DNA from: an uncultured bacterium
GTDB taxonomy: Bacteria > Verrucomicrobiota > Lentisphaeria > Victivallales > UBA1829
Reading direction: 5' to 3'
DNA: 64,000 nt
Assembly: GCA_902778895.1 (NCBI GenBank)
Contig: CACYZF010000006.1
Span: 62,001-126,000 of the forward strand
The notes below the pieces were generated by a model. The model worked only from the letters and a program-made list of their open reading frames with translations, had not been told where the DNA came from and did no database searches. Made by a program: the position numbers and the translations under genes. Within the stretch, counting starts at the first letter, position 1. The number at the start of each line of letters is the position of its first letter. Of the stretch, positions 1-64,000 are shown one piece after another.

Positions 1-1007
1 CCGGCCTGATCCTCCTGGTCTGCACCGTGTGCGCCATCGCCTCCCACCACCCGACCGAAGAGCTCCTCGGCCTGCCGAAGAACACCGTGCTCATCGTGGC
101 GCCGCTCGTCTGCTCCGGTATCGTGATGATCATCAAGCAGAACCGCGCCCGCTACTACATCGAACGCGAGGTCGACTGGTGGACGCTCATCTTCTTCATG
201 CTTCTCTTCGCCGTCGCCGGCACGCTCGAATACACCGAGGTCGACAAGGTCATGGCGAGCGGATTCTCCAAAATCTGCGGCACCAGCCCCTATGAGCTCG
301 TCCCGTTCATCTTCTTCACCTCCGCCGTCGGGTCCGCGTTCGTCGACAACGTGATCTTCGTTGCGGCGTTCTGCCCCGTGATTGAACAGCTCTCCCTGAG
401 CGTGAAGGACTTCCCGCTGTGGTGGGCGCTCCTCTTCGGCGCATGCTTCGGCGGCAACATCACCATGATCGGCAGCACGGCGAACATCGTGGCGCTCGGC
501 ATGCTCGAGAAACGTCCGTCCGCCTCGCACGTCACCTTCATGAAATGGCTCGCGGTCGGCCTCCCCGCCACGCTGCTTTCCGGCGTGATCGTCGTCGGCA
601 CGCTCCTGCTGCTGGAACCGTCCATGGCGGACCGTCCCGCCGACCTGAACTTCGCGAAGGTCGAAAAGTCGACCGGCCGCGAATTCTGCAACAAGCTCGC
701 CACGTTCGAAGTCGCCGGCGTCCGCGCGTACGATGAGAACAGCGCCTCCGTTCCCGACCAGTCCCTGATCACGGGAAGCGCCATCGAAGGCGGGGCTGAC
801 CTCATGTTCGGCGATAAGCCGCACACCCTCGCGACCGCCTACGGCAAGAACGAAGGCGAGGCCATCGCCGTGGCGCTGCCCGAGGGCTTCGAGCTGACCG
901 ATTCCCCGCTGACCCTCACCGGCACGATGTACACCGTGCCCGAGACCGAGGCGAAGTATCCCGTCCTGCTCGTCGTGAAGGAAGCGAAAGCCCCCAAGAC
1001 GAAGTAA
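1..1007 (+). CDS. SLC13/ArsB-NhaD-type permease, C-terminal part (5' end outside window)
   Basis: The frame is open from base 3, so the gene begins upstream of the window. The visible part has several hydrophobic segments and a re-entrant-like stretch with FGACFGGNITMIGSTANIV, which resembles the conserved second half of the ion transporter superfamily (CitT/ArsB/NhaD permeases with a conserved GSxxN-type motif). These move sodium, dicarboxylate or arsenite-type anions across the inner membrane; the substrate cannot be told here. The last ~125 residues are hydrophilic and lie beyond the final membrane helix, which is longer than usual for the family. The gene ends in front of a strong terminator. 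Confidence 0.75.
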   Translation, partial: GLILLVCTVCAIASHHPTEELLGLPKNTVLIVAPLVCSGIVMIIKQNRARYYIEREVDWWTLIFFMLLFAVAGTLEYTEVDKVMASGFSKICGTSPYELVPFIFFTSAVGSAFVDNVIFVAAFCPVIEQLSLSVKDFPLWWALLFGACFGGNITMIGSTANIVALGMLEKRPSASHVTFMKWLAVGLPATLLSGVIVVGTLLLLEPSMADRPADLNFAKVEKSTGREFCNKLATFEVAGVRAYDENSASVPDQSLITGSAIEGGADLMFGDKPHTLATAYGKNEGEAIAVALPEGFELTDSPLTLTGTMYTVPETEAKYPVLLVVKEAKAPKTK

Positions 1008-1036
1008 GACGGAATCGTTCCGATCCGCTTTTTTCC

Positions 1037-1076
1037 GGAAGCCGGCGAACTCATCTTCGCCGGCTTCCTTTTTTCT
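1037..1076 (+). terminator. Rho-independent terminator of the permease gene
   Basis: A perfect 13-bp stem (1037-1049 pairing with 1056-1068), six-base loop, then a T-rich tail. It lies 30 bp after the permease stop codon. Confidence 0.9.
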
Positions 1077-1096
1077 TTCTTTTTCGCGGAAACGGG

Positions 1097-1125
1097 TTGA
1101 CTTTTTTCTTATGTGGTGATACCTT
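1097..1125 (+). promoter_or_regulatory. Candidate sigma-70-type promoter for the 1357 gene
   Basis: TTGACT at 1097-1102, 17-bp spacer, TACCTT at 1120-1125. The -35 box is good and the -10 box weak. It follows directly on the upstream terminator. The leader to the chosen ATG would be about 225 nt. Confidence 0.4.
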
Positions 1126-1356
1126 TTTGAATCGGAATCGCCATAGTTGGATAAATATTCGCAAGTCCGGCGGCCCATGGTTCGCCCATGGCTCAAACTT
1201 GGCAGGTCCGGGTTGGTAGCGTCCCCGGCATGGCGGTTTCGACTCAATGAAAATTGGTCCCGGATGATCTTGTTTCTCTTTCGTTTGCGGGACTTACAAC
1301 AATATTACGGTCTTCGTCCGCATCGGCGGCCGGGCGGGGACGGAAAGGCAGGTCCT

Positions 1357-2961
1357 ATGAAACATACCGTCCGTCAGCTGATCGTTCTTATTGCGGCTAT
1401 CTTTCTGTGCGCCCTGACCGCGCCTGCGCAGGGGCAGACCTCCGCGCCCGCCGCCGTGCCCGTTGCAACGGAAAAAGCCGCGCCCGTGAATGAGACCTCG
1501 CCTGCGAAAGAAGAAGCCCCCGCGCCCGCCGGTTCCGATTCGTACCAGTATTTCGAGTATCAGGTCATCGCGGTCCCGAAAAAGGTGCTTGCCGCCGCCG
1601 CGAAGTCCATGAAGCTCCCGGAGGACTCCCAGCCGACGGACGAGCTTCTGCCCGCGATCTATAAGGAGGGCGGCTACCGCGTGATCGGGTATTCCGCCGG
1701 GTATTCGGCGGCCAGCGCTCCCGTCGCGTTCAAGATGTCCCGTTCGGAGTATTTCCCCGATTTCTACATCATGCCGAAAAGCGCTCCCGATATCGCTTCG
1801 CTCACCGACCGCGAGCTTCCGCCGCCCGCCATGGACGACGAGGACGATGAGGATATGAATATTATTCCGCACGATCCGGGCGACGATGCCGGGGACAACG
1901 GCGACGACGGCGGAGAAGAGGATGAAGAGGACGATTCCTCCGACGATTCCGGCAGCGACGGTTCGTACAACAACCTCGCGAGCGTCTTCCCGTTCTTCGG
2001 GGATCCCACGCCCTACGGCAACGAATTCTTCCTCGACATCCGGCCGCCGCGCGTGTTCTCCATGGAGTCCACCATGCGGAAACTCAGCGGTTTTTCCAAC
2101 ACCGAGTACGGCGAATGGGGCAGGACGCAGACGCCCATTTTCGACGACAATTCCTTCTCCGGCGCGCTCGCCGCGACCGGCGGCAAACCGATGATCGTCG
2201 CGAAAGCCGCGTCCGGCACCGTGTGGACCCTGCACGTGTTCTACACCAAAGCGCTGCCCGCGCCGGAAAAGACCACGCCCTCGACCGCGAACCAAAACAA
2301 GCTCATCAACCTGGAGTTCCAGATCGTGCGCGCGAGGTGGAACGACATCTGCGCCGCCGGGAGTTCCGACGGAAGCCCCGCCGTCCCGTCCGACGACTTC
2401 ATGAAGAAGCTCCTGAAAAGCAATCAGCTGCGCGACCTCTACAGCCCGAGCTTCCGCCTGATCCCCTCGCAGGAACCTGTCGCCATCCAGCTCAACACGA
2501 AAACGCAGTTCGTGCCGCTGAAATGGGCTCCCGGACAGGAACCCGGAGACCCCGCCGAGCCGCTGAACACCGCATCCGTCTGGACCGGGACCGCCCTGCG
2601 TGCCGCCGCCCGCATCCTCAGCGACGAGAAGACGGTGCAGCTGGACTACAGTTTCGAGAAGGCGACCCAGACCGGCTGGCGCAATTACACATATTCGTTC
2701 TACGGAGATTCGTACGAGGACGAGGAGGGCGGAACTGATCCGGAGGACCGTTATGCGCGCGCGCGGCGCTCGTCCGAAGAACCGGAAATCCTTTCCGGCA
2801 TGCTGAAACTGCCCATGATCGACACGACGGCGTTCCGGCAGACGCTGTATCTGGAGCTCGGAAAGCCCGTCCTCGCGGCGCGCATCAGCAATCCCGCGTA
2901 CCAGCCGGACATGCTCACGCTGCTCTTCGTGACCGCGACAGTCGAAGACGCGGCGAAGTGA
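1357..2961 (+). CDS. Secreted protein of unknown function with an acidic linker
   Basis: The frame is open from 1147, but the first signal peptide starts at the ATG at 1357 (MKHTVRQLIVLIAAIFLCAL, cleavage likely after APAQG), preceded by a purine-rich GGAAAGGCAGG; I chose that start, giving 534 residues. After the signal comes an Ala/Pro/Glu-rich stretch, then a soluble region, then a tract at about residues 158-208 made almost entirely of Asp, Glu, Gly and Ser, then a ~310-residue domain with no motif I recognise. The acidic tract looks like a flexible linker or calcium-binding spacer. It is exported, probably to the periplasm. It faces the next operon, with only 19 bp between the two stop codons. 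Confidence 0.8.
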   Translation: MKHTVRQLIVLIAAIFLCALTAPAQGQTSAPAAVPVATEKAAPVNETSPAKEEAPAPAGSDSYQYFEYQVIAVPKKVLAAAAKSMKLPEDSQPTDELLPAIYKEGGYRVIGYSAGYSAASAPVAFKMSRSEYFPDFYIMPKSAPDIASLTDRELPPPAMDDEDDEDMNIIPHDPGDDAGDNGDDGGEEDEEDDSSDDSGSDGSYNNLASVFPFFGDPTPYGNEFFLDIRPPRVFSMESTMRKLSGFSNTEYGEWGRTQTPIFDDNSFSGALAATGGKPMIVAKAASGTVWTLHVFYTKALPAPEKTTPSTANQNKLINLEFQIVRARWNDICAAGSSDGSPAVPSDDFMKKLLKSNQLRDLYSPSFRLIPSQEPVAIQLNTKTQFVPLKWAPGQEPGDPAEPLNTASVWTGTALRAAARILSDEKTVQLDYSFEKATQTGWRNYTYSFYGDSYEDEEGGTDPEDRYARARRSSEEPEILSGMLKLPMIDTTAFRQTLYLELGKPVLAARISNPAYQPDMLTLLFVTATVEDAAK

Positions 2962-2980
2962 ACCGCCGGGGATCCGTATT

Positions 2981-3484
2981 TTACTGAACGGACGATTTCC
3001 AGAAACGGTCGGTGCGCCACTGGTCGAACATGCCGGAGGAGTTGTCGCGACCGGTGTAGAGGAAGACGGAGATGCCGTGTCCCGGCTTGTCGTGGTCGAA
3101 TTCCAGAATGAAGCTGCCGCGCCATTTGCAGTCCTTCCGCGTTTCCTGTTCCAGCCGGATGACGTCTTCCGTGATCTTTCCGTACTGGTCCGGGGATGCG
3201 GCATCGATCTTGAAATGGGTGCAGCCGAACGCCGCATGTTTCACGGGGCATTCCTTCAGGTTGTTTTCCTGAACAAGCCGCGGCACGATCCATTCGCGGA
3301 CACTCTTCTCGTGTTCGAATTCCCAATGCCGGTATAGCCTTTGATACGATGTCCAGCCGAGGTAGGCGATCCCGAAAAGAGCCCCGCCGAAGATCAGAGA
3401 CAGCCAGTTGAGGACAAGAAGTATTCCCAAGGCGGTGTTCACGCCCTTGCCGTTCAGGAATCCGCCGGGTGCGTTTTGATTCAT
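2981..3484 (-). CDS. Small membrane protein, unknown; paralogue of its upstream neighbour
   Basis: The long frame upstream is a shadow of the next gene; the start is the ATG at 3484, which overlaps the TGA of the preceding gene by four bases (ATGA), so translation is probably coupled. It encodes 167 residues. A hydrophobic region (residues ~14-45, one or two helices) is followed by a soluble domain. That domain follows the same order of blocks as the C-terminal half of the upstream gene: an amphipathic LVxENxLxECPV-like segment, then xFKIxxA, then a helix, then LEFxxxP. I read the two as diverged duplicates. Function unknown. Confidence 0.7.
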   Translation of the reverse strand: MNQNAPGGFLNGKGVNTALGILLVLNWLSLIFGGALFGIAYLGWTSYQRLYRHWEFEHEKSVREWIVPRLVQENNLKECPVKHAAFGCTHFKIDAASPDQYGKITEDVIRLEQETRKDCKWRGSFILEFDHDKPGHGISVFLYTGRDNSSGMFDQWRTDRFWKSSVQ

Positions 3485-4263
3485 TTTCGCTCTTCCTCGT
3501 CTTCTCCGGGTGTCGGGGTGAAATCGTCGAAATGCCAGTCTCCGCGCTCGTCGTAGCCGAGCTCCTCGTCCGGGATCACGATCGCCGCGATAACGGCGCG
3601 CGCGGAGGATCTGGATTTCGCTTCGTCCGACGTCCAATCGAGCAGGCGTGGAATCCGTTCGAATTCCAGGACGTAGGGACACTTCGGCAGGCCGGGCAGC
3701 TCACGTTTCATGCGGAGGATGTCCTGTGCAAGCTCGATCCGGCGTTCGCGGTCGGCGGATGCGATTTTGAAGTAGACGGCGCCGCCCGTATCTTCCAGCA
3801 TCCCGGCGAACCGGCGTTCGGGGCCGGGGGTGTACTTGCCGGGTCGGGTGTACGTCACCTCGCATTCCGTCAGCCCGTACTTTTCCGTCAGGACCGGGCA
3901 GACCTGCTCGCGCAGAAGCGATTCGTACGGCGCCGCTTCCTCTGGAGAGACGAGATAGGTCCAGTGCACCCTAGTAATGAAATAGGGGGGACCGCCGAAG
4001 GTTCCGAGGAATGCCAGTGGAATGACGAGCAACGCGGGGAACGCCGCAAGCTTCATGCGCGGATGGAGACACAGCCAGCGGAAGACCCAAAAATGGAGCC
4101 GGAAGATCAAGCCCAGCATCCAGAACGCAAGAGCGAAAGGAAACAGGAGAATCTTGAAGGGAAGATAGACGTTTGCGAGCAGTTCCGGGCACGACTGCCG
4201 CCACCACGGTTTCGGCTGTCTGATCTCCTTAGATGGGGTGCTTTGGTCGCTGTCCTGCGGCAT
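3481..4263 (-). CDS. Membrane protein of unknown function
   Basis: 260 residues. Two long hydrophobic regions (about residues 30-65 and 70-90) are followed by a soluble C-terminal domain of about 150 residues shaped like that of the next gene. It lies 20 bp after the stop of ispE and overlaps the following gene by four bases, so the three form an operon. I recognise no family. The C-terminal tail is acidic (GEDEEERK). Confidence 0.75.
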   Translation of the reverse strand: MPQDSDQSTPSKEIRQPKPWWRQSCPELLANVYLPFKILLFPFALAFWMLGLIFRLHFWVFRWLCLHPRMKLAAFPALLVIPLAFLGTFGGPPYFITRVHWTYLVSPEEAAPYESLLREQVCPVLTEKYGLTECEVTYTRPGKYTPGPERRFAGMLEDTGGAVYFKIASADRERRIELAQDILRMKRELPGLPKCPYVLEFERIPRLLDWTSDEAKSRSSARAVIAAIVIPDEELGYDERGDWHFDDFTPTPGEDEEERK

Positions 4264-4283
4264 GATGATCGTTTCTCCTTGTG

Positions 4284-5141
4284 TTACGCGGGGAGGAGGA
4301 AGCGGACGGCGGGATCGAATTCAGAGGCGGCGCGGGCGTATGCGGCCTGCGCGGCGGCATCGTCGCGGAAGAGCGCGAGGAGGGTCGGGCCGCTGCCGCT
4401 GACCATGACGCGAAGCGCGCCGTTTTCGAGCAGGAAACGCCGGAGCAGGACCAGCAGGGGGAACTTGTCGAACAGGGCGTGTTCGAGGTCGTTCCGCATA
4501 AACCGCGCGGCGGATTCGTAATCGCGGCGGCGGAGGGCGTCGATCAGCTCATTTGTTTGAGGCGGCGTGGAGATCGCGCGGGCGAGGTCTATGTGCTGAT
4601 ATGCCCATGCCGCACTGACCGGAAACTGAGGAGCGGCGAGCAGAAGAGGGAGGTGTTCCGGCAACCCCTCGACGGGCGTGTGGTGTTCGCCCGCTCCGGT
4701 CACGTGCGAGGGGCGCGGATTCAGGAAGAACGGGACGTCCGCGCCGAGGGAAAACGCCGCGGCTTCGAGCTGTTCCTGCGAAAGCGCGTGAAAGCGTTCC
4801 TGAAGCAGCCGCAGCACGGCCGCGCCGTCGGCGGACCCGCCGCCCATTCCTGCGGCGACGGGGATATGCTTTTCAAGATAGATGACCAGCCCGGGGACGT
4901 TCATTCCGGCGGCTTTGTAGTACGCGTAGACCGCCTTGCCGCAGAGATTCTTCTCCGGTTCGAGCGGGACGCCGGGCGCGTCGCAGCGGATGGTCACGCC
5001 GGACGCCGCGGGCGCGTCTTCGAGGCGGATTTCGTCGGACGGATCGCGGAACGGATAGAACAGGGAGTCCAAGTCGTGATAGCCGTCGGGGCGTTTCGCG
5101 GTGACGGCGAGCGAGAGATTGACTTTGGAGAAGGTCAGCAT
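4284..5141 (-). CDS. ispE: 4-diphosphocytidyl-2-C-methyl-D-erythritol kinase
   Basis: IspE phosphorylates CDP-ME at its 2-hydroxyl in the MEP pathway to isoprenoid precursors, in the cytoplasm. The 285-residue length is normal. The N-terminal substrate motif KVNLSLAVTAKRPDGYHDL and the GHMP-kinase ATP loop PVAAGMGGGSADGAA are both intact, and a C-terminal MVSGSGPTLLALF matches the third GHMP motif. It is the first gene of a three-gene minus-strand operon with two unknown membrane proteins. Isoprenoids here would supply undecaprenyl phosphate, used by the WecA-like enzyme further along. Confidence 0.95.
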   Translation of the reverse strand: MLTFSKVNLSLAVTAKRPDGYHDLDSLFYPFRDPSDEIRLEDAPAASGVTIRCDAPGVPLEPEKNLCGKAVYAYYKAAGMNVPGLVIYLEKHIPVAAGMGGGSADGAAVLRLLQERFHALSQEQLEAAAFSLGADVPFFLNPRPSHVTGAGEHHTPVEGLPEHLPLLLAAPQFPVSAAWAYQHIDLARAISTPPQTNELIDALRRRDYESAARFMRNDLEHALFDKFPLLVLLRRFLLENGALRVMVSGSGPTLLALFRDDAAAQAAYARAASEFDPAVRFLLPA

Positions 5142-5311
5142 AGGGCACCTCTCTTAATTGATTTCCGGCGGCTTTTCGCATCTGGGCAAATTCCAATTGG
5201 TAAGATTTTCGGTGGTTACCTTCAGGTAGCCACGCTCAAATCTTCCTGCATTGTCTTGTTTGCCCATCTGCTGAAAATCCATCCGTTTGAATTAATAGAG
5301 GTACCCTTGGA

Positions 5312-6310
5312 TCACTTTTTGAACTTGTAGAGGCCGTACTTGGAGTTGTAGTCGTGGATTTCGCGGCAGATGGCGTCGGCGAGCTCCAGCGCGCGGAGCC
5401 CCTGTTCGCCGGTGACCTTCGGCGGGACGATCTTTCCGGCGGCCTTCGTGGCGATCACGGCGTCGACGAAGTTGTTGATCTCGTCGGCGAGCGCGTTTGT
5501 GTTCGTGCACTTGATGTCCTTCTTGCCCACGCCGAGGAATCCCTTGCGGTAGATGACGCCCGTGCTGTTCGAGTAGTCCATGGAAATGTAGGAATCGGTC
5601 TGGAAGACGCGGAACTTGCGCATGGGGCCCGCGCTGATGCGGCTGGCGGTGATGTTCGCCACCGCGCCGTTCACGAACTTGATGCGGACGTTCGCGATGT
5701 CCTCGGTGTTGCTGAGGATCGGCACACCGACAGCGTCGAACTTCTCGATCTCCTGTCCGACCATGGTGAGCACGAGGTCGAGGTCATGGATCATAAGGTC
5801 GATCACGACGCTGACCTCGGTGCCGCGGCGGAGGTGGCCGGGACGCGGCGGGGGATATTTCGCGAGGCGGTGCGCCTCGATGAAGAGCGTGTTGCTGCGG
5901 TTCTTCTCCAGAAAATCCATGGCGGGGTTGAAACGCTCCACGTGGCCGACGGCGAGCACGAGGCCCTTTTCGTTTGCGAGACGGACCATCTCGCGGGCGT
6001 GCCCGACCTCGGAGTCGATGGGCTTCTCCACGAGCACGTGCTTGCCCTTCTGCAGGAGCGGCATGACCGTGGCATAATGGAGCGTGGCGGGGACGGCGAC
6101 CGTGAGGGCTTCGCAGCGGTCCACGAGCTCGTCGAGGTTCTGGAACGCCTGCACGTTGAACTGCTTGGCGGCGTCCGCCGCGACTTTCGGGTCCGCGTCG
6201 TAGATGCCGACGAGGTCGGCGTGGGGCGCAGTGCGGTACAGGTTGGTGTGGAATTTGCCGAGGACTCCGGTGCCGATGACGCCGACTTTCAGTTTGAGTT
6301 CATTTGCCAT
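5312..6310 (-). CDS. Gfo/Idh/MocA-family NAD(P)-dependent sugar dehydrogenase
   Basis: 332 residues. An N-terminal Rossmann fold with VGVIGTGVLGKFHTNLY binds the dinucleotide; the EKPI motif carries the usual catalytic-region lysine, and GHVERFNPA follows, a form seen in dehydrogenases acting on UDP-amino sugars for lipid A or surface glycans. It is the last gene of an operon that also contains hldD, 52 bp downstream of it, so a role in lipopolysaccharide sugar synthesis is the best guess. The exact substrate is not visible. Confidence 0.85.
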   Translation of the reverse strand: MANELKLKVGVIGTGVLGKFHTNLYRTAPHADLVGIYDADPKVAADAAKQFNVQAFQNLDELVDRCEALTVAVPATLHYATVMPLLQKGKHVLVEKPIDSEVGHAREMVRLANEKGLVLAVGHVERFNPAMDFLEKNRSNTLFIEAHRLAKYPPPRPGHLRRGTEVSVVIDLMIHDLDLVLTMVGQEIEKFDAVGVPILSNTEDIANVRIKFVNGAVANITASRISAGPMRKFRVFQTDSYISMDYSNSTGVIYRKGFLGVGKKDIKCTNTNALADEINNFVDAVIATKAAGKIVPPKVTGEQGLRALELADAICREIHDYNSKYGLYKFKK

Positions 6311-6362
6311 ATTGGAAGGTTTCCTTGCGGTTGCCGTGAGGGGTTCGTGAGGGGTTTGTTGT

Positions 6363-7367
6363 TCAGTTCGAGGGTTCGTCGCCGAGATACTTGTCCGGGA
6401 GCAGGTAGCCGCGGACGTAATCCGCGACGGCCTCGGCGAGCGGGGTGCGGCCGCCGGTGAAGCCCGCGGAACGGAGCTTGGTCATGTCGGCGCAGGTGTA
6501 GTACTGGTACTTGCCTTTGAGGATTTCCGGCATGTCGATGTACTCGATCCTGCGCGGCTTCCCCATGGCGTCGAAGACGGCGGAAACGAGATCGTTCCAA
6601 GTTTCGGCGAGGCCGCTTCCGGCGTTGTAGATGCCGCAGAGGTCCGGACGGTCGAGCAGGAAGAGGATCATCTCCACGATGTCCTTCACATACACGAAAT
6701 CGCGCTTCTGCTCGCCGTCGGCGTACTCGGGACGGCAGGACTTGAAGAGCTTCACGGTCCCGGTGTCGCGGATCTGCTCGAACGCGCGGCAGACCATGCT
6801 GCGCATCGGGCCCTTGTGCCGTTCGTTCGGGCCGAAGACGTTGGTAAATTTCATCCCGGCGATGGCGTTCACGAGGCCGTTGCGGATCGCCCACAGGTCG
6901 AACATCTGCTTGGAGTAGCCGTACATGTTCAGCGGGCGGAGCTCCGGGATGCCGTCGAGCGCGTCGGAATAGCCCTGTTCGCCCGCGCCGTAGGTGGCGG
7001 CGCTGGATGCGTAGATGAAGCGAGCGCCGCGCGCCGTGCAGAGCGTGGCGAGGAGCTTGGTGTACTCGAAATTGTTGTGGACGAGGTAGGAGGCGTCGAG
7101 CTGGGTGGTGGAGGAGCACGCGCCGAGGTGGATGACGACCTTCGCTTTGGAGGGCAGACCGTTCGCCGCGAGCTCGCGGAGGAAGTCGTCTTTCTCCATG
7201 TAGTCCGCATAACGGAGCGCGCGGAGGTTTTTCCATTTTTCGGACTCGCCGAGGTGGTCGACGATCAGGATGTCGTCGATGCCCCTGCGGTTGAGTCCCC
7301 AGACGACGGCGCTGCCGATGAATCCGGCCGCGCCCGTGACGATGTATTGGGTATTCGTGATGCTCAT
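6363..7367 (-). CDS. hldD: ADP-L-glycero-D-manno-heptose 6-epimerase
   Basis: HldD converts ADP-D-glycero-D-manno-heptose to the L-glycero form used in the LPS inner core. The 334 residues start with TGAAGFIGSAVVWGLN, the NAD(P)-binding glycine loop of short-chain epimerases. HLGACSSTTQ, the Tyr-x3-Lys catalytic pair (YGYSK, about residue 170) and NVFGPNERHKGPM are HldD-specific signatures. It follows a small lipoprotein gene by 28 bp. Its presence implies a heptose-containing outer-membrane glycolipid. Confidence 0.93.
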   Translation of the reverse strand: MSITNTQYIVTGAAGFIGSAVVWGLNRRGIDDILIVDHLGESEKWKNLRALRYADYMEKDDFLRELAANGLPSKAKVVIHLGACSSTTQLDASYLVHNNFEYTKLLATLCTARGARFIYASSAATYGAGEQGYSDALDGIPELRPLNMYGYSKQMFDLWAIRNGLVNAIAGMKFTNVFGPNERHKGPMRSMVCRAFEQIRDTGTVKLFKSCRPEYADGEQKRDFVYVKDIVEMILFLLDRPDLCGIYNAGSGLAETWNDLVSAVFDAMGKPRRIEYIDMPEILKGKYQYYTCADMTKLRSAGFTGGRTPLAEAVADYVRGYLLPDKYLGDEPSN

Positions 7368-7395
7368 GAGATCGGGGGATCCGGTGTGCTTGGGG

Positions 7396-7794
7396 TTACC
7401 AGTTGTAGATGACGGAGCCGCGTCCGAGGAGGGATTCGCTGCGGTGCGGGTCGTGGGTCTGCCAGGGGAAAACGGCGTTGGACGCGTCGTCCGTCAGGCG
7501 CTGGTTCACGTTGCCGAGGCGCTCGCGTTTCTCGACGCTGTGGACGCTGGAGAAAAAGCCCTGGCTGGTCGCCTCTTTTTCTTCCTGAAGCCTGGCCTGT
7601 TCCGCGCGGAGCCGCGTGCGGCGCGCGTAGTACTCCGCGACCTCGTCGGGCGTCATGTTCGCGATCTGTTCGGGCGTGAGCTCGGCCATCTGCTGCTGTT
7701 TTTCCGCCTCGGTGGAGGCGCAGGACGAGGCGGAGAGGAAGGAAACCGCGCATACGGAAACGATCAGAAGCGCGAATTTTGAGGCGAGTGTCAT
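7396..7794 (-). CDS. Small secreted or lipoprotein, unknown
   Basis: 132 residues starting at the ATG at 7794, with AAGGAACCCC just upstream. The N-terminus is a signal sequence ending LSASSCAS, a plausible lipobox (SASSC) for lipid attachment. The mature part has a Glu/Gln-rich helical region (residues ~27-80, TPEQIANMTPDEVAEYY) and a polar C-terminus. It lies between the phosphatase and hldD in the same operon. No family recognised; it could be a periplasmic accessory protein of the envelope. Confidence 0.75.
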   Translation of the reverse strand: MTLASKFALLIVSVCAVSFLSASSCASTEAEKQQQMAELTPEQIANMTPDEVAEYYARRTRLRAEQARLQEEKEATSQGFFSSVHSVEKRERLGNVNQRLTDDASNAVFPWQTHDPHRSESLLGRGSVIYNW

Positions 7795-7811
7795 AGTTGG
7801 GGTTCCTTTCT

Positions 7812-9221
7812 TCAGATGAGGGGCGAGATGACGACGACGGTGCGGTCGTCCTGTTCGCCGTTGGCTGGTGCGAAGTGGTCGACGCTGTCCATGAGCTTGG
7901 CGACGGCCTCGCGGGGGGATTCCTGCGCGATGCAGGAACTCATGAAGCAGTCCTTGATGCGCTGGATTCCGAACTGCTCGCCGACCGCGTTTTCCGCTTC
8001 GTTGATGCCGTCGGTGAACATGATGAACGACATCTCCGGGCCGAACTGGGTGTTGAAGGTGTCGTATTCGGTGAGTTCGGACGGGAGCAGGCCGAGGCCG
8101 GCGCCGTTCGGATTGATGCTGCGGATGTGGTTCCGGACGTAGAAGATCAGCTCGGTGTGTCCGGCGCGGGCGTATTCGACCGTATTTTCCTTCTTGTTCA
8201 GCAGGCAGACGGCGAGCGTGATGTAGCGGCCATCGCCCATGTCGCGGAAGAGGTTGTCGTTCAGCTCGAACAGCATGGCTTTCAGCGTGGTGAAGTGCGG
8301 GATATTGGCGCGGATGAAGCTGCGCGTCATGGCCATGATGAGGCATGCCGGGATGCCCTTGCCGCAGGCGTCGCCGATCACCACGAGCAGACGGTTGGAG
8401 TCGATCTCGACGAAATCGTAGAAGTCGCCGCTGACTTCCTTTGCGGCGCGGGACACGGCCTGAATGGAGAATCCGCCCCACTGCGGACAGTCGGGCGGGA
8501 GCAGGGAGCGCTGAAGCGTGCGTGCGAATTCGAGTTCCTGCGTGATGCGCTGCTGCTGGCTGAGGCGGTCGTACATCTCCAGGATGTTGCGGGCGAGGAT
8601 GACCGGCGCGCTGAGGAGAGTCAGGCGGTTGACCTCTTCCTGCGTGAAGAACTTGCGGTGCGGCGTGGAGCTGTTCGAGGCGCAGATGATGCCGAGGAGG
8701 TTCTTCTCGTAGATCATGGGGACTGCGAGGAAGGTTTTCACGGTCTCGGTATGCGTGATCTTCGTGAGGAGCGGATGCCGCGGGTCACTGATGAGCAGGG
8801 ATTCGTGCGCGAGGACCGTGGCAAGAATGAGATCGGCGAGGTCTTTCGGCGTCTCGGATTGCGCTTTGTCCCTGGCCTCGGGATCGTTCAGGTCGCAGGG
8901 CAGGGGGCGCGAGAGCTGGAGCGGATAGTGCGGGGTCATGCCGGACGGGAAGAACGCGCCGTCGCGGTACAGATACACGCAAACGGAATCGGCCTGGATG
9001 AGGTCGGAGAGGTATTTCGCTGTGACGCTCATCCATTCACTTTTGTTCTCGGTCTGGCGGACGCCGCGCGAGAACATGTTCAGATAGCTGCTGGTCTGCG
9101 CGTTCGCGTGAATGGAGCTTTCCAGCTTGCTGCGGAGCAGGGCGATCCTGATGCGCTGATACAGCGCGATCAGCCCGACGACGAGCAGCAGAACGATCAA
9201 ACCGGTAACAAGCCAGAACAT
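7812..9221 (-). CDS. Membrane GAF-domain PP2C/SpoIIE-type serine phosphatase (RsbU-like)
   Basis: 469 residues from the ATG at 9221, which has GGAG nine bases upstream (an ATG eight codons earlier lacks one). One N-terminal membrane helix (residues ~2-22) is followed by a GAF sensor domain (~75-230), a short coiled linker, and a SpoIIE phosphatase domain (~240-469). The metal-binding aspartates are present in SGDFYDF, IGDACGKG and MFTDGINEAEN. Such enzymes dephosphorylate anti-sigma antagonists in partner-switching networks. No anti-sigma factor or antagonist lies beside it; instead it heads an operon with a lipoprotein, hldD and a sugar dehydrogenase. Confidence 0.9.
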   Translation of the reverse strand: MFWLVTGLIVLLLVVGLIALYQRIRIALLRSKLESSIHANAQTSSYLNMFSRGVRQTENKSEWMSVTAKYLSDLIQADSVCVYLYRDGAFFPSGMTPHYPLQLSRPLPCDLNDPEARDKAQSETPKDLADLILATVLAHESLLISDPRHPLLTKITHTETVKTFLAVPMIYEKNLLGIICASNSSTPHRKFFTQEEVNRLTLLSAPVILARNILEMYDRLSQQQRITQELEFARTLQRSLLPPDCPQWGGFSIQAVSRAAKEVSGDFYDFVEIDSNRLLVVIGDACGKGIPACLIMAMTRSFIRANIPHFTTLKAMLFELNDNLFRDMGDGRYITLAVCLLNKKENTVEYARAGHTELIFYVRNHIRSINPNGAGLGLLPSELTEYDTFNTQFGPEMSFIMFTDGINEAENAVGEQFGIQRIKDCFMSSCIAQESPREAVAKLMDSVDHFAPANGEQDDRTVVVISPLI

Positions 9222-9255
9222 GAAACAAACTCCACGAAGATTCAAATTAACTTTA

Positions 9256-9284
9256 ACTATACCCTGTCAAAGCCATTTCTTCAA
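9256..9284 (-). promoter_or_regulatory. Promoter of the phosphatase-hldD operon
   Basis: Read on the minus strand: TTGAAG (9284-9279), 17-bp spacer, TATAGT (9261-9256), 35 bp before the start codon. Confidence 0.65.
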
Positions 9285-9426
9285 CCGAAAAATGAAGTTT
9301 TCTCCAACTTTTTTCTATATTTTTCGCGCACGAGCGCAATTTTTATCGTGTTTTCTGTTTTTTTGCATGTCCTTTCCGCGGGCGCGTTGCCCGATGGCGT
9401 CCGGTTCCTGTCTTTTTGAGCCGGGA

Positions 9427-11406
9427 TCAATCCTGCGAATGAATAAAGTCCAGCAGGCTTTTGATCTCCGTCAGCCTGTCTTCGATCGGTTCGCACTGGA
9501 TTCCCTCGTCCGAAACGATAAGAGCTTGAGGGAAAACATCCCAATCGATGGCTTTGATCCCTTTGATCTCATTTTTGTAGAGCTGCATCCGGTCGCCATT
9601 GACGAACTTCTTCAAAAACAGCTGAAGCATATCGGATAAATCGAAATTCATCACATTCCCGTACATCAGCGATGCATCGAGGTTCCCTAAAAAAGACGCC
9701 GCCACATCGATCGTGCCCGCTCCGAGGTTTTTGAGCAGGGGTTTGCGATTCCAGAACAGAAGATGCACTTTGCTTCCGCCGACCGACAATTCTTTTGCCC
9801 CATAATAAATGCACAAGGAGGTCCATTGCTCGAAGAACTTCGCTTTCGCTTCAAGTTCCGGCATAACGGCCATTTGTTCCCCGATGTAGGCGTTTACGGC
9901 ATCCGCGGTGCCGGCGTCGAGGGAGGATATGATTTCAACCGTCCTTCCGAGAATGAACTCCTCGTATTTTTTTGCGCCGATAAACGATTTGTAGATCTGC
10001 CGTTCATCGCTCGGGATTCCGAAGATGAATTCGCCGCACGAGACGGCTCCGCTCCGGTAGGCCTCATACACGTCCGAGGGGATCAGTTTTCCGTCGCAGG
10101 TCGGCGCGATTACGTTCTGCCAGAGTTTCTGTGCCGCTTCCTTCAGTTGTTCCGTCGGGAGCTGCCGCAGCTCTTCCATCGTGGTCGTAGAAGTTTCTTT
10201 CATAAGAGCCTTTGCCAGGGCTCTGGACGCATCCGGGGTCTCGTTTGCGGATTCGGGGCTGCCGAAAAACACGAACGCCTTTCGGAACAGCCCCTTCGCC
10301 TGTTCGCTGGCCGCAAGCAGGCTGATGGAGCACGCCCCCGATTCGAACCCCATCGCGGCGATCCTGTCCGGGTCCCCGCCGAACGAGGCGATGTTCTCTT
10401 TGAGCCACTTCAATGCGGCGATCTGATCGAGCATGCCCAGGTTCAAGGTGTCCGGGCAGGACTCCCCGCCCGGGATCTCCGAAAAATCGATGAAGCCGAA
10501 GATGCCGAGGCGGTAATTGAAGCTCACGAAGACGAATTCGGGATGCTCGTTGATGAAACGCTCCACATCCATCAGCGGATCGATCGTTCCGCCGAAGGAA
10601 AAATCGCCCGGATGGAACAGCACGATGACCGGCTTTTTCCCATCCGTTTTGCCGCGTCCCACACAGATGTTCAGCGTCAGGCAGTCTTCGCTTTGCCTGT
10701 GATATTTCAGGATTGATCCTTCATGCTCCACCTGGATCGCGGAAGCGCCGAAGTGTTTCGCCTCGAATACGGCTTCCGATTCGGGAAGCGGTTCGGGGAC
10801 TTTCCATCTGAGCTCGCCGACAGGAGGTTTCGCGTAAGGTATCCCCAGGTAGTAAACCGCCTTTTTCTGCTTGAATCCGACATAAGTGCCGGTTTTCGTT
10901 TTGGTCGCATACGCGGCATCATATTCCCCCTGAACGGGCTGGTTCTGCCTGTTCAGGTCGTCGAGGAATGCGCTGTCCGGCGTATCGAACACAAAGCCCT
11001 TGCTTCCGTCTCCGTAGCGCTTGCGGACCTTTCGGACAAAATACCATCGGACGAGGCGGCTGGCGGCCAACCCCAGAATAGGAAGGCCGAGAGCATACTG
11101 ATACTGTTCCTCCAGATAATTGAGCAGAGACACGTTCAGCCAGAAGACGAGGAAACACTGGATCCCCAGGAAGACGAGAATGAATGCGGCAAAGACCATG
11201 ACGCTGTACATCTTCTTTTTCTGTACGGCTTCACTGAAGACCAGCATTCTCACAAGCATGTCCAGCGCGTTTCCCGCGACCATACTCAGCCCCACGCACA
11301 GCCACGGGTGCCACTCCAGAAGTTTCGGGACTTCAGCGCCCAATCCGTAGCCGAGCGCGGCAATGAGGGCGACCATGAAGTCGTCAAAGGTAAATAATCG
11401 TTTCAT
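9427..11406 (-). CDS. Membrane-anchored carboxylesterase-like protein, probably not catalytic
   Basis: 659 residues. The first ~150 hold three or four hydrophobic helices; the rest is a type-B carboxylesterase (cholinesterase-like alpha/beta hydrolase) domain recognisable by YLGIPYAKPPVGELRW, EDCLTLNI, FNYRLGIFGF and LDQIAALKWLKENIASFGGDPD. The nucleophile elbow, normally FGESAGG, reads MGFESGAC: in an ungapped alignment Glu sits where the serine belongs. The oxyanion HGGGF is FHPGDF, and the usual GAxH catalytic histidine position reads GAGT. The triad Glu region (PSDERQ) remains. I infer a binding or structural role, comparable to non-enzymatic cholinesterase-fold proteins. It lies 78 bp after a DUF3089 hydrolase gene. 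Confidence 0.85.
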   Translation of the reverse strand: MKRLFTFDDFMVALIAALGYGLGAEVPKLLEWHPWLCVGLSMVAGNALDMLVRMLVFSEAVQKKKMYSVMVFAAFILVFLGIQCFLVFWLNVSLLNYLEEQYQYALGLPILGLAASRLVRWYFVRKVRKRYGDGSKGFVFDTPDSAFLDDLNRQNQPVQGEYDAAYATKTKTGTYVGFKQKKAVYYLGIPYAKPPVGELRWKVPEPLPESEAVFEAKHFGASAIQVEHEGSILKYHRQSEDCLTLNICVGRGKTDGKKPVIVLFHPGDFSFGGTIDPLMDVERFINEHPEFVFVSFNYRLGIFGFIDFSEIPGGESCPDTLNLGMLDQIAALKWLKENIASFGGDPDRIAAMGFESGACSISLLAASEQAKGLFRKAFVFFGSPESANETPDASRALAKALMKETSTTTMEELRQLPTEQLKEAAQKLWQNVIAPTCDGKLIPSDVYEAYRSGAVSCGEFIFGIPSDERQIYKSFIGAKKYEEFILGRTVEIISSLDAGTADAVNAYIGEQMAVMPELEAKAKFFEQWTSLCIYYGAKELSVGGSKVHLLFWNRKPLLKNLGAGTIDVAASFLGNLDASLMYGNVMNFDLSDMLQLFLKKFVNGDRMQLYKNEIKGIKAIDWDVFPQALIVSDEGIQCEPIEDRLTEIKSLLDFIHSQD

Positions 11407-11484
11407 TTTTTGTCGATCAAGTCAGCCTGAAAAAGAGTTGAGGGAGTTTTTTCATTTTCAATTGATGCATTATGACCGGAAGAG

Positions 11485-12513
11485 CTATTTTTTCCGGTAA
11501 GCGGCGACCCTCTTAGCCACGTTCGCCTTGAGGTTGTTGTAATAGAACGTGTAGTCGTCTTCGTGGAAGCTCTGCGGTCCGAAGAAATCGGCTGCCGCAG
11601 GGTGATCGTATTTTGCGTTCGTCACAATCACGCCGCGCTTCAGGACCACCTGCGCGTCCGCGCCGATGTCGGTGATCTCGTAGCGGAAAAGCTCTTCGTT
11701 CGGCATGAACGAGCCCAGGTTCTCGCTTGCCGGCGCGTATGTTTCGTCCAGCTTCCAGTTCAACGGGTTGATGCTGATCGCGCCCGGCAGCACCACGGCG
11801 TTCCGGGCGTTTTCCTCGACGTTTTTCGGCCCTTCGGTGTTCCAGCTGACGATGACGCCCGTGTCGCTCTCGCCGGTCGCGAACTTCAAGTGGGGGTATT
11901 TCTCAAGGTCGTCCTTCGTGACGGAGAATCCGATGACGTAGGCCGCCACCATGCGTTTGTAGTACTCGGGATGCTCCTTGAAGTAGTTCTTCAAGACGTA
12001 CTTGACCATGGACGATCCCTGGCTGTGTCCCGCGATGATGAACGGGCGTCCGTTGTTGTGTTTCTCGAAGTAGCAGTCGAGCGCGGCGCGTATGTCATCA
12101 TAGGGGATGCCGGAAATCGCAGCGTCGATGTTCCCGGTCTTTTTCCTGATCTCCCCCGCGTAGCGCATGCCAGCCTGACGGTAATACGGCACGAACACGT
12201 TGGTGGATTCCTCGTACACGCTCGTATTCGTCACATATTCGCCCTGCGCGCCTTCCAGCATTTCCGGGTTGTCAAGCGTGGCGTAATCGGGTGCGCCCTC
12301 CTCGAAGCTCGACTCGTAGTACGACGTCGCATAAATGTAGAACGTGTCGACGTCTTTTGTGATTTCCGGGATCTGCAGCCAGCTCTCCTTCCGGGAATAG
12401 TCGGTCGCTTTCCCTTTGCTCGCGCTGTCGGCTCCTGACGATGTGCCGGAACAGCCGGTCAGACTGAACCCCATGGCAGCGATCATTGCCAATGCCGAAA
12501 TCATCTTCTTCAT
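11485..12513 (-). CDS. DUF3089-family alpha/beta hydrolase lipoprotein
   Basis: 342 residues from the ATG at 12513, preceded by CGGAG. The signal MKKMISALAMIAAMGFSLTGCSG has a clear lipobox (LTGC), so it is anchored in a membrane facing the periplasm or outside. The mature domain has the DUF3089 pattern: an early FYIYATSYY, then VFVPYYRQAG, and the nucleophile elbow GHSQGS (serine about residue 170). DUF3089 members are uncharacterised hydrolases related to lipases. The following gene is a carboxylesterase-like protein, probably cotranscribed. Confidence 0.85.
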   Translation of the reverse strand: MKKMISALAMIAAMGFSLTGCSGTSSGADSASKGKATDYSRKESWLQIPEITKDVDTFYIYATSYYESSFEEGAPDYATLDNPEMLEGAQGEYVTNTSVYEESTNVFVPYYRQAGMRYAGEIRKKTGNIDAAISGIPYDDIRAALDCYFEKHNNGRPFIIAGHSQGSSMVKYVLKNYFKEHPEYYKRMVAAYVIGFSVTKDDLEKYPHLKFATGESDTGVIVSWNTEGPKNVEENARNAVVLPGAISINPLNWKLDETYAPASENLGSFMPNEELFRYEITDIGADAQVVLKRGVIVTNAKYDHPAAADFFGPQSFHEDDYTFYYNNLKANVAKRVAAYRKK

Positions 12514-12558
12514 TTTTTCTCCGTTTTTCAAATTCAGTGAATTATCCCACAGGGTTAT

Positions 12559-12586
12559 AATATATCGTTGCAAACCGAAATTGCAA
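12559..12586 (-). promoter_or_regulatory. Candidate promoter for the DUF3089 lipoprotein
   Basis: Minus strand: TTGCAA (12586-12581), 16-bp spacer, TATATT (12564-12559), 45 bp before the ATG. Confidence 0.5.
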
Positions 12587-12698
12587 TCGGGAATCATTCC
12601 AAGTGTGCGTTAAAAAAGTTTTGCAGCCGATTCGTTTTCCGCTTATTCCCCTCTGTTTTTTTTGCGTTGCGACAGTCTCAATTGTGTAAGAATGCGCC

Positions 12699-12727
12699 TT
12701 GACTTTTCCCGGAATAGGTGATAAAGT
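12699..12727 (+). promoter_or_regulatory. Promoter of the 12773 gene
   Basis: TTGACT (12699-12704), 17-bp spacer, TAAAGT (12722-12727), 45 bp before the ATG. Confidence 0.6.
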
Positions 12728-12772
12728 AGAGTTATCAAGCCGACTAACCCCGACACCTACGGATAATTTAAC

Positions 12773-14341
12773 ATGAAACACCGTTTTTTCCTGATCGCTT
12801 TACTATTCTGCTGTGTGCTGGGCGGGTCCGCCGCTCTCTTCACCGTTTTCACCGCCGAGATCGCAACCGCGACGAGATCTTCCGGTTACACCGACCTGAC
12901 GGCACGGTTCGGGGCGCCGGTCGATCCCGACGAAGCCCGGCGTTGGACGGAGCTCGGGGAAATCGCGCGGAAGGGCCCGGAAGCGCTCCTGAACCGAATT
13001 CGCGAGGAGCAGACGCCCGCGCCGCTGATCTATTCCAAGTGGTTCGTCGACGAACGGATCGCTCGGGTCTCTGAGCCGAGGGCCGAGCTCGAACGCGCCA
13101 AACGCGAGTTCGGGCGCGCCTGGGCGGTCCAGCTCGAAGAGGAAAGCGGGATCATCCGCGCGCTGACCACGACCGCGGAACACGAGGCGAAAGCACGGAC
13201 GCTGCTGGATCTGGCCGACTGGATCGGGAGCGAGGGCGGTTACGGCAACCTGTGGCTGTTCTTCCGGCTTCAGGACCTCGCGAACATCTCGGTCGGGCAT
13301 CTGCTGTCCGACAAGGATTATTCGATGGATTCGCTGGAACAAATCGCGCCGCGCCTGCTGAAAAATATCGATATCTACACGAAGATCGGCATCCACGCGC
13401 TGAACGCCGAAGCGCCGGAACCGATGTTCAAACTCGGGAAAGTCAAGCCCGATCCGAAATACGGTCCGCCGCGCACGAACGGGGACCGGGAAGACGACAT
13501 TCAGGGCCCGGCGTTCGCCGCCTGGCACAAAAACCTGGCCGAAGCGACGAAACAGTTGCGAAAAACGCAGAAAGACGGCGAATACGTCGGCAGTCTGTCC
13601 GGCGAGGGAAAACGAAGCCGTCTCCCGGACGATCTGCAGTTCTTTATCGACGACGAACACGAGATCATTGCACGCCCGTTTACGACCGTGGCGCAGTGGG
13701 ATGTCAAATTCCACTACAAGATACTGCTCGGCCTGGTCGGGAACAAGGTGAAATACAGCCTGGATCTTCTGGAGTTCCGGCGGAGGGTCGGAACACTCCC
13801 GGAGCCCTACGTTTTCACGCAGGCGGAGATCGCCCAGTGCGAAAAGGAAAAGGAGGATGCCGCAAAACGCGGAGTGAAACTCGTTCCTTTCTGGGAAATC
13901 CCCGATTTCGATGCACGGGAATTTGCTTTCAGGAATGCGTGGAAAGCGCTCCCCGGACTCCCGAACGATGAACGCAACGATTACTACGGCGCATACTGGA
14001 TTTTCAAGCTCGTGCAGGAAAACAATCTGTACGACGACGATTATGAAGAATCGAAAAAAAGGGAAAAAAAGCAGGCAATACGGGAAAAGAACGATAGAAT
14101 ACAACAGCTTGACAGACAACTGTATCAAGAACTTGATGCTGCCAGGGAGGAATATGCAAAGGCAAAAATGTATGCAGAACAAAAAGATTTCGAGTTGTAC
14201 CTTCTCAGTCGGGAAGAAGGAAAAAAAGATGAATTGGAAAAAGTTAAACTTGAGGAAAAAGAGGCGAGAGAAATGGCTCAAAAAGCCTTGGAAAAATATA
14301 ATGAAGCAGACAGGAATTATAAGAGCCTTTATAAAGATTAA
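12773..14341 (+). CDS. Secreted protein of unknown function with a coiled-coil tail of foreign composition
   Basis: 522 residues. The N-terminal signal MKHRFFLIALLFCCVLGGSA is followed by a mostly helical, charged body. The last ~100 residues (from about 14040) are a Lys/Glu-rich coiled coil. At the DNA level the body is GC-rich like the chromosome while the tail abruptly becomes AT-rich with long A runs, like the gene on the other side of the gap. I read this as a recombination joint or a recent 3' replacement. The signal closely matches that of a 42-codon relic at 20604-20732. The Shine-Dalgarno site is weak. No family recognised. Confidence 0.8.
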   Translation: MKHRFFLIALLFCCVLGGSAALFTVFTAEIATATRSSGYTDLTARFGAPVDPDEARRWTELGEIARKGPEALLNRIREEQTPAPLIYSKWFVDERIARVSEPRAELERAKREFGRAWAVQLEEESGIIRALTTTAEHEAKARTLLDLADWIGSEGGYGNLWLFFRLQDLANISVGHLLSDKDYSMDSLEQIAPRLLKNIDIYTKIGIHALNAEAPEPMFKLGKVKPDPKYGPPRTNGDREDDIQGPAFAAWHKNLAEATKQLRKTQKDGEYVGSLSGEGKRSRLPDDLQFFIDDEHEIIARPFTTVAQWDVKFHYKILLGLVGNKVKYSLDLLEFRRRVGTLPEPYVFTQAEIAQCEKEKEDAAKRGVKLVPFWEIPDFDAREFAFRNAWKALPGLPNDERNDYYGAYWIFKLVQENNLYDDDYEESKKREKKQAIREKNDRIQQLDRQLYQELDAAREEYAKAKMYAEQKDFELYLLSREEGKKDELEKVKLEEKEAREMAQKALEKYNEADRNYKSLYKD

Positions 14342-14649
14342 CCGTTCTTCCCCGAACCCGAACTGACCTCACCACCCGCTCGCCGAACAGAAACGAATCG
14401 GGGAAAAATTGGAATCCATTCTCGACACCCTCGACATTCAACAAAACTCGTGTTGAACTTCCATATCCGCACTTTTTTTGACAGAAGATATTTTATGTGG
14501 ATTTCCCGCATAAACTGACTAATAATAGTAGATAGTACTGTAATGAATTGGTGTTTTTTATTTACAGCATGGACAAATATAAAGCCAATATATCTTCTCC
14601 AATTCGTTTTCTATTCGATTTTTTGTCGTGATAAAACAGGCACCTGTCA
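14342..14649. other. Convergent intergenic region, no gene seen
   Basis: 308 bp between two converging genes. It is AT-rich towards the right. A small hairpin (TTCAACA ... TGTTGAA, near 14437-14457) is the only structure noticed; there is no strong terminator. Confidence 0.6.
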
Positions 14650-16071
14650 TCATTTGTTTTCGTCGCGTTTTTCTTCTCTTAGCTCCTCAACGTCTTTAAC
14701 GGCGGTTTCTATTATTTTGTTTTGTTTTGCTTTTTCTTTTTCCAAAAGGATTTTTGCAATAGAGGAGATTCCGGGAATATTGCTCAATCTTTCCCAAACT
14801 TCGCTTATTGCAATACTTTTGTCTAAAAACTCAACCAATGGATTGTCTGCTTTGTTGTAGTTGGAAATAAGCTTTCCCGGATTTTCAGCACTCACGGAAA
14901 CAAGGTTATAGAGCAACTTAACCTTTAACTCCATAGCAGTCTCGCTGTTTTTCAATCCGGAAATTTGTTCTTCTAACCCCTGAAATGTTCTGGCCAATGC
15001 AACTTTGTGTGCATATTCTTCAATCAGGCGTTTGGATAAATTCACCTTGCGGCTTGATGAAAATGCAACCCAAAGCGCCGGCAAATAAAGAGGCACTATC
15101 ACGCAGACAATTTGTGGATAGAGCTGAATGATATCTAACCAGGTTTTATCAAGATGATACCGGAGAAAACAACTTATGACGAACGGAACGAAGGCAAAAA
15201 CTGTCATGAATGCAATAGCTGTATAATAAGCCTTTAATGCTCTTTCGCGCTCTGTTTTTTCTGCATTGCATTGATCGTTATAGGCATGGCTGAGACCGGC
15301 AGTCATGGCTCCCGGAAGCAGGTCCTTTATACGGCTATGAATGGAATCATGCTCCTCTTTTTTATAGTTTATAAAATCCGTATACTCTTTTTCTTTTTGT
15401 TCCTTGAAAGAGTCAAGTTCCTCCTTAAATTTTTTGATCTTTTCATCCAATTCATCATATGATTTTCCCAGTTCATCCACGAGACCTTCTTCATGTTTTC
15501 CATCGCCGTCAGGGATGTCATATCCAAAAATTTCGTCATAAATATCATGAATCTCCTGTTTTTTCTCAGAAGACTGTTTCAACAGACCATTAATCTTTTT
15601 TTCGGTACTTTCACAATTGTCATGAATGGTTTTTATGCTCTCTGCTTGCGTTTTTGCCGTATCTATCCATCCTTTAGCAGCATCAAAATTTTTGTCGATA
15701 GATGCAGCTTGTTCGTTCCATTCTTCATTTGAATTACAAACTGTATCATAAGCTTCTTGAATTATATCAAACTGCTCTTTTGCATGATTGTATTTTTCAT
15801 TAATATCATTTAGTTCTTGAGAAAGTCTTTCCGTCTTTCCTTGTGCATCTAATGCCAGTTTGTTTAGCTCCTTTATTTTAGTTTCTGCTTCTTCTTGTCG
15901 TTCGATAATTCGATTAACATACCCCGATGCCTTGTTGAGCTGGCCACGGGCATCTGATTGCAATTGTAAAGGAGTGTTTTTTACTAAATCATCGAGTTTT
16001 TGCTCAAGATACCTTACGGCCTTCCACAATTTTATACGTTCTTCGTTCAGGTATTCGTAATTGTCGCTCAT
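14650..16071 (-). CDS. AT-rich coiled-coil protein with two membrane helices, unknown
   Basis: 473 residues with a strong GGAGG seven bases before the ATG. Residues ~1-250 are almost continuous coiled coil. A block at ~250-275 (LLPGAMTAGLSHAYNDQC) precedes two hydrophobic helices (~282-302 and ~315-340), then a shorter helical region (SKRLIEEYAHKVALARTFQGLEEQI). The architecture resembles DUF6161-type membrane proteins found in accessory and defence-associated loci, but I cannot confirm the family. Its AT-rich composition contrasts with the chromosome and suggests transfer. No obvious partner gene lies beside it. Confidence 0.8.
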   Translation of the reverse strand: MSDNYEYLNEERIKLWKAVRYLEQKLDDLVKNTPLQLQSDARGQLNKASGYVNRIIERQEEAETKIKELNKLALDAQGKTERLSQELNDINEKYNHAKEQFDIIQEAYDTVCNSNEEWNEQAASIDKNFDAAKGWIDTAKTQAESIKTIHDNCESTEKKINGLLKQSSEKKQEIHDIYDEIFGYDIPDGDGKHEEGLVDELGKSYDELDEKIKKFKEELDSFKEQKEKEYTDFINYKKEEHDSIHSRIKDLLPGAMTAGLSHAYNDQCNAEKTERERALKAYYTAIAFMTVFAFVPFVISCFLRYHLDKTWLDIIQLYPQIVCVIVPLYLPALWVAFSSSRKVNLSKRLIEEYAHKVALARTFQGLEEQISGLKNSETAMELKVKLLYNLVSVSAENPGKLISNYNKADNPLVEFLDKSIAISEVWERLSNIPGISSIAKILLEKEKAKQNKIIETAVKDVEELREEKRDENK

Positions 16072-16792
16072 TTGTTTCCTCCTTCGGTGAAAAAATGTTA
16101 TTATATTTGAATACGTGAAGCCCCGATTTCCTCAAGTCCGTTTTTTTAGGAGCTGGTTAAGAATCTGTCTTTTGTCGGTTGTTTGAGAAAAATACTTGTC
16201 TGAAGAGAATACATCATTTCTTCAAAAAAAAAGTTCCTCTTATTTCCCATATGTGTTTTTATGTTTGAGGGTGTCTAAATAACTAGATCGAATCTCCCCG
16301 TATACCCCTTTCGAATGAAAGGGTTTTCCTTTGCAGAACAATTCGTGAATTATGGGTGATCCTTTTATTATAGAGAAAACTTGATAAAACTGCGTTCAGA
16401 GATGCGTGTCATATTTTGTTCTTATTCTAAGGCTGAAGTAGGGCAGAGTACATTGTTTTGAGAGACTGCCTTTGGTGGTTACTCAAATATGATAGCATAA
16501 ACGATGAAGAATTCAATGGTGAAAACAAAAACAAATAAAAAATATATCATATTTAGCTAATAAATGTTCTATGGTTTGAGCTTAAAATATCGAAACCATT
16601 TTTCTCTGCACACTCAATTTCTCAACGAGGCAGGCAGGATGATGTTGATTCCCTTCGCTTGCTTCATTTTGAGGCGGCGGATGGCTTTGCGCGGAAAATG
16701 AAAGGCGGACGGGGGGGATTCTTGTCCCGTCATTGTCCTGCTGCGGCTTCGCGCTGGTGGATTATGTTTTTAGACCGGGAATACCGAGGCAC
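16072..16792. other. AT-rich intergenic region
   Basis: About 720 bp without a convincing gene. A TATAAT on the minus strand near 16105 could serve the 16071 gene, but I see no good -35 box. The right 150 bp regain chromosomal composition. Otherwise nothing recognised. Confidence 0.55.
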
Positions 16793-16856
16793 AAAAAAGC
16801 ATCGGTGCGAGTACACCGATGCTGACATTAAAATGAATGGTCGACCGGGCAGGACC
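16793..16856 (-). terminator. Terminator of the esterase gene, inside a short dispersed repeat
   Basis: Minus strand: nine-bp perfect stem (16822-16814 with 16807-16799), six-base loop, then six T. It lies ~80 bp after the esterase stop. The element also includes CGACCATT just before the hairpin (16848-16855 on the plus strand), the same arrangement as at 27.75 kb and directly after tRNA-Pro at 33.06 kb, where CGACCA is the tRNA 3' end. Confidence 0.85.
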
Positions 16857-16899
16857 AAATCGGCTCGACGCTTTTTGAGGGGAAAAAACGTTCAGGGGG

Positions 16900-17811
16900 T
16901 TACTGGAAGACGATCTGGAAAAACTTGTACAGATGCGGTTTGACACTTGAGGGGTCGTGACCCGTGCCGGGCGTCAGGCTCCAAATGACATCCATGCCGT
17001 TGTCGGTCAGAATCTTGCGATAGTCCGACGGAGTATTGCGGACCGCATTGTCGTTTCCTCCCGCGCTCAGCAGAAAGAATTTCGGGGTGTATTCCGCCGG
17101 GAACTTCATTTCCTCCGGCGTCATCTGGCCAGGATGCATGGCTGAATTCGGCACGGGAATAAGTCCGGGGGCGGGGCAGACCGCGCCGACATAGCCGAAA
17201 AGCTCCGGGTGACGGAACGCGATGAACATGGCTTCGCGGCCGCCCATGGAGAAGCCCGTGATCGCGGCGTTCTTGCGGCCTTTCTTCACGGAGAAAGTCT
17301 TTTCGACGAACGGTATCACATCGGTGACCATGTCGTCGATGAAATCGTCGTAGCCTTGGATGGCGGTCATGATGTCAAGTCCGTTGACACGCGCATGTTC
17401 CTTGTTCGTGAAGTTATAGGTCAGGACCACGATCATTTCTTTGGCCTTCCCGTCCGCGTAGAGCTGCGTCAGCATTTGCGGGATGCCCACGACGTCGCGT
17501 GCCATCCAGGTCTCGTCGTCGGTATATCCGTGCAGGATGTAGACAACGGGATACTGTTTGTCCTTCGAATAATTGGGCGGCAGCAGGACGTTCAGGTTCG
17601 TGTCACGGCCTGCCGTGCGCGAAAAGTAGGTGTAGCGCTGAAATCTCCCGTACGGCGTGATGCCGGACAGGTCGCCTGGCTCCGCGGCTTCCACGGTCGC
17701 CTGCGCCCAGACGTAATCCTTCGACGGGTCGTCGCCGTCGGATGAGACTGTCGCACACGCAGACATTACCGCCACGCACAGGATTGATGCCGCTTTCAAT
17801 AAGTTCTTCAT
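16900..17811 (-). CDS. CE1-like esterase lipoprotein (feruloyl/acetyl esterase type)
   Basis: 303 residues with GGAGG six bases before the ATG. The signal ends VAVMSACA, a lipobox, so it is membrane-anchored. The esterase D/CE1 fold is shown by LLPPNYSKDKQYPVVYILHGY, the nucleophile elbow GFSMGG (serine ~190), an aspartate in GGNDN and the histidine in GTGHD. Family members cleave acetyl or feruloyl esters from plant polysaccharides such as xylan and pectin. It sits directly downstream of a GH43 gene (90 bp) and probably works with it on the same substrate. Confidence 0.9.
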   Translation of the reverse strand: MKNLLKAASILCVAVMSACATVSSDGDDPSKDYVWAQATVEAAEPGDLSGITPYGRFQRYTYFSRTAGRDTNLNVLLPPNYSKDKQYPVVYILHGYTDDETWMARDVVGIPQMLTQLYADGKAKEMIVVLTYNFTNKEHARVNGLDIMTAIQGYDDFIDDMVTDVIPFVEKTFSVKKGRKNAAITGFSMGGREAMFIAFRHPELFGYVGAVCPAPGLIPVPNSAMHPGQMTPEEMKFPAEYTPKFFLLSAGGNDNAVRNTPSDYRKILTDNGMDVIWSLTPGTGHDPSSVKPHLYKFFQIVFQ

Positions 17812-17900
17812 GTTGTACCTCCGCCCGTTTTGTTGTCATGGGCTGTTTGTTATGTTGATTCGTCCGAATGGGGTTTCCTATAACCTGAACTTTCCCGCGT

Positions 17901-19004
17901 TTACGGCTGCACGGCCTTCCCGTCGCAGTCCAGGAGGACGGCACGCGAATCGCGGTTCGGCGCGTGGAGAATGATTTTATGTTTCCCCTCGAATGTCACA
18001 AAGTGCATTCCGTGCCCGCCATCTTTCGTGTAGAGCGGCTTCGCGATCTGTTTCCACGGCCCCTGAAGTTTTCCGCTTTCCGACACGGCCAGCCAGAGAT
18101 TGTAGGCGCCGTTGTCATAACCGCTCCAGATCATTTTCAACTGCCCGTCCTCACGGAAAAGATATGCCCCGTCGGTCACATAATTGTCCTTGCCCGGATC
18201 AGGGTGGTTGTTCGGACCGTCGGAACCGTGGAACAGCAGAACCGGTTCGCCTTCCAGATGCGTGAAATCATCCGAGAGCCGCGCGGCACAGATGGTTCCG
18301 TCCGTGACCTGCACCCATTCGTGGCAGAACACCATCCACGGGTCGCCCGCCTCATCCACGTAAAGCGTCCCGTCCAGGCACATCCAATCCTCCGGCGTCA
18401 CCGGACGCGGCGTAACGGGCTCGTAAGGCCCGGCAGGATTGCCGCTGGTCGAACGGAAGATCTGGGTGCCCCGGTGCGAATCGTCTCCGGTCGTCCCGAA
18501 GATATAGTAATTGCCCTTCCAGCAATGAAGTTCCGGCGCCCAGAAATCGTGAATGCGCCAGAACGTCCCCTCCTTCGGTATGAATGCCGGATAAGGGCCG
18601 CGCCACTGTTCCAGGTCTTCGCTGACATACGTCACGAATCCACGCCCGAACTGCCCGTCCGCCGTGCGTACGCCGCCGGATGCCACAAGGTAATACAGCC
18701 CGTCATCATTCGGCAGGATGCAAATGTCGCGGATTCTCAGCTGATTCAAAGGGGATGTGCGTACTTGACCAAGACCCGGAAACCGGCTGTCGATTTTCGC
18801 CAGAGCCTCTTCCGCGATTGCCTTGCGCTTGCCCGCATCCATGAGATCCGGATTCTTTTCCTGCGGAAGCTGCAATCCCTGTGCATTTCGCGATACAGCA
18901 TCCCCTGAATCCGTCGCACACGAGGTGAAAAATGCCGCGGCACACGCCAATGCCAGCAGAATCGGGACAGGGTTTACGGAACAAAACGTTTTTCTCATGG
19001 ACAT
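17901..19004 (-). CDS. Glycoside hydrolase family 43 lipoprotein
   Basis: About 367 residues from the ATG at 19004 (GGAAGAAAAGG upstream); a second ATG two codons later is possible. The signal ends AAFFTSCAT, a lipobox. The five-bladed propeller signature is visible: IRDICILPNDDGLYYLVA (catalytic base Asp), HDFWAPELHCWKGNYYIFG, CLDGTLYVDEAGDPWMVF and VTDGAYLF...KMIWSG. GH43 enzymes remove arabinose, xylose or galactose from hemicellulose and pectin side chains; the specificity is not readable. Expression is probably from the promoter in the upstream repeat at 19114-19222. Confidence 0.9.
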   Translation of the reverse strand: MSMRKTFCSVNPVPILLALACAAAFFTSCATDSGDAVSRNAQGLQLPQEKNPDLMDAGKRKAIAEEALAKIDSRFPGLGQVRTSPLNQLRIRDICILPNDDGLYYLVASGGVRTADGQFGRGFVTYVSEDLEQWRGPYPAFIPKEGTFWRIHDFWAPELHCWKGNYYIFGTTGDDSHRGTQIFRSTSGNPAGPYEPVTPRPVTPEDWMCLDGTLYVDEAGDPWMVFCHEWVQVTDGTICAARLSDDFTHLEGEPVLLFHGSDGPNNHPDPGKDNYVTDGAYLFREDGQLKMIWSGYDNGAYNLWLAVSESGKLQGPWKQIAKPLYTKDGGHGMHFVTFEGKHKIILHAPNRDSRAVLLDCDGKAVQP

Positions 19005-19113
19005 AATTGCCTTTTCTTCCTTGAATTGAGGTGAAACAAACAATCAAATGAAAGGTTTTAGAGGTGTCTTGTCTCTTTAGTTCCTGAATTGGAGGGTTCG
19101 AGGAATCACAACT

Positions 19114-19222
19114 TTTTATTATACCACGCCCCATGAAAAAAAGCAAGGGCAACATGGATGAAAATGACGGGAATCGTCTTTTATGCTCAACCGGCGACTT
19201 CCTTCCCGGAGCCTGCCGGGAT
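19114..19222 (-). repeat. Portable promoter repeat, copy 1 (for GH43)
   Basis: On the minus strand this carries TTGCTT (19146-19141), 17 bp, TATAAT (19123-19118), with GGGGCGTGG just before the -10 box. About 60 bp further upstream is CCGGCAGGCTCCGG. Both blocks are shared with 20823-20930 and 21992-22110. Each copy lies 70-115 bp before a minus-strand start codon. The rest of the gap to 19474 is AT-rich with nothing recognised. Confidence 0.8.
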
Positions 19223-19474
19223 GAGTCTTCGTGACGACCGGTTGCAGGAGTTCCGTGTTGAGGCGTGATAACTGGCAAAGATGCCCGGTTGGCTCCGCTC
19301 CCTGCCGCCCGTGACAGGACGGCGGGGAAGAGCTCGGTCGCGTGGATGGATTATTTCTCCGTGGATTGAGCGGACGTTTTTCCCTGGTCATTCAAAATAT
19401 TTGGAATGACATGAAACATGGATCAGGAGGCATAACATTCATTTTCTGTAGAAAAATACATTTTCTGTCAACAA

Positions 19475-20530
19475 TCAATCAAAATAAAAAACAAGACTTC
19501 TATCCCCCTCTTTCTTGTTCATATCTAAATCTATTCCAACTCGAACAAAACGAATCTTTGTGTTATTGTTGAAAAAATAAACTGGTTTAATTATAGCTTT
19601 TCCAAAATGACCCCCAACTTTAATATAGACAGGAATTGATTTTTTCTCGAAAGAGTAGTGTGTATCATTTTTGTTTTTTTTAAGTTCAATCGTTATCTCC
19701 CTCTTATTATATCCTTTCTCCGGGGCAGTCGTATATTTCTTATTAAAATCATCGAGTGTAATAGGCTTGGAATGAAAATCCTCCATCAAAATAAAACCAT
19801 CATCCGGATTATCCGAATGAAAACGAACAATGTATGCTGTCGGGTAGGAAATGCCAAAAAACAAAGACGGATCTGCGTAGACAATATTGCCCTTCTCATC
19901 TCGTTTGAAATCCAGTTCTATGTATTTCTTTGTATCGTCTTTTGTTTTTAAAGAACATGTTTTTATATTGATCTGATACTTCTTTTCTACCTCAGTGCTC
20001 TCAGTCTCTCCCTTTTTTTGTTCTGAAAAAGCAGAAAGGTCAAAGATGCTTTTTGTTTCATCCTCAAAATTATAAACAATATAATTTGAAGCGGCAGCCT
20101 TTTTTGCACGTGGAGGTATTTTTGTCATTTTGACCTGAATGCTTTTTTGGAGAATCGGCTTTGATATATCCATTTTAGATATGTTATTATCAAAAGAAAA
20201 ACGCTCATCATAATAACCGTCTTTATGAAAAGAAAGACGAAGAATTGAATATCCCGTTTTTTGAACACGGAACTTAGACCCAATACTCTCGCTATTCGTT
20301 TTATATTCAGTTTCCATCATATTTTCTGGATCAGGACGACCAATTTGAATGAACAGAAGGACGTTGTCCAATGGATTCCCATTGGTGTCTGTTACCTCTC
20401 CATTTATATCAAAACCAATAACATCAAGCAAGTTATTGTTATTGTTGATCTCCTGAGCCCAAAGCCCGAAGAATGACCCGATTATCGCATATGCTGCAAT
20501 AAAAACAATGAAACAAGATTTCTTTTTCAT
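19475..20530 (-). CDS. AT-rich secreted protein with an N-terminal carboxypeptidase-regulatory-like domain
   Basis: 351 residues. A signal peptide (MKKKSCFIVFIAAYAIIGSF, cleavage near LWAQ) is followed by a beta-sandwich start, INGEVTDTNGNPLDNVLLFI, typical of carboxypeptidase-regulatory/CnaB-like domains, to about residue 125. The rest is Lys/Asp-rich with no recognised fold. Its composition is strongly AT-rich, unlike the flanking genes. Its expression may depend on the promoter repeat at 20823, which first drives a truncated signal-peptide ORF. Function unknown. Confidence 0.8.
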   Translation of the reverse strand: MKKKSCFIVFIAAYAIIGSFFGLWAQEINNNNNLLDVIGFDINGEVTDTNGNPLDNVLLFIQIGRPDPENMMETEYKTNSESIGSKFRVQKTGYSILRLSFHKDGYYDERFSFDNNISKMDISKPILQKSIQVKMTKIPPRAKKAAASNYIVYNFEDETKSIFDLSAFSEQKKGETESTEVEKKYQINIKTCSLKTKDDTKKYIELDFKRDEKGNIVYADPSLFFGISYPTAYIVRFHSDNPDDGFILMEDFHSKPITLDDFNKKYTTAPEKGYNKREITIELKKNKNDTHYSFEKKSIPVYIKVGGHFGKAIIKPVYFFNNNTKIRFVRVGIDLDMNKKEGDRSLVFYFD

Positions 20531-20603
20531 TTTTTTCTCACGGTTTATTTATTTTTGAATGTATCGAAAAAGATTGTATATGCCACTTGTTAATTTGAAG
20601 TCG

Positions 20604-20732
20604 TCATATTCCATCTTCTTCAAGAATCTTTCCCTTCGGTGTGGACGATGGCGTGGCATCCTCTGCCGAGGCGGCCAGTCCGCCCAGCACGCAGGCGAAC
20701 AAAGCTGCGATCAGAAATACCCGGTGTTTCAT
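20604..20732 (-). pseudogene. Signal-peptide relic of a replaced secreted-protein gene (42 codons)
   Basis: With a perfect AGGAG seven bases upstream, the ATG at 20732 opens a frame encoding MKHRVFLIAALFACVLGGLA and ~20 more residues before a stop. The first 18 residues match the signal peptide of the 12773 gene at most positions. Composition changes to AT-rich just beyond its end. I read this as the 5' end of a former gene, with promoter, ribosome site and signal intact, whose body was lost when the AT-rich 19475-20530 gene arrived. A genuine short secreted peptide is the alternative. Confidence 0.6.
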
Positions 20733-20822
20733 GTTATTTCTCCTATGGAATTGGTGTTGCGGATTCCAGTTCAGGTTCAGCTACTTTCACGTTGTTGCTG
20801 ATGGAGGGGGTGAGGAATCACA

Positions 20823-20930
20823 GTTTTATTATACCACGCCCCAAGCAAATAATCAAGCGGGAAATGCCGGAAATGCAAGGGAAACGCCTGATCACCCGCT
20901 GACATCCTGCCCGGAGCCTGCCGGACAGGG
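20823..20930 (-). repeat. Portable promoter repeat, copy 2
   Basis: Minus strand: TTGATT (20856-20851), 17 bp, TATAAT (20833-20828). The upstream half continues with GGCATTTCC-type repeats and ends in the CCGGCAGGCTCCGG block (20911-20929). It is close to identical to copy 3 through the first 65 bp. It drives the signal-peptide relic at 20732. Confidence 0.85.
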
Positions 20931-21010
20931 GGGGGGCAGCGTCTTGATTCGGCATCGCGACCGCGTTGCCTTCCTGTTTTTTTGTGATGGAATAACGGCA
21001 CAAAGCGGAC

Positions 21011-21925
21011 CTATTGCCGGGCGCCGGATATCTTGTTGAAGATCATTTTCACAACGGACTGGATGCGCCATTTCATGTTGTGCGCCTCGCAGAACGCCCG
21101 GTATTTCTCCAGCGCCTCGACGGAATACGTTTCCGTCAGGACCCGGTCCACGCGTTCATAAAACGGGTTATCCTCCAGCTCATAGGACCGCGGCTCTTCC
21201 CCGTCGTCTTCGTCCGTGTTGAACAGGTCGAACTGCTGCATGATCTTCAGCAGGGACGCCTCGCCGTCCGCCGGCAGCGCCCGGAATTCCTCTTCCGACA
21301 TCAGGAACAGGATGTCTTTCGCAAGGTTAAAAAGACGATTCTTCAGCAGGAACATGATGTGCTCCGCCGGGGAAAGCTCGTCCGGCACGGTCCACCCCAG
21401 CAGGAACCGGAAACGGTGAAGTTCCTCCGGGACAGACTCTTTCAGCACGTCGACGGCGGCAAGTTTCCAGTACAGCCGTTCCGCACAGCGGTATCCCTCA
21501 TAGTCGAGAATCTTCGGCGTGATGAACCGGACCACATCAGGCAGGACATCGAAGCGCCGGTATTTGATGAGGAAATCGATGTATTCCTCCAGCTGATGGA
21601 ACGAGTCCGTGCGGTTGTCCTCCCGCAGGAGCCGGAACGAAGCCGAATACGCCTGAAACGCCTTTTCCGGTTCGTTCAGAGAGGCATGAAGTTCGCCCAG
21701 AAAACTGTAAAAGAGGGGGAGAGTCCACCGGACATCCGCCGCAAGCTCCCGATCCTGTCCGGGAAGCGCCAGATAGCCGAGATATGTATCGACGATTCCC
21801 GAAAACTTCGCGATCTTTTCCTTCTTCTGGGCACGGTTCAGCTCGGAAACGATCGTGTCCCAATAGTCTTCGTGATTCCGCCGGACGATTTCTTCCGTCA
21901 GCACTGTGTTTTTGTTTCGGTCCAT
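21011..21925 (-). CDS. Helical (TPR-like) cytoplasmic protein, unknown
   Basis: 304 residues. The frame continues upstream through the promoter repeat, but the first sensible start is the ATG at 21925, 70 bp after the repeat's -10 box; the ribosome site is weak. The protein is all-helical and acidic, with TPR-like pairs (FYSFLGELHASLNEPEKAFQAY and similar) in the first half and a short acidic stretch (EDDGEEPRSYELEDN) near residue 250. No signal or membrane segment. No family recognised. Confidence 0.75.
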   Translation of the reverse strand: MDRNKNTVLTEEIVRRNHEDYWDTIVSELNRAQKKEKIAKFSGIVDTYLGYLALPGQDRELAADVRWTLPLFYSFLGELHASLNEPEKAFQAYSASFRLLREDNRTDSFHQLEEYIDFLIKYRRFDVLPDVVRFITPKILDYEGYRCAERLYWKLAAVDVLKESVPEELHRFRFLLGWTVPDELSPAEHIMFLLKNRLFNLAKDILFLMSEEEFRALPADGEASLLKIMQQFDLFNTDEDDGEEPRSYELEDNPFYERVDRVLTETYSVEALEKYRAFCEAHNMKWRIQSVVKMIFNKISGARQ

Positions 21926-21991
21926 ATTCGGAAAAACTCTTTTCGTCAGTACAGCAACACACGGTATTGCGGATTGATAGGTCAGGTACAG

Positions 21992-22110
21992 TTTATTATA
22001 CCACGCCCCAAGCAAAAAAACAAGCGGGAAATGCCGGAAATGCAAGGGAAAATGCCTCAGCGCGTCCTTCCAGCTCAATCTCTGACTTCCTGCCGGAGCC
22101 TGCCGGACAG
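21992..22110 (-). repeat. Portable promoter repeat, copy 3
   Basis: Minus strand: TTGTTT (22023-22018), 17 bp, TATAAT (22000-21995). Same GGGGCGTGG spacer and the same distal CCGGCAGGCTCCGG block (22091-22109) as the other copies. It drives the 21925 gene. Confidence 0.85.
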
Positions 22111-22142
22111 GGGAGAGGACTAATTGTTGATGCAGGCCGGGA

Positions 22143-23396
22143 TCATACCTCAAGGCTGTTCGGCATCAATAGGAAATCCAGCAGCCCCATCGTCACAATG
22201 CCGTTTTCGTCACGGCGGACTTTGATATTGTCCCTGACGAGAACGATTTTCTTGAAGGAGTCGTTAAATCGCAGGAACGGACGTTTCTCCTGAGCTTCCT
22301 TGTCCGGCGAGCTCATGGAAAAGGCGGACTGAACATAATAGCGCCTGCTTCCGGAATTCGCGACGAAATCGATTTCCAGCTGCTTGCGCTCCATCTTCCC
22401 GTTTGGCTGCTTTTCCCGGATTCCCACAACGCCGACGTCGACGGAAAAACCGCGATACCGCAGTTCATTGTAGACGATATTCTCCATAATGTGGTTTTCG
22501 TCCTGCTGACGGAAATTCAGGCGGGCATTGCGCAGCCCGACATCTTCGTAATAATATTTGAACGGGGTGTCGATATAGCCTTTTCCTTTGATGTCGTAGC
22601 GAACCGATTTGTTGATCAGAAAGGCGTTCTCCAAATACTTGCAATACCGGGCGATTGTGCTTTCTGGGAAAGGAACGCCTCGTTTCGAATGGAAAGTGTT
22701 TGACAGTTTCAGCGGATTGGTGAGGGAACCGGTAGCCGAAGCCAGAAGGTCCAGCAGTACGCCCATTTCCGTTTTATGGCGGATCTTGTTGCGTTCCTTG
22801 ATATCCTTGATGTAAGTCGTCTCGAACAGATTCCTGAGGTAATCGACCTTCTGTTCGTCGCTGTTCATGGAAAGAATTTGCGGAAGCCCGCCATAGGTAA
22901 AATACTCCTGCCAGGCTTCGTCACGGCTTCCCTGGAACACAGCGCAGTATTCGGAGAACGAAAGCGGGTGGATTCGAACCTCGTTTCCCCGTCCGCGGAA
23001 TTCAGTGACAATATCGGTAGAAAGAAATTTGGAATTGCTGCCGGTCACATACACGTCGGCGTTGCGATAGTGAAGCAGTTCATTCAAAACGGAGACAAAG
23101 TCCTTCAGCATCTGCACTTCGTCAAGGAGGATGTAATACATGCCGTCGTCCTTCATCTTTTCGGAAAGATACGAGAGAAGGACATCCGGATCGCGATACT
23201 TCTCATTCCTGCGCATATCCAACTCCAAACCGATGATATGGTCTGGACGGATACCGGAATCCAGAAGATCCCGGCGGAACAGTTCGAAGAGCAGATAGGA
23301 TTTCCCGCTTCGACGCAGGCCGGTAATGACTTTGATCATGCCGTCGTGCATGCGGTCTTTCAGTTTCTGAAGGTAAATCGGTCTTTCGATGTTCAT
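22143..23396 (-). CDS. DUF4143-family AAA ATPase, copy 1
   Basis: 417 residues from the ATG at 23396 (AGGTGA upstream). An N-terminal AAA domain (Walker A GLRRSGKS, Walker B YYILLDEVQ, sensor VTGSNSKFLS) is followed by a DUF4143 domain that includes YGGLPQIL and a C-terminal nuclease-like fold around ENIVYNELRYRG and LEIDFVAN. Such ATPases are common in gut bacteria, often in several diverged copies, and have no established function. Its promoter lies between two copies of one palindrome, which suggests self-regulation. It is GC-poorer than the neighbouring glycosidase. Confidence 0.9.
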   Translation of the reverse strand: MNIERPIYLQKLKDRMHDGMIKVITGLRRSGKSYLLFELFRRDLLDSGIRPDHIIGLELDMRRNEKYRDPDVLLSYLSEKMKDDGMYYILLDEVQMLKDFVSVLNELLHYRNADVYVTGSNSKFLSTDIVTEFRGRGNEVRIHPLSFSEYCAVFQGSRDEAWQEYFTYGGLPQILSMNSDEQKVDYLRNLFETTYIKDIKERNKIRHKTEMGVLLDLLASATGSLTNPLKLSNTFHSKRGVPFPESTIARYCKYLENAFLINKSVRYDIKGKGYIDTPFKYYYEDVGLRNARLNFRQQDENHIMENIVYNELRYRGFSVDVGVVGIREKQPNGKMERKQLEIDFVANSGSRRYYVQSAFSMSSPDKEAQEKRPFLRFNDSFKKIVLVRDNIKVRRDENGIVTMGLLDFLLMPNSLEV

Positions 23397-23414
23397 GGTG
23401 TCACCTGCAAATAG

Positions 23415-23513
23415 AGAATTTCCGGCATCGTTGCCGCTTTTTCGCCATTTAATATAACCCTTCGGCAGATTGATTTCAAGCGTTGAATGAAGAATTTCCG
23501 GCATCATTGCCGC
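23415..23513 (-). promoter_or_regulatory. Promoter of ATPase 1 flanked by twin palindromes
   Basis: Minus strand: TTGAAA (23479-23474), 17-bp spacer, TATATT (23456-23451). Two 23-bp copies of one sequence, 23415-23437 and 23491-23513, differ at one base and flank the promoter. Each holds the inverted repeat CGGCA-N4-TGCCG. The arrangement fits two operator sites for one repressor. Confidence 0.7.
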
Positions 23514-23662
23514 ATTTTCTTTGTTTGAATGCTCGGGCAGATCAGACCGGGATCATTCCGCGCCAAGGCAGTTGAGCGTCACGGGGATGTATTTGCGGTT
23601 CTTCGACGGTTTCTGACAGGAAAAACAGGAGATAATCGTGATGAACCAATGAGATAGGGTTG

Positions 23663-23728
23663 AAAAAATCGACATCGGTACTATTTTTGAATTTGAAAAA
23701 ATCGACATCGGTACTATTTTTGAATTTG
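23663..23728. repeat. 33-bp perfect tandem repeat, two copies
   Basis: Two identical 33-bp units (23663-23695 and 23696-23728). On the minus strand they fall inside a 66-codon frame (23742-23542) where each unit encodes 11 residues ending NSTDVDFF. There is no clear ribosome site and no family match. The rest of the 23514-23898 stretch shows nothing further. Confidence 0.85.
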
Positions 23729-23898
23729 CCCAACAATAGCATAACTCTCTGATATTTATTATCATCTTGAAGAGAAAGAGTTAATTCCTGATTTCCGAAA
23801 ATTAATCTACTGAACTGGAACTTAGCAGAATGATTGTTAGATAACGTTTGAAAAGACGTTAATAACTATAAATTCGTGCATATTCCTTTTTTTCTGTC

Positions 23899-23926
23899 TT
23901 GAAATACACCCGCTGAACAGTATAGT
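23899..23926 (+). promoter_or_regulatory. Promoter of the GH2 gene
   Basis: TTGAAA (23899-23904), 16-bp spacer, TATAGT (23921-23926), 56 bp before the ATG. Confidence 0.6.
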
Positions 23927-23982
23927 AGTAGTATAAAAACAGGTTTTCTTCACACCTCGGAATTCAACAGAAAGGTTATCCC

Positions 23983-26900
23983 ATGAATCTCCTTCCCCGC
24001 TCACTTTTCGCATTCGCCATTGCGGGAGCGATCGTCGGATCGCTCGCACATGCCGCTGATGGGAATCAGGTGTCATCTACACATCCCCGTCATTTTGAGG
24101 ATTTGCGAACGACCGGCGTCAACCGCGAACTCAGCCATGCCCCGATCTACGGGACGTTCTACGACGAAGCCTCTGCCGAAGCGTACCGTAAGACGCCCTC
24201 GAAGTACACGCTCAATCTGAACGGGAAATGGAAATTTCAGCTGTACGGCAAGCCGGACGATGTGCCGGACGACGTGATCCGTCCCGATTTTGCCGATTCC
24301 TCCTGGCTGGATATGACGGTTCCCTCGAACTGGCAGAGCGACATGCGTGTCCCCGATCGCGGTGTTTACATCAACAATATTTATTTGTTCCAGAAAGAAG
24401 CGAATCCACCGCTGCTGCCGACCGCGAATCCGACCGGATGCTACCGCCGCACGTTCGATGTCCCGGCGGACTGGTTGGAACGTGACGTCCGCATCGTGTT
24501 CGACGGCGTGGACAGCGCATACGATTTCTGGGTAAACGGGCAGTACGCGGGCTATGCGGAAGACAGCCGTCTGCCGTCCGAATTCGCGATCACGAAGCTG
24601 CTGAAGCCCGGCAAGAACACCATCGCCGTGAAGGTGTACCGTTTCTCGACCGGAACTTTCCTGGAATGCCAGGACGTCTGGCGCATGAGCGGCATCTACC
24701 GCGACGTCCGCCTGATGGCGCTGTCTCCGGTCCATCTGCGCGACTGGTCGGTCAGGACCACGTTCACGGATCCGGCGAAGAACCAACGTCATGAAAAATC
24801 CGACGCGAATCTGGAGGTCATGGCGTATGTGGAAACACGCGCGCTGCCGCGTCAACCCATCGGGGATCTTCCGATGTCATCGTATCCCGGCGTTCGCGTG
24901 AAGGCTCGTCTGCTGGATGCAGACGGCAAGCTTGTCGCCGAAAGCCGTACGGAACGCTTCAGCGGCCAGTCCGGCATGTTCGGCCAGCGGTCGGAACGCG
25001 GCGCCGCGATCATTTCCATGCGTGTGGCCGCTCCCGAACAGTGGTCCCCGGATTCCCCGTATCTCTACAAACTCTTCCTGCACCTCGTGGATGATTCCGG
25101 CAAGACGCTGGAAGTGCAGTATGTGCCGGTCGGATTCCGTCAGATCGAAATCCGCGGCAGGGACGTCCTGCTGAACGGCCAGCGCCTCATCGTGCGCGGC
25201 GTGGACCGTCACGACATCAGCGCGAAGCACGCGTTCGCCGTGACCGAGGAGGATATGCGCCTCGACATCGAGACGATGAAGAAGCTCAACTTCAACGCCG
25301 TCCGCACCAGCCACTATCCGAACAACAACCGCTGGTACGAACTCTGCAACGAATACGGCCTGCTGGTCGTCGACGAGACCAACATCGAGACGCACGGCAT
25401 GGGCGCGCAGCTTTCGAAAGATCCCGCCTGGGCACCGGTTTACCTCGAACGCGCCGAACGCATGGTGCTCCGCGACCGCAACAACCCGTGCATCGGGTTC
25501 TGGTCGCTCGGCAACGAATCCGGTTCCGGCGCGAACCAGGCCGCCATGGCGAACTGGATCCGCTTCACCGACCCGACCCGTCCCGTGCAGTATGAAAGCG
25601 GCAACCCCGGACCGATCATCAGCGACATCCTGTGCCCCATGTACACGCGTCCCGACCGCATCCGCTCCATGATGAACGGCCGGAACGACAACCGCCCGAT
25701 CATCCTGTGCGAATACGCCTATGCTAAGGGCAACTCAACCGGAAACATCTTCCAGTACTGGGATCTCGTAAATGAGAACCGCGGATACCACGGCGGATTC
25801 CTCTGGGACTGGGCGGACAAGGCGCTCCTGAACGTGATCGCTAAAACCGGCGAGGTCAACTACGGCTACGGCAACGACTTCGGCGAAAACTACGATTACC
25901 AGGCCAACGGACAGAACCGCACCCAGGTCCTGAACGGCATCGTGGACGCATCCGTCACGCCGCATCCCGGCGCGCAGGAAGTCCGCGTCTGCCAGGCTCC
26001 GATCCGCTTCAAGCTCGAAGGAAAGAACCTGACGGTCATCAACGAGCGCAACAACGCCTCGACCGCCGACCTGAAATTCCGCTGGGAAGAGACCGCGAAC
26101 GGTAAAATCGTCAAATCCGGCGTCCTGAACGTCCCGGTGACCCAATGCTTCGAATCCGCAGTCGTCGAAGTCCCGTTCGATGCACCCGCATCCGACGCAT
26201 GGAGTTTCCTGAACGTCTATTGCGATGGTCCGAAGCACGAGATTACCCGTACGCAGTTTGCGCTTTCCGCTCCGGCCCAGGCTCCCGCCGCAATCTCGAA
26301 GCTCCAGGACGCCCGTTCCGGGAAGATGACCATCAAGGATTCCGACGTGAAGGAAACCGCGGACACGCTCACCATCGGATTCCTGACCTGGTCGAAAAAG
26401 ACCGGCGAACTCGTTTCCATAAAGCCCGAAGGCAAGGAACTCCTTGCCGCGCCCGCTGAAGAAATCTTCTACCGTGCCCCCACCTGCAACGACCGCATGA
26501 TGGATCATGACGGCTCGTTCGCGAAGGACTGGCCCAAGATCATCAACCCGAAACGCGAGCTGGTCAGTTTCGAGTGGAAAAAAGACGGCGGGATGTACAC
26601 GGTCATCGCAAAAACCCGTATTGGCGGCGCTGTGGAATCGGTCCTTGTCTGGACCGTCGATCCCGCGAAGGCGCACCTCCTGAACTTCCACCAGTACGCG
26701 TTGTTCCGTCAGAACGATCTGCGTTCCGTGGCGCGCGTCGGTATGATGTTCCCGCTGGTCGAAGGCTTCGAAACCGCGAAGTATTTCGGACGCGGCCCGT
26801 ATGAAAACTATCCGGACCGTTTCGTCGCTTCGCTCATCGGCTGCTGGGAAAACAGTATCTCCGACATGCTGGAGAACTATCTCGTGCCGTCCGAATGCGG

Positions 26901-27201
26901 CAGCCGCGGCGACGTGGTGGAGCTGAATCTGACCGGAAAAGGCGGACAGCATCTTGGCGTTTGGGAAGACGGCAGCAAGCCGTTCCGCTTCTCTGCACTG
27001 CACCTCTCTCCGCAGGACCTGATGGCCGCGGACCACAGCTGGGAACTGAAACCCGGCAAAAAGACCTGGCTGATCCTCGACGGCTTCCACATGGGCGTCG
27101 GCGGCGACGACGGCTGGTCGGTCAGCGTCCATAACGAATACCAGCTTCGTCCGAACCGGTACGAATGGAGCTGCACGCTGGATTTCCGCAAACCGGAGTA
27201 A
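23983..27201 (+). CDS. Secreted GH2 beta-galactosidase (LacZ-like)
   Basis: 1072 residues, close to E. coli LacZ in length plus a signal peptide (MNLLPRSLFAFAIAGAIVGS, cleavage after AHA). Domains in order: sugar-binding jelly roll (~75-245, with WKFQLYG and YRRTFDVP), immunoglobulin-like domain, TIM barrel (~385-680), and the C-terminal beta-galactosidase small-chain domain. The acid/base Glu is in WSLGNESGSG and the nucleophile in ILCEYAYAKGNS. GVDRHD and RTSHYPNNNRWYELC are standard GH2 motifs. As an exported enzyme it probably trims galactose from pectic galactan. It has its own promoter and terminator. Confidence 0.95.
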   Translation: MNLLPRSLFAFAIAGAIVGSLAHAADGNQVSSTHPRHFEDLRTTGVNRELSHAPIYGTFYDEASAEAYRKTPSKYTLNLNGKWKFQLYGKPDDVPDDVIRPDFADSSWLDMTVPSNWQSDMRVPDRGVYINNIYLFQKEANPPLLPTANPTGCYRRTFDVPADWLERDVRIVFDGVDSAYDFWVNGQYAGYAEDSRLPSEFAITKLLKPGKNTIAVKVYRFSTGTFLECQDVWRMSGIYRDVRLMALSPVHLRDWSVRTTFTDPAKNQRHEKSDANLEVMAYVETRALPRQPIGDLPMSSYPGVRVKARLLDADGKLVAESRTERFSGQSGMFGQRSERGAAIISMRVAAPEQWSPDSPYLYKLFLHLVDDSGKTLEVQYVPVGFRQIEIRGRDVLLNGQRLIVRGVDRHDISAKHAFAVTEEDMRLDIETMKKLNFNAVRTSHYPNNNRWYELCNEYGLLVVDETNIETHGMGAQLSKDPAWAPVYLERAERMVLRDRNNPCIGFWSLGNESGSGANQAAMANWIRFTDPTRPVQYESGNPGPIISDILCPMYTRPDRIRSMMNGRNDNRPIILCEYAYAKGNSTGNIFQYWDLVNENRGYHGGFLWDWADKALLNVIAKTGEVNYGYGNDFGENYDYQANGQNRTQVLNGIVDASVTPHPGAQEVRVCQAPIRFKLEGKNLTVINERNNASTADLKFRWEETANGKIVKSGVLNVPVTQCFESAVVEVPFDAPASDAWSFLNVYCDGPKHEITRTQFALSAPAQAPAAISKLQDARSGKMTIKDSDVKETADTLTIGFLTWSKKTGELVSIKPEGKELLAAPAEEIFYRAPTCNDRMMDHDGSFAKDWPKIINPKRELVSFEWKKDGGMYTVIAKTRIGGAVESVLVWTVDPAKAHLLNFHQYALFRQNDLRSVARVGMMFPLVEGFETAKYFGRGPYENYPDRFVASLIGCWENSISDMLENYLVPSECGSRGDVVELNLTGKGGQHLGVWEDGSKPFRFSALHLSPQDLMAADHSWELKPGKKTWLILDGFHMGVGGDDGWSVSVHNEYQLRPNRYEWSCTLDFRKPE

Positions 27202-27220
27202 AATTCTCCCAAATTCAAAC

Positions 27221-27268
27221 GTCAGCCCCCGAAGCCAGAAATGGTTCCGGGGGCTGACTGTTTATTTC
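27221..27268 (+). terminator. Terminator of the GH2 gene
   Basis: Long hairpin (27221-27258): an 11-bp GC-rich outer stem, a small internal loop, GCCA/TGG inner pairs, then a T-rich tail. Confidence 0.8.
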
Positions 27269-27458
27269 TCTGCTCTTTTCTTTGGGCTGTTGTTCATGCG
27301 CTTCACAACGGAAGCTTGAAAGCACGTTTCATTCTTTTAGCTTTTTAATGCTGCATGACGGGATGATCTCTTTAGGCTTTAAGGCATCGAAATGACACCC
27401 GCGCGAAATTTTTTTGACCGTTTTATCGAAAACAGCGCGGGTGTATTATGGATTTTTT

Positions 27459-27779
27459 AAGGGTAAAACCGATTTTCGGGGCCACGAAAAATGAAAACGG
27501 AGAATTGCGCTGTTTTTCAAAACATGGTAGTTCTCATAAAAACAGCGCAGATTTCGGACTTGAGTTCAAAAATGCCAGTTGACTAGCCAACTGGAAAACG
27601 GAGAATTTGGGCCGGAAAGGGCTCCAAATGCCGGGAGAATAGTGCGCGGAACGGCTCTCCACGGAGAATCTGCGGGGACGACATTCTTTGCACAACCCTC
27701 GAATTGAACGAGATATAGCGAAAGACAAAAAAAGCACCGTTGAGAGGACAACGATGCTGAAATACAAAACAATGGTCGC
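27459..27779. repeat. 320-bp dispersed repeat, left copy
   Basis: This stretch and 32745-33067 align end to end in the same orientation. Shared blocks include AGGGTAAA near the left end, GCGCTGT...ACATGGT...GTTCTCATA in the first third, CTCCACGGAGAA in the second half, and at the right end a hairpin GCACCGTTG/CAACGATGC followed by AATACAAAACAATGGTCG. The lengths agree within a few bases. It contains a GCGCTGTTTTT/AAAAACAGCGC inverted repeat. On the minus strand the right-end hairpin (27757-27727, T run) is a terminator shape with no gene upstream of it. The rest of 27269-27984 holds nothing recognised. Confidence 0.8.
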
Positions 27780-27984
27780 CCCCGCGAAGCCGAATCGGCG
27801 CGTCTACGTTTGAGGGTAAAAACCGTCTACTAACGTTTTTTTATCGACTTTTTTTGCGTTGCGAAACGTCGACCTCTCAAACTTTTGGGGGACGAAAGGA
27901 GAAAAAAACGTGCACATTTGAACTTGGAAATAGTGAGGTCGAGGTTTTTATATATTGAATTGTGAGTATTTGGCTAAATGCTCC

Positions 27985-29181
27985 TCACTGTAGCAACCAG
28001 TCCAGCACATTGAGTTTGCGTATGCCGTTGAAGTCATCCGACGGGTCTTCGTCCAAGGTCAGCAGGAATTTCGGGTAACTGTCCCGGATTGTATTGAACG
28101 GGGCAAGCTCACGTTCCAAAGTCTTGGTGTCACGCACGCTTGCGGCAACTTGATAGTATTCCGTTCCATTGGAGTTCTCCACCACGAAATCGATCTCAAG
28201 TCCGCCGACTTTTCCTACATACACTTTGCCCCCGCGTCTCAGCAGTTCCAGATAGACCACGTTCTCCAGGATATGCCCCACATCCTGATACTGTCCGCCA
28301 AGAAGATGTCGGCGCAATCCGAGATCGACAGCATAGTATTTGTCCTGCGTTTTCAGGAGCTGTTTGCCTTTGATGTCGAAACGTTTTGCCTTGTAGACAA
28401 CAAAGCTTTCCAGCAGGGCTGAAAGATATTTCTCAACGGTCTTGCTGTCGGTCTTCCTGGCGCCGGAGGTCAGCGTATCCGCAATTCGTTTGACGGACAA
28501 CTCGCTGCCTATACTCGAAAACACGAATTTCGCCACACTGTTCAGAATCATCGGATCCTGAATTCGACGCCGGGCCATTACGTCTTTCACGAGGATCGTG
28601 TTGTAGATGCCCTCCAGATAGCTGTCCAGTTCGCGCGCTGCCCCGGAAAGTTCCATTGTGTACGGGAAAGAACTGGTCGATACGTATTCCCGGTACAGGC
28701 TTTGTCGGTTGGCGGTTTCCGTATGGGCCTGAGCGAACTCGCGGAAGGACAGCGGAAGCATGCGGATCTCCACATATCTGCCCGAAAGCATGGTTGCCAG
28801 TTCGGAGGAGAGCAGATTTGCGTTGGACCCGGTGATATAGATGTCGGTGTTGGGCGTGATGTATAGGCTGTCCACCACGCGGGGAAACTCCTTGCAGAGC
28901 TGAACTTCGTCGATGAACACATAAGTCATTTCTTTCGAGGAAAGCCGCTTCTTGATGTAGGAATGAAGCGCCAGTGGCTGGCACAATGCCTCGTTCTCAA
29001 GTTTCTCAAGATTCACCTCGATGATGCGTTTCTTCGGGACGCCTTGCTCTCTGAGCCATTCGGCGTACATCTCCATCAGCACGGATTTTCCGCATCGACG
29101 TACTCCCGTGATGACCTTGATGATTTGCTTTCCCCGCCAAGCTTGGAGTTCCTTCAGGTATTCTGGCCGTTCAATTCTCAT
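27985..29181 (-). CDS. DUF4143-family AAA ATPase, copy 2
   Basis: 398 residues from the ATG at 29181, with GGAGG seven bases upstream. Walker A is TGVRRCGKSVLM, Walker B YVFIDEVQ, sensor ITGSNANLLSSE; the DUF4143 region and C-terminal block ENVVYLELLRRGG...LEIDFVVEN follow. It is only distantly similar to copy 1 at 22143, so the two are not a recent duplication. Its promoter also carries two copies of a palindrome, with an unrelated sequence. It is the leftmost gene in the segment bracketed by the 320-bp repeats. Function unknown. Confidence 0.9.
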   Translation of the reverse strand: MRIERPEYLKELQAWRGKQIIKVITGVRRCGKSVLMEMYAEWLREQGVPKKRIIEVNLEKLENEALCQPLALHSYIKKRLSSKEMTYVFIDEVQLCKEFPRVVDSLYITPNTDIYITGSNANLLSSELATMLSGRYVEIRMLPLSFREFAQAHTETANRQSLYREYVSTSSFPYTMELSGAARELDSYLEGIYNTILVKDVMARRRIQDPMILNSVAKFVFSSIGSELSVKRIADTLTSGARKTDSKTVEKYLSALLESFVVYKAKRFDIKGKQLLKTQDKYYAVDLGLRRHLLGGQYQDVGHILENVVYLELLRRGGKVYVGKVGGLEIDFVVENSNGTEYYQVAASVRDTKTLERELAPFNTIRDSYPKFLLTLDEDPSDDFNGIRKLNVLDWLLQ

Positions 29182-29212
29182 TTGCTTACCTCCGGTTACG
29201 CATTGATTTACA

Positions 29213-29272
29213 TTTGGAATATAATCCAAAAACTCAAAAAGTCAAGCGTATTTTTGGAAAATAATCCAAAAA
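29213..29272 (-). promoter_or_regulatory. Promoter of ATPase 2 with two TTTGGA-N6-TCCAAA operators
   Basis: Minus strand: TTGACT (29245-29240), 16-bp spacer, TATATT (29223-29218). One inverted repeat TTTGGA-N6-TCCAAA (29213-29230) covers the -10 box; a second with eight-base arms (29251-29272) lies just upstream of the -35 box. A half site TTTTTGGA recurs at 29291-29298. Confidence 0.75.
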
Positions 29273-29337
29273 CCATAAAATTCGGGCGAGTTTTTGGAGG
29301 AGAACTCCGATTTTCTTTTTGTGCTATATCCTAAGGT

Positions 29338-29670
29338 GTGGAACCTGCCGGACAAGGAAAGCGGCATCCTGTTTCGGCGTTGTGGAGGTCTCAATTATAT
29401 TACTCGAAAACCTATCGCGAGCTTGAACGCGAATCTTCCAAATACTGGCATTACAGCCCGGAACAGCTTTATGTCGTCGGCGGGCTCTCCCGCCATGCGG
29501 TAAAACATGGCCCGGGGCGAAGTGCTCTACTCCCGTTCCGGAAAGAGATCCTTTCCCTGTGGAGAAAAAGAAAAAGTGCGCGAGCAATCGCGGAGGAACT
29601 GACAAAACACGGCATCCGGACCACGCCTCAAAACGTGTGGAAGTTCATCAAACGACATGATGTCGTTTGA
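29338..29670 (+). CDS. Small helix-turn-helix-like protein, possibly a mobilisation-gene remnant
   Basis: 110 residues if translation starts at the GTG at 29338; I see no good ribosome site, and an internal start or a truncated gene is possible. The C-terminal 45 residues (PFRKEILSLWRKRKSARAIA and on to KFIKRH) form a predicted helix-turn-helix like those of short DNA-binding proteins on mobilisable plasmids. The middle is Arg/Tyr-rich. It is divergent from ATPase 2 and shares that promoter region. It may be the residue of a mobile element. Confidence 0.5.
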   Translation: MEPAGQGKRHPVSALWRSQLYYSKTYRELERESSKYWHYSPEQLYVVGGLSRHAVKHGPGRSALLPFRKEILSLWRKRKSARAIAEELTKHGIRTTPQNVWKFIKRHDVV

Positions 29671-29712
29671 ACGCCTCAGGTTTGTTCGTTAATCGGACGT
29701 TATCCACTATTG

Positions 29713-30975
29713 TTACAATGCTTTAATATTTGAAATAATATCATCAATTTCATTTTTGTGGGAGTTGATTATTAGTTTGTTTTTTAAACTTTCAAGCAAA
29801 GAAATAGCGAATCTTTTGGGTCTTTCTTGATATAGTTCTTCGCGAACCCTTTCGTTTGTTTTAAATAATTCAGCTAATGCCCTAATTCTATCTGTTTGCA
29901 AAACATCTATAAAAGACTGTAAAAAAATGTAAGAAGGTGAACGCCCCCAATAATTGCCACACCAAACCGACAAAATTTCCTGATAAACACGAACAAAAGC
30001 GAGTGATGGCACAAAAGGACCGAGTTGATCGAGAGTTTTTGCTGCTCGCACTTCTTCTTGCCAGCCATAAGAAGTTTTTTTTGCTTTTGCTAAAAGATTC
30101 GCTGCATGACCATATAATTGGGCTCGTGTTGCATCTGGAACATATTTTATTCCTTTGACATTTATTAATACTTCTAGTAATCTTTGCTTTGCATCTTTGG
30201 TTTGACTATCCAAAGATTGCGCTGGAATCAAGCTTAACGAATTATATTTATTTCCCGCGGTGGAACGTAATATATCTGGAGCTTTAGCCCAAACAGCAGG
30301 AAATAATCTATTTACATTTCCCCATGCAGGTTCTTCTCCCTTAATGATTAAATCTAGCATAAAGCTGAAAAGCATTCTAATCTCAGTTTGGGTAGAGGTT
30401 TTTATTTGTTCTCCTACTTGCAAAAGAGCATCCTCTGTCAAAGAATCTGTTTTTATGGGATCAATAATAGCTTTTATTGAGTGACCTGGTTCTGGCAGTG
30501 GAATCCTGAACAGATTATCTTCTAACATTAATGCCATTGCCACAACATCATTAAACCCGACAGGATTATTTGTATCATGCGCTGGCGTTGCATGGTTTCT
30601 CATCCAATTAATCATCTCCAATGCTTTGGCAGCCTTAGAGTCAAGAAGACCAATTGTTTTGGCTCCAGTAATCACGAGAGCATCATCTATTTCATCCCAT
30701 CGATCAGCGAGTGTATCCCCATCTTTTTTATAATGTTTGCGACCAGGTTCGTTTTTGATTGCAGATGTGAACAATTCTACACTATATGCTTCTATTCGCC
30801 GTCTTAAATTATGGACAGAAGCATCCCAAATACTAATCAGAGCATGGCCATATTTCTTGATTTCGCATAACTCTTTTGCATCTATTAGATAATACTTTTC
30901 TTCATTATCTATTTCAAGAAAAACGTCTGAATTCGGCGAAGAGATTAAATCTGGCAATGCTATCTCAGTTTTCAT
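29713..30975 (-). CDS. HEPN-like accessory protein, candidate RNase/defence gene
   Basis: 420 residues, AT-rich, GGAG upstream of the ATG. No signal or membrane segment. Residues ~110-140 contain INWMRNHATPAHD: an RN-x-A plus Arg-x6-His arrangement like the catalytic motif of HEPN ribonucleases, placed at the end of a helix as expected. The remainder is helical with no recognised domain. HEPN proteins of this kind act in toxin-antitoxin and abortive-infection systems. The family call rests on this motif alone. Neighbours are accessory genes of similar composition. Confidence 0.7.
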   Translation of the reverse strand: MKTEIALPDLISSPNSDVFLEIDNEEKYYLIDAKELCEIKKYGHALISIWDASVHNLRRRIEAYSVELFTSAIKNEPGRKHYKKDGDTLADRWDEIDDALVITGAKTIGLLDSKAAKALEMINWMRNHATPAHDTNNPVGFNDVVAMALMLEDNLFRIPLPEPGHSIKAIIDPIKTDSLTEDALLQVGEQIKTSTQTEIRMLFSFMLDLIIKGEEPAWGNVNRLFPAVWAKAPDILRSTAGNKYNSLSLIPAQSLDSQTKDAKQRLLEVLINVKGIKYVPDATRAQLYGHAANLLAKAKKTSYGWQEEVRAAKTLDQLGPFVPSLAFVRVYQEILSVWCGNYWGRSPSYIFLQSFIDVLQTDRIRALAELFKTNERVREELYQERPKRFAISLLESLKNKLIINSHKNEIDDIISNIKAL

Positions 30976-31052
30976 TTGAATTCTCCTTACTACTGTTTAG
31001 GCGTAATATATTACTAAGTCGGCGAACAACAACTGAATAGTGCTTTGGCAGT

Positions 31053-31490
31053 TTAATCGTCATCGGGAGCGTTGCACTCAATGTTAATGCTCATGCTGCC
31101 ACCCATCTTAGGATAGTCTCCGATATTGCCAGGGACGCCGCCTGAGGGATGATTGCTGGCAAAAACAATTGCCTGATCAAGAAGATTGAATACAATATCG
31201 GGCTCCGTACTATGATTAAACGTTACGCCGACCCAATCTGGGCCAAACATCCGGATTGGAAATGACAAATATGGCTTTCCGAGTTCAAGGATAGACTGTT
31301 GCCCACACCTAATGTCGCATCGCTCAACATCCATGCCAACTTCCATGTCCCATTGTCGCATCAGTAACGCAATCCATTCGTTTGTTCGAGCATTTGAATA
31401 AGACAATACAACGCCTCTGAATAAATCATTATGCTTCTCAAGGGTATTATATTTCTCTTTTGCATATGCTGTAAGATCCGATAGTTTCAT
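31053..31490 (-). CDS. Small conserved-looking protein, unknown
   Basis: 145 residues. I start at the ATG at 31490, which has GGAG seven bases upstream; the longer frame begins four codons earlier inside that ribosome site. The sequence has conserved-looking blocks, EWIALLMRQWDMEVG, ERCDIRCG, KPYLSFPIRMFGPDWVGV and TEPDIVFNLLDQA. I have the impression of a family of short unnamed proteins from gut Firmicutes with the same blocks, but cannot name it. No signal peptide or membrane helix. Probably the end of a short accessory operon. Confidence 0.75.
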   Translation of the reverse strand: MKLSDLTAYAKEKYNTLEKHNDLFRGVVLSYSNARTNEWIALLMRQWDMEVGMDVERCDIRCGQQSILELGKPYLSFPIRMFGPDWVGVTFNHSTEPDIVFNLLDQAIVFASNHPSGGVPGNIGDYPKMGGSMSINIECNAPDDD

Positions 31491-31558
31491 TTTTTTCTCC
31501 ATTTATTGGAAATCTTCAATCGAATTCAAATAAAAGATATTTCCACCTTTTTTTCTTG

Positions 31559-32350
31559 TCAAAAACCATTTGGCGACTTATTCCCGAAATCGTCTCTGAA
31601 CTTCTGATCTTCTTTCAGGAGGCGCTTGCGGATATCTTTTAGAACTTCAGGAATGCCATGTGGGAAATCGGATGCGACAGGGGCGCCCCAGTAATGCATT
31701 TTAATGACCATCCCTTCCAGAGCATCCATGGCCTGTTCATGACCTTGTTCAGCCGCCATTTTAAGCCACTTGACGGCCTCTTCATAGTCTTTTTTGACAC
31801 CTCTGCCTGACCAACAGCACCCACCGAATGACCATTGCCCGTCGGCATTGCCCTGTTCCGCCGACTTCCTGTACCACTTGGCGCACTTGACATTGTCCTG
31901 TTCGACGCCTTGGTAATACTCATAACACCAGCCGAGTCGCCATTGTGCTTGGGCGTGGTCCTGTTCCGCAGCCTTATAGAGCCACTTAACAGCTTCATCA
32001 TATTCTTCTTCTTGATAAAGGTATTCGCCCAGTTGGTATTGTGCCTCAGCATACCCCTTTTCCGCGGACTTACGGAGAAATTTAAGAGCCTCGTCCCAGT
32101 CCACATACTCCTCAAAAGTAAAGAGTTCGTACATAGCTTTCGCACTACCGGCATCTGCTGCAAGCTTAAACCATTTGAAGGCTTCTTCTGCATCTTGTTC
32201 CACACCATAGCCCAATCGGTAACACATTGCGAGCATCAACTGAGCCTCAATGTGCCCATTTTCGGCGGACTTACGAATGGCAGGAAGCAGATGTGGAAGC
32301 TGGTTCAAGTCAAACGCATTATCTTTTTTTTCATTCGGGTGTTGTTCCAT
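31559..32350 (-). CDS. Sel1-repeat protein
   Basis: 263 residues made of about five Sel1-like repeats (~36 residues each; e.g. AEAQYQLGEYLYQEEEYDEA and AQAQWRLGWCYEYYQGVEQD), from about residue 35 to 215, then a short helical tail. These alpha-alpha solenoids bind other proteins. There is no signal peptide, so it acts in the cytoplasm. It is the rightmost gene of the repeat-bounded accessory segment and lies 68 bp from the 31490 gene in the same direction. Confidence 0.85.
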   Translation of the reverse strand: MEQHPNEKKDNAFDLNQLPHLLPAIRKSAENGHIEAQLMLAMCYRLGYGVEQDAEEAFKWFKLAADAGSAKAMYELFTFEEYVDWDEALKFLRKSAEKGYAEAQYQLGEYLYQEEEYDEAVKWLYKAAEQDHAQAQWRLGWCYEYYQGVEQDNVKCAKWYRKSAEQGNADGQWSFGGCCWSGRGVKKDYEEAVKWLKMAAEQGHEQAMDALEGMVIKMHYWGAPVASDFPHGIPEVLKDIRKRLLKEDQKFRDDFGNKSPNGF

Positions 32351-32744
32351 GACAAGGTTCCTTTTGGAGGGAAGGGAGACTATGAGAGAACAGTGAATAA
32401 AACATTAATGGTTTACTATAACACCCATCTTAAAGAATGTCAAGCCTCTTTTTTTTCTGAATTGCACAGTCTTGCTGTCGCCAACCTTCATCTGTAAGGC
32501 GAAGAAACTCCGAAGAAAGATTTCCCGATTCTGTTTCTACCTCGTTTTTGCCGCATAAATGCCCGAAAAAGCCATTCTCCGTTTTTGAGCGAAGAATTTT
32601 GCCGAAAGCGGGAGAAAACGAGAGGACACCTTTCGTGTTTTGTCCCAATCCGCACCATGTTCAAAATCCGAGGTTAGGAACACGTTTCGAAACCGTTTGT
32701 GGCCGTTTTTATACAAATCTGCACGTGTTCCCACTCTCACTTTT
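32351..32744. other. Intergenic region, no gene seen
   Basis: About 390 bp before the right copy of the 320-bp repeat. Frames here have no ribosome site or recognisable product. Confidence 0.55.
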
Positions 32745-33067
32745 GAGGGTAAAGCGGATTGTTGGGCCCGGCAAAAATGCAACTTTTAGAAACGCGCTGT
32801 ATTTTCGATACATGGTTGTTCTCATAGAATCAGCGCGGATTCTCCGTTTGAGTTCAAATTTGTCAGTGGTCGCGTCCACTCAAAAACGTAGAATTTCCGC
32901 GAAGGCGGGTCCGGGAAGGCTCCGAGAAAGCGCGAATTAGAATTCTCCACGGAGAAAAAGAGAAAGATAATAATCGTGCGTTAAGCTCGAATTTCAAGGA
33001 GTTTAGCGAGAAATAAAAAAAGCACCGTTGAGGAGACAACGATGCCGAAATACAAAACAATGGTCGG
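32745..33067. repeat. 320-bp dispersed repeat, right copy, ending in tRNA-Pro
   Basis: Aligns along its whole length with 27459-27779 in direct orientation. Its right end overlaps the last bases of tRNA-Pro(CGG), so the shared AATGGTCG block is here the encoded CCA end of the tRNA. Confidence 0.8.
33015..33045 (-). terminator. Terminator of tRNA-Pro(CGG)
   Basis: Minus strand: nine-bp stem GCATCGTTG/CAACGGTGC with one G-T pair, then seven T, 16 bp after the tRNA end. Confidence 0.85.
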
Positions 33068-33138
33068 GGCGACTGGATTCGAACCAGCGACCTCTAAGTC
33101 CCGAACCTAGCGCTCCAACCAGACTGAGCTACGCCCCG
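33061..33138 (-). tRNA. tRNA-Pro (anticodon CGG)
   Basis: Full cloverleaf on the minus strand. The acceptor stem is CGGGGCG/CGCCCCG with the C1-G72 pair typical of bacterial tRNA-Pro. The D arm starts GCTC, the anticodon stem is CTAGG/CTTAG around loop TTCGGGA, and the T loop is TTCGAAT. Discriminator A and CCA are encoded. Confidence 0.95.
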
Positions 33139-33155
33139 AAATGTTCGATTCAATA

Positions 33156-33183
33156 AATATACCGCGTTTTCCGGAAAAATCAA
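33156..33183 (-). promoter_or_regulatory. Promoter of tRNA-Pro(CGG)
   Basis: Minus strand: TTGATT (33183-33178), 16-bp spacer, TATATT (33161-33156), 18 bp before the tRNA. Confidence 0.75.
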
Positions 33184-33203
33184 GCTGAAATCGAAAAAAA
33201 AGC

Positions 33204-33584
33204 CTATTTTTCCGAGAAAACCGCCTGTTTTGATGATTCGGGGACGTTTTTATCCGGTATTTCCACGAAATCGAGGAACGCTCCGTCATAAATGGAAGAT
33301 GATTCGGGGACGATTTTGTCTGGTATTTCCGCGAAATCGAGGAATACTCCGTCATAAATGGAAGATGATTCGAGGACGATTTTATCCGGTATTCCCGTGA
33401 ATGGATTCCCCGCATCGTCCGCCGTGCCGTCCGCGGGCTTGCTGATATGTGTTTTCGGCTGGGGCGTCAATCTGAAAACGAACAGGGAAGGCGGGGCGCA
33501 AAACTGAAAATGTCCGCCACCGTCGATGCAGTGGAACAGATTCGGGGGCAGGGGGCGTGTCTTGTATTGCCTGTGCCGGACCAT
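33204..33584 (-). CDS. Doubtful ORF containing a 22-residue tandem repeat
   Basis: 126 codons between the two tRNA-Pro genes. The C-terminal half is built from the 66-bp repeat, each unit giving 22 residues (IPDKIVPESSSIYDGAFLDF plus two). Repeat copies keep this frame open. There is no clear ribosome site, no known domain, and the first half is low in conserved features. It may be noncoding. Confidence 0.25.
   Translation of the reverse strand: MVRHRQYKTRPLPPNLFHCIDGGGHFQFCAPPSLFVFRLTPQPKTHISKPADGTADDAGNPFTGIPDKIVLESSSIYDGVFLDFAEIPDKIVPESSSIYDGAFLDFVEIPDKNVPESSKQAVFSEK
33232..33404. repeat. 66-bp tandem repeat, about 2.6 copies
   Basis: Units start at 33232, 33298 and 33364 (GATGATTCG...), with a few substitutions per copy; the third is incomplete. 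The period is a multiple of three. Confidence 0.9.
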
Positions 33585-33691
33585 TCCTGTCGAGCGTATC
33601 CGCGATTCCTCCGGCGGCTTTCCTGCATGTCGCCGCTCAACTTTTCCATCATGGAAAACGGCAGTTTCCAGTGAAAACGTAGCAAATCTGC

Positions 33692-33719
33692 TTGACTTTT
33701 CGTAAAAAGGTGCTATATT
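33692..33719 (+). promoter_or_regulatory. Promoter of tRNA-Pro(GGG)
   Basis: TTGACT (33692-33697), 16-bp spacer, TATATT (33714-33719), 25 bp before the tRNA. Confidence 0.8.
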
Positions 33720-33744
33720 GATATGATGCCGGAAAACGGCACGT

Positions 33745-33822
33745 CGGGATGTAGCGCAGCCTGGTTAGCGCGTTTGACTGGGGGTCAAAAGGTCGTGAGT
33801 TCAACTCTCATCATCCCGACCA
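33745..33822 (+). tRNA. tRNA-Pro (anticodon GGG)
   Basis: Acceptor stem CGGGATG/CATCCCG, anticodon stem TTTGA/TCAAA around CTGGGGG, T loop TTCAACT. Discriminator A and CCA are encoded, followed by a run of seven T that can end transcription. Confidence 0.95.
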
Positions 33823-34035
33823 TTTTTTTGCCTCGAAAACAACCCGTTTTCACTTCTCGTGACAGCGGGTGCTTTTTTTGTGATTTGAAACCGGAATTAC
33901 GGATGATCTACGGAAAAACCTCCCCTCAGCTCGAGCTTGGACCGTTTGCGGATTCCATCGCAAAACGCTTCCCCTCTTTGTGCCGACAGACGGGCGGGCA
34001 TCTCCTTGCCGGATCCCCTGAAGAATCTCTGCAAG

Positions 34036-34071
34036 GTGAACTCGCAAGTTTGCGCTTCCGCGAGTTCACCC
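34036..34071 (-). terminator. Hairpin after the giant repeat-protein gene
   Basis: An 11-bp perfect stem GGTGAACTCGC/GCGAGTTCACC with a 14-base loop, 10 bp past the stop codon. There is no T run, so it is a weak or RNA-stabilising terminator. Confidence 0.5.
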
Positions 34072-34081
34072 GATTGCAGTG

Positions 34082-37000
34082 TTACGCGATGACGGTCCAA
34101 TCCATGCTGACGCCGTAGCCGAGGACGTTCCAGCGGGCGACGTCGCCGGAGCTGTAGTAGCCGAGCATGCCGGTGGAGTACTGGCGGACGAGGAGATCGT
34201 CCTGCTTGTCGCCGTCGTAATCGCCCGCGCCGACGATGAACCAGTCCTTTGCGTCGAGCATGCCGACAGCTGTGTAATTGTCGACGTTTCCGTCCGCGAG
34301 CATGACAAGCGCGCCCAGTTCCTTGTGGAACAGGACCATGTCGTCCCTGCCGTCGCCTGCGAAATCGCCAATCGCACGCACTTCCCAGCCGGCCCAGTTC
34401 AAGGAGCCCATGTCGACCGCACTTCCGTTGATGCCGATCGCGTAATACTTCGCGCCGCCGAGGTAGGACATCACAACGGAGTCTCTTCCGTCGCCGTCGA
34501 AGTCACCGCAGCCGACCATCGTCCAGTTGGAATCGAAGCCGCCCCCGAGGGAAATCCAGTTGCTGGTTCCGTCGGTCCAGACGCCGATCGCGCCGAGTCC
34601 GGCACAATGCCAAACGATGGAGTTCGCGCCGGGATTCCCGGTCAGGTTGCCGATCTTATTCTCCCAAACGTTTTCCGCCTCGTTATTGAGGAAGTCGATG
34701 TTTCTCCAGTTCTCATCGGCATCGACGCCGCCCGCATAATACCCGATATACGCGCCTTTTACGCCGTTTACGACCGTATTCCCGACGAACACGGAGTCCG
34801 CGAGCCCGTCACCGTCCATGTCGTATGCGCCGAGCAGCGTCCATTCGACCGGATGCAGTTCGTTCGAACTGCGCCATTCGTCCTTGCCGTCCAGCCAGTA
34901 CCCGGTCTGATTCCTGCCGCCAGTATACTGGAACAGCACGTCGGAAATGCCGTTGCCGTTGACGTCGCATTTCACGGCTTCTTCGGGCGTGAGGAGCGCC
35001 ACGCTCAGGACGCCGTCATTCAGCATGAGGCGGTATGCCTTGCCGCCGATGCGCGTGGTCGTCCCGACCGAAAGTTTTCCGAGCTGCGTCCCCGTCGTAT
35101 TTACCACGGTGATCGTCGATCCGAACTCCGTCAGGCCGTCCGCCAGCGCATAGAGCCCGAGCGACTGGAAATCGCGGACCGTGAGCGTGAAGTTCGTCGA
35201 CCCCTGCACAAACGACAGGCCGCTGTACAGGTACGTTATGCCCGCCATCTTCGCGGAAATGTCGAAGTCCAGCGTGCCGTCGATCGTGATGGCCGCGCCT
35301 TCTGCGAACACGCCCCAGCCGGTGAGCTTCGCGCCCGCCTCGACCGTGAGCGCCGCGCCCGCGGAAACGACCAGGTTCGACGCCGAAGCGCCCGCTTCGA
35401 CCGTGAGCGTCTTCCGCACAGTGGAATCGTGCACCGCGCCGTTCATCAGCAGGATGTCGGAATCGATCCCGTCGGCGAACCTGAACGTTCCTCCGGTGAT
35501 CGCGACCGTGCCGCCGGAGCCCGCCGCGGACAGTGCTTTGGTCATGTCCGCGAATGCATCGTAGCCGATGACCGCCGTGCCGCCGGGGACCTCCACGGCG
35601 GTGTCCGCCGGCGTCTTCTTCCACTCGGAGTTCAGGTAGACGACTGACGGCTGCACGTATTCCGCGACGCGGAGGATCAGGGAGCCGTCCTGAATCTTCA
35701 GGGCGTAGGTCGTACCGTTGAGGATCGTCTTTTCCGCCGTGCTCACGCTGCCGGCCTGGACGCCGTCCACCGTGATCGAAACGCTCTTCGTGAACCCGGT
35801 CACGCCGTTCGCCAGCAGGTAGTCGCCGTATTCCTGCGTGCCGGAGATCGCGAGCGTAAAGAGCGGGGTAGCGGACTGTTTCCACTGAACGCAGCCGAAT
35901 CCCTCGTACTGCGCCGGTCCGCCCGCGGTCATCCCGGTGATGTCGAAGATCAGGCTGGCGTTGCTTTCCAGCTTAATACCGGAGCCGTCTTCGAAGACGC
36001 AGCGCCCCGTCAACATGGCTCCCCCACCCACGGAAACCTGTCCCCCGCTCCGCACCGTAATGGAATCGAGCAGTGCACCGCTCCCGGCACTCAGCGAACC
36101 GCAGTCCCAAACGGTCAGGTTCCGTCCGGTCAGAGCCGTAGTGTCGTCTGCTCCCGTGATCGTAAGCGAGGCGGCGATCTCCGTGTCATGGATCAGGACG
36201 TCGCCCGTCGTATGGGACCCGGAGACCAGTGTCTGGGTCGTAATCCCCTCCGAGAAGGAGAACGTGCCGCAGCAGATTCGGATCGTGTCGATCCCGTACG
36301 CCTTTTCCATCGCGAGGTCCCCGTCGGAGAACGCCGATTCCCCCATGACCGCCGTGCCCCATATTTGACCATACATCACGGGGTACTGGACCTCCTTCCC
36401 GTCCTCCACGCCTTCCCATTCCGAACTCAGGTAAAGGGTCTCCCCCTTCTGGGTGATCGTGAGCATGAGGCAGTCCTCCCCGGTGGTCTCGTCCTTTTCG
36501 ACGGTCATCGTGAAGACATTTTTTTCCACGATGGCGCTCTTCCCCAGCCTAATCTCGCCGAGATACCTGCCGCGGGGGTTGACGAAGACGAACGAGGTGT
36601 CCTCGGACCCGGCGAACCCGGTTGCGAGCGTATACCTCTGGTTCGAATACGTATCGGAACCGATCGACACGGAGTATTTCGTATTCCCCTTCAAATTGTA
36701 CAGATTGCGGTATTGGACGCTGTTCTGGTCGTCGGAGCTGCCGGAATAGGAGCCGAGAGAGAACTGCAGGTAGCCGTCGACCGTGAATCCGCAGTCCTCC
36801 GCGAAGGTCGTCCACCCCGTCAGCGTGCCGCTCTCGGTCACGGTAATGTCCTGCTGCGGCCCGGTGGACTCGCCACTGTATTCGAGCGTCCCGTTTACGA
36901 CGACGTTCTGCATGATGTTCCGGGAGGACGCGATCAGCTTCCCGTCGACGATCAGATCCTTTGCCGATGTATCCGCCCCCAGAGTAAGGCTCCCGCTGAT

Positions 37001-40000
37001 CCCCACCGCCGTATTTTCGATCCGGCCCTGCCGCAATGAGGACGTCTTGTTGATGCCGCCGGCGGGCGAGATGCAGTTGTTTTCCGCGTAGATCATGATC
37101 ATGCCGGGCGAGCTTCCGAGTGTCACGAATTCCGCCTCCTCATACGTGGCGAACGCATCGTAGCCGAAGGTGTACGTATAGCCGTCGGGGGACACCACGA
37201 ACGTCCCGTAATCCAGTCCGGCCCATTCGGTGTTGACGCAGGGGTAGTAGTTCAGGTATTGTTTCAGGACGAGCCGGAGCGTGGGATCCTCCTCGGATGT
37301 GGTCAGCGTCATGGAAAACATCGTTGAGAAGGTCAGATCTTCCTTGTTAAGGGCGGACAGCGTCTTGAAATAAACGCCGTTCCGGTAGATCTCCACGCCG
37401 TTGAATTCCGTCATGCCGGAGACCAGCGAATAAACGCCGCTGGCGGGGCTGGACCCGATGTCCACCTTGATCGTCGAGCCTTCCGGCAGCCGGGAGGCGT
37501 CGATGAGCGCCGGATCGCCGGGCGTGGTCCCGGAGATGTCCAGGATGAGGCTGCCATGGATCGTGATGACGGCGTCCGGATTGAGGAACTCGGAGGAGGT
37601 GATGGTCAGGGTGGCCCCCGCGTTCACGGTCAGCAGGCTGCCCGCGGACACGGTGATGTCACGCGCCGTCGCGCCGCTGTTCAGTGTCAGCGTGCCGTAG
37701 CCCGATACCGTGAGGTTGGCGACGGAGGTGTCCGAGACCTGCACGTTCCGCGTGATGGAGCCGGAGTCGAACGTGCCGCCGACGACGAACACGGTGCCGT
37801 ATTCCGAGGTCGAGAGCTGTGCGGTGTCCAGGTCGGCGAATGCGTTCACGCCGAAGACGACCGCGCCGTCCGGGGTCTGCACCAGGTCGCCGAAAGACTT
37901 GTCCCGCCAGACGGAGTTGACGTAGGTACGGTACGCGTTCGGTTCGTTTGCGACGGTCAGGGCCAGGGGGCCGTTATCGGCGGCGCAGGACAGCCGGTAA
38001 TATTTCCCGTTGACGGTGATGCTTTCGCCCGCGGCGAGCGTGGCGACCGTGGTGCCAGTGGTGTTGACGATAGTAAAAAAGGCGTCATCGAAGCCCGTAA
38101 TTCCGGAAGCGAGTTTGTACACGCCGAAGTCCTGCGTGTCGGAGACCGTGATGACGAGTTGTGTCGTCGTGCCGCTGAATGTCACGGACGTCCCTTCAGC
38201 CCGGAACAGTGCTTCATTGCCCGTGGTCGAACCGGAAATATCGAAAACCCAGGTGCCGTCGATCACGAGGTCCGACACCTCTCCGAATTTCAGGGAACCT
38301 GTGAGCGTGGCGCCGCTCCCGATCGTGATCGTGCCGTCGAGTCTGGCATTGTCCGCGCCCCGGACGACCGCCATTCCTTTCGCCGTGAGGTTCGTCGCTT
38401 TCGAATTGCCGTTGAGCATGATACTCCCGGTCACGGTGATGTTCTCCGCCTCGGAGGAATCGTTCATGACGAGCCTGCCGTTCACGGTCAGGTCCGAGGC
38501 TTTCGCGCGGGAATTCATGACCAGCGCGCCGTCCACGGTCAGGTTTGCTGCGCCGCTCGAATTGTTCATCGTCAGGCTCCCGGTCGCGGTGATCGCGGAG
38601 CCGCTGATCGTGCCGCCCTCCATCGTGATGCCGATGGAGATGGTCTCCGAGGCGTAGGTCCCGCCCGTGATGATGATGAATCCGTCTTCCGGCAGGCGCT
38701 CCTCGGCGGTGTGCAGGTCGCCGAACGCATCGTAGCCGATGATGGCCATGCCGGACGGCGTCCCGACCAGAGCGCCGGGCTCAAGCTCCATCCAGTCGGT
38801 ATTCACGTACAGGACGTTCGTGTCCCCCGCCTCGGAAATGGTCAGCGAGATACCGGTCCCGTCCCTGCGGAGCATATAGGCGCGCCCGTCGAGGAGGATC
38901 CCGCTGCCGACCGTGAGCGTGCCGATGGCTTCGCCGCGGACGTTCAGGATCGTGAACAGCCCGTCGAGGCCGGAGAGCCTGTTGGCGAGCGAATAGGTCC
39001 CGGTCGCCTGCGAATCGGATACCATGATGGTGAAGCTCGGCGCGCCCGCGATGCTTGTGCCGTTGCCGGTGAACAGGGCGGAGTTTCCGGCGGAAAGGCA
39101 GGTGAGGTCGAAGTTGATGATGCCGTTGACGGTGATGGAGACGCCGGACGCGAATTTCCCGGTCCCGGTCAGATAGCCGCCGGCCTCCACGACCAGCGTC
39201 CCGGAGATGTCCGTGCCCGAGCAGACGCCCCCGGCCTTGACCGTGAGCATGCCGCCGTTCTGGACCCTGATGCCGCGCGCCACGCCGGACACGGCGAGAT
39301 CGCCGCCTGAGGTCACGTTCAAGGTGTTTCCGGTTGCTCCCGCGTTCACGAACAGTTTGCCGTCGCGCGTGACCGTGAGGTCGTTCCCGGTCGAACCGGC
39401 GTAAAGCGTGAGCACGCCGTTCCGCAGGACAGTGGACCCGGTCACCGATGCACCGTTCCAGGCCGCCGTGTCGCGGGTGATGCCGTACTGGAACGAGGCT
39501 TCGCCCCCGACCACGACCACGGTTCCGTCGCCCGCCACGGCGTTGGTGGCGTCGCGCCCCGTGGCGAACGCGTCGACTCCGATGGTCGCGGAGATTCCCG
39601 CGACGGGCTCGACGGTGCTGCCTTCCGGCAGGGACGCCCAGGCGTCGTTCACGAAGACCATCACCGGATCCCACATCCGCGCCGGAGCTTCGTTCGAGAC
39701 CGTCAGGTTCAGCACGTTGTCCGTCACGCGCAGGGTGTAGTACTGGTTGTTGAGGAACACGGTGTTCCCGACTGTGAGCGTGCCGAGCTGGACGCCGAAT
39801 TGATTCTGAACGGTGATCGCGTCGCGGAATCCCGCCGCCTCCGCGGAGAGCGCGTAGACGCCCGCCGCCTGAATGTCCGAGACCGTGAGCGTATAGGACG
39901 GATCGCCCCAGATGTAAGACAGGCCGCTCGATTCCGCTTCGGCTCCGGGCGTCATATTCGTGATGTCGAACGCGATCACGCTGCCGGACTCCATGTAGAC

Positions 40001-41767
40001 GTCCGCGCTCGCCGTGACCGTGAACGGACCGGCCAGCGTGCCGCCCTCCAGGAACCGCACCGTGCCGCCCGTGACGGTCGCGCCGGAGATCCGGCCGCCG
40101 TTGAAGACGGTTGCCGTGCCGCCGGTCATCGTCATGGTATTCGCGATGCCGCCGCTCGAAACATGGAACGTGCCGCCCGCGAGGGTTACATCGTTTGCCG
40201 TGCCGCCACTGAGGGTCAGCAGTCCGCCGCTCACCGTGATATTGTTCGCCGTGCCACCCTCGAAGACGGTTACGAACGGAGTACCGCTGCCGGAGGGAAC
40301 CGGGTTGAAGGAAATGGCATCTCCGTACGTGTTCGTATCGCCGCCGACGATAATACTGTATCTGCCGCCCCCGCCGCCGCTCATCGTGATGTTGTTCGCG
40401 ATGCCGCCGCCCGAAATATGGAGCGTGCCGCCCTTCACGGTCGTTTTGTTCGCCGCGCCGCCCTCAAAGACCTGCATCAGGCCGCTGTTCACGGTCGTGC
40501 TGACCGCGAGACCGCCGTTCAGGATGTCCAGACGGCATGCAGGCTCTTCCTCGCCCGCCGATGCTTCATCGCCGTTCACGGTCTGCCCGGGGTAGCCCGC
40601 GTATCCGATGGTCTCGCGCTGTTCCGGCGTGTACACGGTCGCGCCGCCGTCCAGAAGGATGGAACCGCCCGTGCCGTAAGTGATAGTGGCCGTGCCCCCA
40701 TCATCGACGAGTATGATGTCGTCCCAATTGATCGGATTGAGGATGATGGGGTTGTGGGGGTCGAAGGGGGTAAAGGTGGGACCGACGATGGGGATGTTGA
40801 TGGAACCACCTGTGCTGCTGCCCAGCGTGGTGTTCTGCACCGTGCCGCCGGAAACCAGGACGGTCCCGCTGAAGAGGTCGGTCTTGTCTGCCGTTCCGCC
40901 GATGAACTGGACCGCGCCGCCGCTCACTGTCGTGCTCTGCACCTCGGCATCGGACGCGATGAATTCGCCGCCGCTCACCGTCGTGCTCTGTACTGTGGCA
41001 TCGGACGCGATGAAGTCGCCGCCGTTTACCGTGGTCTTCTGCGCCAAGCCGCCGGAAACGATGAACTCGCCGCCATTCAGCGTAGTGTCCGTAGCGGTCG
41101 CGCCGGAGACGATGAAACTGCCCGCGTTCACGACCGTGGTCTCCGCGCAGCCCGAACCGGATTCGGGGCCGCCGGACGAAACATGCAGTTCGCCCGCGTT
41201 CAGCGTCGTTGCCAGGATCCTGCCGGAGATCACGTCCACGTGGCCGCCGTTCAGGATCGTTTCCCACATCTGGCCGCCGGACACGATGCGGGCATGGCCG
41301 CCCGCCTCGATCGTGGTCTTGTCCGCGAGGCCGCTGCCGAGCTGGACCGTGAACGAGCCGCCGCTCGAAACGACCGTGTTCTCGGCGTAACCGCCGTTCA
41401 CCAGATAACGCCCGCCCGACGAGACGGCGACGTCCAGCCCGGAACCGCCTTCGTAGACCGCCCCGTAGCCGCCGTTCAGGATCGTGCCAGTCCGCATGGT
41501 ACCGCCGAAAATATCGGCCATGCCGCCGGATTCCATCGTGAGGTTTTCCGCGAGGCCGCCGTTCACCATGGCGTCGCCGCTGTTCGTGACGCGGATATTA
41601 CCGATGTAGCCGCCTTCCTCTACCCAGAAATAGCCGTAGTTGATGGCCTCGGCGTCCGTGACGGTGCCGCCGGATAAAACGGTTACTTCGCCGCCTGCGT
41701 CTACGGTCAGTCCCGAAGAAACGATGCCAGCGGATATTTCGATGGAGCTTGTGATGATCTCTGACAT
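34082..41767 (-). CDS. Giant AIDA-repeat / FG-GAP surface protein
   Basis: 2561 residues from the ATG at 41767 (AGGAG seven bases upstream). Residues ~1-640 are AIDA-type repeats (GGxAxxTTVxxGGxxxxSGG), a right-handed beta-solenoid as in adhesins. Then come six modules of ~230-300 residues, each opening with a YVNxxW...GYDAFA...TGGTF block (near 699, 983, 1281, 1511, 1777 and 2040). Each continues with AIDA-like repeats and ends DxQxxGxYxLAxGxxGF...GxLxVG. The last ~300 residues carry four or five FG-GAP/VCBS calcium loops (DMDGDGLAD, DFDGDGRD, DYDGDKQDD). No signal peptide and no autotransporter barrel is visible. Likely an exposed adhesin or sugar-binding protein; the export route is unclear. 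Confidence 0.9.
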   Translation of the reverse strand: MSEIITSSIEISAGIVSSGLTVDAGGEVTVLSGGTVTDAEAINYGYFWVEEGGYIGNIRVTNSGDAMVNGGLAENLTMESGGMADIFGGTMRTGTILNGGYGAVYEGGSGLDVAVSSGGRYLVNGGYAENTVVSSGGSFTVQLGSGLADKTTIEAGGHARIVSGGQMWETILNGGHVDVISGRILATTLNAGELHVSSGGPESGSGCAETTVVNAGSFIVSGATATDTTLNGGEFIVSGGLAQKTTVNGGDFIASDATVQSTTVSGGEFIASDAEVQSTTVSGGAVQFIGGTADKTDLFSGTVLVSGGTVQNTTLGSSTGGSINIPIVGPTFTPFDPHNPIILNPINWDDIILVDDGGTATITYGTGGSILLDGGATVYTPEQRETIGYAGYPGQTVNGDEASAGEEEPACRLDILNGGLAVSTTVNSGLMQVFEGGAANKTTVKGGTLHISGGGIANNITMSGGGGGRYSIIVGGDTNTYGDAISFNPVPSGSGTPFVTVFEGGTANNITVSGGLLTLSGGTANDVTLAGGTFHVSSGGIANTMTMTGGTATVFNGGRISGATVTGGTVRFLEGGTLAGPFTVTASADVYMESGSVIAFDITNMTPGAEAESSGLSYIWGDPSYTLTVSDIQAAGVYALSAEAAGFRDAITVQNQFGVQLGTLTVGNTVFLNNQYYTLRVTDNVLNLTVSNEAPARMWDPVMVFVNDAWASLPEGSTVEPVAGISATIGVDAFATGRDATNAVAGDGTVVVVGGEASFQYGITRDTAAWNGASVTGSTVLRNGVLTLYAGSTGNDLTVTRDGKLFVNAGATGNTLNVTSGGDLAVSGVARGIRVQNGGMLTVKAGGVCSGTDISGTLVVEAGGYLTGTGKFASGVSITVNGIINFDLTCLSAGNSALFTGNGTSIAGAPSFTIMVSDSQATGTYSLANRLSGLDGLFTILNVRGEAIGTLTVGSGILLDGRAYMLRRDGTGISLTISEAGDTNVLYVNTDWMELEPGALVGTPSGMAIIGYDAFGDLHTAEERLPEDGFIIITGGTYASETISIGITMEGGTISGSAITATGSLTMNNSSGAANLTVDGALVMNSRAKASDLTVNGRLVMNDSSEAENITVTGSIMLNGNSKATNLTAKGMAVVRGADNARLDGTITIGSGATLTGSLKFGEVSDLVIDGTWVFDISGSTTGNEALFRAEGTSVTFSGTTTQLVITVSDTQDFGVYKLASGITGFDDAFFTIVNTTGTTVATLAAGESITVNGKYYRLSCAADNGPLALTVANEPNAYRTYVNSVWRDKSFGDLVQTPDGAVVFGVNAFADLDTAQLSTSEYGTVFVVGGTFDSGSITRNVQVSDTSVANLTVSGYGTLTLNSGATARDITVSAGSLLTVNAGATLTITSSEFLNPDAVITIHGSLILDISGTTPGDPALIDASRLPEGSTIKVDIGSSPASGVYSLVSGMTEFNGVEIYRNGVYFKTLSALNKEDLTFSTMFSMTLTTSEEDPTLRLVLKQYLNYYPCVNTEWAGLDYGTFVVSPDGYTYTFGYDAFATYEEAEFVTLGSSPGMIMIYAENNCISPAGGINKTSSLRQGRIENTAVGISGSLTLGADTSAKDLIVDGKLIASSRNIMQNVVVNGTLEYSGESTGPQQDITVTESGTLTGWTTFAEDCGFTVDGYLQFSLGSYSGSSDDQNSVQYRNLYNLKGNTKYSVSIGSDTYSNQRYTLATGFAGSEDTSFVFVNPRGRYLGEIRLGKSAIVEKNVFTMTVEKDETTGEDCLMLTITQKGETLYLSSEWEGVEDGKEVQYPVMYGQIWGTAVMGESAFSDGDLAMEKAYGIDTIRICCGTFSFSEGITTQTLVSGSHTTGDVLIHDTEIAASLTITGADDTTALTGRNLTVWDCGSLSAGSGALLDSITVRSGGQVSVGGGAMLTGRCVFEDGSGIKLESNASLIFDITGMTAGGPAQYEGFGCVQWKQSATPLFTLAISGTQEYGDYLLANGVTGFTKSVSITVDGVQAGSVSTAEKTILNGTTYALKIQDGSLILRVAEYVQPSVVYLNSEWKKTPADTAVEVPGGTAVIGYDAFADMTKALSAAGSGGTVAITGGTFRFADGIDSDILLMNGAVHDSTVRKTLTVEAGASASNLVVSAGAALTVEAGAKLTGWGVFAEGAAITIDGTLDFDISAKMAGITYLYSGLSFVQGSTNFTLTVRDFQSLGLYALADGLTEFGSTITVVNTTGTQLGKLSVGTTTRIGGKAYRLMLNDGVLSVALLTPEEAVKCDVNGNGISDVLFQYTGGRNQTGYWLDGKDEWRSSNELHPVEWTLLGAYDMDGDGLADSVFVGNTVVNGVKGAYIGYYAGGVDADENWRNIDFLNNEAENVWENKIGNLTGNPGANSIVWHCAGLGAIGVWTDGTSNWISLGGGFDSNWTMVGCGDFDGDGRDSVVMSYLGGAKYYAIGINGSAVDMGSLNWAGWEVRAIGDFAGDGRDDMVLFHKELGALVMLADGNVDNYTAVGMLDAKDWFIVGAGDYDGDKQDDLLVRQYSTGMLGYYSSGDVARWNVLGYGVSMDWTVIA

Positions 41768-42023
41768 GTTCGGTCTCCTTGTCTCCGGTTCCGGGCCGCG
41801 CACTTTTGCTTCCGCGCCCCGGACCGACGTACGTTTTTTTGGTCGGTTCCCTGTACTGTTCTCAGTTGTTCGCAAGCAAAAAAAAAGGTTATCTATTATA
41901 TTAGACACGCAAAACGCGAAAATTGTAGCGGAAAAACAAACTTTTTTCGTATTTTTTTTCTGAAAATTGTTAAAAATCGAAAATAACTCCCGATTTCCGG
42001 CGCGTGAGGTCCTGCCCGGAGAC
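41768..42023. other. AT-rich leader region of the giant protein
   Basis: On the minus strand a TATAAT (41900-41895) lies 128 bp before the start; no convincing -35 box. The reading frame of the giant protein stays open through here to 42076 and happens to encode a hydrophobic stretch, so a start further upstream cannot be fully excluded. Confidence 0.45.
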
Positions 42024-42045
42024 AAAAAAGCCGGACGAATCCGGC
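42024..42045 (-). terminator. Terminator downstream of the GH30 gene
   Basis: Minus strand: GCCGGA/TCCGGC stem with a four-base loop, then six T. A separate hairpin, GGATAC/GTATCC extended to about 24 bp (42087-42110), lies between it and the gene. Confidence 0.75.
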
Positions 42046-42179
42046 CTCGTCCCTTCCCAAAAAAGTAGACTCTCAAACAGCCTCTCCCGGATACAATTTG
42101 TATCCGGAGATGAGGCAGAGAGATTTGGCGGAATGGAATGCTCCTCCCGGAATGCCGCCGTCCGGGGAGGGCAGGGCGG

Positions 42180-43742
42180 TCAGCGGGGCTTTTCGATCAC
42201 GAACGTGGTGATGGAGAAGGGGGCGAGGCGGACGGAGAGCTTCTTGTCGAGGATCGGGACCGCCGGGATATCCTCGTTCCAGTTCTCGCCCGCGTTCACC
42301 TGGCCGCTGGTGCGGATGACTTTCGCGGACGCGGCGGGGATGCCCGGGAACGCCGCAAGGTCGAACGTCATGGAGCGTTCGTCCGCGGCGCCGTTGACGG
42401 CGACGACCACGATCCTGCCGGATTCACGGTTCCATGCGGCGAGCGTGGAGGGCGAGGAGGCGATGATACGGTCGCCGGGGCGGATGTAGCGCGTGAACTG
42501 GCCGAACGCGTAATAGCGCTTGCCGAGGAGAAGTTTTTCCTCGATGTGGTCGCAGATACCGGTTCCCCAGTATGCCCCCTTGAGGGAGGTGTTGTTGCGT
42601 TCCATGTTGTTGAAATCGGAACGGTGGCGGTCGACGACGAGCCAGATGACCCAGGCGGAAGGCATCATGCCGTTCACGTCGGTGATAATGCGCGATGCGA
42701 GCCAGAGCGGGCTGCCCATGTCGCCCGCCGCCTGTCCGCCGACCGTGCCGATGCCGTCGACCTCGCTCATCCAGAGGTGCTTCTTCTGTTCTTTTGCGAA
42801 TGCCTGGAGTTCGGCGCGGCGGCTGCCTCCGTAGGTGTGCGTATTAATGCGGTCCGTAACTTTTTTCGCTTCGGGGGACAGCGCCTTGAAAGTGTCGATG
42901 GCGAGGTCGATGGAGGTCTCGTCGGCGACGGCGAGCATGATGCCGTCGCGGACGTTACGTTTGCGGAGCGCCTTGTCAAGTTCGACAATGAGGCTGCTCT
43001 TGACTTTGTTGTCTCCGATGTTGCACCCTTCCTGCTTGTTGCTGTATGCGCCCCAGATATTGGAAGATGGTTCGTTGAACGGGTCAATGCTGTTCAGCTT
43101 CATGTGGAGGTCTTCGCGCATGTGCTTCACGACGTCGGCGAGAAACTCGGCGAAAACGGGAATGTATTCAGGTCTGAGGTTGTTTCCCCTGTGTTCGCCC
43201 GCGCCGCCGCTGGAACATCCGCTCCAGGTCATGAAGTACGGCGGGGAGTTGGAGAAGACTTCGACGAGCGCGTCGGGATTGCGTTTGAGGAGCTTCGTGA
43301 GCACGTTCATCTGGTTCTTGTCGCGTTCCCAGTCATATTTGTACAGCACAATGCCGTCGTCGTCGACCTCGAACGATCCGTCCGCGTTTCGGACGGGCTG
43401 CGCGAATCCGGGCATGTTCGAGTCGGAACGCGTGATGTGGCGGTGCGAGGGATCGTCGCCGCCGCCGATGTTGTAGCGCACGATGTTGAGTTTCAGCCCC
43501 TTCGTCTGGTCGAAAAACGCGTCCACGGCGAGGTTCGTGAGCTTGTCGCTGTAGCCGACGCGGTTCGCCCACCAGCAGAGCGAGGTGCCCCAGCCCTCGA
43601 AGACGCCGTCGTTGAACGGCGAACCCTTTGCCGGGTCGAGCACGACGGTCGATGGGGTGCGGCGGTTGGACTGGGCAGAGAGGACCGTGCAGAGCATGGC
43701 TGCGGCGAGGACGAGGATGCGACGGACGGAGGAGGCTTTCAT
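42180..43742 (-). CDS. Secreted GH30 glycosidase, probably endo-beta-1,6-galactanase type
   Basis: 520 residues from the ATG at 43742; the signal MKASSVRRILVLAAAMLCTVLSAQ follows. The N-terminal FEGWGTSLCWWANRVG resembles subfamily GH30_5 endo-beta-1,6-galactanases. The (beta/alpha)8 barrel shows SNSPPYFMTWSG, the acid/base Glu in DPFNEPSS and the nucleophile in LWMSEVDG, and ends with the GH30 side beta-domain (VVVAVNGAA...). It would cut beta-1,6-galactan of arabinogalactan side chains outside the cell. It has its own promoter and terminator. Confidence 0.9.
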   Translation of the reverse strand: MKASSVRRILVLAAAMLCTVLSAQSNRRTPSTVVLDPAKGSPFNDGVFEGWGTSLCWWANRVGYSDKLTNLAVDAFFDQTKGLKLNIVRYNIGGGDDPSHRHITRSDSNMPGFAQPVRNADGSFEVDDDGIVLYKYDWERDKNQMNVLTKLLKRNPDALVEVFSNSPPYFMTWSGCSSGGAGEHRGNNLRPEYIPVFAEFLADVVKHMREDLHMKLNSIDPFNEPSSNIWGAYSNKQEGCNIGDNKVKSSLIVELDKALRKRNVRDGIMLAVADETSIDLAIDTFKALSPEAKKVTDRINTHTYGGSRRAELQAFAKEQKKHLWMSEVDGIGTVGGQAAGDMGSPLWLASRIITDVNGMMPSAWVIWLVVDRHRSDFNNMERNNTSLKGAYWGTGICDHIEEKLLLGKRYYAFGQFTRYIRPGDRIIASSPSTLAAWNRESGRIVVVAVNGAADERSMTFDLAAFPGIPAASAKVIRTSGQVNAGENWNEDIPAVPILDKKLSVRLAPFSITTFVIEKPR

Positions 43743-43790
43743 GGCGGTGGTTCCTTCGTTGAAAGTGAGGTTTTTCGTAAAACTGGCGAT

Positions 43791-43819
43791 ACTATAAAAC
43801 CTAAACCATGAAAAAGCAA
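43791..43819 (-). promoter_or_regulatory. Promoter of the GH30 gene
   Basis: Minus strand: TTGCTT (43819-43814), 17-bp spacer, TATAGT (43796-43791), 48 bp before the ATG. Confidence 0.65.
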
Positions 43820-43877
43820 GCGCGGCAAAGAAAAAAGCCGCAAAAAAGGAAACGGAAGGATCCATGAATCCGCCGGA

Positions 43878-44204
43878 TTAGCGGATTTCCTGTCCGTTAT
43901 CGTCGAACGTGCGGGCGCTGATGACCTCGCATTCGATCGTGTCGTCGTTGGAGGCGGCGGTTTCGCGGACATCGTCCTGTCCGGCGTCGTCCTGCGCGAA
44001 CGGTCCTTCGTAGATGCCGGAACGGCGGCGCGCCTTGCGGCGGAGGTAAAGTTCGAGCGGAGAACTGCCCATGACGGCGTCACAGACGATCCAGCAGACC
44101 CCGGCGATCAGCAGAAGCGGGATCACGATCGCCGCGAAAAGGATCGCGAGGACGACCAGAAGCACGGTTATCCCGGGCGACAGGTTCGTGCGGAAGATTT
44201 GCAT
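43878..44204 (-). CDS. Small membrane protein, unknown
   Basis: 108 residues with GGAGAG eight bases before the ATG. One long hydrophobic segment (residues ~11-42) is followed by a basic patch (LRRKARRRS) and an acidic tail. It probably sits in the inner membrane with the C-terminus in the cytoplasm. No family recognised. It lies between the GH30 gene and a TM1266-like regulator and shows no promoter of its own. Confidence 0.65.
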   Translation of the reverse strand: MQIFRTNLSPGITVLLVVLAILFAAIVIPLLLIAGVCWIVCDAVMGSSPLELYLRRKARRRSGIYEGPFAQDDAGQDDVRETAASNDDTIECEVISARTFDDNGQEIR

Positions 44205-44349
44205 GGGCGTGGCTCTCCGAAAAAAAGGGAATCGAACAGCCCGCCGCGCCTCAGGAGGACAAGTCCTCCACTGCAGTTGTGCGCGGCTTTCGCTCGCGCA
44301 CGCATGGAATGTGCCGAATCAGGCGCGGCGGTGTGAATCGAGGCGGGAA

Positions 44350-44601
44350 TCAGTTCTTCGCGGAAACGATGTTGCAGGAGACTCCGGCGATCTTGCCGAG
44401 TTCGGCTGCGAGCGCGGAGGCAGTTTCCGGGGCGGCGTCCAGAACGACGCTGATGATGCTCACGCCGCGGGAATGGTACGGGATGCCCATGCGTCCGACG
44501 ATGAACTCGCTGTAGGCGTGAAGGATCTTGTTGATCTGGTCGGAAGCGGCGTTGTCCTCGACGATGACGCCGAGCAGGGAAATGCGTTTGGAGTCGTTCA
44601 T
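44350..44601 (-). CDS. TM1266-like small regulator (iron-only hydrogenase system type)
   Basis: 83 residues from the ATG at 44601. The compact ferredoxin-like ACT-type fold shows ISLLGVIVEDNAASDQINKI, EFIVGRMGIPYHSRGVSII and AAELGKIAGVSC, the pattern of the TM1266 family of putative regulators that usually lie next to hydEFG or hydrogenase genes. No hydrogenase or maturase gene is in this window, so here it stands alone. It has its own promoter. Confidence 0.8.
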   Translation of the reverse strand: MNDSKRISLLGVIVEDNAASDQINKILHAYSEFIVGRMGIPYHSRGVSIISVVLDAAPETASALAAELGKIAGVSCNIVSAKN

Positions 44602-44663
44602 GGTGGATGTCCTTTCGTGCGGTTTGAGCGTTGGCGTCCGCGAACCGGAAAGCGCCTTCGGAT

Positions 44664-44691
44664 AATATACACGCGGAACTGGAAAGTACAA
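44664..44691 (-). promoter_or_regulatory. Promoter of the TM1266-like gene
   Basis: Minus strand: TTGTAC (44691-44686), 16-bp spacer, TATATT (44669-44664). Confidence 0.65.
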
Positions 44692-44701
44692 GCGTGAAAC
44701 G

Positions 44702-44738
44702 AAAAAATCCGCGCCTGCCGTGAATGGCGGGCGCGGAC
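44702..44738 (-). terminator. Terminator of the DUF805 gene
   Basis: Minus strand: a 12-bp stem with one mismatch (44738-44727 with 44719-44708), then six T; about 30 bp past the stop. Confidence 0.85.
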
Positions 44739-44768
44739 GGAACGTACTTGGATCAGTACGAAACGAGC

Positions 44769-45131
44769 TTACTCGGCGGAATTGGAGGAACCGGCGGGAG
44801 CGGGACCGTACTGGTTGTCGCCGGCGTTTCCTGCCTGAATGCAGAAGAACAGCGGAACGAGGTATCCGATACCGCAGATGAGGACGCAGATCTGGAGCCA
44901 GCCGGTCTTGCCGACGTCGTGAAGTCTGCGGGTCGTGGCGCCGATGGTAGGGAGCAGGAGAGCGACGCTGAGAACCCAGCCGACGAACGGGATGAGGGAA
45001 AGGATGAAGACGGGGAGGAAATAGAGCCAGTATTCGCGGAGGCTCATTCTGCCTTCGAAGCAGATGTACTGGGTCGTGACGATCTTCTTGAAGTTGTCGA
45101 TGATTTCGTTCGCAGTAATAGCTTGTGCCAT
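44769..45131 (-). CDS. DUF805 membrane protein (YhaH-like)
   Basis: 120 residues. The DUF805 pattern is clear: an N-terminal FEGRMSLREYWLYFLPVF, two or three membrane helices, and TTRRLHDVGKTGWLQ before the last one. These are small inner-membrane proteins of unknown function, common in bacteria. The C-terminus is short and Gly/Ser/Ala-rich. Own promoter and terminator, so a single-gene unit. Confidence 0.9.
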   Translation of the reverse strand: MAQAITANEIIDNFKKIVTTQYICFEGRMSLREYWLYFLPVFILSLIPFVGWVLSVALLLPTIGATTRRLHDVGKTGWLQICVLICGIGYLVPLFFCIQAGNAGDNQYGPAPAGSSNSAE

Positions 45132-45245
45132 GATGATAATACCTTATGTTGTTGGTTTGTATGTGGTAGGTTCGTACGGGCGTTTTCAGAGAACATGCGC
45201 GGCGTTTCCGTTCGGAAAAACGTCAACATCACATGCTTGAAAATA

Positions 45246-45274
45246 ATATAACATTCATCCGGTGAAAAAACAAG
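45246..45274 (-). promoter_or_regulatory. Promoter of the DUF805 gene
   Basis: Minus strand: TTGTTT (45274-45269), 17-bp spacer, TATATT (45251-45246). Confidence 0.6.
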
Positions 45275-45359
45275 GCAAAAACCGTGATTTGTATTCGTTT
45301 TTTCCGGCAAAATCCGGCTATCGTTTAGAAAGTTACATTTTGTCCTGCGATTCCGGGCG

Positions 45360-45399
45360 AAAAAAAAGCCGCGGCGTCCCGGATCGGAACAGCCGCGGC
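45360..45399 (-). terminator. Terminator after the 719-residue membrane protein
   Basis: Minus strand: GCCGCGGC outer stem (45399-45392 with 45375-45368), inner pairs, then eight T; 18 bp past the stop. Confidence 0.9.
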
Positions 45400-45416
45400 C
45401 GTCAGGCTCAGCCGTT

Positions 45417-47576
45417 TCAGTTGTTGAGGAAGAACTTGAAGACGATGAGCAGAACGAGCTGAACGATCAGCACGGCGATCAGGATCCTGAAGACGATGTT
45501 CAGGATGGGGGACTTGACCGCGTCGGGATCGTCGGCCGCGGAGGCCGTGTTCATGCTGTAGAGCGAGAACTTGCCGGGGATGCGCGGGACGTAGGTGAAG
45601 ATGCGGCCGAGTGCGAGCGTGAGGCGCATTTCGCGGTTCAGGGCGCAACCGTTGGCTTCGAGGAAACGCGTGAGGCTGCGGCGGAAGAGCTTCAGGAGCG
45701 AGAGGATCACGAACGGGGCGCAGATGATGATGAAGATGCCGAGGAGAACGGCGAGGATGCGCCAGACGGAGACGCCCTGAAGGCTCTTCGCCATGAATGC
45801 GAAACTGCTGCCCAAGGCCGCGATGCCGACGCCGCCGCCCATGATGAGCATGGGCATGTTGAGGCCGCCTTCCTTCTTGGGCTGGTCGCTGCCCGCGAGC
45901 TTGGCGTCGACGTTTTTCGTGACGTCGGCCTCGAGCGCGTTGGTCTTGGCCGCGAAGTGTTTTTCGGCCTGGGTCTGGATGATGTCGCCGATCCTGTAGA
46001 ACGGCATGAGGATGGCTTCCTTCAGGGAGACAGGCTGCTGAATGAGGTCGGTGATGACGGCGTCCCAGATGAGCCCGTCCGGGGTGTAGAAGACGCCGGA
46101 CTTGCCGACGAAGAGGCGGCGCATGGTGCCGGCGGTGACGGCGACGGCGAGGTCCATGGACTTGACCGCGGGGGCGGTGCCGGTGGTGGCTTTAATATAC
46201 ATCACGCAGACGTTGCTGGTGGCGGCGATCTTCTTGTGCGCGGCGATGTCGTGGACGATCATGCACATGTGGAAGTTGTAGCCGTTCATGACGAGCTTGC
46301 CGGCGAGGATGAAGGAGCGCTTTTCGGGGGAGAACAGCGCCTCCATGTTGATGAAGTTGTTCAGGAACTCGCGGAGGTTGGTCTGGCAGATGATGACCTT
46401 GCGGACGAGGTCGCAGCAGGTGACGTTGTTTGAGACCACGGTGTCCTCGGCGATCATGGCGCGGATGTTTTCGAACGCCTTGGACGCGGCGACCGCGCGG
46501 AGGCGTTCCAGGTCGAGGCCGTCGAGCTTGTCGGTGTTCTTGCGGCCGGTCCAGTCGCCGTAGGGGGCGATGGCGGCTTTGAACGCGATCCATTCGGACT
46601 CGCTGATGGAGGCGGCGTCGCCGGGGACGGCAGCGCGGAACGCCCCGAAGAACGCGGTCAGCGCGCCGGCGCGGTTCGGGTTCACGCGTTCGTTCAGGTG
46701 CAGGATGCACGCCGGATCGGCGGGAGCGAGCGGGGCCTTCTTGAAGAAGTCCTCGACCGAGGAGGAATCGTTGGGGTCGAAGGTGTTCTTCGGGACGCGG
46801 GACGAGGACTCGTGGCCGCCTGCGAAAACGAGCGCGTGGCAGCTCTCGAAATAGTCGTCGACGTCGGCGGCGACGGCCTGGTACGCGCCCCAGAGCCCGG
46901 CGGTGGCGTCCGCGTAGGGGAAGAGCGCGTCCTTGCGGGCGACGCCCTCGTCGGTCCAGGCGAGGAATCCGTTCAGCATTCCTTCGAAGATGTCGAGTTC
47001 GGAAGACCCGATGCCGTCCGCGCCGGAGATGTCCTTCTGCGTGCCGACAGCGGCCATGGCGAACTTGATGCATTCGGCGGTGATCGCGTCCTCGACCGGG
47101 CCGGGCGGGATGATGCCGTCGCCGTTCTGGAGGGCATTGGAAACGAGCGTCTTGAACTCGTTGATCTGTTCGATGGTGATCTCCGAATCCGTTTTCGCGC
47201 CGATGCGCTTCAGCGCGAGCTGGGCGGTCTCCTTCGCGCGGAGTCCGTCGGGATCCTCGGCGTTCAACGAGGCGAGGCGGAGCGCGGGGGCGGCGGTGAT
47301 GAAGTCGGAGAGGTCGGAGACGGTGGAGATGACCCATTTGAGGAGGCCTCGGACATCCTTCACATGGATGCGGCCGGAGGCGTCCTGCGGGATCAGAGCG
47401 AGGAATTCGGCGGGGCAGAGCAGGTTTTTGGCGGGGATGCTGGTGAGCGTCCAGTGCGCCGGATCGAGCTCGTAGGCGTTGCGGAAGTCGTTCGCGGATT
47501 CGATGACGAGCTGGGAGGAGCCGCCGATGCGGCGGAACTTCATGCTGGTCTCGCTGACGTTTTCAGGATTGTTCAT
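45417..47576 (-). CDS. Large membrane protein of unknown function
   Basis: 719 residues. The first ~500 are soluble, with a GGXGSS-poor but helix-rich body, a Ser/Asp stretch near 260, and no recognised domain. Three or four hydrophobic helices follow (about 548-575, 585-615 and 692-718), with a soluble loop between the last two. No signal peptide, so the large domain is probably cytoplasmic. Its start overlaps the end of the WecA-like gene by 14 bp and the two must be cotranscribed; a link to surface-polymer assembly is therefore possible but not shown. Confidence 0.8.
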   Translation of the reverse strand: MNNPENVSETSMKFRRIGGSSQLVIESANDFRNAYELDPAHWTLTSIPAKNLLCPAEFLALIPQDASGRIHVKDVRGLLKWVISTVSDLSDFITAAPALRLASLNAEDPDGLRAKETAQLALKRIGAKTDSEITIEQINEFKTLVSNALQNGDGIIPPGPVEDAITAECIKFAMAAVGTQKDISGADGIGSSELDIFEGMLNGFLAWTDEGVARKDALFPYADATAGLWGAYQAVAADVDDYFESCHALVFAGGHESSSRVPKNTFDPNDSSSVEDFFKKAPLAPADPACILHLNERVNPNRAGALTAFFGAFRAAVPGDAASISESEWIAFKAAIAPYGDWTGRKNTDKLDGLDLERLRAVAASKAFENIRAMIAEDTVVSNNVTCCDLVRKVIICQTNLREFLNNFINMEALFSPEKRSFILAGKLVMNGYNFHMCMIVHDIAAHKKIAATSNVCVMYIKATTGTAPAVKSMDLAVAVTAGTMRRLFVGKSGVFYTPDGLIWDAVITDLIQQPVSLKEAILMPFYRIGDIIQTQAEKHFAAKTNALEADVTKNVDAKLAGSDQPKKEGGLNMPMLIMGGGVGIAALGSSFAFMAKSLQGVSVWRILAVLLGIFIIICAPFVILSLLKLFRRSLTRFLEANGCALNREMRLTLALGRIFTYVPRIPGKFSLYSMNTASAADDPDAVKSPILNIVFRILIAVLIVQLVLLIVFKFFLNN

Positions 47577-48681
47577 GGTGGGGTGTCTCCTGGTTGTCGT
47601 TTTGTTTGGGTATCGTTTGAAATTGCAGTAATGTCAGGATCAGAAGAATCACCGCGCCCTGCGCCAGCAGCACGAAGCACGTGCGGGCATCGCCCCAGAG
47701 CAGGGGAATCGCACCCAGTCCGGCCACGATCGACAGCAGGTGGATGATCCGGACGGCCTGCGGACGGGTGAGGCCCATCCGCACGAACCGGTGCGAGATA
47801 TGGTTGTGGTCGCCGATGTAGAACGGCTTATGGTTGTGCAGGCGGATGAGCACGACCGCGAAGGCGTCGAAGATCGGGACGGCGAGGATGAAGAACGGGA
47901 TCAGGATGGCGTATTTTCCCGCGGCGACCTCCGGATTGTAGTAGGTCACGCGGGCGCTGACGACGGCCAGCAGGAATCCGACCAGATGGCTGCCCGCGTC
48001 GCCCATGAAAATCGACGCCGGAGCCTTGTTGAAAAGCCAGAAGCCGCAGCACGCGCCCGCCGAACACGCCGAGAGCGCCGCCACGAAGAACTGGCCGTTG
48101 ATCCACGCCGCAACAGCGAAGAAGAGAAAGGCAATCGCCGCCGTGCCGACGGACAGCCCGTCCATGTTGTCGAAGAAGTTCATGGCGTTCATGATGAAGA
48201 CGATCCAGAAGACGGAGATCGGGACCGTGAGGAACGGCGAGGAAATGAATGCCGTGATATGCAGGCCGCCGAAAAAAACCATGGCGAACGCGATGAGGAA
48301 CTGTCCGGCGAACTTGAACGAGGCGCGCATGGCGTGTTTGTCGTCGATCACGCCCAGGACGACCGCCGCGACCGCGCAGACGCAGATCATGGCGAACTCG
48401 CCGGAGATGTTGCGGAAGCCGCCTGGGAGCTCTTCCGGGAACCGTCCCGGCACGGCGAGGAGCGCGGCCGCGCCCGCCAGAACCGGAGCCAGCCACGCGA
48501 TCAGGATCGCCACGCCGCCCAGCAGCGGAGTCGCTTTCCCGTGCAGCTTGTGCCCTTCGGATTTCGGCACGTCCATGATCCCGGTACGGCGCGCGAGGAC
48601 CCGGCAGAGCGGCACGACAGGCAACGAGATCAGAAACGACGCCGCGAAGGCCGCCGCATACAGCCAGAGATAATGGTTCAC
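47563..48681 (-). CDS. WecA/TagO-like undecaprenyl-phosphate sugar-1-phosphate transferase
   Basis: 372 residues with about ten membrane helices. GNT-family motifs: KLHGKATPLLGGVAI, GVIDDKHAMRASFKFAGQ (the DD pair), MNAMNFFDNMDGLSVG, FMGDAGSHLVGF and GDHNHISHRFVRMG (the HxxHR-type block at the end). It transfers HexNAc-1-phosphate to undecaprenyl phosphate to start O-antigen, teichoic or other surface polymer synthesis. It is not MraY: the final HIHH-type block is of the WecA/TagO kind. Own promoter upstream. Confidence 0.9.
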   Translation of the reverse strand: MNHYLWLYAAAFAASFLISLPVVPLCRVLARRTGIMDVPKSEGHKLHGKATPLLGGVAILIAWLAPVLAGAAALLAVPGRFPEELPGGFRNISGEFAMICVCAVAAVVLGVIDDKHAMRASFKFAGQFLIAFAMVFFGGLHITAFISSPFLTVPISVFWIVFIMNAMNFFDNMDGLSVGTAAIAFLFFAVAAWINGQFFVAALSACSAGACCGFWLFNKAPASIFMGDAGSHLVGFLLAVVSARVTYYNPEVAAGKYAILIPFFILAVPIFDAFAVVLIRLHNHKPFYIGDHNHISHRFVRMGLTRPQAVRIIHLLSIVAGLGAIPLLWGDARTCFVLLAQGAVILLILTLLQFQTIPKQNDNQETPHHEQS

Positions 48682-48749
48682 GATGAAAAAACCTCTTGTT
48701 CCGGAAATAGAAAAGGAGCGGTTCGCGCTCCCGTGCGATACATTTTGAT

Positions 48750-48778
48750 AATATATCGTAAAGGGAACGGAAAGTCAA
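48750..48778 (-). promoter_or_regulatory. Promoter of the WecA-like operon
   Basis: Minus strand: TTGACT (48778-48773), 17-bp spacer, TATATT (48755-48750), 69 bp before the ATG. Confidence 0.8.
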
Positions 48779-48835
48779 GCAAAAAGGCGGAAATTTGTTT
48801 TGCGGAGGGGAGGGCGCGGCGGCTTTTGCCGGAGT

Positions 48836-49975
48836 TCAGGATCCGGTTCCGAGTTCTTCCGTCTCCCGCTGAAAGCTTTCCGCCTCCTCGTGTTCCATTT
48901 CCTCTTCCTCGCGGATGCGGCGCTCCATCGCTTCTTCCTCGCGGACGCGGCGTTCCTCCTGTTCCTCCAATGCCTCTATGACGTGTTCGCGATAGCGGTC
49001 GTAGAGGTTCACATGGTGGTCGTTGACGAACGAGATTGCGGAGATATCGGTTTCCATGTCGGGGTAGAGCAGCGCGTCCGTGAACGGGATCCCGAAGAGG
49101 AGCCAGAGCCCCAGCCCGATGGCGAGGAACGGCCCGAACGCGAATCCGCGGCGGCGGAACTTCGGGTGTCTGAGCGTATAGACCGGCATGAAGACGACGG
49201 CGATCAGGGAACCTGCGAGCATGATCCAGAGCGCGGGGAGCGCGCCGAGCGCGGCGGCCAGTCCGGCGATCAGCTTCACGTCGCCCAGACCGAACGCCTC
49301 GCGTTTCATGGCTTTTTCGCCGAGCCACGCGAAGAGCGTCAGAAGCGTGCCGAAGAGCCCGGCGGTCACGACGGAGATCAGGAATCCGCGCCAGTCGAGC
49401 AGATGCGGATACAGCCCGACGCCGTGGACCAGGTGGTACAGCGGCGCGAGGATCAGGAGCGAGTACGTGAGCTCGTTCGGGATCAGGCGCACTTTCATGT
49501 CGATCAGTGCCGCCGGATAGGCAACGGAGATGGTCAGGAAGTAGATGAACATCGCCGGGAGCGGGAGCTTGAAGTGCAGGACGTACACGAACGATGCCAT
49601 GTACATGAGCCCGACGAGCATTTCTCCAATCAGGTAGCGCGGCGAGATCGGCGCGTGACACCAGCGGCATTTGCCTCGCAGGCACAGATAACTGAAGATC
49701 GGGATGTTCTCCCAGACCGATATCTTGTGGTCGCAGACCGTGCAGTGCGACGGCGGCGAGACCAGGCTCATGCCGAGCGGAAGCCGGTAGATGCAGACGT
49801 TCAGGAACGACCCGATGCAGCACCCGAACCAGAACGCGACGAACGCGAAGAAGACCGGATATTCGTGCATGGCTTCGGAGAAGACGGCCGGATCGAAGAT
49901 CGCGATCCCGGGGGCGTCCGAGAAGAGGCTCCTGATCGTATCAAGGATGATGTCAAGCGTGGATGTTGCTTCCAT
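48836..49975 (-). CDS. Type IV prepilin peptidase / N-methyltransferase (A24 family) with a charged tail
   Basis: 379 residues. The N-terminal GSFLNVCIYRLP and two zinc-type CxxC pairs (CTVC, CRWC) precede eight or so membrane helices. The two catalytic aspartates are in ALIDMKVRLIP and FGLGDVKLI. It cleaves and N-methylates prepilins or type II pseudopilins. The last ~60 residues are a Glu/Arg heptad helix (EEQEERRVREEEAMERRIRE) not normally present in PilD. It is the last gene of the minus-strand run from 55310; no pilin gene is visible nearby. Confidence 0.92.
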   Translation of the reverse strand: MEATSTLDIILDTIRSLFSDAPGIAIFDPAVFSEAMHEYPVFFAFVAFWFGCCIGSFLNVCIYRLPLGMSLVSPPSHCTVCDHKISVWENIPIFSYLCLRGKCRWCHAPISPRYLIGEMLVGLMYMASFVYVLHFKLPLPAMFIYFLTISVAYPAALIDMKVRLIPNELTYSLLILAPLYHLVHGVGLYPHLLDWRGFLISVVTAGLFGTLLTLFAWLGEKAMKREAFGLGDVKLIAGLAAALGALPALWIMLAGSLIAVVFMPVYTLRHPKFRRRGFAFGPFLAIGLGLWLLFGIPFTDALLYPDMETDISAISFVNDHHVNLYDRYREHVIEALEEQEERRVREEEAMERRIREEEEMEHEEAESFQRETEELGTGS

Positions 49976-50006
49976 GTCCGGCGTGTCCGTTCGGTTCGTT
50001 TTCCAC

Positions 50007-51773
50007 TTACTTCAGGTCGTCGAGCCAGAGCGCCGGGGAGGCGTCGGACGGGACGCGCCAGCCCGTGCGCGGCGAGAGGGAGAGCGGGGAGACCGCGGGG
50101 CCGTCGGGCGAACACGAGCGCTTGAACTGCTGGGTGAAGAACCTGCGGAGGAAGAGTTCGAGCGTGCGGAGAATCTCGTCCGCTTCATACTTTCCGGCGA
50201 AGACCTTCTTCGCCTTGCGGAGGATCACGCGCGGGGCTTCGTTGAGGCGGACGAGGTGGAAGAGGTAGAAATCGTGCAGTTCGTACGCGCCGAGGATCTG
50301 TTCGGTCTTGTGGCCGGATTCGCCGGATTGGGAGGCGGGGACGAGTTCGGGCGAGACGGGCGTGTCGAGGATGTCCTTCAGCACGGGCGCGATCTTGCCG
50401 CCGTGTTCGCCCGCGTAGAACGATACGAGATGGCGGACGAGCGTTTTCGGGACGCCGGAATTGACCGCGTACATGCTCATGTGGTCGCCGTTGTAGGTGC
50501 ACCAGCCGAGCGCGATTTCGGAGAGGTCGCCCGTGCCGACGACCAGCGCGTTCGATCCGTTCGCCACGTCCATCAGAATCTGGGTGCGTTCGCGCGCCTG
50601 AGCGTTCTCGAACACCACGTCGGCGACCTCCGGATCGTGTCCGATGTCGGCGAAGTGCTGGAGGCAGGCGGGCCGGATGTCGACCGTGCGGCAGTCGCAG
50701 CCGAGGAGTTCGGCGAGACGCGCGGCGTTGTTCTTCGTGCGTTTCGTGGTGCCGAATCCGGGCATGGAGATCGCGATGACCGAACTCGCGGGGAGATTGA
50801 GCGCGGAGACGGCTTCGTGCGACACGAGGAGCGCCAGCGTGGAGTCGAGGCCGCCGGAAACGCCGATCACGAGCTTATCAGAGTGCGCGGTCGTCATGCG
50901 GTGCGCCAGCGCGGATTCGAGCGCGGCGGCGATCCAGATGGTGTCCGTGCGGTCCTTCGGCAGGAAGGGCAGCGGGGCGCGTCCGAGCGCGGCGAGATGT
51001 TTCGGGTCTTCTTCGAAGCTCAGGAGATACTGTTTTTTCGCGGGCTCGAATTCCGGGGCGAATTCCAGCGACGGGCACGGATCGGTGAGGTCGGCGAGGA
51101 CCGGTTCTCCCTCATGGACCATCACGGAACAGCAGACGGGCATGCCGTAGAAGCCGTCGGTCACGGATTCGCCGGATTTCGGCGCAGCGAGGATGAAATC
51201 CGCCTGGTGCTCCTTTGCCGCCGCGAGCGCGAACGAACGGAAATCGGAGGGCGTCATGAGAGCGGAGGGGACCGCGGACGGGCAGAGGATGAGGCGTTCG
51301 GGGTTGCGTTTGCGGAGCGTGGAGACGAGTTCGATCGGGGCGAAGACGGTGGCCGGAGCGTCGAGCGGCTTTTTGTTGCGCGCGATGATCTTTCCGGCGC
51401 GGATGCAGAGCGTGACGGCGTACAGGACGCCGGATTTGGAGCGTTCGGGGACGCCGACGACGAATGTGACGGGCAGTGAGGCGGTCTCCTTCAGCAAAAA
51501 CTTGACGGCCTTTTGCGCGGCGTCGAGGAGGAGATTCTGGCGGAAGAGGTCGCCGCAGGACGATCCGGTGACGCAGAGCTCGGGGAAGACGACTGCCCCG
51601 ACTTCGAACGACGCGTACATTTCGAGCGCGGCGAGGATCTCGTGGGCGTTCCACATGGGATCGGCGAGACGGAACCCCGCTCCGGAGACGTCCGCGGCGG
51701 CTTTGATTCGTCTGGTTTTCGGGAGGACGGCGGCTTTTGCCGGGGCGGTCTTCTTAACTTTTTTTGCAGGCAT
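50007..51773 (-). CDS. nadE: Glutamine-dependent NAD+ synthetase with a divergent glutaminase domain
   Basis: 588 residues, shorter than the ~640-680 usual for this form. A basic Lys/Ala-rich N-terminus precedes a nitrilase-like amidase domain (~30-265). The synthetase domain is standard: IGVSGGLDSTLALLV (PP loop), GFGTTKRTKNNAARLAELLG, and VGTGDLSEIALGWCTYNGDHMSMYAVN. In the amidase domain the Glu (FPELCVTG) and a Lys (ARNKKPL) are placed as expected, but the nucleophile region reads LILCPSAV rather than the usual ICED. The enzyme makes NAD+ from deamido-NAD+; it may depend partly on free ammonia. It lies 18 bp after mutL. Confidence 0.9.
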   Translation of the reverse strand: MPAKKVKKTAPAKAAVLPKTRRIKAAADVSGAGFRLADPMWNAHEILAALEMYASFEVGAVVFPELCVTGSSCGDLFRQNLLLDAAQKAVKFLLKETASLPVTFVVGVPERSKSGVLYAVTLCIRAGKIIARNKKPLDAPATVFAPIELVSTLRKRNPERLILCPSAVPSALMTPSDFRSFALAAAKEHQADFILAAPKSGESVTDGFYGMPVCCSVMVHEGEPVLADLTDPCPSLEFAPEFEPAKKQYLLSFEEDPKHLAALGRAPLPFLPKDRTDTIWIAAALESALAHRMTTAHSDKLVIGVSGGLDSTLALLVSHEAVSALNLPASSVIAISMPGFGTTKRTKNNAARLAELLGCDCRTVDIRPACLQHFADIGHDPEVADVVFENAQARERTQILMDVANGSNALVVGTGDLSEIALGWCTYNGDHMSMYAVNSGVPKTLVRHLVSFYAGEHGGKIAPVLKDILDTPVSPELVPASQSGESGHKTEQILGAYELHDFYLFHLVRLNEAPRVILRKAKKVFAGKYEADEILRTLELFLRRFFTQQFKRSCSPDGPAVSPLSLSPRTGWRVPSDASPALWLDDLK

Positions 51774-51791
51774 GATGAGGAGCTTCCTGTG

Positions 51792-53750
51792 TTATTTCCG
51801 TCCGAACCGGCGTTCGATTTCGGAGAGGGAGATGTTGAGCATGGTGGGGCGCCCGTGCGGACAGGAATAGGGCAGGGCGCAGTGGGACATCTGTTCAATG
51901 AGGGCGGCGGCCTCCTGGAGAGAGAGCCGGTCGTGGGCCTTGACGGCGGCCTTGCAGGCGGCACGGGCGAGGGTATCGGTGGCGAGACGCTGTCCCGCGC
52001 CGATTTCGCCGATGCGTGCGAGCATGTCGTGGAAGAACCCGCCGACGTTTTCCTGTTTGATGGCGGCGGGGATCGAGTTCAGTTTGATCGTGTTGCGGCC
52101 GAACGGCTCGATTTCGAACCCGATGTTCTCGAATTCGTGCAGATTGCGGGCGACGTACGCCATGTCGGCGGGCGACAGCTCGATGGTGATCGGCATCAGG
52201 AGTTTCTGCGAGAGCGTGCCGTCGATGCCGTTCAGGATGCGCTCGAAAAGGACGCGTTCGTGCGCCGCATGCTGGTCGATCAGCACGAGGCCGCCGGGGA
52301 TCGCCGCCACGATGTAGGAGTTTTCCAGCACGCCGAGCAGACGCAGCCCGGTGCCGCCGAAATCGGTCGCGGGGGCGTCCTCCGCCACAAGACGGAAATC
52401 GGGACGCGGTTCGTTTTCGGGCGGATTCTGCTGCCGTTCGGTCGAGATCGGCAGCTCGGCGTCTTCCTGTTGAGGCGCGGAGACGCAGTTCGTGTTCTGC
52501 GCGGCCGGTGCGTTCCCGAACGGCGCATGGAGCATTGGGCCGAGGACACGGTATCCGACGCGGGCGGATTCGAGCAGGGAATCGACGCTTGTGACGATGC
52601 CGGACGCGGGGACCGGATCGTCATCGGCGGAAGAATGCGCATGGTTTTCGGATTCCCGCGGCACGTCCTGCATCCGGATATCCGGCGCGAAATCGGGGAA
52701 AAGGCGCGCGGCGGTCTCCGCCGGGTCGTTCATGCCCTCCTCCGTGACGGGGATCACGGCGTCGTTGGTGCGGAGCGCGGCGGACACGGCCGTGCGGACC
52801 GCCGCGATCACGTCGAATTCATTGCGGAACCGCACCTCGCGTTTGGTCGGGTGAACGTTCACGTCGACGGACCCGGGCGGCATGGTGAGGTAGATCAGCG
52901 CGGGCTGGAAACGTCCGCGTTCGAGCATGGGGCCGCAGGCTTCCTTGATGGCGCGGTAGACCGGGGCGGACTCGACCGGACGCGCGTTCACGAAGATGCG
53001 CTGTTCGGCACGGGAATTCCGCGTGAAGCCGCGTCGTGCGATGAAGCCGTTCACGGTGATGCCGCGTTCCGTACGGGAGAACGGCAGCAGCGCACCGGCG
53101 TATTCGCGTCCGAAGAACTCGCTGATGCGCGGGAGGATGGACGGCGCGGACGGGGTGGAGAGCAGGATGCGGCTGTCGGCTTTCAGGATGAATGCGACGT
53201 CGTGGTGCGCCAGCGCGATGTTCGAGAGGATCTCGACGATGTGGCGTTCCTCGGTCGCGACGGTGCGGAGGAAGTTCTTGCGCGCCGGGACGTTGAAAAA
53301 GAGGTCGCGGGCACAGACTTCCGTGCCGGGCGGGCATCCGGCGGGCTTCTCCGAGACGGCCTTGCCGCCCGCGATGAAGACCTCGACGCCTTCCGGCGTT
53401 TCGCGGCGGCGCGTGCGGATGGTCAGGCGCGTGACGGCGGCGATGCTGGGGATGGCCTCGCCGCGGAATCCGAAGGACGCGATGTCGAAGATGTCGGCTT
53501 CGGAGGAGATTTTGCTGGTAGAATGCGGATCGAGGCAGAGCAGTGCGTCGTCGGCGTCCATGCCCTCGCCGTCGTCGGCGACCGAGATGGAACGCCGTCC
53601 GCCGTCTTCGATGGTGACGGTGATCTTCCGCGCGCCAGCGTCGAGCGAGTTTTCCACAAGCTCCTTCACGATGGACGCGGGGCGTTCAACGACCTCGCCC
53701 GCCGCGATCTTGTTGCAGACCTCGTCGCTCAGCTGTCTGATCTTGCTCAT
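51792..53750 (-). CDS. mutL: DNA mismatch repair protein MutL (endonuclease type)
   Basis: 652 residues. The N-terminal GHKL ATPase is intact: ERPASIVKELVENSLDAGA, DDGEGM, FGFRGEAIPSIA. A variable linker (~340-460) is followed by the C-terminal dimerisation domain with the full nicking-endonuclease motif DQHAAHERVLFE, plus ACKAAVKAHDRL and CPHGRPT. The nicking motif is typical of bacteria without MutH, so this MutL probably supplies the nick itself. The start codon overlaps the stop of the upstream gene by four bases. Confidence 0.96.
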   Translation of the reverse strand: MSKIRQLSDEVCNKIAAGEVVERPASIVKELVENSLDAGARKITVTIEDGGRRSISVADDGEGMDADDALLCLDPHSTSKISSEADIFDIASFGFRGEAIPSIAAVTRLTIRTRRRETPEGVEVFIAGGKAVSEKPAGCPPGTEVCARDLFFNVPARKNFLRTVATEERHIVEILSNIALAHHDVAFILKADSRILLSTPSAPSILPRISEFFGREYAGALLPFSRTERGITVNGFIARRGFTRNSRAEQRIFVNARPVESAPVYRAIKEACGPMLERGRFQPALIYLTMPPGSVDVNVHPTKREVRFRNEFDVIAAVRTAVSAALRTNDAVIPVTEEGMNDPAETAARLFPDFAPDIRMQDVPRESENHAHSSADDDPVPASGIVTSVDSLLESARVGYRVLGPMLHAPFGNAPAAQNTNCVSAPQQEDAELPISTERQQNPPENEPRPDFRLVAEDAPATDFGGTGLRLLGVLENSYIVAAIPGGLVLIDQHAAHERVLFERILNGIDGTLSQKLLMPITIELSPADMAYVARNLHEFENIGFEIEPFGRNTIKLNSIPAAIKQENVGGFFHDMLARIGEIGAGQRLATDTLARAACKAAVKAHDRLSLQEAAALIEQMSHCALPYSCPHGRPTMLNISLSEIERRFGRK

Positions 53751-54289
53751 GACGCGGTCCGTTTCTCCGTCTCGGGGGCGGTCTTCGCGCCGGACGGAAT
53801 GGCGTCGGGCATGGGCGAGGGCAGCAGGAAGTACATGCGTTCGTCGTAGTAATCCGCCTCGTCGTCACGCCCGGAGGCGTGCAGGATGCCCGACAGGAGA
53901 TAGGTGATCTCGAGGTCGTCCGGATAGAAGAGGAACAGCGTGCGGAGCAGGTCTTCGGCGCGTTCGTAATCGCCTTCGGTCAGCAGACGGCGCGCCTCGA
54001 CAATGCTCTGCTGGATGTTCGGACGGGACGACTGCGCGGTTTCGCGGGTGACGGGATAGAACCCGGGAAACAGGAAATCGTCGGAAAAGACGACCGGTTC
54101 GCGGGCATCAAGAGAGATGGTGAAGCCGGAGCTTCCCTGCGCGGGACTCATGTCTTCCTCGGCGTTCATCCTGTAGATGGACATGATGATGACGGTCGTG
54201 AGGATCACGAACGCCATGAAGATGATGAATGGAGACATGTCGCCGGCTGGGCTGTCTTTTTTCGCGGCCGGAACGGATGCGGAGGGCAC
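53747..54289 (-). CDS. Membrane-anchored TPR-like protein, unknown
   Basis: 180 residues from a GTG at 54289, one base after the stop of the OppD-like gene; its own stop overlaps the mutL start (ATGA). One membrane helix (residues ~19-40) is followed by a periplasmic region with a pair of TPR-like helices (VEARRLLTEGDYERAEDLLR and the next ~35 residues). The C-terminus is Pro/Ala-rich. No family recognised; translation is coupled on both sides. Confidence 0.75.
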   Translation of the reverse strand: MPSASVPAAKKDSPAGDMSPFIIFMAFVILTTVIIMSIYRMNAEEDMSPAQGSSGFTISLDAREPVVFSDDFLFPGFYPVTRETAQSSRPNIQQSIVEARRLLTEGDYERAEDLLRTLFLFYPDDLEITYLLSGILHASGRDDEADYYDERMYFLLPSPMPDAIPSGAKTAPETEKRTAS

Positions 54290-54290
54290 G

Positions 54291-55310
54291 TCAGGCCTCC
54301 TTCCCCGTCATGCAGGGTGGATAATGGCAGGCGCAGGCGTGGCCGGGGACGAGTTCCCTGAGAACGGGCGGCTCCTCCTGACAGCGGCGGCGCTGTTCGG
54401 CGGTGAGCGTGTCGGCGTGTTCGCAGCGGTCGCAGAAACGGCATCCGCGCCCGAACTTGTCGGGGGATGGGACGGTGCCGCGGATGGTGTTCAGGCGGTT
54501 GTGTTCGCCGCCGAGCACGGGGACGGCGCGGATGAGCGCGGAGGTGTACGGGTGCTTCGGATGCGCGATGAGTTCGGCGACGGGCGCGGTCTCAATGATG
54601 CGTCCGGCGTACATGACGGCGACGCGGTCGGCGAGTTCGGCCACGATGCCGAGGTTGTGCGTGACGAGGATTACGGCCATGCCGCGGTCCTTCTTGAGCG
54701 AAAGCAGGAGGTCGAGGATCTGCGCCTGGATCGTTACGTCCAGCGCCGTGGTCGGTTCGTCCGCCACGAGGATGCTCGGGGCGCACCCGAGCGCCATGGC
54801 GATCATCACGCGCTGCTGCATGCCGCCCGACATCTCGTGCGGATACTGTTTCGCGCGGTTGGCGGGGTCGGGGATGCCGACCTGGCGCAGCAGCTCGACG
54901 GCCTCGGCGAACGGGTCGGAGACGTCCTTGCGGTGGAGCTTGACGGCCTCGGCGATCTGGTCGCCCACGCGGAAGACCGGGTTCAGCGACACGGACGGTT
55001 CCTGAAAGATGTAGGAAATGCAGCCGCCGCGCACCTGGCGCAGGCTGCGGTCGTTGAGCTGAAGTACATCCGCCACGCCGCCGAGTTCCGGGCCGCGGTC
55101 GAGCAGGACTTCGCCGGAGAGCACGACCGGGGGTTCCGGAAGCAGGCGCGCGAGAGACATGCAGGTCACGCTTTTGCCGCAGCCGCTTTCCCCGACCAGC
55201 GCGAGCATTTCTCCCCGTTCGAGCGAGAACGAGACGTCGGTGACGGTGGGCAGAAGCTTGCCGTCGGAGCGGAACTGAACGGAAAGGTTTTTAACGTCGA
55301 GCAAAGGCAT
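54291..55310 (-). CDS. Oligopeptide/dipeptide ABC transporter ATP-binding protein (OppD/DppD type)
   Basis: 339 residues from the ATG at 55310. Walker A is GESGCGKS, the Q loop lies near YIFQEPSVSLNP, the signature is MSGGMQQRV, and Walker B is ILVADEPTTALD. The C-terminal oligopeptide-transporter extension with Cys-rich GCRFCDRCEHAD and RRRCQEEPP follows, which in relatives can hold an iron-sulfur cluster. It energises peptide uptake at the inner membrane. No permease or binding-protein gene lies next to it, so its partners are elsewhere. Confidence 0.92.
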   Translation of the reverse strand: MPLLDVKNLSVQFRSDGKLLPTVTDVSFSLERGEMLALVGESGCGKSVTCMSLARLLPEPPVVLSGEVLLDRGPELGGVADVLQLNDRSLRQVRGGCISYIFQEPSVSLNPVFRVGDQIAEAVKLHRKDVSDPFAEAVELLRQVGIPDPANRAKQYPHEMSGGMQQRVMIAMALGCAPSILVADEPTTALDVTIQAQILDLLLSLKKDRGMAVILVTHNLGIVAELADRVAVMYAGRIIETAPVAELIAHPKHPYTSALIRAVPVLGGEHNRLNTIRGTVPSPDKFGRGCRFCDRCEHADTLTAEQRRRCQEEPPVLRELVPGHACACHYPPCMTGKEA

Positions 55311-55339
55311 GGATGATCTCCGGATAAACACACTATAAT

Positions 55340-55367
55340 AACATACAGCGGGAACAGCGGAAATCAA
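55340..55367 (-). promoter_or_regulatory. Promoter of the oppD-mutL-nadE run
   Basis: Minus strand: TTGATT (55367-55362), 16-bp spacer, TATGTT (55345-55340), 29 bp before the ATG. Confidence 0.55.
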
Positions 55368-55399
55368 TCCGGAAAGGCAAAGAAAACGGCAAAAAAACC

Positions 55400-55428
55400 T
55401 TGACATTCCGCCGGAATCATGCTATATT
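55400..55428 (+). promoter_or_regulatory. Promoter of the PL11 pair
   Basis: TTGACA (55400-55405), 17-bp spacer, TATATT (55423-55428): the best promoter in the window, 54 bp before the ATG. Confidence 0.85.
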
Positions 55429-55482
55429 TGCCCCGTCCGCATTGAAACGTGTATCTTTTTCAGCTTAAAACGGATCTCTTAC

Positions 55483-57498
55483 ATGAAACTGAACCGACTG
55501 TTTCTGCTCGCCGTCCTGCCTCTCGCCGGACTTGCCTCCTGCGATTCCTCCCGTACCGGAAATACGGCCTCCGCCATCCCGGAGAACGCCGTGGTCCTGC
55601 CCGCGTCGCAGGGGAAATACGATTTCTCCAAGCTCAAAACGGAAAAGCTCGGACGCGGCCTGATCGCGGTCCGCAGAAACAAGGATGAAGTGTTCGTTTC
55701 GTGGCGCTATCTCTCGTCCGATCCCGCCGATACCGCGTTCAATGTCTACCGCGACGGCCAGCGCATCAATCCCACGCCGGTGAGCCTGACTACTTTCTAT
55801 ATCGACTCCCACAAGGGCGGCGGCACGTACAACGTGAAGCCGGTCGTGAACGGCCGCGAGAAGGACGAACAGAGCGCGCCGTTCACGCTGCCGGACAAGG
55901 CGCCGGAAGGCTACATCAACATTGCGCTCGACAAGCCGGCCGACGGCGTGACCCCGTCCGGCGAAAAGTACACGTATTCGCCGAACGACGCATCCGTGGG
56001 CGACGCGGACGGCGACGGCGAGTTCGAGATCATTCTGAAATGGGATCCCTCGAACGCGCACGATAACGCGCATGACGGCTACACCGGCAACGTGTATTTC
56101 GATTGCTATAAACTGGACGGCACGAAGCTGTGGCGCATCGACATGGGGCGGAACATCCGTGCCGGGGCGCATTACACGCAGTTCGTGGTGTACGATTTCG
56201 ACGGCGACGGCATCTCCGAACTCGTGGCGAAGACTGCCGACGGCACGGTCGATGGCAGGGGCAAGGTCATCGGCGACCCGGACGCCGACTGGCGCGAACC
56301 GGGCAGTGACATGGTCCAGCTCCCCGAAGTCGATTTCCGCAAGACCGGGGCGAATCCAGCCGGGACGCACAACCGCGGCCGCATCATGAGCGGGCCGGAA
56401 TACCTGACCGTGTTCTCCTGCAAGGACGGTGCCGCGCTCAAGACCATCGACTACGAGCCGCCGCGCGGTGACGGCATGGCCTGGGGCGATAATTATGCCA
56501 ACCGCAGCGACCGCTACCTGGCTGCCATGGGGTTCTTCGACGGCGAACACCCGAGCGTGGTGATGTGCCGGGGATATTATACCCGCGCCGCGCTGGCGTG
56601 CTACGACTGGGACGGCAAGGATCTGAAGATGAGGTGGAATTTCGACACCGCGAAGGACCCGCGCTGGAAGGGCTACGAGGGGCAGGGCAACCATAACCTG
56701 CGCGTGGGCGATGTGGACGGCGACGGCAAGGACGAGATCGTGTACGGTTCCTGCACGATCGACGACGACGGGACCGGTCTCTACACGACCGGGCTCGGGC
56801 ACGGCGACGCCATGCAGATGACGCAGTTCGCGATGGATATGCCCGGACTTCAGGTGTGGTGCTGCCACGAGAACAGGCGCGACGGCGTGACGCTCCGCGA
56901 CGCCGCCACGGGTAAGATCATCTTCCAGATCAAGAACAACAACGACGTCGGGCGCTGCATGGCGGCGGACGTGGATTCCGTGAATCCCGGCCTCGAAATG
57001 TGGACGTGGTCCGGCATCGGCATGCAGAGCGTGAAGGGCGAAACCGTGGCAGAGAACCCGCGTGGGATCTCCGTGAACATGGCGGTGTGGTGGGACGGCG
57101 ACCTGTGCCGCGAACTCCTCGACAAGAACCGCGTCAGCAAGTACGACTACGACAGCGGCGCGTTCGTTACCATGATGACGTTCGACGGCTGCGACTCCAA
57201 CAACGGCACGAAGGCGACGCCGTGTCTCCAGGGCGACCTCTTCGGCGACTGGCGCGAGGAGGTGCTGATCCGCACCACGGACGACCGCAACCTCCGTTTG
57301 TACGTCTCGACGATCCCGACCACCTACCGGTTCCATACGTTCCTGGAGGAACCGGTCTACCGCATGAGCCTTGCGCTGGAGAACATCTGCTACAACCAGC
57401 CGACGCAGCCCGGATTCTACTTCGGACCCGACCTCTTCGGTTCCGGCACGTATTTCCGCGGCACCTATTTCCCCGAACTGAAAACCGTCCCCAAATGA
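55483..57498 (+). CDS. PL11 rhamnogalacturonan lyase lipoprotein, copy 1
   Basis: 671 residues. The signal MKLNRLFLLAVLPLAGLASC ends in a lipobox. The PL11 eight-bladed propeller is evident from KYDFSKLKTEKLGRG, VSWRYLSSDP, SVGDADGDGEFEIILKWDPS, the AHYTQF block, GQGNHNLRVGDVDGDGKDEI and FGDWREEVLIRT. DxDGDG calcium loops recur. Such enzymes (YesW/YesX relatives) cut the rhamnosyl-galacturonosyl backbone of rhamnogalacturonan I by beta-elimination. Unlike copy 2 it has ~22 extra residues around SDMVQLPEVDFRKTGANPAG. It is cotranscribed with copy 2. Confidence 0.95.
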   Translation: MKLNRLFLLAVLPLAGLASCDSSRTGNTASAIPENAVVLPASQGKYDFSKLKTEKLGRGLIAVRRNKDEVFVSWRYLSSDPADTAFNVYRDGQRINPTPVSLTTFYIDSHKGGGTYNVKPVVNGREKDEQSAPFTLPDKAPEGYINIALDKPADGVTPSGEKYTYSPNDASVGDADGDGEFEIILKWDPSNAHDNAHDGYTGNVYFDCYKLDGTKLWRIDMGRNIRAGAHYTQFVVYDFDGDGISELVAKTADGTVDGRGKVIGDPDADWREPGSDMVQLPEVDFRKTGANPAGTHNRGRIMSGPEYLTVFSCKDGAALKTIDYEPPRGDGMAWGDNYANRSDRYLAAMGFFDGEHPSVVMCRGYYTRAALACYDWDGKDLKMRWNFDTAKDPRWKGYEGQGNHNLRVGDVDGDGKDEIVYGSCTIDDDGTGLYTTGLGHGDAMQMTQFAMDMPGLQVWCCHENRRDGVTLRDAATGKIIFQIKNNNDVGRCMAADVDSVNPGLEMWTWSGIGMQSVKGETVAENPRGISVNMAVWWDGDLCRELLDKNRVSKYDYDSGAFVTMMTFDGCDSNNGTKATPCLQGDLFGDWREEVLIRTTDDRNLRLYVSTIPTTYRFHTFLEEPVYRMSLALENICYNQPTQPGFYFGPDLFGSGTYFRGTYFPELKTVPK

Positions 57499-57520
57499 AC
57501 CATCCGAAGGAGACAGATCA

Positions 57521-59509
57521 ATGTTGAACCGTTTTTTGTTTGCCGCAGTCGCCGCCGCGCTGGCGTTCCCTGTGCAGAGCCTTTTCGCCCAGCGCGAGCC
57601 GGAACCGATCGACCCGCCGACCAAGTACGATTTCTCCAAACTCAAGATGGAAAAGCTCGGGCGCGGCGTGATCGCGGTCCGGCAGAACGCGGACGAGGTG
57701 TTCGTGACGTGGCGCTATCTCTCGAAGGACCTGAGGAATGTTGCGTTCAACGTGTACCGCGACGGGAAGAAACTCAATTCCGAACCGATCACGGATGTGA
57801 CGTACTTCATTGATAAGAACAAAGGCGGCGGTGTGTACACGGTGAAGCCGGTCGACATGCCTGTTCGCTCGTCATACAGTAGCCAAAAACACTATCGTAG
57901 AGGCGTCTATGCGGGAAGCGGTTCTCCTTATAGTGATATTGACGAAACGTCCGCGTCCTATACCCTGCCTGAGAATGCCCCCATCGGCTATGTGAACATC
58001 CCGCTGGAGAAGCCCGCGGACGGCAAATCTCCGAACGGCGAGGCGTACACGTATTCGCCGAACGACGCGTCGGTGGGCGACGTGGACGGCGACGGCGAGT
58101 TCGAGATCATTCTGAAGTGGGATCCCTCGAACGCGCACGACAACGCGCACGACGGCTACACCGGAAACGTGTATCTGGACTGCTACAAGCTCGGTCAAAC
58201 CGAAAAAATGTGGCGGATCGACCTCGGAAAGAATATCCGCGCCGGGGCGCATTATACGCAGTTCATGGTCTATGACCTCAACTGCGACGGCATCGCGGAG
58301 GTCGTCTGCAAGACCGCCGACGGCACGGTCGACGGCACGGGTAAGGTGATCGGCGACGCGGACGCGGACTACCGCACGCCGCAGGGCCGCATCCTGACCG
58401 GGCCGGAATATCTGACCGTGTTTTCAGGCAGGACCGGGGCCGCGCTCGAGACCGTCCCGTACGACGTGCCGCGCGGCAACATGCGCGACTGGGGCGACAA
58501 TTACGGCAACCGCTGCGACCGGTTCCTGGCGGCGGTCGGGTACCTGGACGGCGAGCATCCGAGCGTCATCATGTGCCGCGGGTACTACACGCGGGCGTAT
58601 CTGGCGGCGTACGACTGGGACGGTCAGCACCTGACGAAACGCTGGGTGTTCGATTCCAACGAGCCGGAGAACCGCGGCTACGCGGGGCAGGGCAACCACA
58701 ACCTGCGCGTGGGCGACGTGGACGGCGACGGCAGGGACGAGATCGTCTACGGTTCCTGCACGATCGACGACAATGGCAAGGGCCTGTACACCACCGGGCT
58801 CGGGCACGGCGACGCCATGCACCTGATGCAGTTCGCCTGGGATATGCCCGGACTTCAGGTGTGGTGCTGCCACGAGAACAAGCGCGACGGTGCGACGTTC
58901 CGTGACGCCGCCACAGGAAAGATCCTGCACCAGGTCCGGCACAATACCGACGTCGGGCGCTGCATGGCGGCCGACATCGACCCGACCAATCCCGGCGTCG
59001 AGATGTGGGCGTCCTCCATCCCACCGCAGACCGTGAAGGGCGAGGCGCTGGGCGGCAATCCGCGCGGACTCTCCATCAACATGGCGGTGTGGTGGGACGG
59101 CGACCTGTGCCGCGAACTGCTCGACGGCAACACGGTCACGAAGTACAACGCCGCGCAGGGGACGTGCGAGCCTCTGATGCGTTTCGAGGGGTGCTCGTCC
59201 AACAACGGCACGAAGTCCACGCCGTGCATTCAGGGCGACATCTTCGGCGACTGGCGCGAGGAGGTGCTCATGCGCACCGACGACAACCGCAACCTCCGGC
59301 TGTACGTCTCCACCATCCCGACCGCGTACCGGTTTCATACGTTCCTGGAGGACCCGGTGTACCGCATCAGCCTCGCCACGGAGAACGTGGCGTACAACCA
59401 GCCGACGCAGCCCGGGTTCTACTTCGGCCCCGACCTCATCTTCAAGGCGGCGAAGCCCGACCGCGGCGTGCTGTTCCGCGGGACCGTGCTCCGGGTGTAC
59501 GTGCGCTGA
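57521..59509 (+). CDS. PL11 rhamnogalacturonan lyase, copy 2 (secreted)
   Basis: 662 residues, 22 bp after copy 1 with AAGGAG eight bases upstream. The signal MLNRFLFAAVAAALAFPVQS has no lipobox, so it is released, whereas copy 1 is anchored. Same propeller motifs (YDFSKLKMEKLGRG, SVGDVDGDGEFEIILKWD, GQGNHNLRVGDVDGDGRDEI, FGDWREEVLMRT). Long stretches match copy 1 almost base for base. A ~30-residue insertion (57855-57955; RSSYSSQKHYRRGVYAGSGS) is encoded by DNA of lower GC than its surroundings. YesW/YesX-like pairs divide endo and exo cleavage; the same split is possible here. Confidence 0.95.
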   Translation: MLNRFLFAAVAAALAFPVQSLFAQREPEPIDPPTKYDFSKLKMEKLGRGVIAVRQNADEVFVTWRYLSKDLRNVAFNVYRDGKKLNSEPITDVTYFIDKNKGGGVYTVKPVDMPVRSSYSSQKHYRRGVYAGSGSPYSDIDETSASYTLPENAPIGYVNIPLEKPADGKSPNGEAYTYSPNDASVGDVDGDGEFEIILKWDPSNAHDNAHDGYTGNVYLDCYKLGQTEKMWRIDLGKNIRAGAHYTQFMVYDLNCDGIAEVVCKTADGTVDGTGKVIGDADADYRTPQGRILTGPEYLTVFSGRTGAALETVPYDVPRGNMRDWGDNYGNRCDRFLAAVGYLDGEHPSVIMCRGYYTRAYLAAYDWDGQHLTKRWVFDSNEPENRGYAGQGNHNLRVGDVDGDGRDEIVYGSCTIDDNGKGLYTTGLGHGDAMHLMQFAWDMPGLQVWCCHENKRDGATFRDAATGKILHQVRHNTDVGRCMAADIDPTNPGVEMWASSIPPQTVKGEALGGNPRGLSINMAVWWDGDLCRELLDGNTVTKYNAAQGTCEPLMRFEGCSSNNGTKSTPCIQGDIFGDWREEVLMRTDDNRNLRLYVSTIPTAYRFHTFLEDPVYRISLATENVAYNQPTQPGFYFGPDLIFKAAKPDRGVLFRGTVLRVYVR

Positions 59510-59538
59510 GGCGCGAATCGGCGGATTTGAAACAACGA

Positions 59539-59576
59539 TCCCCTCCGGGCTGAGGTGGCTCGAAGGGGATTTCTTT
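59539..59576 (+). terminator. Terminator of the PL11 operon
   Basis: Stem ATCCCCT/AGGGGAT (59539-59545, 59564-59570) with an 18-base loop and TTCTTT tail. Confidence 0.7.
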
Positions 59577-59594
59577 ACGGCTGGATCGCCTGTG

Positions 59595-60950
59595 TCAGAG
59601 GTCGAGGTGTTCGACTCTGGCGCGGAGCCATTCGAGCGACTGTTCGCGCGATTTGAGCTCGCCTTCCAGCCGGAGGTCTTCCGCCTCGCTGAGGATCCGG
59701 CTGAAGACCGCGCCGGGCCTGACGCCGAGCGCGATGATGTCGTTGCCGTTCAGGAACGGTTTGCGCGGGGCGGGGAGCCTGGCGTATTCGCGCATGCGGT
59801 CGAGCATGAGGACGTAGTTGTCGAGCAGCCCGTGGCACGCGATGCAGTCGAGGCGGTGCAGTTCGAGTTCGAGCGGGAAATTCGGGTCGGCGATGATCCG
59901 CATCCATTTGGCTTTCTTCATGAGGTGGACGGACGCGAACCGCATGTGATGGCGGATGGCGGCGGAGATCGTATTGATCGAGGCGGACGAAAAGCGCAGG
60001 CGCGCGAGGATTTCGGCGGCCATGTCAGCGCCGAGCGCTTCGTGTCCGTAGAAATGCGGCACGCCGTCCTTGAACGTCTGCGTGGCAGGCTTGCCGATGT
60101 CGTGGAGCAGGGCGGCCCACATGAGGTCCGGGTTGTGCCAGGCGGCGTGACGGAGCAGGAGCATGGTGTGGACGAAGACGTCGCCTTCCGGGTGGTACTG
60201 CTTCGGCTGCTCCACGCCGCGCATGGCGTCGGCTTCCGGCAGGACGACCTTCAGGATGCCGAGTTCGGCGAGCATTTCGAAGCCATCCGCGGGACGCGGC
60301 CCGGTCAGGATTTTTTCGAGTTCGGCGCGGATGCGTTCGGCGGCGATCAGCCGGAGCTTTTCCGCCGATGCGGCGGCCGCTTCCTTCGAGGCTGGATCGA
60401 CCTCGAATCCGAGTTTGGCGGCGAACCGGACGAGGCGGAGGATGCGGAGATGGTCTTCGCCGAAGCGCACCACGGGATCGCCGATGGTCCGCAGAATGCC
60501 CGCGCGAAGGTCGTCGAGGCCGCCCACGCAGTCCACGACGGTGCGTTCCGCCGGATCGAACAGCAGTCCGTTGACCGTGAAGTCGCGCCGGGTGACGTCC
60601 AGGACCTCGTCGTCCGTGTAGACCACATGGTCGGGACGGCGTCCGTCGCTGTAGCCGCGTTCCGCCCGGAACGTCGCGACCTCGATCGGGATGCCGTCGA
60701 CGACGACTGTGATGATGCCGAACGCTGCGCCGATGGGGATCGCCTTGTCGAACAGCGACTGAATCTGTTCCGGGCGCGCTGAGGTGGTGACGTCGACGTC
60801 GTCGGGCGTGCGTCCGAGCAGGAGGTCGCGGACGGCCCCGCCCACGAAATACGCTTTGTGTCCGGCTGCGCGGAGCACGGCGGCGGCCTTCGAGGCGGCG
60901 GCGAAGAGCGGGGTTTGCGGGATGTCTCCGGAAAAGGAAGAGATTTTCAT
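59595..60950 (-). CDS. cca: CCA tRNA nucleotidyltransferase with HD domain
   Basis: 451 residues. The class II head domain has YFVGGAVRDLLLGRTPDDVDVTTSA (GGxVRD and the DxD pair), RRDFTVNGLLFDP and RILRLVRFAAKLGF. A C-terminal HD domain follows (ALLHDIGKPAT, near residue 270). The enzyme adds or repairs the CCA end of tRNA; close relatives are poly(A) polymerases. Because both tRNA genes here encode CCA, repair is the likely role. It is divergent from nadD, whose promoter lies just upstream. Confidence 0.92.
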   Translation of the reverse strand: MKISSFSGDIPQTPLFAAASKAAAVLRAAGHKAYFVGGAVRDLLLGRTPDDVDVTTSARPEQIQSLFDKAIPIGAAFGIITVVVDGIPIEVATFRAERGYSDGRRPDHVVYTDDEVLDVTRRDFTVNGLLFDPAERTVVDCVGGLDDLRAGILRTIGDPVVRFGEDHLRILRLVRFAAKLGFEVDPASKEAAAASAEKLRLIAAERIRAELEKILTGPRPADGFEMLAELGILKVVLPEADAMRGVEQPKQYHPEGDVFVHTMLLLRHAAWHNPDLMWAALLHDIGKPATQTFKDGVPHFYGHEALGADMAAEILARLRFSSASINTISAAIRHHMRFASVHLMKKAKWMRIIADPNFPLELELHRLDCIACHGLLDNYVLMLDRMREYARLPAPRKPFLNGNDIIALGVRPGAVFSRILSEAEDLRLEGELKSREQSLEWLRARVEHLDL

Positions 60951-60968
60951 GAAAAAACGGATTGCGGC

Positions 60969-60996
60969 TTGTCTTTTTAACAGATTCTGCTATGTT
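60969..60996 (+). promoter_or_regulatory. Promoter of the nadD-rsfS operon
   Basis: TTGTCT (60969-60974), 16-bp spacer, TATGTT (60991-60996). Confidence 0.6.
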
Positions 60997-61089
60997 TAAA
61001 GGGTGCATTTAAAATACGCGCGGGATTGTCTGAATGCAAGCGCGCATGAGAGATTTCCGCAAAAAAGAACCCCGAATCCAAGAGCCCGA

Positions 61090-61728
61090 ATGCCTGAAGA
61101 AAACCTGACAGCCGTCTTCGGCGGCACGTTCGATCCCGTTCACACCGGGCACATCGGACTTGCGGATTATCTGCTGAAAACCGGCCGCGCAAGCCGCGTC
61201 GTCTTCCTGCCCGCCCCCCATCCGCCCCATAAGCCCGGACTGACGCCCGCGCCGTTCGCGGACCGCGCGGCGATGCTCCGCGCGGCAATCGCGGGACGCC
61301 CGGGGATGAGCGTGAGCGAGATCGAGGCGGAACGCCCGGGGCCGTCCTACACGGTCGACACGCTGGACGTTCTGAAGAAACGCCATCCGGCGGAGCGGTT
61401 CGTCTGGATGATCGGGTCGGATTCGCTGAACCAGCTGCATCTCTGGTACGAGGCGGAACGCCTGGTGCGCGAAAACCGGTTCCTGTCGTACCCGAGGCCG
61501 GGCGACGAGGCGGACCTCGACCTGCTGAAGTCGGTCTGGCCTCCCGAGCTTTTTGCGAAGCTCCGCGACGGCATCCTGACCGGGGCGCCGGAATTCGACA
61601 CCAGCTCGACCGCGGTGCGGCAGCGCCTTTCCGAACAGGGCGCGGACGCGTGCCGGGACCTGCTGCCGGGACCTGTGCTGAACTACATCAAAGAACACAA
61701 ACTCTATCCTCAAAGAAACGGAGAATAA
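61090..61728 (+). CDS. nadD: Nicotinate-nucleotide adenylyltransferase
   Basis: 212 residues from the ATG at 61090; the frame opens earlier (61003) but the protein family begins just before FGGTFDPVHTGHIGLADYLL. The PAPHPPHK block and the C-terminal DTSSTAVRQRL complete the NadD pattern. It joins nicotinate mononucleotide and ATP to make deamido-NAD+, the substrate of the NadE in this window. rsfS follows after 4 bp, a common bacterial pairing. Confidence 0.93.
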   Translation: MPEENLTAVFGGTFDPVHTGHIGLADYLLKTGRASRVVFLPAPHPPHKPGLTPAPFADRAAMLRAAIAGRPGMSVSEIEAERPGPSYTVDTLDVLKKRHPAERFVWMIGSDSLNQLHLWYEAERLVRENRFLSYPRPGDEADLDLLKSVWPPELFAKLRDGILTGAPEFDTSSTAVRQRLSEQGADACRDLLPGPVLNYIKEHKLYPQRNGE

Positions 61729-61732
61729 CCAC

Positions 61733-62203
61733 ATGAACGATGAACAGGAAACTAAGAAACCGAGAATGAATTTCAAAGTGACGGACGTGATCGAACTGAG
61801 CGAAAAGGAAGCCTACGATCACAAGGCCGAACACATTCTCCGGCTTGATATGACTAAACAGGACGGCGCGATCGGCGACTACTATCTGATCTGCACCGGC
61901 CTCTCCGAACCGCACATCGGCGCCATCGCGGAACGCATCCAGCGTGCCGTGCGCGAAGAGTTCGGCATCCATCCGATCACAGTCGACGGCACGCCGCAGA
62001 GCCAGTGGATCATCGTGGACTACGGATTCCTGCTGATCCACATCATGACGAACGAGACGCGCGACCGTTACCAGCTGGAACAGCTCTGGGGCGACGTGCC
62101 GAGCTACGACGCCATGGCGAAACTTGACGCGGAACACGAGAAACTCGCCGCCGCCCGCCGGAAACAGGCCGAAAAGGGCATCGGCTCCGGAGCGGACGAA
62201 TGA
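61733..62203 (+). CDS. rsfS: Ribosomal silencing factor RsfS
   Basis: 156 residues. The RsfS/Iojap core is clear: IGDYYLICTGLSEPHIGAIA, an acidic helix, and WIIVDYGFLLIHIM. It binds ribosomal protein uL14 and blocks subunit joining when nutrients run out. The start is 4 bp after nadD; the C-terminal 40 residues are a charged helical extension beyond the core. The stop overlaps the next start codon. Confidence 0.95.
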   Translation: MNDEQETKKPRMNFKVTDVIELSEKEAYDHKAEHILRLDMTKQDGAIGDYYLICTGLSEPHIGAIAERIQRAVREEFGIHPITVDGTPQSQWIIVDYGFLLIHIMTNETRDRYQLEQLWGDVPSYDAMAKLDAEHEKLAAARRKQAEKGIGSGADE

Positions 62204-62805
62204 CCGATCCCTTCCGCGACGGCGAGTACCGCGACGAATTCGAATGGGAGAAGGAGATTCGCAAGGACGACGACCGGGTGCACGATTACCTGGCCGAACT
62301 CCCGCGCTACATCGACCTCCCGGACGAGGATAAGGTCATCTCGAAGCGCATCCGCAGACGCGGATCCGGGTGGGATGACGATTTCGACGCGCCCCCGGAC
62401 GACGATTACGACGACGATTACGACGACGTGCCGGAAGAGGATTTCGTGCGGCACCGTGACGGAAGCGACGTGTACACGGCGGCGTCCAGGATGGCGATCG
62501 ACCTGACCGAGTATTTCGCTGTGGAGAAAGACCAGGCCGCCGCACGCGCCATGATGCGGGCGCTGACGCTCCTCGGAAAACTGATGGCGCGGTCGCTGGA
62601 CGTGCTGCGTCTGGAGGACGGCGAGCTCGTCACGTTCCGCATCGCACTCACGAAGCGGTTTCTCGCCGACCTGAACGAGCTGATCGGCGAATACGAGAAA
62701 TTCCCGGATGCGATCCGCGATACGTTTCTGAAGGACGCGTTCAAAATGCGCGACGAGGTGCTGGAGAAGATCCGGAAGTATCGCCGCGAACAGAAGCGGA
62801 GATAG
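62200..62805 (+). CDS. Conserved-context protein with an acidic stretch, unknown
   Basis: 201 residues; its ATG overlaps the rsfS stop (ATGA). The N-terminus is charged. An Asp-rich stretch (DDDFDAPPDDDYDDDYDD, about residues 59-76) is followed by an all-helical domain (~90-200) with a basic end (YRREQKRR). No signal or membrane helix. The position, after nadD and rsfS, suggests a housekeeping role, but I recognise no family. Confidence 0.75.
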   Translation: MTDPFRDGEYRDEFEWEKEIRKDDDRVHDYLAELPRYIDLPDEDKVISKRIRRRGSGWDDDFDAPPDDDYDDDYDDVPEEDFVRHRDGSDVYTAASRMAIDLTEYFAVEKDQAAARAMMRALTLLGKLMARSLDVLRLEDGELVTFRIALTKRFLADLNELIGEYEKFPDAIRDTFLKDAFKMRDEVLEKIRKYRREQKRR

Positions 62806-62902
62806 GGCCGATTCGGGTGTCTCCTCCGAAAAAATGCGGAAAAAATGCAGAATCTGCGGAACAAAACGGCAAACGGTTTGTCTGTAGAACATAAGGACAG
62901 CG

Positions 62903-63529
62903 ATGGAACAGGAACAAAAGACTCGTGAAGAGGCGCTCCTGAAGGCGTTCCGGAGCGGCGATACCGCCGCGTTCGACGGCCTGATCGAGATGTACTCCGC
63001 GAAGCTGTACAAAGTGGCCTATGCGCTGCTCGGGTCCCGTCAGGACGCCGAGGAGGTCGTTCAGGACACTTTCCTGCGGGCGTACCGCGCCCTGCAGGCG
63101 TTTCGTGGCGATTCGAGCCTTGAGACCTGGCTTCACCGTATCACACTGAACCTGGCCCGGAACAAGTACCAGTGGAACCACCGGCGCGGAAGCGGTCTGA
63201 ACGTAAGCCTGACCGCCGGCGACGGATCAGAGGGCGACTCCGGGACGGAAAACGAACAGGACGTGCCGGACCGCCGGATGGAACCGGACCTGGTCCTGGA
63301 ACAGAACGAAATCGGAACGAACATCATGAAAGCATTGAGCAGACTGCCGGACAACCTCCGCGAGACCATGCTGCTGCGGCATGTCAACGATATGCCGTAC
63401 GAGCAGATCGCGCAGAAACTGGACTGCAAGGTCGGTACCGTGAAGTCCCGGCTGTCCCGCGGCCGCGAAATGCTCCGCGATTACCTCGCCGCCGCCGGGA
63501 TTCTCCCGTCCGCAGGCGGTGCACAATAG
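62903..63529 (+). CDS. ECF-type RNA polymerase sigma factor (RpoE-like)
   Basis: 208 residues, AAGGA before the ATG. Region 2 is visible at ~25-90 (LYKVAYALLGSRQDAEEVVQ, then FLRAYRALQAFRGDSSLETW) and region 4 at ~145-195 (LPDNLRETMLLRHVNDMPYE and VGTVKSRLSRGREMLRDYL). The linker is Gly/Glu-rich and longer than average. The next gene, 37 bp later, is its zinc-finger anti-sigma partner, so activity is probably released by an envelope signal. Confidence 0.93.
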   Translation: MEQEQKTREEALLKAFRSGDTAAFDGLIEMYSAKLYKVAYALLGSRQDAEEVVQDTFLRAYRALQAFRGDSSLETWLHRITLNLARNKYQWNHRRGSGLNVSLTAGDGSEGDSGTENEQDVPDRRMEPDLVLEQNEIGTNIMKALSRLPDNLRETMLLRHVNDMPYEQIAQKLDCKVGTVKSRLSRGREMLRDYLAAAGILPSAGGAQ

Positions 63530-63566
63530 CTTCATCAAACACAACCCCTATTTTGAGGCGAAAAAC

Positions 63567-64000
63567 ATGAAAGACCAGGCGACTTCCCCCGGCTGCCCGG
63601 ACTTGGAAACGATATCGGCGGTCTTCGACGGCGAACTCGAGCCGGGCGAAACCGTGCGTGCGCATCTCGGCTCGTGCCCGGACTGCGTGCGGCGTCTGGC
63701 GGATTACGAAACGATCCGCGGCATCCTGTCGCGTGCCGTTGCGTCCGAGCCGGATCCCGGGATGAATGCCCGGATCGCGGCGTATGTCCGTGCCGAATCC
63801 GCCGATTTTTCGTTCTCCGCTCCGCGGAAGCGCGATTTCTCCGATTCCCGTGCCGCCTGGATCTTCCGCATCGCCGCATTGTTCATTCTGGGCGGATTCT
63901 TTGTGTACCTTCTGACGGATCAGATGCACACGAACCGGGCGAGAGCTGGACGATTGCAGACTGCCGCGGTCGAAACGGCGCGTCCTTCTGTCCGTACTTT
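63567..64000 (+). CDS. Zinc-finger anti-sigma factor, N-terminal part (3' end outside window)
   Basis: The start is the ATG at 63567; the first 144 codons are seen. An N-terminal anti-sigma domain has the ZAS motif HLGSCPDC (His-x3-Cys-x2-Cys) and FDGELEPGE, followed by a linker and one membrane helix near residues 98-115 (IFRIAALFILGGFFVYLL). It would hold the preceding sigma factor at the inner membrane. The periplasmic sensor part lies beyond the window. Confidence 0.9.
   Translation, partial: MKDQATSPGCPDLETISAVFDGELEPGETVRAHLGSCPDCVRRLADYETIRGILSRAVASEPDPGMNARIAAYVRAESADFSFSAPRKRDFSDSRAAWIFRIAALFILGGFFVYLLTDQMHTNRARAGRLQTAAVETARPSVRT

Follow-up and report, generated by a model that had tools for sequence, protein, structure and literature searches.

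The repeat found three times in the window (the whole 64,000-nt stretch analyzed here, from a 3.24-Mb genome, G000) is probably a promoter-bearing intergenic module of gene cassette arrays, at which genes are exchanged, most likely by homologous recombination. It is a real, genus-specific repeat with a predicted promoter that appears to join gene cassettes, by a mechanism that is probable but unproven. In our reading it is the genes that would move, and the promoter repeat is the place where they are joined.

All three copies lie on the minus strand in one shared orientation, confirming a sequence-only reading that had described same-orientation copies with a -35 hexamer, 17 bp and TATAAT. Their exact cores are GGGGCGTGGTATAAT, at 19118-19132, 20828-20842 and 21995-22009, and CCGGCAGGCTCCGG, at 19206-19219, 20911-20924 and 22093-22106. 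Across an ungapped 60-nt core, copies 1 and 3 are respectively 73% and 97% identical to copy 2. Four matches to GGGGCGTGGTATAAT at ≤1 mismatch occur in the genome and none to its reversed control, so the repeat is not a product of chance. The complete promoter ascribed to each copy held only in part. The 17-bp spacer, ending in GGGGCGTGG, and TATAAT are common to all three, with a TG one base before TATAAT forming an extended -10, but copies 1 and 3 have only a weak -35 (3/6 consensus matches, against 4/6 in copy 2), and for this reason a consensus promoter scan reports copy 2 alone. We speak of a predicted promoter with sigma-70-type features. Distances from TATAAT to ATG are 119 nt (GH43), 101 nt (signal-peptide relic) and 75 nt (helical protein), near the 70-115 bp previously given.

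The ~110-bp unit of the sequence-only reading is likewise real, but the element extends further as a conserved downstream leader. The module runs from a CCTGTCCGG-CAGGCT-CCGGGCAGG hairpin, usually through AAGTCGGCGG, to the promoter and a ~55-nt leader (AAAGTTGTGATTCCTCAAACCCTCCATCAGCAACAACGTGAAAGGGCTGAAATG), and often into the first ~10 codons (MSNTKMRR...). The CCGG-CAGGCT-CCGG hairpin stands ~80-110 bp upstream, and both its CAGGCT loop and the 3' flank AAGTCGGCGG are strongly conserved. Comparison with copies elsewhere indicates that these codons encode MSNTKMRRNIFLAVVAVF, often the predicted start of an export or membrane signal. Among 12 genes with the shared start, which fall into six mutually non-homologous clusters, leader DNA is ~70% identical and identity changes from 92% in the first 10 coding nt to ~45% beyond 30 nt. 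The hairpin alone, or the promoter-leader part alone, is also found. A 5-kb repeat scan revealed no terminal inverted repeat spanning the element. Folded as single-stranded DNA, the copy 2 unit is no more stable than its shuffles (z 0.05), a 9-bp hairpin being predicted nonetheless. As the sequence-only reading supposed, no described family was found in Rfam (no match near the gathering score, one sub-threshold sRNA match) or in the literature searched.

Table 1 Repeat copies and associated features in the window
Feature	Position	Strand	Remarks
Copy 1 hairpin, loop CAGGCT, imperfect stem	19201..19224	-	core exact; stem ends inferred from sequence
Copy 1 predicted promoter	19118..19146	-	TTGCTT 19141-19146, 17 bp, TATAAT 19118-19123
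Copy 1 leader	19005..19117	-	common to GH43 orthologues in G002, G008
GH43 glycoside hydrolase gene, 367 aa, downstream of copy 1	17901..19004	-	PF04616, 7.4e-31
Esterase-like gene travelling with GH43	16900..17811	-	order reversed in G009, G010
Promoter-GH43-esterase block	16895..19146	-	95-96% identical in G002, G008; left end is the -35
Copy 2 hairpin CCTGTCCGG-CAGGCT-CCGGGCAGG	20906..20929	-	
Copy 2 predicted promoter	20828..20856	-	TTGATT 20851-20856, 17 bp, TATAAT 20828-20833
Copy 2 leader	20733..20827	-	fused to second leader kind, one preceding MKHR-type genes
Signal-peptide relic	20604..20732	-	42 codons then stop (MKHRVFLIAALFACVLGGLAASAEDATPSSTPKGKILEEDGI)
351-aa gene of no known family	19475..20530	-	303 nt past copy 2 -10; G+C 34%
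Copy 3 hairpin	22089..22111	-	stem ends inferred from sequence
Copy 3 predicted promoter	21995..22023	-	TTGTTT 22018-22023, 17 bp, TATAAT 21995-22000
Copy 3 leader	21926..21994	-	
304-aa gene of no known family, downstream of copy 3	21011..21925	-	
Hairpin-to-hairpin cassette with 304-aa gene	20892..22114	-	96% copy, different flanks, in JAFZUW010000076.1

Several genes around the copies deserve mention. The 351-aa gene has many paralogues in the genus and a G+C content far below the 57% of the window, which suggests recent acquisition. A 522-aa gene at 12773-14341 has an MKHR-type signal start like that of the copy 2 relic; its homologue in G011 is found at contig ends, adjoining two element arrays (L054:1-1058, L063:1-762). 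Two AAA/DUF4143-type ATPase genes (22143-23507 and 27985-29229) lie near arrays, and the first matches the PADLOC candidate family PDC-S01.

Of 13 genomes in its genus, a rumen group of Victivallales/Lentisphaeria, 12 carry the element; it is absent from all 23 genomes that represent the other nine genera of the family. The window genome holds four strict copies and several leader-only copies, and genomes of the genus contain 0-7 core copies at ≤1 mismatch; the single core match in G001 stands without the rest of the module. Most copies are in short co-oriented arrays, many of them 1-4 kb apart and separated by one gene or a short operon. The claim that copies stand upstream of genes was borne out, with an ORF ≤320 nt away for 43 of the 45 distinct copies in the genus. 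The idea of a dispersed element that inserts its promoter across the genome fared worse, given so few copies, mostly confined to arrays; a genome-wide MITE was rejected on account of this scarcity and of variable ends.

Among named public relatives, those that hold true copies are for the most part MAGs of rumen Lentisphaeria/Victivallales. Where an 18-mer matches in Paenibacillus, Saccharibacteria, Oscillospiraceae and other taxa, most of the module is missing; these matches are probably due to chance, a few of them showing weak promoter-core similarity. One record labelled Lachnospiraceae (JAFZUW010000076.1, 1-3911) contains four element copies along with the 96% copy of the copy 3 cassette, and is probably misbinned. 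A search for phage or plasmid carriage left the copy 2-3 stretch unmatched in both annotated collections. Seven stretches in IMG/VR contain the 18-mer, and true copies occur only in two, both from one 98.5-kb contig. This viral-filed contig (IMGVR_UViG_3300037455_001397, 78429-98541) bears at least four modules, which adjoin MkoA-like helicase and PDC-M26A-like genes; the genes read on it are host- or defence-like and not clearly phage, and the contig may be a virus, the flank of a provirus or host DNA.

The element leads unrelated genes, as had been proposed from the window: with the first 35 residues removed, 44 element-led genes sort into 19 clusters, and no similarity could be detected from one cluster to another. 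Sel1-repeat genes form the largest cluster (16/44). Other families named by Pfam are GH43, B12-binding/radical SAM, FGE-sulfatase-like and Reg_prop, and many of the proteins match no Pfam family. Array genes are co-oriented and mostly 120-490 codons long. A hydrophobic N-terminal segment is present in 40 of the 44 proteins and a lipobox-like motif in 20, counts that are suggestive only because they derive from a simple pattern with no control set; they hint that array genes encode mostly exported or membrane proteins. Pfam scans of element-led proteins yielded no immunity family. One SUKH protein is encoded near a G012 array and is not directly element-led.

Some arrays occupy a conserved locus with a Clp ATPase and an Opp-type permease on one side, rng/fmt on the other, and differing element-led genes between. 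Both sides are on one contig in G000, G008 and G011. Contigs of G002, G005, G009 and G010 end inside the region, giving one side or separate halves, and these genomes likely share the locus. In G000 the variable cluster is on contig C7 (L140:5824-8238), and its content differs in related species. The window arrays occupy another locus.

Comparison between species locates the exchange within the module. Genes 86-98% identical between species keep their leader while the DNA upstream is unrelated. The GH43 protein of G000 is 97-99% identical to those of four other species; from the promoter core onward its leader hardly differs among G000, G002 and G008, with all DNA upstream unrelated, and in G009 and G010 the order of GH43 and the esterase is opposite. 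Orthologues (12 pairs) have an identity of 0.54 in the upstream DNA, versus 0.56 for unrelated pairs, and of 0.85 versus 0.76 in the leader (permutation 0.004, the pairs being not fully independent). Mirror cases also exist, in which near-identical upstream genes sharing an upstream promoter half are followed by different genes. Three different genes occur behind one DinJ/YafQ-like pair and its constant upstream promoter half across four species, and the gene that follows a Sel1 gene is not the same in G005 as in G012.

Left ends of shared gene blocks range from -105 to +150 of TATAAT, one collinear locus pair excepted, and ends at -4 and -23/-24 recur across several gene families. The copy 3 cassette recurs hairpin to hairpin in its second context. 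Synteny breakpoints reach a density of 4.33 per kb in the element, compared with 1.30 for the remaining intergenic DNA and 0.19 for ORFs; the 3.3-fold excess over the remaining intergenic DNA may be inflated because regions were chosen for containing elements. These comparisons establish, at the level of sequence, that exchange inside the module has happened in several lineages. The sequence-only view of a promoter carried to genes does not fit, as shared DNA ends vary inside the element, and the leader and first codons follow the downstream gene. Many joins fall in the leader and have no element across the junction, which means that other kinds of recombination are also at work. Four diverged homologues of the copy 3 gene (42-45% identity) occur without the element, which counts against a role of the module as cassette junction.

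In these comparisons each half of the module accompanies its own neighbour, the downstream half the gene that follows and the upstream half the gene that precedes, and genes are thereby inserted, lost and reordered at the module. As mechanism we propose homologous recombination between direct-repeat modules, within a cell or with DNA of relatives, which might excise or insert one gene and one repeat per event. An incoming gene would land behind a predicted promoter and a ribosome-binding region, in many cases with a signal peptide as well. We infer homologous recombination because joins are spread over the module and tyrosine recombinases are absent near nearly all arrays. The longest exact match between copies within G000 is 31 bases, which is little for present-day homologous recombination and counts against this interpretation; exchange may for that reason be old or involve relatives' DNA. 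We saw no excised circle or in-progress event. A more ambitious version, which we advance tentatively and with considerable doubt, is a genus-specific gene-capture platform without its own integrase, in which the promoter-leader-signal module would be both recombination joint and start of expression and export, and captured envelope genes would be expressed at once at fixed chromosomal hotspots.

The strongest competitor, though unlikely, is a site-specific recombinase acting in trans, which would cut and join cassettes at the hairpin much as happens in integrons or rAID arrays. Conservation of the CAGGCT loop and its AAGTCGGCGG flank would suit such an enzyme, as would the hairpin-to-hairpin extent of the copy 3 cassette. 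Joins, however, are distributed across the whole module and not at one base, and tyrosine recombinase domains (PF00589) are missing from the G000 contigs bearing the window, C7 and C10 arrays (C6, C7 and C10). Matches in that genome are on C1, C2, C5, C8, C9, C11 and C16. The genus-wide search covered tyrosine recombinases and placed one near an array only in G009:C51 (5 kb), and perhaps on G012 contigs. The domain in G009 (C51:16339-16815) lies ~5 kb from a lone hairpin/upstream copy (C51:11034-11115), and its type is absent from other genomes of the genus at that score.

We give little credence to a self-mobile promoter, MITE-like or otherwise, that copies itself upstream of genes. It would account for the same promoter before many unrelated genes and for modules that stand alone. 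It sits poorly with few, mostly arrayed copies, inconstant ends and the lack of a spanning terminal inverted repeat in the 5-kb scan, and insertion alone does not leave leader and first codons with a gene while its neighbours change. Slightly less probable again is ordinary duplication, by which one ancestral gene would have kept only a recognizable 5' region. The Sel1-repeat cluster is what such a history might leave; yet the 18 other clusters have no similarity past the first codons, array genes are 86-98% identical between species, and the implied divergence rates are too unequal to be plausible. Misjoining of contigs at repeats is very improbable: public sister records are rumen MAGs and many arrays are at contig ends, but G000 copies share too little exact sequence (31 bases at most), the window is within a 395-kb contig, and some joins recur in independent assemblies (G002/G009, G008/G002).

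Integrons need an integrase and usually depend on one external promoter, and their attC sites have conserved GTT/AAC ends and variable stems. The arrays described here are similar in that single genes, all facing one way, are exchangeable and are separated by a palindrome-bearing repeat. They differ in that no IntI-like recombinase is linked (by a search for the general domain PF00589), the palindrome is conserved in both stem and loop sequence, the attC GTT/AAC core is absent by eye, the repeat itself bears a predicted promoter, and joins spread over the module. Mycoplasma vsp/vpma loci are variable lipoprotein arrays of one gene family switched by DNA inversion. In them too, a promoter, leader and signal sequence are common to the surface protein genes of an array, whereas the gene bodies here are unrelated.

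The recombinase-associated acquired interbacterial defence (rAID) arrays of Bacteroidales combine an upstream tyrosine recombinase, co-oriented genes of ~100-300 codons, an intergenic motif and orphan immunity proteins (PMC12247911). Co-oriented arrays of short genes, conserved intergenic motifs and an origin in gut bacteria are shared (PMC12247911). In contrast, nearly all arrays here stand without a linked tyrosine recombinase, G009:C51 being the one close case, many genes encode exported or membrane proteins and some enzymes (GH43, radical SAM), and the Pfam scan of element-led proteins returned no immunity family. We do not file the element as rAID because, although layout and motif match, the recombinase is missing from nearly all arrays. 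Mobile promoters, as summarized in PMC8049555 (Matus-Garcia et al. 2012), also place one promoter before many unrelated genes; relative to that summary, our element is distinct in its arrays, its variable ends and its position as a junction flanked on both sides by genes that change. Switched intergenic regions, in which a locus swaps its regulatory region (Piggy, PMC5890482), likewise give related genomes one gene under unrelated upstream DNA, but in our arrays swapping takes place at a repeated promoter and it is the neighbouring genes that change.

The element thus resembles rAID and integron arrays, yet fails defining features of both. Its arrays are of the gene-cassette kind, with a promoter repeat that would act as the joint and, in nearly all of them, no linked tyrosine recombinase. 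Because the predicted promoter appears to serve as the joint, exchange would keep expression possible on both sides, and a newcomer gene would bring along a predicted promoter and, in many cases, the beginning of an export signal. Any benefit, for instance rapid turnover of cell-envelope proteins, is conjecture. If our interpretation is correct, the module would offer bacteria a simple route for shuffling genes of the cell envelope, and existing metagenomes would allow cassette turnover to be traced in an uncultured rumen lineage.
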